Assembly (NCBI GenBank): GCA_964035015.1
Contig: OZ036002.1
Coordinates: 7,165,643-7,229,642, forward strand
Source of the DNA: Corallium rubrum
Taxonomy: Eukaryota > Cnidaria > Anthozoa > Scleralcyonacea > Coralliidae
Reading direction: 5' to 3'
DNA: 64,000 nt
In this document: in pieces, positions 1 to 64,000 of the stretch
Layout: every line of letters starts with the position of its first letter
Position numbering within the stretch: the stretch's first letter is position 1
Translations under genes and position numbers: made by a program
The notes under the pieces: model-generated
What the model saw: the letters and a program-made list of their open reading frames with translations, nothing else
Database searches by the model: none
What the model was told of the DNA's origin: nothing

Positions 1-10
1 CAATACATAC

Positions 11-634
11 TTGACCAGTTTTATAAGATATGTTTTGTTATCAATGTCGTAAATATTGTTCACTCTCATGCCAATAAACCTTTGGTAAAGATGGAAAAAG
101 AAAGTATTGTATTATATTGCACCATGATAAACACTAATTTATATATAGTAGCAATATTATTAGATGAAATTTTGGTATGATGTGAAAAAAGTATGTAGAT
201 TGGACTGAGAAAAGCAGTGGGGGGCAAAAGATGTTTTATACTAATAAAGTAAATGGTTTGAACTTAGGATTAGTATGTGTTTGTGAAAATTGATTGTCTA
301 GGTTAGTGTAGTCTTGAGAAAGACTGTTGTTAGTGACTGATGTTTCGATGGCATCAGCAGCAGTGATCATCGCAGAGTCAAGTGAAAGGTTTCTGCCAGG
401 TTCACCTATATTTATGTGTCTGGTTCATTATGTCATGATTGCGGTATGTGTGGAATCTGTGGAATCTGTGGTGGGTGTTGCTGGGGAGGTGGGTGTTGTT
501 CATGGTGTTGTTGGTATTTGTTTGTCAGTGTTGTGTGTGTGTGTGTTATATTGAATAATTTTTTTTAATTTTCCTTACCTTTGTATGTCTGTAATAACAG
601 CACAAATATCTATGGTAGTAAATCTAGACTTCAT
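11..634 (-). CDS. NEMF: NEMF (Rqc2/Tae2 family), N-terminal exons 1-2, gene continues left of window
   Basis: NEMF binds stalled 60S ribosome-nascent chain complexes, helps recruit the Listerin E3 ligase and elongates C-terminal tails on the stalled peptide in the cytoplasm. Two minus-strand exons are visible: exon 1 at 579-634, starting with ATG at 634, and exon 2 at 11-79. Exon 1 reads MKSRFTTIDICAVITDIQ, which matches the family's near-invariant start MKSRF.TIDL.AV. Exon 2 reads FIGMRVNNIYDIDNKTYLIK, the hallmark GMRVNNVYDVDNKTYLI segment of the NFACT-N domain. The junction has consensus sites and keeps frame (phase 2/1). Only 41 codons are inside the window; the donor after exon 2 is at positions 9-10, so the rest lies to the left. 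The gene starts 319 bp from the STYX start codon in the opposite direction. Identity is secure from these two blocks; the remaining domains cannot be seen. Confidence 0.9.
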
Positions 635-952
635 GTTCACAATAAACACTTTAAAACGTTATTAAGACATCCATTGATTTAAATCAAAACATTAAATACA
701 CGTGAGTGTTTCAAATTTTCTGTCTCTTCCACCATTTTGTTCCTAGAGGATATATAACCCGAGGGTATTCTTTCCCTATGGGTACCTCAACCACCCGGGG
801 GTATTCTTTTCCTGGGGGTACAAAGCACGGTTGCCGGTTGGAAACTGACAAAGTTTTTGTCTTTTCATCTTGCGTTGGATATTCATGTGTTTCTTTAACG
901 GATTTTGCTCAGACCATGAGTGTTTTTAAACCGTAAAGACTTCCACTTTATT
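635..952. promoter_or_regulatory. Bidirectional NEMF/STYX promoter region
   Basis: Only 318 bp separate the divergent start codons of NEMF (minus) and STYX (plus), so both 5' UTRs and promoters must fit here unless there are upstream non-coding exons. A TATATAA stretch lies at about 750-757. A 28 bp element beginning CCCGAGGGTATTCTTTCC (758-785) is repeated at 794-821 as a close variant (period 36), and could be a duplicated regulatory site. Function is inferred from position. Confidence 0.6.
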
Positions 953-3880
953 ATGGATGAACTCAAGTTTCCAGAGATACCGAATAAAGATGAATACGAG
1001 GTAGGATTTAGAATTTTAAAGCAAAATTTGACAGATGCTTTGACTTTGTTGTTTATTGATGAAAAGAAATTGGTCAAGTTGATAATGAACCTCTTTATCT
1101 AATCGATTACCTTGAGAAGTTTGGATTGTGTTATAAATCAGTTTCAAGAAGAAAAAAGCTATTAAAAGGTTATATTTGACCTAGTTATATTGAAGTATAA
1201 AGTGTTTATTCAATTTGGTATGATGTTTGCACAAATAATTAATGGCTTAGTTGCTTTATTACTTACTACACAGTACACATGCCTCAGAAAAAAATGTAGT
1301 GTAGTTAATTTTATTATATATTATAATGATATGATTAGATCATGTATTGTGAATATCTATGGTGAATATCAACAGTTAATAGTAGGATTGCACTATACTA
1401 GATTCTGATTGGGCGACACAGTGACACCAGTAGGAGACTGGATGGTCAATCTGAAGGCTACTGGCCAGTTTAGAATTAGAAAAAATAAGTTGGACTAAAG
1501 TTAAATCTGACTTTCCCTACAGGGTGGTTGTATGGTGGGGTTCACTATTACTGGTGTGCATCTTACATCATTGCCGCCATGTTGGTTGACATTTTCAAGA
1601 TTTTCATTATCTGCAATTATAATATCATCCAACATGGTGAAAATATCTTTGTCCTTCGAATCTCAAGGGATTGGTTGCACACCACCTATACCAGTATTAG
1701 CAAAGGGAAAACTTGGTAAACTGCTGAGGCTTTTAATAACTGCTGTTATTGCTTTGTTCAGGCATTGCTTTTGGTTAATGCTGTATCTTATTATTGGTAC
1801 AGTACATAGTACGTACATACTGTGCATACATACAGTATCAGCAGTATATATACTGTTTTTGTCCTATGATTATGTGTTGATCAAGGTAATTTTCATCAAA
1901 GTAATAACTTTCACATGCTGATAATAAATAGTTAGTACTTTTTATTTCTGCTAGGACTGGTATTATTGTAAAAGACGAGAAATGCAGGTGAACATTTGTT
2001 TATAAAGTATAGCAAGTTATCATGGTAATTTTTTATTGAATTATCAAATGAAAATATTATGAAAATATTGTGTAGGAAGTATTACCAGGAGTGTTCCTTG
2101 GACCTTACTCAGTTGCTACAAAATCAAAGGTACCTGTACTGTATAGATGAATATTTTTATTATATGACTATTAATAATTTATGTCCTGGCTAGTTTGGTA
2201 ATTATTTACGTAGTTACACACTGCTTATTAGTATTGAAATTTATATTAAGTACTGCACTGTACAGTTTATAATTAATTTAGTACATATTTCCATGTACAT
2301 GTACTGTATTCATGATGGCCCCTTCCATTTGCTAGCTAAATTTTCTTCTGGAAAATGGAATTACTCACATTATTTGTATCAGGCAAGACATGGAAGCTAA
2401 TTTTGTCAAACCTAATTTCCCAGATAATTTCACGTAAGTTATGCTAAAACATAAAAATTTTTAACAAAAAAATTATTCTGTATTATGCAATATTATAAAT
2501 ACTGTAATGTATACTAATTGAAAGCTTCATGTTTTTAGGTATCTTGTACTGAATATTGCAGATAAAACCACTGAGAATATTATTAGACACTTCCCTATGG
2601 TACTGCAGTACATTGAAATTAAATTTATTATTTTTTATTAGCATAATTAGTTATAAAGTTATAAATTTGTTCACTTCCCTTTTTAATATATATAACCAGT
2701 TTATTTTATGTTACTTTCTTTTTTAGTTTCTGTTCAATCTGAATCAATATTTCTTTCTTTCTTTAAGGTAAAAACATTTCTAAATGAATGTCAAGGCAAC
2801 AAGGGTATGTTTTAATTTTTTATCCCTTTGTGTCATCTGTGGTTTATCTTTTGGTGTATCTAGTTTAGTTGTGGTTAATCTGTTCCTACCTACATTATTA
2901 GACAGCCATATGGATTTACTCACTACAGTACAGTACTAAGACAGAATGACTTGATTTTGTAATTTATTTGACAAACCATTTTAGGTAAAGCTTTAATTCA
3001 TGGAAATACAGGAATTTCTAGAAGGTAAACTGTTTGATAATTTAACCCAGAAGGGGCTGTTATTTATAAATAAATAATTTTGCTTTTTTTCTTTATTTTT
3101 AGTGCTGCATTATTAATAGCATACATAATGGAAACATATGGTATGGCATATCGGTAGGTCTGTCTTGTCCAAGACTGTACTAGTACTTGTCTTGTAGTAT
3201 ACTGTAACAGCACTGTACACAGGGGAGCCCACTCATTAACTTTGGAGCACGTGAAATCATGTCAAGGACTGGGGCGAGTAAGTCAAGGCAGAGGGGAGGG
3301 ACCCATCATTTTCTCTCCCCCTGATGTGCTTCAAAATTAGTGAGTGGGCTCCCTGTGCACTGTACTTGCACTGTAACTGCACTATACTGTACTGTACTGT
3401 AATGTAATGTAATGTAATGTAATGTAATGTAATGTAATGTAATGTAATGTACAGTAAGCATTGCATACAGTACTGTTTCAAGTGTTACCGGTACTGCAGC
3501 TAAACTTTTTTCTATCAAACCAGGGAAGCATTTCAATATGTTCAACAAAAGAGGTTCTGCATTAACCCCAATGAAGGTTTTAGTCAACAATTAAAGGTAA
3601 ACTTGCTTTAATATTTAAAGCTGCTCTATTAGAGCTACATGTAAACATAAAACACTGTATTTAATATTTTACCTCTAGGAATATGAACCCATATATTTGG
3701 CCAACTATCAGATGCGACTATTTAACAGCCAAGAGCCTGGGGGCCGCAGAGGTACAGTAGTTTGAACAAATACATGCATTCATAGCTTTGAACTACGGTA
3801 ACAAAACACCTGTTGTATTGTTTGTAGAAAGTGTCAAAAGGCCTTATGAAGGTGATACTGAGGAGATGCAGTGCAGCTGA
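953..3880 (+). CDS. STYX: STYX, serine/threonine/tyrosine-interacting pseudophosphatase, 11 exons, 206 aa
   Basis: STYX has the dual-specificity phosphatase fold without activity and in mammals anchors MAPK and blocks substrate access to FBXW7. Exons: 953-1000, 1955-1987, 2076-2129, 2336-2433, 2539-2599, 2768-2804, 2985-3024, 3103-3153, 3524-3596, 3679-3751, 3828-3880; total 621 nt, in frame throughout, close to the 223 aa of human STYX. Family blocks in order: RREMQEVLPGVFLGPYS (exons 2-3), NGITHIICIRQDMEANF (exon 4), YLVLNIADKTTENIIRHFPM (exon 5), the P-loop HGNTGISRS (exon 7), IAYIMETYGMAYREAF (exons 8-9) and RFCINPNEGF (exon 9). The P-loop has Gly where active phosphatases have the nucleophilic Cys, the defining STYX substitution. 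An in-frame stop at 917 and the MDEL..FPEIP start support ATG 953. An ATTAAA at 4024-4029 could be the poly(A) signal. Confidence 0.93.
1001..1954 (+). other. STYX intron 1, no recognisable feature
   Basis: The 954 bp first intron is AT-rich single-copy-looking DNA. I see no exon, RNA gene or terminal inverted repeat in it. Confidence 0.5.
3399..3451 (+). repeat. (TGTAA)n pentanucleotide microsatellite in STYX intron 8
   Basis: About ten copies of TGTAA, flanked by related ACTGTACTGTACTG sequence, inside the 370 bp intron between STYX exons 8 and 9. Confidence 0.9.
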
Positions 3881-4075
3881 AACATATATTATTTCATGCT
3901 AGCAAGGACAAGCTGGAAAACCACATTCTTACTCTCGAGTTCAGTGGAAAAAAACCCAACAAAATACAAAACAGTCAAATTTTGTATCTTGTTGCAAACA
4001 TCTAGGTGTTCATCACAACAATGATTAAACAAAGTTTAACTGGCGTAGTTAGATATAAGTTAGGCAACTGAACTA

Positions 4076-4741
4076 AAGGTGAGGTCATACGGGCCACATT
4101 TTTCGCCAATTTGCAACGCAACTTTGTTAAAGCGTTGTTGCACGTAGTATACCATCACCGCTGCCAAACGTTTTGCGCATGTGCGACGTCCGAGCTCGTC
4201 CTCGGAAAAAGAGCGGGAAAACACTGAAATATTTGGACTGGTCCGAGAGTCCGACACAAAAGTTAAAATTATAAGCACACTACCAAAAAGATAAGGTAGG
4301 TAATTTGTGCATGGCTTCCTTGTCAATATTGTAACATATGCTGAATTTACCCCTTCGTAATTTTCTTTACCCTTTTTTTAAAAAACAAATGAATAGTCGA
4401 GTCTTACTTAGTCTTCACTGTCTGGTTGTTGTCACCACGGCTAGTTCCCACTTCTCTTGCAATGTTTACTCAGCGAATTCACTCATGCGCAAACGTTTGG
4501 CAGCGGTGTTCCATCCACCTTAAACATTGCCACGCAACAATGATTTTGTTGCAAGTTGAAAACATTTTGTTGAAAAAAGTAGACTTCAGTTCTACTTGCT
4601 GCAACATGCTTATTCAACTTACAACAAAATCATTGTTGCGTGACAATGTTTAAGGTGGATGGTAATACGTGCAACAACGCTTTTTAACTTGCAACGCAAC
4701 AAAGTTGCATCAATTTGTTGCTAGTATTACTTCACCTTAAG
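4076..4741. mobile_element. Nested MITE with AAGGTGAAGT-type termini
   Basis: The left end runs AAGGTGAGGTCATACG..., with GCGTTGTTGCACGTAGTA further in. The right end, reverse-complemented, reads TAAGGTGAAGTAATACT..., followed by GCAACTTTGTTGCGTTGCAA and GCGTTGTTGCACGTATTACC. The ends are therefore imperfect inverted repeats. A second palindrome lies inside at about 4518-4671 (arms CCACCTTAAACATTGCCACG / CGTGACAATGTTTAAGGTGG), so one element appears inserted in another of the same family. No coding capacity. Confidence 0.7.
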
Positions 4742-4879
4742 GAAATGTGTACAAAAAAAGCACGTTCTGCACCAGACGTAATGATGTCAATTCTGATTAC
4801 ACCTATTGTGGTATATATCTACCACCTCGGAAGAAAACGACTCAGACAGGGTCTATGGACTATAGAAGCTATATAAACC

Positions 4880-4951
<72 letters not shown>
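4880..4951 (+). repeat. (CA)n microsatellite
   Basis: About 36 uninterrupted CA dinucleotides. Confidence 0.98.
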
Positions 4952-4954
<3 letters not shown>

Positions 4955-5907
4955 CGCTTTACCTTCTTCCTACATGCAAAAGTTAATACCTTTCATCGTG
5001 CATATTTAATAAAACCCAGTATTAGTATTATTTTAAATAGACTTGACATTTACACCGGAACAACATGTGTTTTTTGCACGTGTAATATTTGTTGAGACAT
5101 CGACTTCTAGGGTGTGTTTGTTTGGGACCATTTCGGAGTAGAAATAGCCAAAATAACGTATACGAATGGTAGTTTAGGAGTTCTTCTTAATCTGAAATAT
5201 TCAGAATACCATCCGTTGTAGGGATTGCCACATATTTCAACAAATATGCCGCCATTTTGCATTTGATGTTCATGGGCGCCGCCATCTTTGGTTTGATGAC
5301 GTCATCAAATCCAAGATGGCGGCGCTTATGATGTCTATTTTATATGTTCAAACATGCGGGGGGGGGGGGGGGGAAGGCTTTAAGCTCCCTAGATTAACCA
5401 GAATAACCTATCGTTTGGAAAACGAGAGAGAGAACGAGAGATCAGGCTATTTTGGAGTATTTCTGAAATTCTTATTCCGGAATAGCTTAAATGAATTCCC
5501 CCTTATAATGTGTTGCCATTTTAGTCTCTTATTTTTGGTTGCACCGTTGGATATAGTAAAATCTTATAGAAATGTTGAAAATAGTATGTTGTCTACCTTG
5601 TACATTTAATTCGTACACAACTTCTACAGACGTGCTTTGACAATATGTTGATTATGAAAAATATTTGTAAAAAGTAAAAAAAATAAGAATATATATAAGA
5701 ACTGTTTTTCAAGTGTCGCATTTGTTCATTCGTTCTCTTAATTAAATATGCTAAAATGAACTGAAATGGGGGAATGTGGCAGCCATGTAGGAAAATGTGA
5801 AATATTGGTCGTTTTTGAAGCTATTCAAAACATTCTCACTCGGCTATCAGTGCTACCGCCTCGTGTTTTAAATCTGACGTTTACGCTGCTTGTTTTAGAC
5901 AATGCTT
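4952..5907. other. Intergenic stretch without genes
   Basis: Contains a G homopolymer of about 16 bases at 5358-5373 and a small CAAGATGGCGGCG / CGCCGCCATCTTTG palindrome near 5275-5325. Otherwise AT-rich and featureless to me. Confidence 0.5.
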
Positions 5908-6352
5908 GAAGTGCCTATGAAGCGAAAATTATTATTGTCTTAAATGAAAGAACTCTCAAAACGACAAAGTAACATCTTTTGCAGATCTTCTTTTCCGTGC
6001 CTCGTTGTTGAGATATTTCAATTTTTTTGATAATGAGTTATCAGAGAAGGTTCGGTATCTGTTATCATATTAAACGAAATCAAGTAAAAATCTGTATGTC
6101 TAATGCCGTATGCGAAATAGACCAACAGGATCGGCTTCGAAGTGATTTCGTTTGATAATAGCAAAGATATAGAACTTTCTCCGATAACTCACTATACACG
6201 TGTGATGTCAAAGTGTTTAATTTGCATATCAAAGAAACTGAAATATCTCAACAACGAAGCACGGAAACGAAGATCTGCAAAAGGTGTTACGTTGTAGTTT
6301 TAAGAGTTCTTTCATTTAAGACAATAATAATTTTCGCTTCATAGGCACTTTA
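5908..6352. mobile_element. Fold-back element, family A
   Basis: The left arm starts at 5908 (AAGTGCCTATGAAGCGAAAA) and its complement ends at 6352. Arms of roughly 150 bp share the blocks TTAAATGAAAGAACTCT, GCAGATCTTC and TGTTGAGATATTTCA. A diverged relative with the same block order lies at 11512-11852. No ORF of note, so a non-autonomous palindromic element is the simplest reading. Confidence 0.75.
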
Positions 6353-6519
6353 AATTTCGGTGAATAACAATGCATCGTTCACTGGTTTTTAGAAACCTTT
6401 ATTTCTCTGTCAAAATTCCAAGAACTTTATTTTTAAAGTTGTTACAGACTAATCGAAAGGGAAAAATCCAGGGTTTTTTGGAGCTAATACAATAGTCACG
6501 ATAAAACAGTTTTTTAAAG

Positions 6520-9294
6520 CTATTCTTCTTCTTCATCACTTCCGCCAACAAAATAAGCCTCGGTCTTTCTAATAGGCGATCGACGTCCGTTGACCAGGAT
6601 ATTTATAATTCTCTCTTCGTCGTAAGAAGTTTCTTTCTTTGCGTAGACATACAGATAGCCATCTTTTCCAACCCTGGATCTGAGAGATCTTATATTGACG
6701 TCTCTGGGAAGCTTGAAGTTACGAGTGAATTGACGTGTGATGCGTCTTCCCTTCTCTTCAGTCTCTTGTTTGCCGCTGATAATCAGATCATCTCCGGACA
6801 CCTTCACTTCAACTTCTTCTGGTTTGTAATGACTCACGTCTAAGACAACCTCGAACTTGTCGTCGTCACTCATGATTTCCCCACCAGCAATCTTCCTCGG
6901 TTGGGTCTCGCGTTTTGGACGCGGTGCTTCGATCCTAAGCATACCATCGGTGTACCTTGTGCTCACCTTCTTGGGATCAACGCCCTCAGGGACGGTGTAG
7001 AATCGCTCGAATTCACTGGCGTCAAAACCATTCTCACGTTCTGTAACGTGACGTCCTTTCACGTAGATCTTCATATCGCGTACCTCGATATCGATCTCTT
7101 CTTGTTTGTACTGGTACAGGTCGATCTGGGCAATCACCATTGTGTTGCGTGTCGAGGTGATGGCAGTTTCCCATCTTTGTTTCGCTGTGCTGTGGGTTTG
7201 TTCGTATGAATCATCGAATTCATCACCGGCTTCTTCCACATCCCTCGTGTAGCTGTCAGTCGTCCTGTGGGAGAAATAAAATAATCACTAGTCATTTTAA
7301 AATTACATCAAATTTAATATAACATTCTCCACTTGAGTTCACTGTCCACAATAATTATCCCAACAACAAAAGGGATTTAGAGGGATTTAGTCAATCTGAA
7401 ACTGATCACCTGTTTCACAGTATTGTGTTACCTAACATAACCTATGGCTTATCAGTTTATTGTGCATCTGACGCTGAAATTACTGCAATTCAGGTTTTTT
7501 TAAATCGTTGTTTTAAACGTAAATACATTTCTCAGCCGATTAAGATTCGAATGTTATTGGAAAAACAAGATTATAACCTTCGAAATATATCTAGTCTGCG
7601 CCCGAAAGTAAACTCCGAGATTCAAGAATAGTTTTACTAATCGTCTAATGTTTAACTATAATCTAGCTATCTGAAATATTTGTATACCTATATATTATAT
7701 ATGTTTGTACTATAGTCCAATTGTAACTAGTTTTCATTGTATGCTTACTATGTATGATATACCTGTATTTTTATCTTATGCAATAAATACCATTATTATT
7801 ATTATTACCATTATTATAAGATGAAGAATTAAAGTGCATATATAAACCCAAATTTTTTATCATCTGAATACATTCTACATAGAGCAAACAGTTGTTCAGT
7901 GAAATATTTTTTTGATTGGAATGTTATTTTGGCGATTCGCGTTTCTAGTATGCATGGTAATGAGATGACGTCTATGTAGGCATTTGGCTTTCTTTCTCTT
8001 TTTGGCAAGATAAACAACCTGAGAATTTTTGTGGAAAAACTCATACAATATGGAACATATAAATAAGTTTTGTGGAAACACCACGTAAAATATTTCTTTG
8101 CTAAGCTTTCAGCCTGTTGACTCAGGCCTTCATCAGAGCAATGACAACAAGTTGTTGGCTCACGTCATTTATAAACTAAGCAACTGATCAATTAAATCAC
8201 GTAAGAATACAATCGCGTATCACGTTAATTTTATTAATTAGAAAACAAAATCAAGAATGTTCTCCGAATAGGGCACGCCACGTGCTATTTAATGGCTGTC
8301 CCTCCTGAGAAATAGTGTGATGTTCTCAGGAGGGACAGCTTACAGGAGGGACAGCCATTAAATAGCACGTGGCGTGCACTATTCGGAGAACATTCTTGAT
8401 TTTGTTTTCCAATTAATAAAATTAACGTGATACGCCATTGTATTCTTACGTGATTTAATTGATCAGTTGCTTAGTTTATAAATGACGTGAGCCAACAACT
8501 TGTTGTCATTGCTCTGATGAAGGCCTGAGTCAACAGGCCGAAAGCTTAGCAAAGAAATATTTTACGTGGTGTTTCCACAAAACTTATTTATATTACTTTA
8601 TCGCCATGAAAACGTTCAAAGAATTAATATGGAACATGTTGTTGAAACACACCATTAATGGCAGAATTGGGGGTCATGTCACTCCTGCAAATAAATATTG
8701 TATAGATAATGACTACTTTGGCGTCATCTCATTACCATTTTGAAAACAAAAATCGCTATAAAGGGTTCGAATCCCAGCCAGTATGGTTCGTTATTCGGTT
8801 ATAGCATCTATCATTAAACCAGAAGAACTAATCTTCGAATTGATTTCTTCAAGAAAGAGAAAAATTCCGAAAAAAATGTGTTTTCTATATTGAATTTTGG
8901 ATAAACACACAATTTTCATTTTTGATTTCAAATTCTGCATCTAATAAATAAAGCGAGATTCGCAACGGATTCAGAAGTTTTTCCTCTTCGCTCTTTCACA
9001 CTAACTATATACGCTTTCAAAAAAGCTTCTCGTATATCCAGAATAAATCGTCACGAGACTTTGATTATACGGAAAATTTATTTATAATCAAAATCAAAAT
9101 GTGTTTTAACACCAAATGATGTTAACTTACCTGCAATAAACTACCATTGCACATAGAATATCTACTGCATAATATCGTTCTGACTTCACCAGAAGATTGT
9201 AAGTTGGTAAAACATTATTTTTTTTGGTAAAATTTAAATTAAGCTCTTACCTTTTCTTGTGAGGGACATTTATTCCAGTGACATGAAAACTCAT
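6520..9294 (-). CDS. Small heat shock protein with two alpha-crystallin domains, 262 aa
   Basis: Two exons: 9251-9294 (ATG at 9294, MSFHVTGINVPHKK) and 6520-7264, joined in frame with consensus sites. An ATP-independent chaperone of the alpha-crystallin/HSP20 family. Two crystallin domains occur in tandem: residues about 54-130 (strands around IAQIDLYQYKQEEIDIEV, ending DGMLRIEAP) and about 147-226 (FEVVLDVSHYKPEEVEVKV, then FKLPRDVNIRSLRS, GKDGYLYVYA). Most animal sHSPs have one domain; two-domain forms are known in flatworms and a few other invertebrates. The N-terminal arm is short and acidic, and the C-terminus (IINILV then an acidic EEEE end) may carry an IxI-like motif. AATAAA on the minus strand at 6426-6431 is a likely poly(A) signal. 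The TATA box lies at 9388-9397. The 2 kb intron holds a LINE fragment and a fold-back. I do not assign an orthologue. Confidence 0.88.
7381..7815 (+). mobile_element. 5'-truncated non-LTR retrotransposon (LINE) 3' end
   Basis: The translated plus strand reads HSIVLPNITYGLSVYCAS, then FLNRCFKRKYIS, and stops at 7631. This is the C-terminal tail typical of reverse transcriptases of CR1/L2-like LINEs (ILPKI.YG..VYG followed by FL.RCFKR). It is followed by a 3' UTR and an (ATT)n tail at about 7790-7815, which resembles the short 3' repeats of this group. It lies in the sHSP intron, antisense to that gene. The family-level assignment is inference. Confidence 0.7.
8058..8593. mobile_element. 536 bp fold-back element in the sHSP intron
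   Basis: A nearly perfect long palindrome. Left arm from ATATAAATAAGTTTTGTGG at 8058, right arm ending CCACAAAACTTATTTATAT at 8593. Shared internal blocks include GCTAAGCTTTCAGCCTGTTG, TAAATCACGTAAGAATACAA and GCTGTCCCTCCTGAG around the 40 bp centre near 8300-8345. Arms are about 240 bp. A related half-site (GTGGAAACACCACG, CTGATGAAGG) recurs near 33565. Confidence 0.85.
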
Positions 9295-9387
9295 ATTTAT
9301 TTTATCAAGTAAATCTTCAGAGCTTAAGCTGCACGAACTGGTCTGTTTTAGAACCCGAGAGACACTGTACTAAACCAGTATTAAAAG

Positions 9388-9397
9388 ATTTATATAC
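9388..9397 (-). promoter_or_regulatory. TATA box of the sHSP gene
   Basis: GTATATAAAT on the minus strand, about 95 bp upstream of the sHSP ATG. About 30 bp further upstream (9424-9442), TTTCGTTAAGGAAACGAAT contains TTC and GAA units, but their spacing does not fit a canonical heat-shock element, so HSF binding is only possible. Confidence 0.55.
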
Positions 9398-10102
9398 GTC
9401 AAGGCCAGGGGAATATAAGGTGTTTCGTTAAGGAAACGAATCTCGTATCCTTTCTCCTTTAACAATGCGCTCGTTCAATCTGAAACTACTAATATATTGG
9501 AATATTCATTTGAGATTTTCACACTTCCTGGCTTAACACATTGTGTTCGAACTCATGTACAATGAAATCGATATTTTTACTTTAATTACATTGAATTACG
9601 AAATATCATTGATGTATATTCTATCACGAAAAACAAAACCGAACCAAATCCCAAACCTCTGATTGATAATGCGCTATATCAGACTGGAGGAAAATTGAAA
9701 AGATTACGATTTGAGGGCATGTGATATGGGCAAATTTCAAGTAGGACAAAGTGATAAAGAGCACGCTTCAATCCCTTTATTACAAAGCAAACACATTTGC
9801 ACAATGTTATGTAGGGGGGTCACTTGTGTGTCTTTTACCAATGATTGCATGCATTATGCAGGATATTTTGTGATGACCAACTAAAACTGAGGAGATATTG
9901 TGGAATTACCGGTAATCGCTATGAAAAGATTACGAACTTCAAACACTTGTACGTGTTATGGAAAAATTACGATTCACAACAATTTAAAGATTTTTCCAAA
10001 CGACTGATACAGGACAGTAACTCCTATATCTATATTCTCCAGTCGATGCTATATGAAAAAGATTGTCTTATATAGACAAGGGATATTTGTAAACTTACGT
10101 AA

Positions 10103-10218
10103 ATTGAAAATTGCTTCATTAACTCTTTCCTGTCCAAATTGGTCTAGTATTTTATTCTGGCTAACGCCAGACGCTTTTTATTCACCTATGGGAAGCCCTC
10201 GGACAGGAATGAGTTAAT
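10103..10218. mobile_element. Short MITE, family B (AACGCCAGACG core)
   Basis: Ends TTAACTCTTTCCTGTCC / GGACAGGAATGAGTTAA form inverted repeats around a conserved core ATTCTGGCTAACGCCAGACG. Single diverged copies of the core recur at about 38000-38100, 41450-41530 and 53840-53910, and a sixfold tandem version occupies 19801-20510. From memory, similar elements are common in anthozoan genomes. Confidence 0.7.
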
Positions 10219-10549
10219 CCACGAAGAATATATACAAGAAACTACAGTCAAAAAAATATGATTTTATTTTTAATACAGAATTCGGAATCTATTATTTAAT
10301 TAGTATAGTTGTTTCCTAGGCCTATAGGAACGTGACATTTGTCAGCATATTATTTATTGCACGCAACTCGATGAAGCAAAGGACATGCATCATTCACTCA
10401 TTCACTCACTAAACTCCTTTACACACTGACAAATTTTGCCGCCATTTTTATGACTGACTTGATTGGAAAAAATAGAAACTTCATATAGGTTACATTTCTT
10501 AGATAATCGTATGTTCAAATATATGTTTGAAAAAACCCGCAATAAAGGT

Positions 10550-10703
10550 GCTGTTATACGATGCGATTTTTCTTGCAACACGGAAAAAATAACAAAATCG
10601 CAAGTTGCTACGGGGTGTTACACAGTACGATTTTTTTTGCAACCTGCGACATTCACGCTATTTATTGCAAGTTGGAAGAAAAATCGCATCGCGTAACAGT
10701 AGC
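10550..10703. mobile_element. MITE with GCTGTTA termini
   Basis: Left end GCTGTTATACGATGCGATTT, right end reverse-complement GCTACTGTTACGCGATGCGA, followed on both sides by TTTTCTTGCAAC / TTTTCTTCCAAC. Length 154 bp, non-coding. A related element (CACGAGGCAATTTTTCTTGC) lies at about 41312-41410. Confidence 0.7.
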
Positions 10704-10721
10704 TTAACATCGAAAGGCATA

Positions 10722-10940
10722 AAGGCCTGGCCAAACGCTTTCAACATTTCATTCAACATCGTTCAACATTGTTGAATTCAACATGTTGAAAGCGTTTGGC
10801 CACCCCTGTTGAATGATGTTGAACGTTGTTGAATGGTGTTGAACGAAATTTTAACATGTTCAAATTTTCGTTCAACACGCGTTCAACATTGTTGAACGAT
10901 GTTGAATGAAATGTTGAAAGCGTTTGGCCATGCAGGCCTT
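10722..10940. mobile_element. MITE with AAGGCCTGGCCAAACGC termini
   Basis: 219 bp palindromic element. Both ends carry GGCCAAACGCTTTCAACAT, and the interior is built of repeated GTTCAACATTGTTGAA half-sites, so it can fold on itself at several levels. Non-coding. Confidence 0.8.
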
Positions 10941-11511
10941 AAGCTAACAACAGAGCGATTTCAAATCGCCATCAGGTCTGTGCATGTGGTATATAAAAAA
11001 CAGAGCGAATTGCCAGTAATTACACAACTTGATTATAACAATCATGATTAAAATTACAAATTGTTTTGTCTATATAAATAGAATTAATCAAATATGTGTC
11101 TCCCGAAATTAAATAGTTTCGTATACGAATTATCTACGATTTATGACAATCGACTATACAGTTATAACTTATACTTTAAGATTGGAAAATCTATTTTATT
11201 ATTATTAATCTATTTACTTAAGGAAATGATTTTGTCGTAAATGCATACGATTTCGAGCAATTTCGATCTTCAGTATGCTTTAGTTGTTTTTTTATTAAAC
11301 TTTCACTTTGCATAATGCTGCCAATCTTTAGTTTTCTGCTATAACTACTAAACTTTTTAATACAGTAGTTTATATTGTTGTTTGATCGGCATTCTATAAA
11401 TTGTGCCAATTCAGACACTGATACAGGCACAAGTATGTGATAAACAGGTTATCACATTCGTGACTCGGTGATATCAGTTTTATCACTTTCAGGACGACAT
11501 CATGATTGACA

Positions 11512-11852
11512 ATGACAGACAATATCGTATATAAAATGAAAATTAAGTTTGTCTCATTTGGAAGAACTATTAAAATGATAAAGTAACATCTTATACAGCT
11601 TCCATATTTCACTTTGTTCTTGAGAAAATAAGATTTGGTTGATATGCAAATAACCCACTGCATACGCCAGACTGCCTGATTTTATTGTAAAATTACCAGG
11701 ATGCATAACTTATATCATATTACATATATGAAATAAATCTTATTTTCTCAAGAACGAAGTGAGATATGGAAAATCTGTACGAAGTGTTTTCATTTTAAGA
11801 GTTGCTTCAAATAAGACAAACTAGTAATTTTCATTTCATATACACCTTATGG
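11512..11852. mobile_element. Fold-back element, family A (second copy)
   Basis: Arms of about 110 bp centre near 11690. They share TCTTATTTTCTCAAGAAC, AGATATGGAA and CTTCAAATAAGACAAACT with their complements. Block order matches the element at 5908-6352. Confidence 0.65.
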
Positions 11853-12195
11853 AAATCTCAAAGACGGCTATACAAGGCTATTCTCTGTTTCACACACCAT
11901 CTCACACACCACACCACACCATATACCACACCAAATCACCTTGAATTACATTTCTTGATCTGATATAATACATATACGTACGCTGTGTGTTGGAGAAAGA
12001 AAGTGCCTCAATTAATTGCCTAATTATATAAATAATTGGTATTTAACATGAGGCTGGTTCCTTTAATACAAAAAGGCATTAGCTTTCAATTCATTATCCG
12101 TTATTTCAAGTCTTTATAACGGGTCATGGCTTTGCGACTTCAATCTAGAAAGGCCACTCACACATACATCAAGGTGGTATGTTTCGTTTTTTAGG

Positions 12196-14626
12196 TCACG
12201 ATGCATTGTAGGCTCTAGTCTGCTCGAAAATACCTTGCTTGAAGAAATTATGAAAATAGGAAAGATCCCACTTGGTTAGGGTCTGGCCTTCAGGGACATT
12301 CAGATGACATGTTCGAAGCTTGGAGCAAATGTTCAACATCTCACGAAGATAGTGCTAAATTAAAATAGAGAGAGAAAAAACGGACAGAAAAGTTATTATT
12401 TAATCACCAAATACTAATTTTATTGGCTGGATACGCCAGATTATGTAATGTTTAAAACACGCTGCAAACAGCTTAAAAACCTTCCGTTATTTATTGTTTT
12501 TTTGCTTTGATTCATTCAATTGAAAATTAGGATGACAATTTTATATAAAATTCTATGTTCATTAGTATTCATAATATTTCAGACGTCAATAAGTTTTATC
12601 AGGTATAAAACCACGGACACGGTACTGATTTTGTGTTTTCCTCATGAATTATTACCTTAATAATTCATGTGGAAAACACAAAGGAAATCAGTACCGTTTT
12701 TTAAGTAATAGATCAAACACGAGTTTGAGTGTTTCATCAGGGGTTCCAAACACGAAAAAACAAATGAAAACCGAGGGCATAACCCCAAGTTTTTTATTGT
12801 TTTCGAGTGTTTGAAGTCCCCTGATGAAACCTAAAATGATAAACGAGTGTTTGATCTTGCTTCTCACATGAGTATTCGCATCATGATTTGCGGTGTTTTC
12901 TTCATTGATTTCAATTGCAGATTAAGAATTGTGATCCAGTTCATTAGGAAGTTTCCTACAGGTTTTCATTGGGATCAAAACTCATGCATGTGATGTGGTA
13001 TACGTTCATGGATTGGCTACGATAATTCATGAATTATTAATGAGTTTTAAGGTATATATACAAAGTAGTAAAGTATTTGTTTTATTACAAACCTCTAACT
13101 GATTTTTTCGTATCGTTACAAACGATTCCGCTCTATTACCAAAGAACTTTCGGGGAGGGAAGAGAAGATCACCAACCTAGATTTTACAAATAGTTCTTAA
13201 CGTGAGTCTGAGTAGTCGAATGAATAAAGTAGAGTGCTGGGTAAGCATAGCCTCCTCGATCCGCAGGCAACTCTGTGGCATCCGAAAAGGTGATTGACAC
13301 GGGCGCCATATGAGACTGAGCGTGAGGTTAAAAGTAAAAGTCCCCCCAGTTCCCATATAGTCCCACTTTGCCGCTCCCAATCCCTTGCTGTCCCTTCGTG
13401 CTCAGCCAAAACATTGAAAAGCTGCCGTTAGAAGACTGTGGAGGAGGCTAGGGTAAGCAGTGTTTTAGATAGAGCAAAGTCCTTAGAATTAAACTATGGA
13501 TATAGAGCAAACTAGGTGAAAAGATAATGAATTGCCTTTTCTTCTTTCTTCTAAGTTCTTACCTCGGGGTACCTGTTTTTTATATCTCTGTGCATTTCAC
13601 GGAATTTCTTGTATCTTCGATAAACAGTCCACGTCTCATCGCCCACAGTAACCTAACGAAAAGAGACAAAGAAACTATACAATTATTCCATTGTCGCGCT
13701 TAACATTGTGAATGCCAAACTTAATTGAGCTCAAAACATTGAGCAAACGTCACTTCGCATAAAATGCAAAAAATAAAATTCGAAAAAAAATTCGAGAAAA
13801 AAACAATAAAAATTATGAATAAAGAAGAAAAATAAAGAAAAAGAAATTAAAAAAAAGTTTGAAAACAAAATTTAAAAAAAAATAATTGAAAATTAACATG
13901 TGATTTTCAATTTTATTTTTTATATATATATTTTTTTCCTTCTTTATTTTTAATTATTATTTTTCTCTTTATCTTTTCTCAAAAACTTTATTCATTTCAT
14001 TTCTTTGCATTGCATTAATGTCTTTCAAGTATGTGGTCAGTATGTGAAACTCCATATCACCCATGTCCACAGCTAAAAACAGGCCAACGTGTTGTTACTA
14101 ATCATGGAACCATAGATAATGGAAGGGGAACTGGATAGGAAACTTACGAAACCGGAAACGATGTTTGCACAACTTGCTGTGATAAATACACTGATGAGCA
14201 GCTAATGCATCTAACGGGTGGTTCAACATGACCAGGATCAGTTATTGCAGAAATTAAACAATAGTGTAATTCAACAATGTCTGATTTTAGCCATGTGGGA
14301 CCATCCGTTATGTGCATTACCCTCTTATAAGCGTATAATTACCATAGCAAGTTGTGGAAACATCGTTTCCGGTTTCGTAAGTTTCCTATCCAGTTCCCCT
14401 TCCATTATCTATGATGGAACATGATTCAATTCACCTTGACTTCGAACACGTGATACGAGACTCGACCTATTCCTCGAACTCTGAAGCGCGGAATCTCAAT
14501 GTGAATGGCGTTGCGTTTGTGGTGAATAACAGAGGCGAGAAACTTGGAGACAGGGGTGGGTGGTGGAGTGATTGAAGGAGGGGTCACTGACCCGTCCAAA
14601 CTCACGACGCTACCTCGAAGACGACC
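12196..14626 (-). CDS. KIF16B: KIF16B exons 28-31: PX domain and C-terminus
   Basis: Exons: 14435-14626, 13563-13652, 13093-13176, 12196-12354. The PX domain starts in exon 28 ([20 protein letters not shown]), continues with [20 protein letters not shown] in exon 29 and [12 protein letters not shown] in exon 30, and ends with the LEHYLREML helix across exons 30-31. The RRY motif and the PPRK loop used for PI3P recognition in other PX domains are present. The C-terminus [13 protein letters not shown] resembles the human end FSPFFKKGVFDY, and the stop follows six residues later. A proline/threonine-rich linker ([13 protein letters not shown]) precedes the PX domain. Confidence 0.92.
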
Positions 14627-17583
14627 CTTGAACAAAAAACAAACAAAACAAGATATGAAAGACAATAGGTGAGAAAAAATCTCTAAGTGTAAAAAAATCT
14701 GAAAAAATTATTCTTAACAAATAATAAAATAACAAACCCGATTGTTTCGAGATAAATGGTTTGATATTTCGGTATCGTCATCATCGTCGTCATCGTCAAA
14801 TTCGCTGTGCACTGGTAAATTCTGAAGTATTATAAAAACAAAATGGAGGTCTGCACACTGTAATTGATTGGCTTGATTAATCTTTTAGGCTCACGCGCAC
14901 GCAGACACACGCACGCACGCACGCACGCACGGACGGACGGACGGACAAAAAGAAACACGCACAGATACACGTACGCAAACGCATGCACGCGCACAATGAC
15001 ACGTACCCACGGACGACACAGGCACAGATACACAAACACATACCAACACGGGCACGCACGAACACACAGACACGCACGCACGGACACGCGCGCACGCACG
15101 AACACACACGAACGCGCACGCACGGACATACACACGCAGACACGGCACGCAAACACAAATTAATTACAAATTCCAACCATGAAAAGGTTCAAACGTCATA
15201 TACTTACAATCATACTAGTGTAGTGCGTCACTTTGTGCTGTAAGTCGACAATTTCTCTGAAATAAAACCAGAAAGTGAGACACAACTTTATTTAAATCAT
15301 GAGACATCAACATGAACAGCTCTACCTGTCTGAAGTCTCTAACTTCTTCTTCAACTCTCCAATTTTTTCTTGAGCTTCTTCTTTCAAAATACTCAATTCA
15401 TTTTCCTTCTCGCGAATAACAGTTTGAATTTCGTCCATTTTTTCTCTCTCCAACGCCAGACGTTCTTGTTCAATCAATCGTTTTTCTTTAAATCTTTCCC
15501 TCTCCAATCGTTCGTTTTCCAAAAGTAATTCGTGCTTCTCCAGCTCCAACTTCAACACGACTTCTTCGTGTTCTTTCCGTGCTTTTTTGATTTCGACGAA
15601 AAGCTTGGATTCAGAGCCACTGGTTTTAACAAAAAATAAAAATAAGAAAAAGGAAATCAAATCTTGGATAGTAGAGCCAGTTTTCCACCTGCTATTTTTT
15701 TTTGCGCAAATCGACATTTCTATTGTAAACATTAGGGCCATTTAAACGGGAGAAAATAAGTCATACCTTTCGTTTTCTGGAATGAAATCTAAATCCCCAG
15801 CCTCAACTTTCTGAACAAACTGAGTCAATTCCTTCTTTTCACCGGCGCGATCTTTTTGAAACGCTTCCCTCATGTCCTTCAAATCGTTTTCTATCCGCTG
15901 TTTCTCTTTCTCTTCCTCCATTATACTATCTTCTAAATATTTACGGTTGGAGTTTAGTTTTCCTAAATCTCTATTCACGGCTTCCTCTTTCTCGTTGATC
16001 TCCACTCGCCCAGCGCCACTTACTTCACCGAGTTCACTAATCAAGTTTTCCATGTTAACCTCAGAGGAATCGTCCGCATCGTTTTGTAAATTATTGGACA
16101 TTTTTCGAGCAATCGATACGATCGTGTCTTCTACTTTCTGATGTAATTTTTCTTCTTCTGAAGATAAATCTTTCAATTTTTGTTTATCATCGCGCAATTT
16201 CAATCTAGCGTCCTCCAAAGTCTCCTTGAAATGGCTCACTACTCTTTCCAATTCTTCCACTTTTTCTTTCTTTTCGTTTTTTAATTGTTCAATTTCCATC
16301 CGTTTCAATTCCAACGTTTCCTCGTTCTTCGCTCTCTTTTGTTTCAAATCTCTGTTCGCCATTGCTAGCAACTGTTCAGCCTTTTCTTCCTCCGAAATAC
16401 TATTTTCTTCAAGTTCACGCAGACCATTCTTCCGTGATTCCAACTGATCTTTCATTTCCTGGAGTTCTAGTTTCGCTTCAGATTTTCTCGGTCCAGTCTC
16501 TCCCTGGACTTTCGAACTCAGTTCCTCAACGAGTTCCGTCAACTCGCCGACTTCGCGTCGCTCTTTGGCAATTTCCAGTGAACGCTGTTTGTTCTCTTCT
16601 TGAAATTTCGCGCGTTTCGCTTCGAGGTTGTCATCATCTTGCCTCAACAAGCTAAGAATTTCTTCTTCATGTTTGAAGAGTACTTCCTGAGCCGCGTGAA
16701 TTTTCCTGTCTTCCTCGGCTATCTTATTACTCAATGTTATCTCAGCTTCAGCAATCCGATCGGCAGCAATGTCCTTCTCGGCTTCCAGTTCGTTCACGCG
16801 TTCCTCTAAGATCGCCCTACGACCTCGGATATCCCTCTCGGTCTCCTCCACTTCCCAGTCTAAGACCTCGCGTTCGTTCTGGATGTACCTATGTCCTTTT
16901 GCAAGCACTTTCTCCCTTTCTTTATAAAGATACGAGATTCTCTCTTGAGATTTCGTGATCTTCTTAACAAGCCTTTCTCTTTCTCGTTCAAGCTCTGAAC
17001 TACCCCCGTCATTTGTCTTGGCTTTAACCTGCTCGAAATCTTTGTCCAGTAAATCGAGATCGTTTTGAAGTGCTATTAAAATGTCTTTCTCCTCGTTAAT
17101 TTTGTCTGCTTCTTTCTGCCAAATCATCTGCAATGCAGTCCTTTCTTCCTCCCTCGCCTTACGAACGATTTTGCTTTCGGTCTGCAACAGCAGTAGCCTT
17201 TTGACTTCGTTATCAAGTTCCTCGATTTTCGCTCGTTTCTCTTCGTAAATTCTTTGTTTTACTTGAAAAATTTCATTCTCCATCACCTTCTCAACTTGGG
17301 TGAACTGCTCTTGGAATCTTTCCATGTCTTCATTCTGAGATTCTATCTTCATCATTCGACTTTCAAGCTCGTGTTTATAAATAAGTTCTTGCTTTCGACG
17401 GTCGGTCTCCAAAATTCGATGTTTCTCTTCCAATTTCTCATATTCCTTTCTGAGAATTCAAGATTAAATTTTATTTCAAAAATATACATTTTATGTTTCA
17501 TCATCAGTATCGCTATTACCACCACCACCATCACTGTCACGATCATCACTACCACCATCACGACCACCATCACCATCACTACC

Positions 17584-17617
<34 letters not shown>

Positions 17618-18084
17618 CCATCACCATCACCACATCATCATCGGTACCACCACACCACCATCACCACCACCATCACCATCACCACCATCACCACCATCAT
17701 CATCATCATCGGTACCACCACACCACCATTACTACCACCATCACCACGAACCATCATCAACATCATCACCATCACCATCATCACCACCATCCATCACCAC
17801 GAGTAATAAACCTCATCTCACCTTGTTTTGTCAGCTTTTTCCTGTTGGGTAGACACTATTGCTCTTTGTTGTTCCAGTTCTTGTCTGTAAGATATCACAA
17901 TGGTTAGTGTGCAGGGTTTTAAAACTTTTGTGTCAGGGTTTTGCTTACCTGGTTTCCTCGAGTCGTTTAGACTCCTCTTGAATCTGAGCAGCTAGTTCGT
18001 CTCTAGAAAAAATGTATTTATGACTGGTAAATATACAATTGGAAAGATTGGGAAAAACGCCCACCAAAAATGGTGATGAAACAA

Positions 18085-18118
<34 letters not shown>

Positions 18119-21100
18119 CAACACAACCACCACCAACAACAACAATAACAGCACCACCAACAACAACAACACCAGCAGCGACACCAACAACACCAAACAA
18201 CAAACAACCAACAACAAACAAACAAACAAACAAACAAACAAACAAACGAACGAACGAACGAACGAACGAACGAACGAACGAACGAACGAACGAACGAACG
18301 AACGAACGAACGAACGAACGAACGAACGAACGAACGAACGAACGAACGAACGAACGAACGAACGAACGAACGAACGAACGAACGAACGAACGAACGAACG
18401 AACGAACGAACGAACGAACGAACGAACGAACGAACGAACGAACGAACGAACGAACGAACGAACGAACGAACGAACGAACGAACGAACGAACGAACGAACG
18501 AACGAACGAACGAACGAACGAACGAACGAACGAACGAACGAACGAACGAACGAACGAACGAACGAACGAACGAACGAACGAACGAACGAACGAACGAACG
18601 AACGAACAAACGAACGAACGAACGAACGAACGAACGAACGAACAAACAAACAAACAAACAAACAAACAAACAAAACAAACAAACAAACAAACAAACAAAC
18701 AAACAAACATACAACAACAAAATAACTCACTTTGCTTTTTCTAGTCTTAACGATTCATCTTGTTTTTGTTGTTCCAAAAGATTTCTGAAAACGGAAAAAA
18801 TATAAAGCGACAACTTGTTTAAACTTGCAGGCTGAGATGCAACCCACAAACACACACCCGCCTCTCAACGCACCTGGCCTGGTCCAACTCGCGGGTCAAC
18901 GTTTCCTCTCGTTCACTACTGGAAACAAAAAGTGACACTATGATGAGCTATGGTTTTGCTATTACTCAAGGGTGCATTCCACGTTAGTTCTTACCCGGTG
19001 ATAAAACCCCTCAGTAAATCTGATTCACTTCGAAATTTTGACATCATATTTACTCGATCCATACCATTAATATTCATCGTCTAAAAGTACAAAAACAGGT
19101 TTGGTGAAAGCGAAGAACATGTCTTGCAACAACGTTGCGCGTATATTAATACCCACTTTTGCAATTTCTCGATCAAACTAATTCCAGTGTTGCAAATTGC
19201 CGTAAGACGTTGCATAAGCACTAAAGTAGAAATGACTATTACTAAATATACCTTTCTTTTCTCTCTTAGTTCAGCAGCTTCTTGGGGATGGTTGAATCGA
19301 AATAAGTTTGTTTTTCCTAGCACAATGACATCTCCTGAAACGTAAGCGCACATTGGACCATTACGAATGCTTGGTGACCTTCAACCATATGTTGTTTTGC
19401 GGCTTCAGCTACTTAACTTGACTCTCTGTGAGCTAGAGTTTCTAGATGATTCTCAATAATTTTAAATACTATATAATACATCGTTCTAGAAACTTAAAAT
19501 TAAAGAATCTGACCGATATGATTACTCTAAACCGACTATGAACATACAGTGTATGCAAACTACCACAGGCTATATAAAGGCATTGTTTTGACTACAAAGG
19601 CATTGTTTTGACTATAGGTAAAGCTTAGAAATATAAATTGACCTTCGAGATTAAATTGAGTTTATGGTTTGAATGTTGATTCTTTCTGAGCGGTTTACGG
19701 ATTTTCAACAGTGTAAAAAGGTAGAGTACTGAGACCACTGGCGTAGCCAAGGGCGGGCCAGGCTGGGCTCAAGCCCGGCCAATCCACGTCATTAGGGGCC
19801 TTAACTCATTCCTGTCCGGGGGCTTCCCCAGAGGTGAATAAAATCGTCTGGCGTTAGCCAGAATAAAATACTAAAGACCAATTCGGACAAGAAAGAGTTA
19901 AAGAGATAGTTTATAACTCATTCCTGTCCGGGGGCTTCCCCACAGGTGAATAAAATCGTCTGGCGTTAGCCAGAATAAAATACTAAAGACCAATTCGGAC
20001 AAGAAAGAGTTAAAGAGATAGTTTATAAAGAGATAGTTTATAACTCATTCCTGTCCGGGGACTTTCCCAGAGGTGAATAAAATCGTCTGGCGTTAGCCAG
20101 AATAAAATACTAAAGACCAATTCGGACAAGAAAGAGTTAAAGAGATAGTTTATAACTCATTCCTGTCCGGGGGCTTCCCCAGAGGTGAATAAAATCGTTT
20201 GGCGTTAGCCAGAATAAAATACTAAAGACCAATTCGGACAAGAAAGAGTTAAAGAGATAGTTTATAACTCATTCCTGTCCGGGGGCTTCCCCAGAGGTGA
20301 ATAAAATCGTCTGGCGTTAGCCAGAATAAAATACTAAAGACCAATTCGGACAAGCAAGAGTTAAAGAGATAGTTTATAACTTATTCCTGTCCGGGGGCTT
20401 CCCCACAGGTGAATAAAATCGTCTGGCGTTAGCCAGAATAAAATACTAAAGACCAATTCGGACAAGAAAGAGTTAAAGAGATAGTTTATAAAGAGATAGT
20501 TTATAAGCAAGCACAACGCGAACGTCACGACGCCGACCCAAGTACAATAGTATTTTTGCACCAAAACAAAGCGTTGAATAATTCCCAAGAAATATACATC
20601 AGAATTCTACAAATTCTTTCCCTAAAATATAGGAAATGGCATTTCAAAACCCCTAAATTTCAAAAAATTTTCGGGGCATGCTACCCCCTTCTTTAGAAGT
20701 CACTTCGTGCCCGCCCAATTGGTCAACCCTGGCTACGCCACTGGTGTAGACAATGTTTTAGAAATAGCAAAGTGAAAAGGTGGTACACTGCCCAGAATAG
20801 TTTTAATAACGAAATAATGAAGGGATCCGCTTGAAACGTCAGTATTTCGTTATCAAAACCATTCTCGGCAGTTACCACTTTTTGACATTCTTACGAGCAA
20901 GCTTTACGTCTTAACTCTAGCTATATGTATTTTGATCATCAGGATTAGAATTCCACGGCATTATCACAAACATCATTACATAATTAAGATAGTGGGTAAG
21001 TTGCCTGTTGCCAGTCCCCGCGCGGTTTCCCAACGCTTTATGGGATCGCTAGGGGGCAAACAAACTCTGAAACTCGAAGGCGAAGTTGGCTCACCTTGGT

Positions 21101-24100
21101 AAAGTTTCGCGGGCTTTTTTATGGTATTTCCATTGATTGTGCACAAGGAGGATAAAGGATTTAAGACGACGTTTCCATTCTTGTTTTCGATAAAACAATG
21201 TTCTTTGCAAGTATCAGGACCATTAATCACTATAGAAAAAACCATCTCAAACTTAAAGTGACTTTATTTATTAGAGGGTAACATATGACAGTATTTGGAT
21301 ATACTGATAACCCAATAGCCCTCACACTTGATGGAACTAAAGTTGAATAATAATTGTCAGTTGTTTGCTGTACAAGCTGTGTTGGTAATACTCAGAAAAA
21401 CTCTGAGCTCTAAGCGGGACTCGAACCCGCAACCTTCTGAATGCTAGCCAGACGCTCTAACCATTGAGCCACTAGAACTCAGATAGCAGAGCAAGGTTAT
21501 TTAAGGTAATTATACCTTAGACCGTGCACAGTCCTTCGGGAACGAGTCTTAACCGCTCGGTTACAAGTACTTGTTGGTCTACAAGTCGCGTTGTAACAGT
21601 AAGTTTCCAGTTAAACACTGTTAGTTCGTTTCAGAAATTGCAGCTTGATGTTAGTAATAATTGTCAGTTGTTTGCTGTACAAGTTGTGTTAGTTGGTAAT
21701 ACTCAGAAAAAATCTGAGTTCTAAGCGGGACTCGAACCCGCAACCCTCTGAATGCTAGCCAGACGCTCTAACCATTGGGCCACTAGAACTCAGATAGCAG
21801 AGCAAGGTTATTTAAGGTAATTATACGTTAGACTGTGCCCAGTCCTTCGGGAACGAGTCTTAACCGCTCGGTTACAAGTACTTGTTGGTCCACAAGTCGC
21901 GTTGTAACAGTAAGTTTCCAGTTAAACACTGTTAGTTAGTTTCAGAAATTGCAGCTTGATGTTAGTAATAATTGTCAGTTGTTTGCTGTACAAGCTATGT
22001 TAGTTATTCTGGCTAGCATTCAGAAGGTTGTGGGTTCGAGTCCCGCTTACAGCTCAGAGTTTTTCTGAGTATTACTAACTAACACAGCTTGTACAGCAAA
22101 CAACTGACAATTATTACTAACATCAAGCTGCAATTTCTGAAACTAACTAAGTTGAATAAACTAGGGAAAGTATGGTGTTGATTTTGCAGAGAAAGGAAAA
22201 CCGGAGAACCTAGTGAAAAACTCTCCAGGCACAGGAGAGAACCGACAACTCTACTCAAATGAAGTTAATGTTCGAACTGGCTTAACTTCAGCGGCGACAG
22301 GCAGCGTGCTAACAGCTTGTGGCACCCATGCTTCAATACATTGTGTGGGCGGCGTGAACTTCCGAATATGTTATCGAGTAAAATGCCCAATATTACTTCT
22401 AATAAACCCAATTCTCCCCTGGCATTACCACCTTAATGTATACAGAACTCCGGATCAAGCTCTCGGCAACGGCCTCCGTGGTTCAGTGGTCAGAGCATTG
22501 CACTAGAATCGCAAGGTCGTGGGTTCAATTCCTGCCGGAAGGCCTGTGTAGTTGCATTTTTCGCAACTGGTCCCAGTTTGGTCTTAAAATGTATATATTC
22601 TATACTCGAATATTGGCTATATGGCTATTCACGTCTTACCTATGTCTTGTTTTTGAGAAGCATCTTGTCGACCAACTGTCGTTCGCCCTTCCTGTTTGAA
22701 AGTCATAAGAGACATTTATTTTGTTTTGTTTCACATTTAAAGCAACATAACAGCTCATCTGTACGAGGAGCTAAGCTTGAGTTTATTTACGTACTGTTAA
22801 ATGATAGACTACTATGCCAGTGCTGAATAAATCATCATCAACTACCACCAAATGAGGAAGACACGAATCCATTTTAACGCCAACTCCTTCTCTTTGTAAA
22901 GCCATCTCTCTTTCCTGAGGCGAGGAGAGAAAACCAAAAACGAACCGTTTTGTTGGTTGAAAGAATAGGAGAATGCAGGAGGGAAGGCAGAAAGGAAGGA
23001 AGAGAGGAAGGAAGGCAGGAAGAAGGGAGGGAGGGAGGGAGGGAGGGAGGGAGGGAGGGAGGGAGGGAGGGAGGAAGGGAGGGAGGGAGGGATGGAGGGA
23101 GGGAGGGAGGGAGGGATGGAGGGAGAGAGGGAGGGAGAGAGGGGGGAGGGAGGGAGGGAGGGAGGGAGGGAGGGAGGGAGGGAGGGAGGGAGGGGGGAGG
23201 GAGGAAGGGAGGAAAAAAGGAAGGAAGGAAGGAAGGAAGGAAGGAAGGAAGGAAGGAAGGAAGGAAGGAAGGAAGGAAGGAAGGGAAGGAAGGGAAGGAA
23301 GGGAGGAAGGGAAGGGAAGGAAGGGAAGGAAGGAAGGAAGGAAGGAAGGAAGGAAGGAAGGAAGGAAGGAAGGAAGGAAGGAAGGAAGGAAGGAAGGAAG
23401 GAAGGAAGGAAGGAAGGAAGGAAGGAAGGAAGGAAGGAAGGAAAAAAGGAAGGAAGGAAGGAAAAAAGGAAGGAAGGAAGAAACGAAGAAAAGAAGGAAG
23501 AAAGACAATAAATAAAAAAATTATCCACCTCCAATATCTTTTGTGTTTCTCTCCACCGATCTTTCCACTTATCAGTAAGTTCACTAACTCTGGCCTCGTT
23601 TTCAGATAATTTTTTAGCAGCAGCCAATTCAGCAGCTCCAAGTGCTTCCTACAAAGAACAATCAAAAATCATTCAGTGTAATCCGACAACAAATACTTTC
23701 CAAAACAAGTCCAACTCACACTTACAGGGTTAACCATTGCCTTAAGCCGATCAATCTCCGCCTTCAGCTCTCGGATCAATTTCACGTTTGAATCTTCGTT
23801 AACTGTCGGTTTATTAATAATGTTCTTGGCTCTGTTGGCGTATCTCAGTGTGCTTAATGTTTCAGCGTAATTAATATCCGCGGGAGAGATAGCTACACAA
23901 AGGAAAAAACAATTTAGAGAGTGTTTAATATTTACCGCTGGGGTTATGTTCGCTTAATTGCAGTCTAGTCAAACTTTATACACAGTGTCCTGTAACTTTC
24001 TTCCCGTCATAAAGAGGCAGTAAGACGCAAAAATTGTCTATCCCAATTTTGATATTATTCAGAAGTGTTCTTAAAATAAAGATATAACCTCTTCGCTTGT

Positions 24101-27100
24101 TCAATTTCTCATTTTGTTCCAAAAGATATTTTGGTTTTAAAAAAATTCAAATAAGATACCTTATGACATCATCTACTCCACTAATCCCGTAAAGGAGGAA
24201 TATCTACAGAAATAGCTAGATTGTGCTGAAAGTTTGAAGCTGTTCTAATACGAATGGTACGTTGCAATGTACACAATTATTGCTTTATATATTCCTCATT
24301 TGGGGAAGTTTGTTTGATCTGTGTGGAGTAGACGACATCATAAGGCATCTCATTTGCATGTTACAAAAACCTGAATATCTCTGGAACATGATGAGATATT
24401 GATTTAATAAGAACGCTCTACTTGCTCATACGGAAAGTACTTCTAGATAAAATCAAAATTGAAGAGAAGAGTTTCCATCTTACTGCTTACGCGTTTAATC
24501 TTCGTATGAGTGAGTGAGTGAGCGAGCGAGCGAGCGAGCGAGCGAGCGAGCGAGCGAACGAACGAACGAACGAACGAACGAACGAACGAACGAACGAACG
24601 AACGAACGAACGAACGAACGAACGAACGAACGAACGAACGAACGAACGAACGAACGAACGAACGAACGAACGAACGAACGAACGAACGAACGAACGAACG
24701 AACGAACGAACGAACGAACGAACGAACGAACGAACGAACGAACGAACGAATGGAATGAATGACTTTATTTCAATGTCGATGTATTTAGTTTTTACAAGTA
24801 ATTGAACCAATCAATTTTTTCCTCAGCGTATCCTTTCTGTTAAGCACTATAGCTCCCTCCTTCGCACCAACTTACTTGCGATCATTACAGTTTTCGAGTT
24901 TCCTCCCAGACTGTCTTTCAACAACCACGTCAACACGGAATCACGGTAAGGAATAAAGACTTTCTTTTGAGGATGCATAGAAGCATCGGCTAAAGATGTA
25001 AAGTAAAGATTATATAAATTTTAAAACTAAATTCAGGTCTCAAGCTCCAAATACGCGCAGGTCATATTGCAACTGAGACCCCGTTTACACTAGAGCAAAA
25101 GTATCCGGATTCACATTGTTTTTTATTCCCATGAGGATGAAAAACAATGTGAATCCGGATACTTTTGCTCTAGTGTAAACGGGGCCTGAGTGTAATAAAA
25201 GTAGCGTGCTGCGTAGGCAGTGTAGAAACAACAATCGAAATATAGTAAGGTTAGATATACTGCCGAAACAGAGAACGTAGGAGTCTAACGTTTCGAACAA
25301 AACGTAAAGAGTGTAAACAAACAATAAGCTCATTGTTTAAAAAAAGGTTGAGAAGGTTGTGGGTTCGAGTCCCGCTTAGAGCTCAGAGTTTTTCTGAGTA
25401 TTACTAACACAGCTTGTACAGCAAACAACTGACAATTATTACTAACATCAGGCTGCAATTTTCTGAAACTAACTAAGCTCATTGTTTGTTTACACTCTTT
25501 ACGTTTCTCTCTGACGAAGGGCCTTCGTTCGAAAGTCGAAACGTTAGACTCCTACGTTCTCTGTTTCGGCAGTATATCTAACCTTACTATATTTCGATAT
25601 TGCAACTGAGGTGGGTTCTTGTGACTGATCATCAAGGTTGTAATTTCAAAAACGGTTTGTCAGTTGAATAGACTAAATTTAAATAACAGTAAATATAAAA
25701 ATAGGTACGCAAATGTTGTCTACCCAAATGTGATATAACTGTTCCCAAGGTGACCAGCGATTTATTTATAAGAGCGCCTTCCTTTAAGCGATCTCCCGTT
25801 GCACCAGATGCATCAGCTCGTTCACTGAAAAACAAATTAGAAAAGTATAGGGAAATTTTACAGTTTACCGTACCCGAGTAATTCAGCGATTCCTATGCCA
25901 CCAAGCGAGATTAGTTTGCTGACCTAACCCAAACAAAAACCCTAACCCTAATCAGTAACCGTGTTTACCGCTTATTTTATACGCTTACCGACCCACTAAC
26001 GTGTTTGTTGCCTCGCTTTATACGCTAACCTGACACAGTGATGACTCGGGTACGGTAAAGTGTAAACTACCCCACATATCACTGTGTCAGGTTAGTGTAT
26101 AAAGCAAGGCAGTGAACTCGCTAGTGGCTCGGTTAGTGTACAATTACGATAAGCGGTAAACACGGTTAGTGATTAGGATTAGGGTAATTAATTGTTTGGG
26201 TGAGGTGATCAGAATTATCTTGCTTGCATGGTGGCATAGGTTTCATAGGTGCCATAGGTGGCATTCGTTTGTTCACACACCGAAAAAGCGTCGTTGTTAG
26301 TTGTTTTCGTGTTGACTATGTGGTTATTGTTGTTGTTGTTATTTATATTTTGGGCCCGCAGTAATTGGCAACTACAATCATTGACATAATTCTTGAAACA
26401 AAGCTAACATGAAATGGTTTCATACTCCCCCTTCCCCCCACTTCAATGTTGTGGAACTCAAAACGTTTGCAATTTGCACTCAGTCACCTGCCATTACATT
26501 TAAATGTTCAGAGTATCAACATTGAAAAGGGGGGACGGGGGGATAGTAATTCATGCAAAAAAGAGGCCTAGCAATTAACATGGCATGATTCACTCAAGTC
26601 GTTTCAACTAATTTTGTCAATGATTGTCTGAATTTACGTTAATAATTCTCCGTACATTTTTCGTTGCAGAGAAACGGCATATTTTACCCACGACTGCGCA
26701 AAGTGATCTCACATACATTTAACACATATATTGATCGCTAACAACAAACGATAATTTTAAAGGTTAATTACATGACGTCACCATGACGTCCTAATGTTAA
26801 CTTTCACTACGCGGAAATCAGGTTCAAAATTATTGTCGGTTTAAAAGCTGCGCACGCTCTCTGTATTTCCATGATGAATTTATAATTCTGATACAAAACC
26901 TACACGTAAAATTAAAATCTGCCGATAACTTTATTGCAGATCTATCATGAAGGATAATGTATACCCTGCACTTGCGCAAATAATTAAAATATTTGACCAT
27001 TCATGCTGATATAAAGAGAAAAATCGGGAAGAAATTGTCTTAAGTTAATGCCCAAAAGAACAGAACAAATTGTTTGCAGCAAGGGGGAAAACATTCTTTC

Positions 27101-30100
27101 ACCAGTTGCATTCATTAAAAACTTGTCAATAGAATAATTACCCAAGGCTTCGAATTCATCTCAAGTTACAACTGGCACCCGTGTTATAAAAGAGCTCATA
27201 TGTCAAGGAACATAAATAAACAATGAATTGAGGAGTTCAGCTCGATTTCAACAAAAATAATCCATACCCAAACATTTCTCCTTATACTTTTATCATTACA
27301 AATAGTTGACAACACATATATACTTCTAAGATATCATTGCACTTTGCTGTGTACGAGACCGCTAAAATTAAGCTCAGTTTACCACACTTTACCACAAACT
27401 TCGCATAATATTCAGTGCAATTTCAACTGAAATATTCGTTACACAAAGATGTTTTTAAACTTTAGCTCTATTTAAGCATTAAGTGGACATAATTGTTGCA
27501 TTTGATCACACTTTACCATATACTTACAATAAAATTTAGTACACTTTACCACACTTTACCACAATCTGCATATATAAAAGAATCATAATCTAATTTATTA
27601 ACATATGCATGGTAAAGTGTGGTAAAGTGTGGTAAAGTGTGGAAAAATACAGAATTGATATGGTAAACTGAATTGATATAAAACGATGTAGCTAAGAAAT
27701 TACTATAAACAGTTCATTTCACTCGAAATAATTCTATAACACTATTTATTTGTCCAATATAACGCATGCTAAGCAGCAAGGCGCCATGTTGCGATAGACC
27801 CCCTGGGAAATTTGTTCAAAAAAACAAGACATGTTGGGCTATTTCTCCGGTTGGACGTAATCGTATACGATCGATTGCAGAAACCGCCTAAATTCCATGT
27901 TATTCCTGACGCTTAAATTTTATTTACGAATAATTCCTGTTATGCTGCCACACTAATTCCACTATGTTCTTTCGCGAAAAATGATCATTCAAAGTAATTG
28001 AGCAACCAGCGGCACATGAGCCACTCGACTTCGCCACGGTTCTATAGAAATTCAATAGGACGAGAGTTCTTTTATCAAACTACTAATCTTTTTCTAAATG
28101 ACTTGGTAATTTCTTAACTAGAGTGGCTTCTTCGACTTGTTTTGTCACATAGGTCATTATGCCTGTGAGCCGTGGCATACGCAACTTCTTTTAAATGGCT
28201 ACAACTGTAATTAATCGCTTGCTTAATGCTTACAAAAAAATTATTGTAATCCCGTTCGACAATATAATATGCATATAAACTAACCACATATTCTTCTTTA
28301 GCATATTTTAAAACATTAATGGTCAATCCATCAGAGAAAATGGCTTTTTATGAATTAAATCTGTTGCGTTTGCGTCCAATTTGTTCTCAGACAATCATTG
28401 ACATAATTCTTGAAACAAAGCTAACATGAAATGGTTTCATACTCCCCCTTCCCCCCACTTCAATGTTGTGGAACTCAAAACGTTTGCAATTTGCACTCAG
28501 TCACCTGCCATTACATTTAAATGTTCAGAGTATCAACATTGAAAAGGGGGGACGGGGGGATAGTAATTCATGCAAAAAAGAGGCCTAGCAATTAACATGG
28601 CATGATTCACTCAAGTCGTTTCAACTAATTTTGTCAATGATTGTCTGAATTTACGTTAATAATTCTCCGTACATTTTTCGTTGCAGAGAAACGGCATATT
28701 TTACCCACGACTGCGCAAAGTGATCTCACATACATTTAACACATATATTGATCGCTAACAACAAACGATAATTTTAAAGGTTAATTACATGACGTCACCA
28801 TGACGTCCTAATGTTAACTTTCACTACGCGGAAATCAGGTTCAAAATTATTGTCGGTTTAAAAGCTGCGCACGCTCTCTGTATTTCCATGATGAATTTAT
28901 AATTCTGATACAAAACCTACACGTAAAATTAAAATCTGCCGATAACTTTATTGCAGATCTATCATGAAGGATAATGTATACCCTGCACTTGCGCAAATAA
29001 TTAAAATATTTGACCATTCATGCTGATATAAAGAGAAAAATCGGGAAGAAATTGTCTTAAGTTAATGCCCAAAAGAACAGAACAAATTGTTTGCAGCAAG
29101 GGGGAAAACATTCTTTCACCAGTTGCATTCATTAAAAACTTGTCAATAGAATAATTACCCAAGGCTTCGAATTCATCTCAAGTTACAACTGGCACCCGTG
29201 TTATAAAAGAGCTCATATGTCAAGGAACATAAATAAACAATGAATTGAGGAGTTCAGCTCGATTTCAACAAAAATAATCCATACCCAAACATTTCTCCTT
29301 ATACTTTTATCATTACAAATAGTTGACAACACATATATACTTCTAAGATATCATTGCACTTTGCTGTGTACGAGACCGCTAAAATTAAGCTCAGTTTACC
29401 ACACTTTACCACAAACTTCGCATAATATTCAGTGCAATTTCAACTGAAATATTCGTTACACAAAGATGTTTTTAAACTTTAGCTCTATTTAAGCATTAAG
29501 TGGACATAATTGTTGCATTTGATCACACTTTACCATATACTTACAATAAAATTTAGTACACTTTACCACACTTTACCACAATCTGCATATATAAAAGAAT
29601 CATAATCTAATTTATTAACATATGCATGGTAAAGTGTGGTAAAGTGTGGTAAAGTGTGGAAAAATACAGAATTGATATGGTAAACTGAATTGATATAAAA
29701 CGATGTAGCTAAGAAATTACTATAAACAGTTCATTTCACTCGAAATAATTCTATAACACTATTTATTTGTCCAATATAACGCATGCTAAGCAGCAAGGCG
29801 CCATGTTGCGATAGACCCCCTGGGAAATTTGTTCAAAAAAACAAGACATGTTGGGCTATTTCTCCGGTTGGACGTAATCGTATACGATCGATTGCAGAAA
29901 CCGCCTAAATTCCATGTTATTCCTGACGCTTAAATTTTATTTACGAATAATTCCTGTTATGCTGCCACACTAATTCCACTATGTTCTTTCGCGAAAAATG
30001 ATCATTCAAAGTAATTGAGCAACCAGCGGCACATGAGCCACTCGACTTCGCCACGGTTCTATAGAAATTCAATAGGACGAGAGTTCTTTTATCAAACTAC

Positions 30101-33100
30101 TAATCTTTTTCTAAATGACTTGGTAATTTCTTAACTAGAGTGGCTTCTTCGACTTGTTTTGTCACATAGGTCATTATGCCTGTGAGCCGTGGCATACGCA
30201 ACTTCTTTTAAATGGCTACAACTGTAATTAATCGCTTGCTTAATGCTTACAAAAAAATTATTGTAATCCCGTTCGACAATATAATATGCATATAAACTAA
30301 CCACATATTCTTCTTTAGCATATTTTAAAACATTAATGGTCAATCCATCAGAGAAAATGGCTTTTTATGAATTAAATCTGTTGCGTTTGCGTCCAATTTG
30401 TTCTCAGACTGTCTGAATTTACGTTAATAATTCTCCGTACATTTTTCGTTGCAGAGAAACGGCATATTTTACCCACGACTGCGCAAAGTGATCTCACATA
30501 CATTTAACACATATATTGATCGCTAACAACAAACGATAATTTTAAAGGTTAATTACATGACGTCACCATGACGTCCTAATGTTAACTTTCACTACGCGGA
30601 AATCAGGTTCAAAATTATTGTCGGTTTAAAAGCTGCGCACGCTCTCTGTATTTCCATGATGAATTTATAATTCTGATACAAAACCTACACGTAAAATTAA
30701 AATCTGCCGATAACTTTATTGCAGATCTATCATGAAGGATAATGTATACCCTGCACTTGCGCAAATAATTAAAATATTTGACCATTCATGCTGATATAAA
30801 GAGAAAAATCGGGAAGAAATTGTCTTAAGTTAATGCCCAAAAGAACAGAACAAATTGTTTGCAGCAAGGGGGAAAACATTCTTTCACCAGTTGCATTCAT
30901 TAAAAACTTGTCAATAGAATAATTACCCAAGGCTTCGAATTCATCTCAAGTTACAACTGGCACCCGTGTTATAAAAGAGCTCATATGTCAAGGAACATAA
31001 ATAAACAATGAATTGAGGAGTTCAGCTCGATTTCAACAAAAATAATCCATACCCAAACATTTCTCCTTATACTTTTATCATTACAAATAGTTGACAACAC
31101 ATATATACTTCTAAGATATCATTGCACTTTGCTGTGTACGAGACCGCTAAAATTAAGCTCAGTTTACCACACTTTACCACAAACTTCGCATAATATTCAG
31201 TGCAATTTCAACTGAAATATTCGTTACACAAAGATGTTTTTAAACTTTAGCTCTATTTAAGCATTAAGTGGACATAATTGTTGCATTTGATCACACTTTA
31301 CCATATACTTACAATAAAATTTAGTACACTTTACCACACTTTACCACAATCTGCATATATAAAAGAATCATAATCTAATTTATTAACATATGCATGGTAA
31401 AGTGTGGTAAAGTGTGGTAAAGTGTGGAAAAATACAGAATTGATATGGTAAACTGAATTGATATAAAACGATGTAGCTAAGAAATTACTATAAACAGTTC
31501 ATTTCACTCGAAATAATTCTATAACACTATTTATTTGTCCAATATAACGCATGCTAAGCAGCAAGGCGCCATGTTGCGATAGACCCCCTGGGAAATTTGT
31601 TCAAAAAAACAAGACATGTTGGGCTATTTCTCCGGTTGGACGTAATCGTATACGATCGATTGCAGAAACCGCCTAAATTCCATGTTATTCCTGACGCTTA
31701 AATTTTATTTACGAATAATTCCTGTTATGCTGCCACACTAATTCCACTATGTTCTTTCGCGAAAAATGATCATTCAAAGTAATTGAGCAACCAGCGGCAC
31801 ATGAGCCACTCGACTTCGCCACGGTTCTATAGAAATTCAATAGGACGAGAGTTCTTTTATCAAACTACTAATCTTTTTCTAAATGACTTGGTAATTTCTT
31901 AACTAGAGTGGCTTCTTCGACTTGTTTTGTCACATAGGTCATTATGCCTGTGAGCCGTGGCATACGCAACTTCTTTTAAATGGCTACAACTGTAATTAAT
32001 CGCTTGCTTAATGCTTACAAAAAAATTATTGTAATCCCGTTCGACAATATAATATGCATATAAACTAACCACATATTCTTCTTTAGCATATTTTAAAACA
32101 TTAATGGTCAATCCATCAGAGAAAATGGCTTTTTATGAATTAAATCTGTTGCGTTTGCGTCCAATTTGTTCTCAGACAATCATTGACATAATTCTTGAAA
32201 CAAAGCTAACATGAAATGGTTTCATACTCCCCCTTCCCCCCACTTCAATGTTGTGGAACTCAAAACGTTTGCAATTTGCACTCAGTCACCTGCCATTACA
32301 TTTAAATGTTCAGAGTATCAACATTGAAAAGGGGGGACGGGGGGATAGTAATTCATGCAAAAAAGAGGCCTAGCAATTAACATGGCATGATTCACTCAAG
32401 TCGTTTCAACTAATTTTGTCAATGATTGTAGCTGTTGCGGTAACCCTGCCAAATTATTTACTGTGTATATTGTTATTGTTATTATTGGCAAAGCTATTAA
32501 ATAAAAAAAAAAAAGAAAAAAAAAGGAATCGCTGAATTACTCGGGTACGAAGTTGGTAAAGTTTTTTCGTTTATTTTCGAGTCCCGTCTGGAGCTCAGAG
32601 TTTTTCTCTGAGTTTAACTTACGACAGCTTGTACAGAAAAACCAAAAGAAAAAATCTTCATATTGTTCGTATCTTTAAACGCTTTTAACTTACCTTCCCG
32701 CCAGATCTACAAGGTTGATCTTACTAACAGTCTCACTGGGCATATCGTGATCAAATTTCGCCTAGAAATAAGCAGAAAAAAGTTAGGAAGGAAATTCTGA
32801 AGCACACAGCTCGCAGTGTTTGCTGACGTTGCGCTAACGGTTAGAACAACGTCATACGCTATACGTAGGTTTATTTACCACTTCCGATTGGCTGTGCTTT
32901 GTGCAAAAAAGAAGGTCGTTTGATCATGGATAGTAAAAAGACAATTTACAATCCATGGTTTACTTTGATCTCATTTTGAACACGAAAAAAATGTATTGGT
33001 GTGTCCACCTGCGGTGCCTTTTACTCAATTTCTTTTCTGTTTGAACACAGGGGCGTAGGAAGCCTGATAAACTTAGGGGGGCCGACTCCCACGAGGCGCC

Positions 33101-36100
33101 GAGCGAGAAAATTTTGAAAATTTTGAGTCTCTAGATCGTCGGAAATGGCATTTTCAGAGTCTCCTCTACCTCTTTCGTTAGGCCCTTTCATTAATTCTTT
33201 CATTATAATTTGCGAGTCTATGCTGTCCGTGAGTCAGGATGGATTATTATTAATTGGCCGATCAGCGCAATCGAAGTCGCACTTATAATGCAATTTTTTT
33301 AAATTCAATTATTTTTGGGGGGGTCCGAAAGCTATTCCGGCCCCCCTTTATAAAATATTGGGGGGCGCCCCCCCGGCCCCCCCGCTTCCTACGCCCATGT
33401 TTGAACATATAACGTCAAATGTACCTTTATAAGAGTAAAAATGCATGATCATGGATTGTAAAAAGTCTTTTTACTATCCATGATACGATCGAGTTTTAAG
33501 TTTTATCAGTGACCTCCATTCTTCCTCCCATTACGGTGACAAATAGTAATACAAGCGAGAATTTGTGGAAACACCACGTTTATTTAAATTTGTTCTGATG
33601 AAGGTCTGGGGTTCTCATTTCTTTTATAGTCCGTTTCAGCTTGCTTTTGAAATCCGATACGTACACACGTAAAAACGCGCAAGCTGTTACAGACCTGCAA
33701 GCAAGTTGTTACAAGGCTGTTCAACAGGCTGTCACCGTCATGTGTTCGCACTGGCTGTCCCAGTCTGTTAACATGTCTGTAACAGGTTGTTGACAACTTG
33801 TAACAAGGCTGATGACTCTAACAGACTGATAACAAGTTGTTCCAACAACCTGTTACCGTTCTGCACGTAACAAGTTGTTAACAGGTTGATGTTAACAAGG
33901 TTGTAGGAGCTTCTTGAATGAACAGCATTGTTACAACCTGTTAACAGCCTTGCTACAAGCCTGTTGCTCTTGTTGACAAGCTGTGAGATTTTTACGTGTG
34001 TATAATTGAAATGAACATACTTTTGATTTTATTTTTTATTTTTATTTTATTAACTTCGCCATATGTAACATACATAGAAATAAACATATAAATAATAGCA
34101 GGTTTAACAATGGCAGGGGAACCACAACAGCGTTAGCCAATTACTGTGGGCCCTAAATACCGAACTACGTTGCAATGTTCCGAACTACGTTGCGAGGTAG
34201 ATACAAATTTAAGTCGGCATTTGTTTCTGCTTAACCAAGTATCTATTTATATATTCTATACAATAAATAATCTTCTTCTCCGTGATTTTACCAAAGGAAT
34301 TCAATTCAAAGCTTATTAAATTCGAACTTCACGACGAACTTCACAACGAACTTCCGTACCAAGTTCCCAACTTTCCAACGAATGTTGACAAACGAATTTC
34401 AAAAGCAAGCTGAAACTGACTATAACATGAAAAATGTTTTCTATTTCTTGTGTAGAAGCACGGCTTTTAGCCAATTCACCAAGCATATTTAGAAAATGTT
34501 ATTTTACAACTAAAAAAATTGAACTCAGGCAAAATAAAAAATAAAACTATCAGAGTTAAAAAGGAGTTTGAAATAACAAATACCTGTGTAAAACTAATGG
34601 TAAAGATTGCATGAGACCTGCTGCTGACATCATTCATATTAGTGCTTGCTGTCACCCTGTTATAAAACACAGTAGAAGTATTAATATAAGATAAATAAAT
34701 TACACAAAATGTGCTAAGGAGAAGATATGGGTGTCAAACCTAATGTTGCTTCCCTCCATCATCAAGTTTTGAATAGCATCAAAGTCTGACACAAGATGCC
34801 GTGTAAGATCTACAAAATTAAGCAACAGATTTTAACCAATCAGTAGGTCTGGGATGTACCATTGTATCAAATATGATACAAGATTGTATTAAATATGATA
34901 CAAGATTTGTCACAAGATTACCTTGAACATAGATTCCATCTCTCGGGTGTTCTCTTACTTTTAAATTATGTTGGACTCTTCCTTTCACTGGTGGTCGAAG
35001 CAAATCTCGAACATGTTCTTTGTAAATTTCCAGATAACTGAACACATAAGGAATATTTTTTTAAAAAGTAATTTAATACACAGCAACTTAGACCTCGTTT
35101 ACACGATGCCGGTACAATTTGAAAACGGAACAAAATCATACTGGTATGCAAATACAGCATATAACATTTCATGTTATTTTTGTGCCGGTATCGTGTAAAC
35201 GCAAGGCCTAAACGGCATGATTTCGTTCCGTTTTCAAATTGTACTGGCATCGTTTGAACGGGGTCCAAAGCTGATAATTTAGAACGAGCCTAAACAACAT
35301 ATGTAATAAGTTTCTCAATATGTAAAGCTTTCTTCACCTCACTTCTGTTCTGTAAGATACACCTTCATCTCTGTTGGAGTTCATCTGTGAGAACATTGCC
35401 TGAGGAAGACAATAAAATAAGGACTAGGACTTGTAGATAAGCTGAACAGTGCAGCAACTTAAACATGGCTGTTTATTGTATTTGGGGTTCCAACCAGGGG
35501 GCCATTATACGAGGGATATTTGGGAGGGGGTCCATGGGAGGGGGTGCTTGACAGGAGGGGTGTCTGAGGGGGTCCATGGGAGGAGGTGCTTGATGGGTCC
35601 ATGGGAGGTGGTGCTTGATGGGTCCATGGGTGGAGGTGCTTGATGGGTCCATGAGAGGAGGTGCTTGATGGGTCCATGGGAGGAGGTGTTTGATAGGTCC
35701 ATGAGGAGGTGCTTGATGGGTCCATGGGAGGGGGTGTTTGATAGGTCCATGGGAGGAGGTGCTTGATGGGTCCATGGGATGGGGTGTTTGATGGGTCCAT
35801 GGGAGGGGGTGTTTGATGGGTCCATGGGAGGGGGTGTTTGATGGGTCCATGGGAGGTGGTGCTTGATGGGTTCATGGGAGGGGGTGTTTGATGGGTCCAT
35901 GGGAGGGGGTGCTTGATGGGTCCATGGGAGGTGGTGCTTGATGGGTCCATGGGAGGAGGTGTTTGATGGGTCCATGGGAGGTGGTGCTTGATGGGTCCAT
36001 GGGAGGGGGTGCTTGATGGGTCCATGGGAGGGGGTGTTTGATGGGTCCATGGCAGGAGGTGTTTGATGGGTCCATGGGAGGAGGTGTTTGATGGGTCCAT

Positions 36101-39100
36101 GGGAGGAGGTGTTTGATGGGTCCATGGGAGGGGGTGTTTGATGGGTCCATGGGAGGAGGTGTTTGATGGGTCCATGGGAGGAGGTGTTTGATGGGTCCAT
36201 GGGAGGGGGTGTTTGATGGGTCCATGGGAGGAGGTGTTTGATGGGTCCATGGGAGGAGGTGTTTGATGGGTCCATTGGGAGGAGGTGTTTGATGGGTCCA
36301 CGGGAGGAGGTGCTTAATGGGTCCATGGGAGGGGGGTGTTTGATGGATCCATGGGAGGAGGTGTTTGATGGGTCCATGGGAGGAGGTGTTTGATGGGTTC
36401 ATGTGAGGGGGTGTTAGATGGGGCAATGGGAGGGGGTGTTTGATGGGTCAATGGGATGGGGTGTTTGATGGGTTCATGGGAGGGGGGGGTGTTTGATGGG
36501 TCCATGGGAGGAGGTGTTTGATGGGTCCATGGGAGGAGGTGTTTGATGGGTTCATGGGAGGGGGTGTTTGATGGGTCCATGGGAGGAGGTGTTTGATGGG
36601 TCCATGGGAGGAGGTGTTTGATGGGTCCATGGGAGGAGGTGTTTGATGGGTTCATGGGAGGGGGTGTTTGATGGGGCAATGGGAGGGGGTGTTTGATGGG
36701 TCAATGGGATGGGGTGTTTGATGGGGCCATGGGAGGGGGTGCTTGATGGGTTCATGGGAGGTGTTTGATGGGTCCATAGGGGGGTGCTTGATGGGTCCAT
36801 GGGGGGGGGGTGTTTGATGGGGGTGTATTTGATGGGTCCATGGGGAAGGGGTGCTTGATTTGTACATTAGTTAAGCCCTATCCCAAGTGTTGCAAAAGGC
36901 ATTTAAATTCTATACTAAACCAGTTGGTAGTTAGGTTAGAAAAACCCTGGCTTACTGTTAATCAGAACAGTTTTACATTTTGTACATTTAGTAATCTGTA
37001 CATTGATTATGCACATTCTATTTCTCTGGTCTTCAAAAATATCTTGCAATCAGTTCTTGAAACTACCATAGTTTATCAAATGTTACCTACCTCACAAATT
37101 CTAGGAATAAGGCCAGGGTCATTTTTCTAATAATTTCAAAAAAGTTATGAATAATGATAAAATATTATACATCAGATTATATACTTGTGTTATGATAGTT
37201 TGCTATAAAAATATAAAATAAATGTTGTTTCAGTTCACTTACAGAGTCTCCCATCATGGTGTACGTTTTACCCGACCCTGTTTGTCCATAGGCAAAAATA
37301 CAAGCATTATATCCTTCAAATGCAGCTTTCACAATCATGGAACCAAGATCCGCAAACACCTGTTGAAAAATTCAGAAACACAATTAGATTGTGTTAATCT
37401 CAAGTAGGTGGATCTTTTTTTTTACTTTTTATTTTGTTAGTACTTAGCATAATTTGCTATCAGAATCATTGCAATGCCTTGACAAGTTAGCTGCAGGCAC
37501 TGGACTTAATTTTACACAGTTTGTTTTTCTGCATTGAGTTTATTCATTTGATTCTTAGTTTGTAAAAAATTAATAGTAAGTGATGTTTTTGATGCAATGT
37601 TTTTAGTGCCAAATAGAGCACTGCTTTTTAGCACAGCTTTGTCTGGTTAAAGATTAAAGGTTGTTTTTCATTCGGTATGCTTTGTTGATACAAGTAACAG
37701 TCACTATCACAAGTTATTGTACATTTTGGAAATTGAACATTCTTATTTTAAAACACTTTAAATGCATTCTATCTTATTTACTTGTCCAATTTGGTTTGGA
37801 AGACAAAGTTGAACATTTTCAACTTCTGATGCACAAATGCAAGACTACTATTAGTAGTAAAAATAAAGCAAAACTATAATAGCCAATGTTTGGTTTCCAA
37901 TGCATAACCAATGATCAAACCAAAAACATTTTCACTTGCATTTCTATAATTTCATAAAATCATGGGAAGATTTTTTCTATTTCTAACCATCACTGCCTAG
38001 AATGTCTGAGGGTTTGCCCTTTTAATAACAACCAAAATCATCTGGTGTTAGACAAAGTAAAACAACACTTTTGGCCACCTCAGGCAGGAATGGGTTAAAT
38101 ATTCCATACACCATAATTATACAGTTGTTCCAACCCATTACACTGAAATAGACCATGAATATTTGACACTATATTATTGTCGGCTGTTGTATATCAAATA
38201 TTACAGTCATCATATATGTGTGGTGTTTTAATAAGAAAAATGATGTTTTTTTATCAAACTGACATGATTGACAAAACTAAACAAGTCCTTACTCATCGAA
38301 GCTAAATCTGACCTGTGATCAACTAATATAATAATATAATGCTAATATAATTAGGGAATATTTAAATATTGGCTCTTGGAATGGGAAGGCATTGCTGTTT
38401 AGACTAATAAAACCACAGTAAATTTTTGTAAGCAATTACAACCAAAATATGATCCATTATTTTGAAATAAACATCAATATATTAAGTTAAATCGAATAAG
38501 AAGATTATATAAGTAAAAACAAATGGTTTATAGCAGCTTGGGGCGTAAATACCGAGCGCTCCAATTAGAAATATCAATAACAAGTTCAAATCAAAATTAT
38601 ACCATTATTAACAGAGGTCAGGAAAAACAGTCAACAAACCCATATGAACGTCGAAATTCACCGAAATTTAAGTGTTTAATTTTAAATAACAGGTGTTGAT
38701 AAATATACAAATCAGGAGATTAGTCTTGTACTGTACAGATACAGAATGTTTTAATTTCGTAATTTTTCAGTTAACCAACCTTGTCTTGCGCAGAGTAATT
38801 CGGACTTCTTCGGTCGGCCGACCAGTACGAATGATCAAATGTGAATTCCTTTATCTTTTCCACCGAACTGGCCTTAAAAATGATAAAAAATGTGTGAAAT
38901 TCTTTCATTACAGGTAATCTTTGATCTATATATAAAATGTCTGACTATGCATACCTTAAAATTAGAAATCTTCGTCTTCTTGCCTTCCATTTCGATAATA
39001 ACCGAAGCCCCTTTGTCATTTTCCCTAGAAGAAGAACAGAGATTGTTTAAAAGAGCTTCAGGGTGATAAATATAGTTCAAAATATTGCGCCAAAAATCTT

Positions 39101-39155
39101 CCTCAGACCTTCTGTTTAATGGCCTCACTCGAACAGCCACTTTGACCGAAGCCAT
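12196..39155 (-). CDS. KIF16B: KIF16B (kinesin-3 with FHA and PX domains), 31 exons, 1526 aa
   Basis: Plus-end-directed kinesin that moves PI3P-positive early endosomes; the C-terminal PX domain binds the lipid. I joined 31 minus-strand exons, all with GT..AG borders and consistent phases, giving 4581 nt. ATG at 39155 ([16 protein letters not shown], the family start) and TGA at 12196-12198. Order: kinesin motor (residues about 1-360), FHA (about 450-540), coiled coil (about 560-1330), PX (about 1390-1515). Exon groups with coordinates are in the four following entries. Human KIF16B is about 1317-1392 aa; the extra length is mainly coiled coil. The gene spans 27 kb although its coding part is 4.6 kb, because introns hold microsatellites, MITEs, SINEs and a 6 kb composite array. 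An ATTAAA at 12062-12067 (minus sense) may be the poly(A) signal. The neighbouring HSBP1-like gene lies 3 kb upstream on the same strand. Confidence 0.93.
12600..12865. mobile_element. Two adjacent palindromes in KIF16B intron 30
   Basis: The first (about 12605-12703) pairs GGTACTGATTTTGTGTTTTC with its complement near 12680. The second (about 12710-12862) pairs ATCAAACACGAGTTTGAGTG / CGAGTGTTTGATC and CATCAGGGGTTCCAAACAC / GTTTGAAGTCCCCTGATG. Non-coding fold-backs; a fragment of the first recurs near 46255. Confidence 0.6.
13653..14100. other. KIF16B intron 28, low-complexity A/T-rich part
   Basis: Contains a poly(A)-rich then poly(T)-rich block at about 13765-13995 that can form an A/T hairpin. 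No gene seen. Confidence 0.5.
14101..14426. mobile_element. Fold-back element directly behind the KIF16B exon 28 donor
   Basis: Arms of about 75-80 bp: AGATAATGGAAGGGGAACTG, GGATAGGAAACTTACGAAAC and CCGGAAACGATGTTT on the left, complemented on the right. The element's edge is about nine bases from the exon 28 donor (exon end 14435), so the exon border nearly abuts the hairpin. The spacer holds unrelated sequence. Confidence 0.8.
14738..19080 (-). CDS. KIF16B: KIF16B exons 19-27: coiled-coil stalk
   Basis: Exons: 18995-19080, 18874-18918, 18731-18784, 17949-18002, 17822-17884, 15767-17449, 15326-15619, 15208-15256, 14738-14821. Exon 24 is unusually large: 1683 nt coding 560 residues of nearly continuous heptad-rich E/K/R/L sequence. 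Exons 20-23 are four short exons of 45-63 nt with identical phase, adding 15-21 residues each, suggesting growth by exon duplication. Exon 27 is acidic ([11 protein letters not shown]) and links to the PX domain. The stalk in the family mediates dimerisation and autoinhibition. Exon 19 ([10 protein letters not shown]) has no strong match I can recall, and its call rests on phase and position. Confidence 0.85.
14891..15160 (+). repeat. Imperfect (CACG)n array in KIF16B intron 26
   Basis: Degenerate ACGC/ACAC tetranucleotide repeats on the plus strand, with a GGAC run near 14930-14945. It begins 48 nt behind the exon 26 donor. Confidence 0.9.
17498..17803 (+). repeat. (CAC/CAT)n trinucleotide array in KIF16B intron 23
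   Basis: Imperfect ACC/ATC triplets filling most of the 372 bp intron. The array starts about 18 nt behind the donor of exon 23 and ends about 49 nt before exon 24. Confidence 0.92.
18085..18718 (+). repeat. (GAAC)n tetranucleotide array in KIF16B intron 21
   Basis: A core of about 90 GAAC copies (18247-18640) is flanked by AAAC repeats and an ACC/AAC triplet tract. The array starts about 12 nt behind the exon 21 donor. It has no T on the plus strand apart from edges, hence no stop codon in any frame. Confidence 0.97.
19252..23648 (-). CDS. KIF16B: KIF16B exons 14-18: neck coil and FHA domain
   Basis: Exons: 23529-23648, 22795-22914, 22640-22691, 21095-21229, 19252-19334. Exon 14 ([20 protein letters not shown]) is the neck coil. 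Exons 15-18 form the FHA domain: [20 protein letters not shown], then [29 protein letters not shown], and [20 protein letters not shown]. In human KIF16B the second motif is SEHCIFEN; here the serine before the histidine is replaced (CKEHC), which may alter phosphopeptide binding. In kinesin-3 motors the FHA region mostly mediates dimer and cargo regulation. Exon 16 has only 52 nt and was found by frame and motif. The 614 bp intron 14 is almost entirely a (GGAA)n array, and intron 16 is filled with SINE copies. Confidence 0.9.
19736..20744. mobile_element. TIR element CACTGGCGTAGCC in KIF16B intron 17
   Basis: Left end CCACTGGCGTAGCCA and right end TGGCTACGCCACTGG are imperfect inverted repeats of about 15 bp. 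The right inner part (GAAATGGCATTTCAAAACCC... GAAGTCACTTCGTGCCCG) looks like the body of a non-autonomous DNA transposon. The left half is a six-copy tandem array (next entry). Target-site duplication is not clear. Confidence 0.65.
19801..20510 (+). repeat. Six-copy, 112 bp tandem repeat made of family B MITE units
   Basis: Units start near 19803, 19915, 20042, 20154, 20266 and 20378 (period 112, once 127 where TTTATAAAGAGATAG is doubled). Each unit is ACTCATTCCTGTCCGGGGGC, then the core CTGGCGTTAGCCAGAATAAA, then CAATTCGGACAAGAAAGAGT. Copies are nearly identical. The unit matches the solitary MITE at 10103-10218, so it is a MITE turned into a small satellite. Confidence 0.9.
20750..20890. 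mobile_element. Short fold-back, family C
   Basis: AATAGCAAAGTGAAAAGGTG and AACGAAATAATGA on the left face CGTCAGTATTTCGTT and TTACCACTTTTT on the right. A better-preserved copy lies at 41045-41240. Confidence 0.55.
21346..22160. mobile_element. tRNA-Ala-like SINE: two tandem copies and one inverted copy
   Basis: On the minus strand, two copies (tRNA-like parts near 21410-21480 and 21715-21790) read GTGGCTCAATGGTTAGAGCG (box A), CTGGCTAGCATTCAGA (anticodon arm, AGC in the loop) and GGTTCGAGTCCCGC (box B). Each is followed by a body with GAGTTTTTCTGAGTATTAC and GCTTGTACAGCAAACAACTG. A third copy near 22010-22160 is on the plus strand and lacks the 5' part. Tandem period is about 305 bp. A further plus copy sits at 25350-25480 and a fragment near 32580. 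Box A/B fit a Pol III SINE head rather than a free tRNA gene. Confidence 0.75.
22170..22335 (-). mobile_element. SINE body fragment
   Basis: Contains the segment AGAGTTGTCGGTTCTCTCCT and TTCTCCGGTTTTCC, shared with the 5S-derived SINEs at 50963-51325 and 59245-59625, but its head differs. It is in KIF16B intron 16, in sense orientation. Confidence 0.55.
22470..22545 (+). mobile_element. tRNA-like sequence (SINE head or tRNA pseudogene)
   Basis: GGCCTCCGTGGTTCAGTGGT... GGTTCAATTCCTGCC ...GGAAGGCC folds as a cloverleaf: acceptor stem GGCCTCC/GAAGGCC with one mismatch, box A-like TGGTTCAGTGGTC, anticodon loop CTAGAAT, and a box B. It is followed by GTGTAGTTGCATTTTTCGC. The mismatch and the surrounding SINEs argue for a tRNA-derived repeat rather than a functional tRNA. 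Confidence 0.5.
22975..23500 (+). repeat. (GGAA)n/(GGGA)n array filling KIF16B intron 14
   Basis: Pure-purine tetranucleotide array occupying about 525 of 614 intron bases. In the gene's sense strand it is a polypyrimidine (CCTT/CCCT) tract starting about 29 nt behind the exon 14 donor and ending about 60 nt before exon 15. Confidence 0.97.
23726..39155 (-). CDS. KIF16B: KIF16B exons 1-13: kinesin motor domain
   Basis: Exons (high to low): 39109-39155, 38955-39024, 38780-38872, 37243-37359, 37091-37126, 35338-35399, 34922-35037, 34740-34809, 34584-34656, 32694-32761, 25724-25824, 24876-24989, 23726-23892. Together 378 codons. The ATP P-loop GQTGSGKT is at residues 95-102, switch I NDVSSRSH at 212-219 and switch II DLAGSE at 247-252 (split between exons 10 and 11). 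Microtubule-facing and neck blocks are also intact: [20 protein letters not shown], then [14 protein letters not shown]. All catalytic motifs are canonical, so the motor should be active. Exon 5 has only 12 codons ([12 protein letters not shown]). Introns 5 and 10 are very large for this gene because of repeat insertions. Confidence 0.93.
24011..24488. mobile_element. Fold-back element in KIF16B intron 12
   Basis: Diverged arms: AGGCAGTAAGACG, CCAATTTTGAT and ACCTTATGACATCATCTACT on the left face GGAGTAGACGACATCATAAG, AATCAAAATTGAAGAG and CATCTTACTGCTT on the right. About 478 bp, immediately followed by a simple repeat. Confidence 0.65.
24506..24750 (+). repeat. (GAGC)n then (GAAC)n array in KIF16B intron 12
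   Basis: Short GAGT, then GAGC, then about 50 GAAC copies. Same motif as the intron 21 array. Confidence 0.96.
25077..25187. mobile_element. 111 bp MITE with CCCCGTTTACACT termini
   Basis: Near-perfect palindrome: GACCCCGTTTACACTAGAGC and its complement GCTCTAGTGTAAACGGGGCC, with CAAAAGTATCCGGATTCACA inside. Related CCCCGTT(T/C)ACAC ends occur at 35085-35270 and 57965-58320. Confidence 0.85.
25235..25600. mobile_element. Fold-back split by a SINE copy in KIF16B intron 11
   Basis: Arms GAAATATAGTAAGGTTAGAT ... AGGAGTCTAACGTTTCGAA and AAGCTCATTGTTTGTTTACA ... ACTATATTTCGAT pair with each other. A tRNA-Ala-like SINE (25350-25480) occupies the loop, starting directly after the left arm. Confidence 0.75.
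25862..26200. mobile_element. Left outer inverted repeat and palindrome bordering the composite array
   Basis: CGTACCCGAGTAATTCAGCG (25869-25888) is repeated in inverse orientation at about 32530-32549. Inside, 25945-26200 is itself a palindrome: GTGTTTACCGCTTATT / GATAAGCGGTAAACAC and CTAACCTGACACAGTGAT / ATCACTGTGTCAGGTTAG. Non-coding. Confidence 0.65.
26375..32428. mobile_element. Composite array M-X-M-X-scar-X-M in KIF16B intron 10
   Basis: Three copies of a 1765 bp unit X (26627-28391, 28644-30408, 30412-32176) alternate with a 252 bp palindromic element M (26375-26626, 28392-28643, 32177-32428). Between X2 and X3, M is reduced to CTG (30409-30411). M ends are CAATCATTGACA and its complement. 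The whole 6054 bp is flanked by TA (26373-26374 and 32429-32430), while inner M copies have GA/TC neighbours, so the TA pair belongs to the composite, not to single M copies. Copies look identical by eye. X has no long ORF: only a 70-codon minus-strand ORF (28114-28326, 30131-30343, 31899-32111) with no recognised family. The composite is mobile-element-like; an assembly duplication must be excluded. Confidence 0.8.
27377..27642. repeat. Iteron-like TTTACCACAC cluster in unit X (copy 1)
   Basis: Copies of CACACTTTACCA occur at about 27377-27400, 27505-27517 and 27540-27563, and three reversed GGTAAAGTGT copies at 27611-27640. The same cluster recurs at +2017 and +3785 in the other X units. 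Direct plus inverted iterations over 270 bp resemble a protein-binding or replication site; function unknown. Confidence 0.7.
32525..32560. repeat. Right outer inverted repeat of the composite region
   Basis: GGAATCGCTGAATTACTCGG followed by GTACG is the complement of 25866-25893. It follows a poly(A)-like AAATAAAAAAAAAAAAGAAA stretch at about 32500-32524. Confidence 0.7.
33048..33399. mobile_element. hAT-like MITE with 8 bp target-site duplication
   Basis: TTTGAACA is duplicated exactly at 33040-33047 and 33400-33407. Between them lies a 352 bp element with inverted ends CAGGGGCGTAGGAAGC / GCTTCCTACGCCCATG and a G-run/C-run rich right part. An 8 bp duplication fits hAT transposons. Non-coding. 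Confidence 0.85.
33659..34002. mobile_element. TIR element with ACACACGTAAAAA ends and AACAGGTTGT-rich interior
   Basis: Ends TACACACGTAAAAACGCG and TTTTTACGTGTGTA are inverted. The interior consists of degenerate palindromic repeats such as AACAAGTTGTTAACAGGTTG. Non-coding. Confidence 0.7.
35085..35270. mobile_element. MITE with CCTCGTTTACACGATGCC-type ends in KIF16B intron 6
   Basis: GATGCCGGTACAATTTGAAA near 35104 and TTTCAAATTGTACTGGCATC near 35233 form the arms, followed outside by CGTTTACAC and GTTTGAACGGGG. Related to the element at 25077. Confidence 0.75.
35525..36860 (+). repeat. 24 bp minisatellite in KIF16B intron 5
   Basis: About 55 copies of GGTCCATGGGAGGAGGTGTT plus TGAT, with variants GGAGGGGG, GCTTGATG and GGTTCATG. 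It starts about 230 nt behind the exon 5 donor. Because 24 is a multiple of three and the unit lacks stops in several frames, it creates long artificial minus-strand reading frames; these are not genes. Confidence 0.96.
37360..38779 (-). other. KIF16B intron 3, mostly plain sequence
   Basis: AT-rich 1.4 kb intron. A worn family B MITE (CATCTGGTGTTAGACAAAGT, then CAGGCAGGAATGGGTTAA) lies at about 38000-38100. Nothing else recognised. Confidence 0.5.
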
Positions 39156-40200
39156 TTTTCTTCTTTTAAATAGAAACCGGGGTACGTTTAATGAACTCTA
39201 AAATCAAAGAATTGTTGCAAAGAATACATTTCTTGCGTTGTAATTCAACTTTTCTCCTAAAAAAACGTGTTTACAAAAACATTCGTGACATCGTCTGAAG
39301 CTCTGCATGGAGAATAATAGTTAATGCAATACTCCTGGGTTACCAATCTCCGAGGTATAATACTCGCATATCAGATGTTCCTTATAAAGAATTAACAAAA
39401 TCCTGTATTGAATATCACAGGAAAATGTTAAAAACATATTATTTATGTAATATATTTATAGTAATTAGTATTTTATATAATAATGGTATATTGTTATCCA
39501 CTTATCGGGTATATACAAAAACACACATCCAGGGTTTATTCTCCGGGGTTTCTTATCGTGTCAATAAGGGATCAGTTTGCGACTTCCTCGAAATATTCCA
39601 GAAAGGAAAGTGAAAATTATCACTGAGTCATCATAATTAATTCGTATGTCGTTGTTTAGGCCTGAACACGCTCGTTTTCTTCTGTCGTTTTCCGTCTATA
39701 TATTATATATTATATATGACGTTTTCCTGACATTTTCTATGGATTATTAAAGTTCATAGATTTAAAATGTCTTAAAAATGAAAACAATATTAAAAGATTC
39801 TTTTGTACAATACGGAAAGAAACATTTCGGAGAAATTAGGAAGGCCTCATAGCCTTCAGATGGGTTTTGTCGATTAGTTGGTCTCTCTGAAACGTTGGAT
39901 ATTACGATACTTCTAATTTTGAAATTACAATGCATGAATGCAAGCAGGCTGTTTGGCATGCTTGTTTTCGCTTTCATTTTGCCAACTTTAAATTAAAGCG
40001 TAGTTTACAAGAAAGAAAATGCACCGTTTATACTTTTGAAACAAAATATAGGATGGGCAAACGCAAAAATTGCTGTCAAATGCATATGCACACGCCTTTC
40101 TTTTTAGACTTTGTAAAATACCTTTTAAAAAATGAGATGAAAGCCTAAAGAACAAGCATATAATTTTGCCAGGAGGTTATGTTTTTACCCCTTTTAATAT

Positions 40201-40524
40201 GTCTGTCTGTCCGTCCGTCCGTCCGTCCGTCCGTCCGTCAGTCCGTCCTTCCGTGCGTTCGCCCGTTCGCCCGTTCGCCCGTTCGCCCGTTCGCCCGTTC
40301 GCCCGTTCGCCCGTTCGCCCGTTCGTCCGTCCGTCCGTCCGTCCGTCCGTCCGTCCGTCCGTCCGTCCGTCCGTCCGTCCGTTCGTTCGTTCGTTCGTTC
40401 GTTCGTTCGTTCGTTCGTTCGTTCGTTCGTTCGTTCGTTCGTTCGTTCGTTCGTTCGTTCGTTCGTTCGTTCGTTCGTTCGTTCGTTCGTTCGTTCGTTC
40501 GTTCGTTCGTTCGTTTGTCTGTCG
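40201..40524 (+). repeat. (CCGT)n, (CGCC)n and (CGTT)n compound array
   Basis: Blocks of CCGT, then GTTCGCCC octamers, CCGT again, then about 34 CGTT copies. The only long array in the window whose plus strand is pyrimidine/G rather than T-free. Confidence 0.96.
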
Positions 40525-41044
40525 CTAGGATATCTCAAAAACTAGGTTGGCCATAGACCAACGACCAGTTTTGTTGAACTTAGTCAAAATTTGGATGAGA
40601 AATTAATAAAAATCTGACCGCAAGATTCTCCGTGTATACGAAATGCTTGCTTGCGCTCATTATCTTTATTTTATGCAAATATTTTTGCATAATTTTGGTA
40701 CAAGTGCAATCAAAGCATTTTATTCATACATGCATGTGTTGGTCTCGTGAGCTAGCCTGGTTAGCGGGATGGCTCGTTTTCTTTTTAAACATTTCTAATA
40801 ACCCGCTGGCGGAGGTATATGCAGTCTGCCCTCTAGTTAAATTATATATTCTTAATTTCTTATATTATAAAACTTCAGTGTAGCGAGCAGGAAATTTCTC
40901 TTTTACTTTGCTTCAGTTTCCTATAGCCATGCAGGGTTGTGTTGCAGCCCAAATTCACACGGACTTCTGTTCCTCCATTTCTTGCCGATAAATATTCAGA
41001 AGAAAAATCAATAATGCTCAGTATATCTCATGTTTATAAAAACG

Positions 41045-41240
41045 TAGAGTGCTGCGTAGACAGTGTTTTGCATAGAACAAAGAAAGTGAAAAAGTAGTGA
41101 ACTGCCAAGATTTTTAACAACGAAATACTGACGCTTCGAGCAGAGCACTTCATCAGAGTAAGACCAAAAGCTCAGCTCGAAACGTCAGTATTTCGTTACT
41201 AAAAATCTCAGCAGTTCGCCACCTTTTCACTTTGCTCTAT
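41045..41240. mobile_element. Fold-back, family C
   Basis: Left GTAGAGTGCTGCGTAGACAG ... AACGAAATACTGACGCTTCGAG; right CTCGAAACGTCAGTATTTCG ... CACCTTTTCACTTTGCTCTA. Related to 20750-20890. Confidence 0.7.
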
Positions 41241-41311
41241 CTTATGTTGTTCCACTTGGAACCATGCAGAAATTACTTGCGTTGTAAAGCAATTCTTAGA
41301 AATGATCTCAC

Positions 41312-41410
41312 ACTCAAGGCCCCAATGTCACACGAGGCAATTTTTCTTGCAACGTAACAGTGCTTCAAGGTGTATGTTACACGAAAAATCGCCTCGTGGA
41401 ACACTCCTAG
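41312..41410. mobile_element. Small MITE with ACGAGGCAATTTTTC arms
   Basis: CACACGAGGCAATTTTTCTT on the left and GAAAAATCGCCTCGTGGAAC on the right. About 100 bp. Similar to 10550-10703. Confidence 0.6.
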
Positions 41411-42123
41411 TTTGTAGCTGACATTTCAGAAGCGCTCTAAAGAGATTTTAACCCTCTCAACCCTGAATTCCCTTTTGGTATTTTACTCTGGCTAACGCCT
41501 GACGATTTTACTCGTCATTGAAAGGGTTAAACATGCATGGAGTCGACATTAGGCGTTGACTCCTTCTCGCTAGATTTGTCGATGTCATGAGCTGACTCCA
41601 TCATTGAGTGATCAGACAGTGGGACCAGTGGGCTCCATCCGAAGTCCCCAGCAATGGCCAGCATCACTGCGCAACCTGTTTGGAGCCCTTCTGGCTTTGG
41701 AGTGAATTACAGTATAGCGTTATAAACGCAGGGATCAGAGTGAATGAGTTATAGACAACTAATCGCAGCGTACAAATAAAAAATAAATACTTCAGAATCC
41801 TTTAATCTGAGCAAAACAAACACGCATCAAGCAATGGCGGCATTTACAAAACGCATGCTGTATGGGGAACAGTCTTCTTGAAGAGAAAGGCAGTAAAATA
41901 ATCTTGAAGCCAAAAATCCATAGTGACGAACATGGTTTGAATTCAGTGTAAAAATATCGAAAAACTTTAAAAAAATGTCCTTGGTGAAGAAATTAGGTTC
42001 AACGCCATACCACGCGACGCCTTCAGTCTCTTGGCAACCACACAAGTTTAATCGTCAGCCCCAAATATTTCGTCTCGTGGTTGGGGGGCAGAGGTAGTTG
42101 GCGATAAAAAAATCTCTTATCCA

Positions 42124-42381
42124 TCATTCGTTCTCTTCTTGTTCCAATCCCGAAAGTTCCGTCTCGCTTTCATTGTCATCGTAAGGTTCACTCACACCAG
42201 CATCGTCCATTAGTGCCATTAAACCTTTCTCAATTTGGTCAATCTTTTTCCCAGTGCCGTTGAAACGAGCGACAATCGAGTCTTCCGTCTTGCTCATCTT
42301 GTCCTGCAGCTGCTGAAACACATTCTGGACAAACACGGTCAGTTCGCGAGCAGTTGTCGGGCTTAATCCTGAACTCTCCAT
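42124..42381 (-). CDS. HSBP1-like heat shock factor-binding protein, 85 aa, single exon
   Basis: Members of this small coiled-coil family bind the trimerisation region of HSF1 and oppose its activity; HSBP1 also takes part in WASH complex assembly. ATG at 42381 (MESSGLSPTTARELTVFV), stop at 42124-42126. The central helix LTVFVQNVFQQLQDKMSKTE, then KKIDQIEKGLMALMDDAGV, follows the human HSBP1 pattern LTSVVQTLLQQMQDK ... RIDDLEKNIADLM.QAGV. A longer, acidic C-terminal tail (about 25 residues ending EQEENE) is not in the human protein. No ATG occurs upstream in frame before a non-ATG region, so I take 42381 as the start. It faces CCDC170 across 460 bp. Whether it is HSBP1 or HSBP1L1 cannot be decided by eye. 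Confidence 0.82.
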   Translation of the reverse strand: MESSGLSPTTARELTVFVQNVFQQLQDKMSKTEDSIVARFNGTGKKIDQIEKGLMALMDDAGVSEPYDDNESETELSGLEQEENE

Positions 42382-42841
42382 TCCCAAAACAATGTTTCTT
42401 TGTATCCTAATATTCAAAGGGAAATTTAACGTCTACACGTTGTTACTGAGGTGCAGACAAATGATTTGCAAGCGATGGTTCACGGCGAAACGCTGACCGA
42501 CCGACCGTAACAGACGCTTTGATGGCTTAATTTACATTTGTAATTCGACCTAAATTTTATTCCTTCCGGTGGCAAAACATATTTTCGCTTCTCTTAGATT
42601 CGTTTCACTATTTTTAACTATAAGTTTTGTTGCTAAAAAGTTTAAAAATATTTCAGCTATATTCACAATTTGACTGATAACAAGTTTAATTTATAAGAAA
42701 CATGGAGTGTGAAGCGTGGTTACCGGTTGCCGTGTTACGATTTCCATGGTAACATGACGCTTTGATATCAAGAAAACATTCTCTACAAATTATTCACGAT
42801 ATACTATTTCATTTTACGTTCTGTAAGACGGTGTAACAATC
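42382..42841. promoter_or_regulatory. Bidirectional HSBP1-like/CCDC170 promoter with X-box-like motifs
   Basis: The 460 bp between divergent ATGs contains ATTTCCATGGTAAC at 42740-42753, one mismatch from the RFX X-box consensus GTNRCC-N(0-3)-RGYAAC, and GGTTACCGGTTGCC at 42718-42731, two head-to-tail GTNRCC half-sites. The motifs lie about 90-125 bp upstream of the CCDC170 ATG, a usual X-box distance for ciliary genes. Binding is inferred. Confidence 0.55.
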
Positions 42842-51694
<8,853 letters not shown>

Positions 51695-53391
51695 AAACGA
51701 AGCTGAAAAAATTCAAAAATATTATTTAACAGCCATAAAGCTTAAAAAAACATCTAATCTCTATTATCAAGTTTCACTAGCAAATTTTCTTGAATATTGG
51801 GGTCAGAGATCGTCCATTTTCAGGTTTTAGCACGTATGCTTTGTCAACCATCAGATTAACTTGCAGTGTTGACATGGACACAGCTGTATAAAGGATCGTA
51901 TAAAGGTTCCCAGATATACGTGATCAATCATTTGCAGTCTTCCACGGTTGCCTTGAACAAAATTAACACTATAAACATGATTTCATGTCATGATTGAAAC
52001 TTTAAAAATCCGGCTTGAAATATCAAAGATTCAATGTTTGGCATCTTCTTAAATATTTACAAGTATCGAGAAAATTTTTAAAAAATTATTTTGGGGTTAC
52101 AGTTGTGCTCTGTATTCTTCCGTGTTATAAGCTGTCACAATGTACATATAGTATTTATATTAAACGAATATACGTTTAAATTCATGATTCATCTGGGAGC
52201 CAACACGTGTAATATGAATATATACAATATAAAATAAACATTGAAACGCTAGGGGGAATCCAACGCGTGCTAATACAGGAAGTATAAGCAATTAGCTTCC
52301 AAAGATTGTGAAAAAAGTCTGAAATAAATAGTTTGGGATGCAAACAGCCACGTATAAGAACCGCGATTTTTCCAAGGGTTATATATTTGGTGTCTATACA
52401 ATGAGAATTGAGGCTATTTAGGTTCTTAAATAGGTTTTTATTCTCTTATAAAAAGAGCTTGCTATTGGTTCAGTTTCTACGCTTCATATGTATTTTCTTC
52501 AAACTCGGTAATGCTATTTTTTTTAGGTGCTTTCTCCGGTGATTGTGATCATTTTTAATTTTTAATTTACCTTTTAAAACTCATTCATCCCCCAATCCTT
52601 TCATCAATTTAGTTGAAATGGCTAATAAAAATACACTAAAGCTTACAAAACATTTTTAGGGAGAAAAAAAATGCAATTTCGCAAGATTTACACTATTCTG
52701 TCCACCGCAAACTCTTCCTCCCCAGAAACCGAAAAACATTTTTTCAGCTTAAAGGGGGCGGAGTTGAAGAAGCTCATTATGTAAGAAGGCAAAGAAAATC
52801 TTATTAACAAAGACATGTAGATAACCAAAAGAAACTTAGCACAATTATCAACATTCAAATCACAAACGAAAACAGATTATCGATTAGGTTAAGAGAAAAC
52901 CAGATTATCATTCAGTGCCAAAAATCCGATTTACACAAACGCTATTGTGATCCTACGACTACGCTATGAAAGGAAAAAAAACTAAAATCGCGTTTTTTTG
53001 TTCAATTAAAATAAAGAAATTTGATTGGTTAGTGCGTCCCTATTTACCTGGTATATCTTTAGACATATTTACACGAGATAACGTCCCTTAATTAATAAAA
53101 ACTAGAGGAAGTTAGCAATAATATTAGGTTGTTCTTCGGTCCGGTAATTCTTTGCTGGGAATATTGCTAAAAATAAACTAGCTATTTTCACCGAAACATT
53201 CCGGACAAAGTACCAATTTGTGTTGTTTCTTTTTAAGATTGTTTACACAAAGAATATTCGTATTTGTAAAATGTAAACATGATGCGATATGAAAATATCA
53301 TTAGCCAAGGTAAACGAAAGCAACGCTTAAAAAACTAAAAATAATATTATGAAGAATTTCCTTATTAACCTCGTTTGCTTTGTCGGTTCGC
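51695..53391. other. CCDC170 3' flank, no gene
   Basis: AT-rich. Candidate poly(A) signals: ATTAAA near 52159 and AATAAA near 52243. No exon recognised on either strand. Confidence 0.5.
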
Positions 53392-54310
53392 AGCCCGAAT
53401 CAAACGAGAACGCAAGTCATCGCAAGTTGGCAGTCACGAATTTCTGTGGCGGTCGTTCGAACACCCAAATTAACAAAATAAAGGTTTCATGAGTGTTTTA
53501 AAGAGGCTCCCCTATACTCCTTCACAAAATGCATTCACATAAAATTATTTAGTCTTTTCACGAGTCACGAAAAATCGCAAAAACTCTTTCACGTTCACAC
53601 AAAAATCGAGGCAATCACGATTCACGTAAAAATACAAAAGAAATTCACGGATTAATATTTCGCATCATCTAACCGATTAATAATATTTCACATTCTCGAA
53701 GTCCTTCTCTTCAATCTCAGAAGCATCCAGCAAGTTTGAAAGATTTCTTTATGTCCTACTGCAGTCCATTGTAAAGGTCTGTAAACACTGCGATCATGCC
53801 AAATTGCGTCTGGCGTCGCTTTTTATTATCTTTGTCTCAACACTCTGAAGCCTGAAGGTCTCCGTTTGACGAGTATAATCGTCTGGAGTTAGTCAGAGTA
53901 AAACAGTCAAAATCATCTGTAAGTAGCTAGCGTAAGTACATGCTATTCCGGTGTTCAACTGTTCGAAGACAGCCAAGAGAAACAACAGAAATTCCATAAA
54001 TCCTAAAAAAACTGTTCACGCAAAACAGACGATTCACGAATCACGTTAAATTCTAGCCTTCATTCACTAGTCATGGTTAAATCAAAAATTACTTTCACGT
54101 GCACGTAAAAAGATTTGAAACCTTACGATCACGAATCACGGATTAAAAAAATCCTAGATCACATTTCACGCGAAAAATATAGGAGACCCTCTTTAAACAA
54201 GTTTTACTTTGTCACGGTACATGATATTTTCGGGAAATTATTCAGAACGGCCGGTTGAGATAGTGTGACTGCCAACTTGCGATGGCTTGCGTTCTCGTTT
54301 GATTAAGGCT
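53392..54310. mobile_element. 0.9 kb TIR element (non-autonomous DNA transposon)
   Basis: Inverted termini of about 40 bp: AGCCCGAATCAAACGAGAAC and CGCAAGTCATCGCAAGTTGG on the left, and AGCCTTAATCAAACGAGAAC and CGCAAGCCATCGCAAGTTGG read from the right. The interior has many TTCACG/CACGAATCACG repeats and a worn family B core near 53870. No transposase ORF. Target-site duplication not evident. Confidence 0.75.
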
Positions 54311-57001
54311 TAAGATATTTTTATTTTCACAAGGAAACCTCAAGAAAACACTCTGTGAAAGAGAATTTACACTTTTAAATCGATATTCTTCTGTTGTCTG
54401 CGATGGACTATACGAAAAAAAAAGGAAGTAGCTTCCAGAGCATCCAAATATCAGGAAAATTAATTTTATGGAAAATCTCTATATTAAATTTACAATGTTT
54501 TGACACACGGCATCATTTACTTGTTCTCGCAATGAACGCAAACACCTGTCAATGTCCACAGTATCACAGTAGGCCTATTTCACGAATAATTTAAACTTAC
54601 TGCGGAAACAAACCCGAACAATATCCTCACGGATTTCTTTCCGAAAATTACAATAACATAATTATGGGTTAACGTTTAATTTCCGAAAATCACGAGTAAA
54701 GAGAAAACAAAAAGGAAAGGGGAAAAACTATGTTTTTATCAGTCGTTATGCCGTTCGCTACAAAATAATTAAATCTTGTCTCTGTTGAAACTAAAACTTT
54801 TTTTTAAAAAAACACATTCTTATCTGAGTATAGACAAGGGAAAATTTATTGAGAATTTTAGGAAACATATTGGGAAAATTCGGGGTAGATTTAGGTAGAA
54901 ACATAATAGGCTTTGGTTTTAAGGTCGTTTTAATGAACAGTTCGTCTTTTAATATGTCTTCATTATATAAGATATTATAATTTATGTTATTCACATCTTC
55001 CACCGCCCGCTATTGTGTGGCCAGCTTCTTGTATGTAGTTCAGTCTTTCTGTATAATAACATACAGAAAAAAGAATTACAATGCGATACGATAGAGTTTT
55101 CGAAAATAAAACGAACGTCCACAAAACTTCTGTTACACGATTCCTAAAGGACACAAGTCGACGAATGCGGTTCATGCATGATAATTGGATGAAAATTTGT
55201 ACGGTCGCCAAAAGGTGTCCATTATAAAGAGAACGCAGTCCTCAAAGGCTTTGATAAAACGCCCAACAATTCTCGAGATAAAAGATTATATTCCACTGAG
55301 ATCCATGCAGCAACATGCAGTCATATTGTCTTGAGGAAGTGACACGCAGCTTTTCACAGCGTTTAGTCTCGTTAAAATTCTGTGACATTTGTCGTTTCTC
55401 TCTCGTGCAAAGAGTCGCTTTTTAAGCGGTTTTTCTGCTGAGGACCGCGTTGATTTGGAAAGTGACTTCTCAGTCTGCAGAGTACGCAGCACAATATAAA
55501 CGCAGTGATCACGAATAACAACACACCAACAAAAATGATAATCAGAGACACGGAGCTCGAATCGGCCATGTATATAGTCAACAATGTTCTTTTTCAAGCT
55601 GAGAACGTTAAACAAACCGCGTCACGCTGTTAGCTTTCTTCTTATAGTATGACACACAAGTATATATCTCCTCTAAAGTCCTGCTTCTTTGGTACTTTAA
55701 ACAAGTGGCCAAGGTTGGAAAAAACTGTGGAACAGACTGCTGTGTTTATCAACGGATAAAAAAACTTGGAGATTTCGTTGCGGTAACCTTACTGTTTTAA
55801 GAGCTGCAATAAACCCACGATGCAGCTGTTGCGTGTGTGAATGATTGACATATGACAATGCATTTATAATGTCCATTTCGGATCAACTCATCAAACAAAC
55901 AAATGGCCAGACGCACAAAATCGACCTCACGAAAAACAACCTCTTTACAACAAATATATCCTTCTTCCTTTTTGGCCATTTTTTCTCAAGTGGAGTAGGC
56001 CACTCGAATGCTACATTTTCATTTAACTCTAGGCTATTCTTATTAATGATTCTTAAATAATCTACATAGTTTCAGATATCATCCTGTCATCTCTACGTCG
56101 GTCTTCCCTACCCTGTTTCCATTCCCTTCCACAAACTTATCCATCAGCTTTAAGCGAAGTAAATCGTTTTATGAAAAGACAAACTCGTAGAATATATAAA
56201 ATTTTCGCTTCCTCCAATTTAATCAAGACTGACATTGAGCAATAACGTGTCCAAATGGACTACCGCTATACCACTTAACGTTAGCAAACGTTTTAATATT
56301 ATCTGAGCGAACAAAAAAGTGAATTATTTTTTATACAACTCAATATCGTACGAATCGTATCCGTAGCGTAGGTCGAAGAGATTAAAGCGATAATTATCTC
56401 AAACTGTGTCATGGGTATTTCTCTGAACCTAAAGTCACCGGTATATTTAATAGATCTAAAAAAAGTCCTTTCGTTTTCGTATTGTTAATTCGTTTTCTTA
56501 CGTAGTACAAATAAAAGAGGTAAACTAATTGAATTAAAATGAAGAAAAGAGAAAACTAATTCTACAATGTTGTGAGATTGTTTTCATTATGAAGAGATAG
56601 TTCCGATCGTATCGTGGTTTCTTAATTGCGAAAAAGAATCTTGATAAACTTACACGATCTCGTCTAAGATCTTTCTCGCTCTTCTTAGGGGAGGAGGGGA
56701 TCAACACCGACCAATAATAGTCGGCCAACAACCTTAGATTTTTCCTCAAAAACAAACACAAGGTCGCCAAATACAGAACGAAAACAAAATTGCAAAAAGT
56801 TTTCATTATATTTGCTATTGACCTTCCTATTATTTCCAGTCTGTTCTTGCTCTCGTGCTTTTTGTTGCAGTATCGACATGGAATGGAAATTTACAAAGAA
56901 AATAAATAAATAAATCTTCCTGGGGATCTACATGCATAGAGGGATCTGCACATTGAGTTAGAAAAGGTTTTCAGCTCTTTTTTAAGTAAAATTTCATGTT
57001 T
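54311..57001. other. Intergenic region between CCDC170 and MED17
   Basis: Apart from one possible small ORF at 55372-55584, I see no supported gene. Several other short open frames lack splice-consistent partners or family motifs. Confidence 0.45.
55372..55584 (-). CDS. Possible small single-pass membrane protein, 66-70 aa
   Basis: I do not recognise this ORF. It reads through one clear hydrophobic helix (SLIIIFVGVLLFVITAFILC, residues about 11-30) followed by CCVLCRLRS, a Cys/Arg border typical of a cytosolic juxtamembrane segment, and a 35-residue polar tail. Two ATGs are possible: 55584, or 55569 (MADSSS) with a better surrounding context. There is no intron. A short helix-plus-tail ORF can arise by chance in AT-rich DNA, so it needs transcript support. 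Confidence 0.25.
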   Translation of the reverse strand: MLTIYMADSSSVSLIIIFVGVLLFVITAFILCCVLCRLRSHFPNQRGPQQKNRLKSDSLHERETTNVTEF

Positions 57002-57472
57002 TCATATCGCATTCCTCAAAATCGCAGGAATTTTGGCTTTCGCGATATTCATACTAGCGTAATTTATACCTTGGCTTTTTAGCTTTTCCTGAGTAAGCTT
57101 GACTGTTGCTACTGACACAACTGTCATTTTGTCCCAAAATTTTCCTCCAGTTCCCTCTACACACCCACACACATACGTACTAACTTCGCATACCTGTAAT
57201 CCAGTGTATCTTTCTATATCCCTCATTCACCCACCAACATGTGTACTAGGATAACAGTAACAGTATACCGGTATATACCAGTATACCCTCTACCCACCCA
57301 CACACATGCGTACTGGCTAGCTTCCTTGTAATATAATCGTCAGTTTATCCCAATATGTCCTTCCATATCCCGCATCCACTCACTAACATGCGTACTGTAT
57401 TAGCTAGGATAACTGCAATAGTACTGTAATGTTCCTCCAATTCCCTCTAAACCCACATACATACATGCTATA
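57002..57472 (-). repeat. Degenerate tandem copies of the MED17 last-exon end
   Basis: Immediately downstream of the MED17 stop, two further imperfect copies of the terminal coding segment lie on the minus strand: about 57324-57366 (reads GRTYWDKLTIILQGS then stop) and about 57095-57151 (reads GGKFWDKMTVV, open to 57002). The copies sit in units of roughly 180 bp that also share GCATGTGTGTGGGTGGGTAG-like spacers and ATCCTAG(T/C)... ACATGTTGGTGGGTGAAT. The third copy could encode a different tail ending ILRNAI. Confidence 0.6.
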
Positions 57473-60400
57473 CTAGCTTGCCTGTAATATTATTGTCAAT
57501 TTATCCCAAAACGTCCTTCCAGGCGTCTTGTCGTAATTCAAATAATGATAATTCCTTGAGACCGAGCACCATTTCGGTTCGTTTTCTAATATCTTTGGCA
57601 GTGGATCGTTGTACTGCGGAGACTTCGCTTTGATTGTTATCACCGACGGTGGCGAGATTTCGATAAACACTTCCCTATAAAAGAAACCAAAAAAGACAAT
57701 ACTCCATTACACTCGTCAGTTTTCAGACCACGGTATCAATTGACTATCTTTACTCCTTTCGCGCCTGTCTCGTTTCTTTTGGAAGGATGCAGACTTTAAT
57801 AAAAAAAATTAAACTAATCTTAGTTATACTGAATAGCTCTATCAGTTATATCTAACTGTTCTCCCTAGAGGTCGAGTAAGGGACATGCCTTATTGGTCCA
57901 GTATTATTACTACAGGAGGAAACTGGAGTACCCGGGGAAACCTGTGGTGTTTGGTAGAGTCAGAGGCCCCGTTCACACTATACTGGATAGGTTTTCGTGC
58001 CGGCACAAAAAATATCCAGTATAGTGTAAACAGATTCGATCGGCACGATATTGTGCCGAAGTATAGCCCCGTTCACACTATACCGGATAGCTTTTGTGCC
58101 GGCACGAAAACCTGACGATACAACCAATCCCCACGCTCTATTCTATTAATTTACTTCCGGAACGATTTCGAACTCCGTTCACACTGGAGCTGGAACAGCA
58201 CAAAAAGCTATCCGATACAAGATGTACCTCTTTCGAGATCGGAGCGGCGCAGCGGCGTGCCGGCACAGAAATTGTGCCGGAGCAGGTGTTTCGTGTGTGA
58301 ACAGAAGGCGGTATTAGAAGCACTCTTCTCACATGCCGCCAACGTGAACTTTTAATCAGATAACTGAACTGAGGCGGTATAAAACCTGCGTCGCAGAGGT
58401 GAAGGGCACCCTGTGCCAACGAGTATTTTATCATATGTCGCCGATGGTAGCCGATCGTCGCCGACCCATGATTTAGATGCATGTTAAGTAAAAGAATAAA
58501 AGCACTGCTTTCTGCATTGTTCTTTATTACTTAACATGTTGCTGCACTTCCCGTTTTAACATGCATCTAAATCACAAATCGCCGACAATCGGCGACATAT
58601 GAGAACCAGACTTAAAGGGACAGTTCTCGGGCGCCAAGGGGTTAAGCAATGCGTACCTTTCTTTTTGAGGACAGGACAATAAGATTCCAACATCGTGTTC
58701 GTTGCTTTCAAATAAATCTCGCGTAGTTTCCAAAAAGGTATTGTGTTTGACATTCCAACCAAGACGTAAAGCAAGCTTTTTAGCAATTCCCAGCATAAAA
58801 AGTTGAACCTGCATATAGAAAAAAACACACAAATCAATAAAAACAAAATCTTCATTAACATCATCGCGTCTATCACTGGGTTAAAATTAAGCCTGGTTTC
58901 CATATAAGATCGTCTCGATCCATCCAATCAGATTGGGTGATTCTAGATATCTCTCGTCTGATTGGAGAAATCAGAAATTTGGGCAATCAGGGGGGGGGGG
59001 CGCGATCTTATGGAAATCTGGCTTAGGGAGTTGTTGTAGGAGATGTGGGAATTGTACAGGTGTAGCGAGCATTTTTCTTTAAAATAGTTTACCTGATTTC
59101 TTAACATTAACTTTAGTTCTTGGGTGTCGGCAGAAAACGTCACACCAATCCCATCATGCTGTGTGACGTGTACTGTGTCGGTGCCTACTTTGACAGCAAA
59201 GCATCTTCTAAATATGAAAGAGCAAAGCATCTTCTAAACATGGGGAGCACGGGTGGCGTGTGCTGTTAGCGCGCTGCCTCTCACCAAAACGTTAAGCCCG
59301 GTTAGACGGGGTTAGTACTTGGATGGGTGACCGCTTGGGAATGACCCGTTGTCGGGCTTGGACTCATGTGAGTAGAGTTGTAGTTGATCTCTCCTGTGCT
59401 TCGAGGGTTTTTCGCCGGGTTCTCCGGTTTTCCTCCCTCCATAAAATCAACACCTAACATCTTAGCTGTGTTCCGTGGTCTGAACTGTGTCGTTGGCGGC
59501 AGCTTCGAGCGCCTTTGATATGCCTCGACACGGCCATGTTGATCTGCGTCCTTCGCAATTCAGCCGCTGGCTGCAAGTAAGGATGATTAGCCACCCAGTC
59601 CTTTACCCTTTATATTCACATTTGCTAAAACAAACTCTGTAACATTTGTCCCCTTCCACCCAATGTTATAAGGTTGTTTTCCACCAACTAAGCGACGATA
59701 TTTTTCAAGCGAAGCCACCTTTTGCTTTTGTCTTGGCTGATTAGTTCCACCTGAGCTAAGGCTCTTTTCCAGTCATCGCAAAAACCAGCTCGCAACTCGC
59801 TCCGAGTGTTTACATCTAATTAAAACCAACTCGCAGTGCTTGTTTTCTCGCTGTGAGTTCTTTTTAATGAGATACAAGTACTAGCAGCAAGATGCGAACT
59901 AGTTTCTGCAATGAGTGGAAAAGAGCCTTTAGGCTAGATTTCCACTTGGCAAAAAATGTCGCGCAAAGCGAGATTTCCTTTTGTCTCGCGAACTCTCAAC
60001 ACAGAAGTGGAACTAATCAGCCAACACAAAAGTAAAACGTCGCTTCGCCCGAAAAATATCGCTCAGTGGAAAATAGCCTTACTATCCTCATTAAAAACAT
60101 TCCAATCGGTCGTCACCATTCGGATAAAGATCGTATAAAGCACGAAGTTGGAAGTTAATATACCTTTCTGTTCTGCCTCTCAGTGCAATGTATATGGTCG
60201 CAAAGGACGAAGTCTCTGTAGATAAAGTACTCCAATGACATGACAGTAATGGATCGTGAATGTCATCAGCCAGTTCGTGAATCACGCGAGAAACTCTGTT
60301 GAAGAAAATTGTTTTAAAGTTCTGTTAGTTCTTGCTGTACAAGCCGTTGTTAATCAGGGAGGGAAGGAGGGAGGAAGGGAAGAAGAGAGAAAGGGGAGGA

Positions 60401-63400
60401 GAGAGGAAGGGAAGGAGGGAGGAAGGGAAGGGGGGAGGAAGGGAAGGGGGGAGGAAGGGAAGGGGGGAGGAAGGGAAGGAGAAAGGAAGGGAAGGAGAGA
60501 GGAAGGGAAGGAGGGAGGAAGGGAAGGAGGAAGGAAGGGGAGAAGGGAGGAAGGAAAGGAGGGAGGAAGGGGAGGAGGGAGGAAGGGGAGGAGAGAGGAA
60601 GGGAAGGAGAGAGGAAGGGAAGGAGGGAGGAAGGGGAGGAGGGAGGAAGGGAGGGAGGGAGGAAGGGAAGGAGAGAGGAAGGAGGGAGGAAGGGAAGGAG
60701 GGAGGAAGGGAAGGAGGGAGGAAGGGAAGGAGGGAGGAAGGGAAGGAGGGAGGAAGGGGAGGAGAGAGGAAGGGAAGGAGGGAGGAAGGGAAGGAGAGAG
60801 GAAGGGAAGGAGGGAGGAAGGAGGGAGGAAGGGAAGGAGGGAGGAAGGGGAGGAGGGAGGAAGGGAAGAGAGAGGAAGGGAAGGAGGGAGGAAGGGAAGG
60901 AGGGAGGAAGGGAAGGAGGGAGGAAGGGGAGGAGAGAGGAAGGGAAGGAGGGAGGAAGGAGGAAGGGGAGGAGGAAGGAAGGGAGGGAGGGAGGAAGGGA
61001 AGGAGGGAGGAAGGGAAGGAGGGAGGGAAGGGAAGGAGGGAGGAAGGGAAGGAGGGAGGAAGGAGGGAGGAAGGGAAGGAGGAAGGGAAGGAGGGAGGAA
61101 GGGAGGGAGGGAGGAAGGGAAGGAGGGAGGAAGGGAAGGAGGGAGGAAGGGGAGGAGAGAGGAAGGGAAAGAGGGAGGAAGGGGAGAACAGGAAGAAGGG
61201 AAGCAGAAAGGAGGGAAGGAGAGGATGAAGGAAAGAAGGAAGGAAGGAAGGAAGGAAAGAATGAATGAATGAAGGAAGGAAGGAAGGAAGGAAGGAAGGA
61301 AGGAAGGAAGGAAGGAAGGAAGGAAGGAAGGAAGGAAGGAAGGAAGGAAGGAAGGAAGGGAGGAAGGAGGGAGGGAGGGAGGGGAGGGGAGGGGAGGGGA
61401 GGGGGAGGGGAGGGAGGGAGGGAGGGAGGGAGGGAGGGAGGGGAGGGGAGGAGGGGAGGGGAGGGGAGGGGAGGAAGGAAAGAAAGAAGGAAGGAAAGAA
61501 AGAAGGAAGGAAGGAAGGAAGGAAGGAAGGAAGGAAGGAAGGAAGGAAGGAAGGAAGGAAGGAAGCTACACGTGACTCGATCTCCTCTAGCCTTAACTCT
61601 GAAATAACTTAAAAACTAACCTTTTCGTAAGAATGTGGTGTTTTGCTATGTTTGTTAATTTATCCAACAGCCGTTGACTAAAGAAGCAATAAGAATCAAA
61701 TTAGTTAATGCTTTATGTGTTATGTCAATGAACAACTCTACACATTCATTACACAACTTGTAAAGATCTTCTACCTCGTGATAAGCACCTCATAATCTTG
61801 TTTGATCATAGAAGATGGTCCAGCAACACGACGTTTCTCAGTTTCTTTCATCGCAATACCTGAAGTGACTGGACGAGGGGTGCTGTAAGCGCAGTTTGCT
61901 CGATGCTGTTGTCGTAAGAGTGTTTCAAGACTGAAATCTAGAACATCTACATTCCTCTGTACATCAATATTCATACGTTCCTAAAAATGAATAAAATGCG
62001 ACATTTTGCCATAGCTAATGCCAGACTATTTTACTTGTCAAGGAAGGAAAAAGGCGGCAAACATTAATAGCTCTTACTTATAATATCAAATAATAATAAA
62101 AACTTTATTTATAGAAGATAACACCTGTCAGTAGTCACAGTACTGCACATAAACTTGTGTTTTGGGGTCATCTAAATCAACTGAGAAGATTAATGAAACA
62201 AATTATGTAATTGACCTTGCTAATTTGTAAATGGCCTTTGATGCATGTGAATATTGCGTTGTAAAATTATTAACATAAGTGTAAGACTCACCTCACATTC
62301 TTCTTCTGTCATGTGGACGTATGTTATACACATATTTGTCTGTGGGAATATCTAAGAAAGAAAGAAATGCAAAGAATGTACTGTCAACACAAAGTATTTT
62401 GATAACGTATAAAAGGTTTAAACTTTAAAGATGACAAGATGCTGCATTCTCATTGATGAAAAGAATGAAGAGAAGGAAAGAGGGAGGGTGAGAATAGAAG
62501 AAAGGGAGGGAGGGAGAAAGGAAAGAAAGAAGAAAAGAAAGAAGGAAAGAAGGAAGGAATTAAGGAAGGAAGGAAGGAAGGAAGGAAGGGAAGGAATGAA
62601 GGAAGAAAGGAAGGAAGGAAGGAAGGAAGGAAGGAAGGAAGGAAGGAAGGAAGGAAGGAAGGAAGGAAGGAAGGAAGGAAGGAAGGGATTAAGGAAGGAA
62701 GGAAGGAAGGAAGGAAGGCAGCAGGCAAGGCAAGCAGGAAGGAAGGAGCAACCCAGTTTCACTCACCTCTGTTCTAATCACATTGCCCACCACTTGTGTT
62801 GATAGTCCTTCACCATGATAAGACTCATGAGCAAGCTAATAAAGAATTTTAACAATCAGTTTAAACCTCTCTGCCTACTATTTTACAACTTAACTCCCAT
62901 CAAGACCATCCCTATGTCCCCTTCTGTCACTATTAAACGACCCCATCGTGGACACCAAGGTTTCAATTACCTGAGCAAATAATTCTTTACAAAACAAATT
63001 CTTTTGAGAGGTACATAACTTTTGATGCCACACAGTAACTGCTCCAGGAAATGATGGAGGATTAATATGTTTTACTATACCAGAGGAAGAACCTAAAACA
63101 ACGCAGATAAATTAATTAAGAAAAAACAACCATATACAGTACTTACTTAATTAGTATAATTTGATCCTATATATACATGTATGCATAGTAATTCTTATTA
63201 AACCAATGCTCGTTTTCTAATTACAGTCTAATTAAGTCTAATTTAATTAAGCCTAATTACTAGGTCTAATTAAACTTAATTACAAATTCTAATTAAACCT
63301 AATTAATAAGCCTAATTAAACCTACAGATATAATCTACTTTTTAATGTATGGTAACTTACATGTAGACCTACCCTTGTGAGTTGCTTGATCATTTATAAT

Positions 63401-64000
63401 GCGGACTTGCACTTCGCTAATTCCATTCAGATCACTAGAAATATTCACATCAACACTGTTGATACTATCATTTTCTTCTGCACTTGTTTCTTTTCTAACT
63501 TCAAAAGCTCCAGTGTGCCAAAATTTTGAGCCAGCTATAAAAATGGAAGACAAGACATAAAAAGATACAAGCTTCTCCAAGTTGTCAACACTCAGTGGTT
63601 ATGTTGTGCTGTCAACTATAAACAATGTTGTGCTGCCAACTGTAAACAATGTTGTGCTGCCAACTGTAAAGAATGTTGTGCTGCCAACTGTAAAGAATAT
63701 TGTGCTGTCAACTGTGAACAATGTTGTGCTGCTAACTGTAAACAATGTTGTGCTGCCAACTGTAAAGTTAACAATGTTGTGCTGCCAACTGTACACAATG
63801 TTGTGCTCTTGTCAATTTTCATTAATAACCTGTCTTATATGAGAGGTCTCCTAAGATTAAATTTCCAGATCTTTTGAGCCTCCATCGTTGCCTTAAACTC
63901 ATCAGTTCAGAATGGAAATCTTTCTGACTTAAATCTTCTTGTTGATCTTTCAGACCTCCAGCCATATCCTGTGCTCCTTGCAGAAGTATTTTACTTGCAT
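57473..64000 (-). CDS. MED17: MED17, Mediator head subunit, C-terminal 481 codons (5' part beyond right edge)
   Basis: MED17 is the scaffold of the Mediator head and contacts RNA polymerase II and TFIIB partners in the nucleus. Eleven minus-strand exons: 63830->64000, 63373-63534, 62971-63092, 62767-62835, 62292-62351, 61775-61980, 61621-61677, 60164-60295, 59093-59207, 58657-58808, 57473-57674, all phase-consistent. Matches to human MED17 in order: ASKILLQGAQ ... HSELMSLRQRWRLKRSGN then LILGDLSYKTAGSKFWHTG (exons 1-2 here), WHQKLCTSQKNLFCKELFAQ, SQRLLDKLTNIAKHHIL, HDPLLSCHWS, VTFSADTQELKLMLRNQ, VQLFMLGIAKKLALRLGWNV and KWCSVSRNYHYLNY. The C-terminus is FWDKLTIILQAS, shorter than the human MELLMSALSPCLL. 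Introns contain a minisatellite, two (GGAA) arrays, a 5S SINE and nested MITEs. Length agrees with the human C-terminal 470 residues. Confidence 0.9.
57965..58320. mobile_element. MITE cluster with CCCCGTTCACACTATAC ends, MED17 intron
   Basis: GGCCCCGTTCACACTATACT, TATCCAGTATAGTGTAAACA and a second GCCCCGTTCACACTATACCG near 58068 suggest two overlapping copies. The right part holds GTGCCGGCAC palindromes. Related to the CCCCGTTTACACT family. Confidence 0.6.
58370..58620. mobile_element. Fold-back with AACATGCATCTAAATCA arms, MED17 intron
   Basis: TCGCCGACCCATGATTTAGATGCATGTTAA at 58450-58490 pairs with TTAACATGCATCTAAATCA then CGCCGA at 58556-58590, with TAAGTAAAAGAATAAA / TTCTTTATTACTTA inside. 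Confidence 0.6.
58889..59030. mobile_element. MITE with TAAGCC(T/A)GGTTTCCAT ends, MED17 intron
   Basis: TAAGCCTGGTTTCCATATAA and GATCG on the left, CGATCTTATGGAAATCTGGC on the right; interior CCAATCAGATTGGGTGATT palindrome and a G-run at about 58991-59001. Confidence 0.75.
59245..59625 (+). mobile_element. 5S rRNA-derived SINE in MED17 intron
   Basis: Plus-strand copy: GGGGTTAGTACTTGGATGGG and GTGACCGCTTGGGAATGACC at about 59317-59350, preceded by a GCCTCTCACCAAAACGTTAA head and followed by the same body as 50963-51325. It is antisense to MED17 and starts a few bases after the duplicated splice-acceptor segment. Confidence 0.82.
59669..60081. mobile_element. MITE with a second MITE nested inside
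   Basis: Outer ends TAAGGTTGTTTTCCACCAAC and (reversed) TAAGGCTATTTTCCACTGAG share GCGA.GATATTTTTC and TTGGCTGATTAGTTCCAC. Inside, 59757-59931 has its own ends TAAGGCTCTTTTCCAGTCAT and (reversed) TAAAGGCTCTTTTCCACTCA. Both belong to one TAAGG...TTTTCCA family. Confidence 0.8.
60356..61564 (+). repeat. 1.2 kb (GGAA)-type purine array, MED17 intron
   Basis: Mostly a 12-20 bp higher-order GGGAGGAAGGGAAGGA unit (60356-61195), then simple GGAA (61225-61360), GGGGA blocks and GGAA again. Sense strand of MED17 is polypyrimidine. It begins about 57 nt behind the exon ending at 61621. Confidence 0.97.
62465..62740 (+). repeat. (GGAA)n array, MED17 intron
   Basis: Imperfect then pure GGAA, beginning about 27 nt behind the exon ending at 62767. 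Confidence 0.96.
63215..63323 (+). repeat. CTAATTAA-type short tandem repeat, MED17 intron
   Basis: Irregular copies of TCTAATTAAG / CCTAATTAAAC, about 10-11 bp each. Confidence 0.8.
63600..63806 (+). repeat. 24 bp minisatellite, MED17 intron
   Basis: About nine copies of AATGTTGTGCTGCCAACTGT plus AAAC or AAAG, starting about 24 nt behind the exon ending at 63830. Confidence 0.95.

Follow-up and report, generated by a model that had tools for sequence, protein, structure and literature searches.

A probable Tc1/mariner-type composite element that forms tandem arrays in the Corallium rubrum genome

An intron of Corallium rubrum holds a tandem array of two alternating repeats, a palindromic element (M) and a longer internal unit (X), with a single pair of TA dinucleotides bordering the whole. 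How did an array come to lie between the two halves of one target duplication? We addressed this question in the window, the 64,000-nucleotide stretch of DNA that was analyzed, and in the 474-Mb genome from which it comes. We consider it probable that the array is non-autonomous and belongs to an IS630/Tc1/mariner-type family whose build is composite-like, with M providing the ends, growth occurring in tandem, and M being open to excision.

Anatomy of the intronic array

The first-pass annotation described an M-X-M-X-X-M array, and the window sequence bears this out to the base: the layout is TA-M-X-M-X-ctg-X-M-TA, with M of 252 bp and X of 1765 bp. Pairwise comparison gave 0 differences among the three X copies and 0 among the three M copies, and we agree with the annotation that the copies are recent. 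The features are as follows.

26373..26374, no strand: left TA of the target-site duplication (cTA); from flanking sequence
26375..26626, plus strand: M1, MITE-like terminal repeat at the left outer end, 252 bp; from repeat comparison, fold, and free-standing copies elsewhere
26627..28391, plus strand: X1, internal unit, 1765 bp, without a long frame; from repeat comparison
27535..27640, no strand: inverted repeat within X, with ACTTTACCAC motifs, also present in X2 and X3; from self-comparison
28392..28643, plus strand: M2, inner M, flanked by GA/TC; from repeat comparison
28644..30408, plus strand: X2, same sequence as X1; 0 differences
30409..30411, plus strand: CTG scar, X-X junction without M; same kind at 94 genome junctions
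30412..32176, plus strand: X3, same sequence as X1; 0 differences
32177..32428, plus strand: M3, outer right terminal repeat; from repeat comparison
32429..32430, no strand: right TA of the target-site duplication (TAg); from flanking sequence

The 3-bp CTG spacer between X2 and X3 is absent from the first-pass annotation, which had correctly placed TA outside the outermost M copies, with GA to the left and TC to the right of the inner M. M is an imperfect palindrome with exact 12-bp inverted ends (CAATCATTGACA/TGTCAATGATTG), the outermost bases being CA...TG. Its DNA fold reaches -46.6 kcal/mol, against -24.3 (SD 3.6) in shuffled sequences, and 0 of 200 shuffles folded as low. At 252 bp and non-coding, with these ends and 84 TA-flanked solo copies in the genome, M qualifies as MITE-like and occupies cTAg. 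The ORF check of window X found no long frame (longest, 77 amino acids), in keeping with the earlier statement that this copy lacks a transposase. An Rfam search over the X hairpins returned only matches below gathering scores, while the same search over the entire window gave three tRNA matches and nothing more.

The intronic location also holds. The host intron is on the minus strand, with splice sites at ~32693 and ~25825 and a length of ~6.9 kb; the flanking exons join to read as 19 protein letters, and a nearby exon has matches among kinesin motor chains, OSM-3 and KIF1A ranking highest.

Family members, array bounds, and scars

Genome-wide counting of M types, recommended with the first-pass annotation, was carried out with exact patterns and retrieved 84 solo copies (TA-M-TA), 289 terminal copies (TA on the outer side, TC on the inner), and 344 inner copies (GA/TC), with 0 matches in the control. 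The window array is one of many, with ~140 arrays expected if all 289 terminal M copies belong to pairs. TA-bounded arrays, whose ends were paired by eye, span 2.2 to 33.8 kb. Among 14 flank pairs, 13 are TA/TA and one is CA/CA, with C before the TA in 14/14 and G after it in 12/14; at one locus, the sister array L010, empty-site paralogues match insertion with TA, the duplication characteristic of IS630/Tc1/mariner elements. The proposal that M copies form the outer ends of a whole bounded by one duplicated dinucleotide is borne out by these flanks. In the 100 M-X junctions at the top of a list of 415, exactly one base separates the M end from the X motif; since this leaves no room for a TA, inner M copies have none of their own, as the annotation had noted. 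The M-X and X-X tallies require exact window-type X ends and therefore miss diverged and sister units.

Units are homogeneous locus by locus. Divergence of X within a locus is 0 to 3 substitutions per 1765 bp in 9 of 11 multi-unit loci, against 23 to 65 between most loci, and the units of each of the 11 loci cluster together. A stitched piece of contig C80 with 874 conflicting positions was excluded. In locus L016, M divergence exceeds that of X (7/252 versus 14/1765; P = 0.0045), which counts against the mechanism favored below. Tandem arrays of this length and local homogeneity have the character of satellite DNA.

X units also multiply without M. Genome-wide, 94 X-X junctions lacking M were retrieved with exact X ends, and 85 of them keep 3 bp, although 0 to 12 bp were permitted; the remaining nine keep 2, 4, 5, or 7 bp. 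Of the 3-bp scars whose sequence was displayed, most read CTG or CAG, and the variety across large contigs comprises CTG, CAG, CAGTG, and CA. The 94 junctions form 30 clusters, within which they are often copies of one event. On contig C57, 17 X-X junctions follow one another with a period of 1793 bp (1792 bp once), so recombination between M copies, to which the first-pass annotation attributed the expansion, is not the sole route. In length and sequence, the scars look like the 2- to 3-nucleotide excision footprints of Tc1/mariner elements, and we infer that M excision produced them, on the assumption that M can leave without flanking TA. The scar predicted for an array end, TA-C(A/T)G-X, was found at 5 sites in a genome pattern search (control, 0 matches); to judge from their coordinates, two of these sites mark the open side of elements with an unpaired terminal M.

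Transposase matches in sister arrays

A sister subfamily that shares these ends contains matches to DDE_3 (IS630/Tc1) inside 8 of 15 arrays, the other seven having no listed match, versus 0 of 26 window-type arrays; the window copy is therefore most likely non-autonomous. On contigs C1 and C8, 13 of the 58 listed DDE_3 matches fall within these eight arrays, where 0.05 would be expected, although matches in one array are copies and not independent. The direction of DDE_3 agrees with that of M in 8/8 arrays, and the outermost match starts 970 to 971 bp from the end in six. The association of the transposase with the M ends is one of position and comes from the sister arrays. Their M is different, yet the inner border is the same TC/GA. 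Sister elements include those at C1:14500826-14505095 and C1:85766898-85771151 and a series on C32. Because sister arrays contain transposase matches, X is probably not foreign cargo between chance MITEs. The first-pass annotation had taken X to be cargo; its overall reading survives as a composite with M ends, but probably not as a carrier of foreign sequence, and not as a product of recombination between M copies only.

Searches with other domains gave a Tc3-type helix-turn-helix (HTH) set of 141 matches, one of which (C8:25156914), weak and below the cutoff, lies in an M-ended element and starts 620 bp inward of the position listed for its terminal M. The stronger Tc3-type matches that were compared are located away from M-ended elements. 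PF05551 (His-Me) had 0 matches in this genome and likewise 0 in the control genomes, leaving that search unproven.

Origin of the arrays and relation to known systems

In the mechanism that we favor, X would sit between two direct copies of M, and a transposase acting in trans, most likely from sister elements that carry it inside X, would cut two M copies at their outer ends. The whole composite would then insert at cTAg with duplication of TA. At or soon after insertion, M-X would multiply in tandem, most likely in place, through repair out of register or through unequal exchange. The same transposase would remove single M copies from the interior or ends of the array, leaving ~3-bp scars, and the breaks that it makes may feed the expansion.

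Alternatively, M-X monomers could be amplified during transposition (via a circle, a rolling-circle intermediate, or whichever two M ends of a homogeneous donor array are taken) and arrive as ready-made multimers. We regard this as rather unlikely, even though it would suit loci that differ from each other while their own units are nearly identical, and outermost M copies with a difference of 1 in five loci, against the 23.5 expected had the insertions been as old as the locus branches. The window array and its close relatives L009, L010, and L055 also already carry 3 to 5 units, in differing layouts. Higher-order M-X-X repeats and M-less X runs nevertheless point to growth in place, and local conversion also accounts for the sameness of units. 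Directional or rolling-circle synthesis had been considered because six loci (L010, L013, and L019 to L022) looked right-truncated; it was set aside, as L010, the one traced to its end, turned out to be complete, carrying a nested ~3.4-kb insert and a 10-bp duplication and closing with M-TA. It is improbable that two Tc1/mariner MITEs came by chance to flank an unrelated X and carry it with a transposase from a quite different element: M is indeed free-standing at 84 sites and window X is frameless, but MITE insertion should have left TA at the inner borders, and the TC/GA border recurs in a subfamily with another M and transposase matches inside.

An assembly artifact in copy number is very unlikely. 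Identical copies are where assemblies fail, and some arrays lie on short contigs (C80, C101, C104, C107, and C286); however, multi-unit arrays with distinct layouts and scars occur on large contigs, and some loci carry unit-specific substitutions. Least credible of all is an LTR/TRIM-like retroelement with M as its LTR. LTR/TRIM retroelements typically have 4- to 6-bp target duplications and repeats without a palindromic fold, and this reading was disfavored by the 2-bp TA duplication and the strongly palindromic M with inverted ends, as well as by the 3-bp scars and the DDE_3 matches in sister arrays. The resemblance lies in direct terminal repeats, solo M copies, and arrays that share repeats, long arrays having been published for the Cassandra TRIM (PMC7215508).

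With Tc1/mariner elements and MITEs, the family shares TA duplication, inverted ends, DDE_3 matches in sister arrays, and ~3-bp scars. To our knowledge, Tc1/mariner members usually consist of one element between a single pair of inverted ends and are neither composite nor arrayed with shared ends. A composite transposon associated with IS630, cited in PMC2170065, was reportedly described by Tenzen and Ohtsubo in 1991; it resembles the present family in superfamily, composite form, and use of TA in CTAG, but it is bacterial and its ends are IS630 itself.

The closest body plan is that of KolobokP (Kojima and Bao 2022, PMC9587614). As that source describes them, these elements have an internal region flanked by long terminal direct repeats with their own short inverted ends, and they occur as solo repeats and as (LTDR-INT)n-LTDR arrays with one target duplication; abutted internal units, evidence of repeat excision, and a transposase in the internal region are also reported. 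Solo, monomer, and shared-repeat array forms are likewise present here. KolobokP belongs to the Kolobok superfamily, however, with ends 5'-RR/YY-3', 3- to 5-bp duplications without strong preference, a His-Me finger homing nuclease, and repeats of ~450 or 660 bp (PMC9587614), whereas the window family has TA in cTAg, CA/TG ends that depart from the Kolobok rule, DDE_3 matches in sister arrays, repeats of ~252 to 264 bp, and arrays of up to 34 kb. The window family is most likely a variant of the composite-like body plan, but in the Tc1/mariner superfamily. Two other systems are partial likenesses. Coral CMITE arrays consist of whole MITEs in tandem with highly similar spacers, but their authors link them to piggyBac, and the passages concerned describe no array-wide target duplication or scars (PMC2872659). 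miDNA4 of Xenopus is a Tc1/mariner MITE with a variable-copy satellite inside, but the repeat lies within one end pair and the MITE outside the repeating unit, according to the relevant part of that account (PMC12628747). In the open PMC titles and abstracts that the searches listed, no Tc1/mariner element was seen whose long terminal direct repeats form arrays, which is weak evidence of absence; elements that bear a small transposon at either end and stack in tandem were met in that literature only in a different transposon group.

KolobokP is presented as unlike other DNA transposons, its arrays being tentatively tied to a captured homing nuclease, in the parts of PMC9587614 that concern them. 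A Tc1/mariner-type family built in this way, whose arrays are more numerous and longer and whose scars can be read, would offer an independent test of array formation, and a countable path by which a cut-and-paste transposon turns into dispersed satellite DNA, some of it within gene introns. It is possible, though on present evidence doubtful, that array-forming transposons of composite-like build originated twice, the second time in Tc1/mariner and without a homing nuclease, the M-cutting transposase also supplying the breaks that multiply M-X and thereby seeding and growing satellite arrays of ≤34 kb at dispersed cTAg sites. HTH matches of other Tc1 lineages in the same genome also occur in regular tandem series, with Tc1 series at C22:3545225-3576072 and C136:845382-867470, and under this reading those lineages may use the same scheme.

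The window array and its genome-wide family

On re-reading, the window carries the M-X-M-X-X-M layout described in the first-pass annotation, in which 252-bp palindromic, MITE-like repeats (M) alternate with 1,765-bp internal units (X); as had also been claimed, the three X are identical to one another, as are the three M. Absent from that description was a CTG spacer separating X2 from X3.

Features of the window
26375-32428: array, TA-M-X-M-X-CTG-X-M-TA
Kinesin-gene intron, minus strand, ∼6.9 kb, of which the array makes up 6.05 kb
25892-26240: large inverted repeat with GGGTACGGTAAA motifs, adjoining the array
21406-21478, 21717-21789, and 22472-22543: tRNA matches, three in all, exceeding the Rfam gathering score and lying within intronic kinesin sequence

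Judged by sequence, the GGGTACGGTAAA motifs appear to resemble ACTTTACC motifs of X. The tRNA matches are possibly tRNA-derived repeats.

The array belongs to a family and is not a single case. A search of the Corallium rubrum genome (474,352,983 bases, 312 contigs) with the 2-kb unit returned many matches; as 15 of 587 initial candidates were scored, the yield is a minimum and favors close copies that occur repeatedly. Exact patterns, each with a reversed control of 0, retrieved 84 solo TA-M-TA elements (168 hits to the palindromic pattern), 289 terminal M (TA on the outer side, TC on the inner), and 344 inner M flanked by GA/TC (688 hits). The genome also contains 415 window-type M-X junctions; in all of the first 100 listed, a single base separates the X motif from the end of M, leaving no room for TA, so that the proposed lack of a TA at inner M is borne out there.

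For close reading, we used 14 genome stretches and 3 more. Twelve arrays, the window included, were readable at both outer ends.

Layouts of the 12 arrays, and spacers at X-X junctions (X units adjoining with M missing); L numbers denote loci elsewhere in the genome
Window: M-X-M-X-X-M; CTG
L010: M-X-M-X-X-M, third X split by a nested insert; CAG
L009: M-X-M-X-M-X-M
L011: M-X-X-M-X-X-M; CAGTG, twice
L012, L015, L016, L017: M-X-M-X-M
L014: M-X-X-M; CTG
L018: M-X-M
L054: M-X-X-X-X-M-X-M; CAG, three times
L055: five X and six M
Spacer only: L013, CTG; L020, CA

The nested insert in the third X of L010/L053 (contig C30) is ∼3.4 kb long, with a 10-bp duplication. Of the 289 terminal-M rows, the first 100 were sorted by eye into 42 convergent pairs, with 16 unpaired rows left out. 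Window-type pairs (n = 26) span 2.2 to 33.8 kb, 7 of them under 3 kb; pairs of a sister type, called by the first letters of M (n = 15), span 2.5 to 31.6 kb, 3 of them under 3 kb. The M are inverted to each other in 1 of the 42 pairs (C1:10026870-10029114, TA-bounded, 2.2 kb).

Target site and scars of missing M

Flanks were compared for 14 pairs (12 arrays and two solo M). TA/TA bounds 13 of them, in agreement with the earlier reading that TA flanks the array as a whole, and CA/CA bounds one (L016). The preceding base is C in 14/14 and the following base G in 12/14; the target is therefore cTAg. When the flanks of L010 are joined, the resulting sequence aligns over the junction with two repeat copies in the window, at 59274-59615 (316/349 identical) and 50966-51296 (302/339 identical), the empty-site alignment extending only 27 bp left of the junction; CTAG of L010 corresponds to CCGG and TCAG in these copies. 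Joined flanks of other loci gave no usable spanning match in the genome stretches taken for analysis. The left flanks of L013 and L019, on different contigs, share nearly the same 50 bases, so that both elements entered a single host repeat at an identical point. Adjoining the array on the right flank of L014 is a short palindromic sequence, present twice in tandem and with ends similar to CAATCCTGGACA; it has a TA in common with the array.

With spacers of 0 to 12 bp permitted, 94 window-type X-X junctions were found genome-wide, in 30 clusters. Their spacers measure 3 bp (85 junctions), 4 bp (5), 5 bp (2), 2 bp (1), and 7 bp (1); the 22 listed with letters read CTG (13), CAG (6), CAGTG (2), and TTG (1). 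SB and mariner transposases nick 3 nt inside the element, and the resulting 3-nt overhangs leave footprints (PMC7827188). Since M begins with CAA and ends with TTG, overlapping overhangs of its ends could give rise to CAG, CTG, and TTG scars. Such excision predicts TA-C(A/T)G-X wherever a terminal M has left, and this arrangement was found at five genome sites (control, 0). By coordinates, the site at C8:22367983 lies one X from an unpaired terminal M (C8:22369766), and that at C1:34103716 lies ∼3.7 kb from another (C1:34099771).

Unit similarity and array growth

Full X copies within a locus differ by 0 to 3 substitutions in 9 of 11 multi-unit loci, by 14 in L016, and by up to 12 in L054. Between loci, X differs by 23 to 65 substitutions, except in a close group (the window, L009, L010, L054, and L055; 1 to 10). 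In a tree of 34 units, those of each locus fall together in 11/11 loci, with support of <95 for L009 and L054. Growth of arrays in place, aided by cutting at M, seems to us more probable than their arrival as finished multimers, although the latter retains some likelihood. In five loci, a difference of 1 was counted between the outermost M, against an expectation of 23.5 for insertions dating back to the locus branches; the explanation is either recent insertion or conversion that extends to the ends. L016, with more divergence in M than in X, is an older array whose units have drifted apart. Periodic X-X junctions on C52 (∼4,122 bp) and at C57:469695-498403 (17 junctions at 1,793 bp, one at 1,792; an X run of >28 kb without M) indicate that higher-order and M-free multiplication of units occurs as well.

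Transposase matches in sister arrays, and known elements

A DDE_3 (PF13358) profile search of the genome yielded 748 candidates, 150 of them scored as matches. C1 and C8 account for 58 of the matches listed; of these, 13 fall within 8 of 15 sister arrays (0.05 expected at random), matches within one array being copies of each other; 0 of 26 window-type arrays contain any (Fisher P = 7e-5), and seven sister arrays have none among the matches listed. DDE_3 direction agrees with M orientation in 8/8. In six, the outermost match begins 970 or 971 bp from the array end, in stop-free frames of 315 to 374 aa; the frames in two shorter-unit sister arrays are 239 aa with one stop (C1:45968820) and 242 aa without a stop (C1:70320831). 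DDE_3 copies on C32 lie 4,003 to 4,007, 3,847, or 3,756 bp apart; a ∼250-bp step would fit one M present or absent.

As described in PMC9587614, KolobokP shares its body plan with the M/X family: it too has solo repeats and arrays, internal units that directly abut, and repeats that have been excised. It belongs to the Kolobok superfamily, however, and carries a homing nuclease. The ends of the M/X family place it outside Kolobok. It has those Tc1/mariner features that were open to testing, and a transposase is tentatively linked to it through the position of DDE_3 matches in sister arrays. The array body plan being already known in KolobokP, we therefore call this probable Tc1/mariner-type family a new variant. 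Coral CMITE arrays (PMC2872659) and the Xenopus miDNA4 satellite (as reviewed in PMC12628747) offer partial precedents; no Tc1/mariner case of such arrays appeared among the titles and abstracts listed in searches of the open PMC literature. Tc3-type helix-turn-helix (HTH) matches also occur in regular tandem series, at C22:3545225-3576072 (∼2,357 bp), C136:845382-867470 (2,361 and 2,126 bp), C181, C37:8972932, C30:1681114, and C15:16448750 (spacings of 3,961, 4,104, and 4,080 among the latter), which suggests that an arrangement in arrays extends to further Tc1 lineages in C. rubrum.
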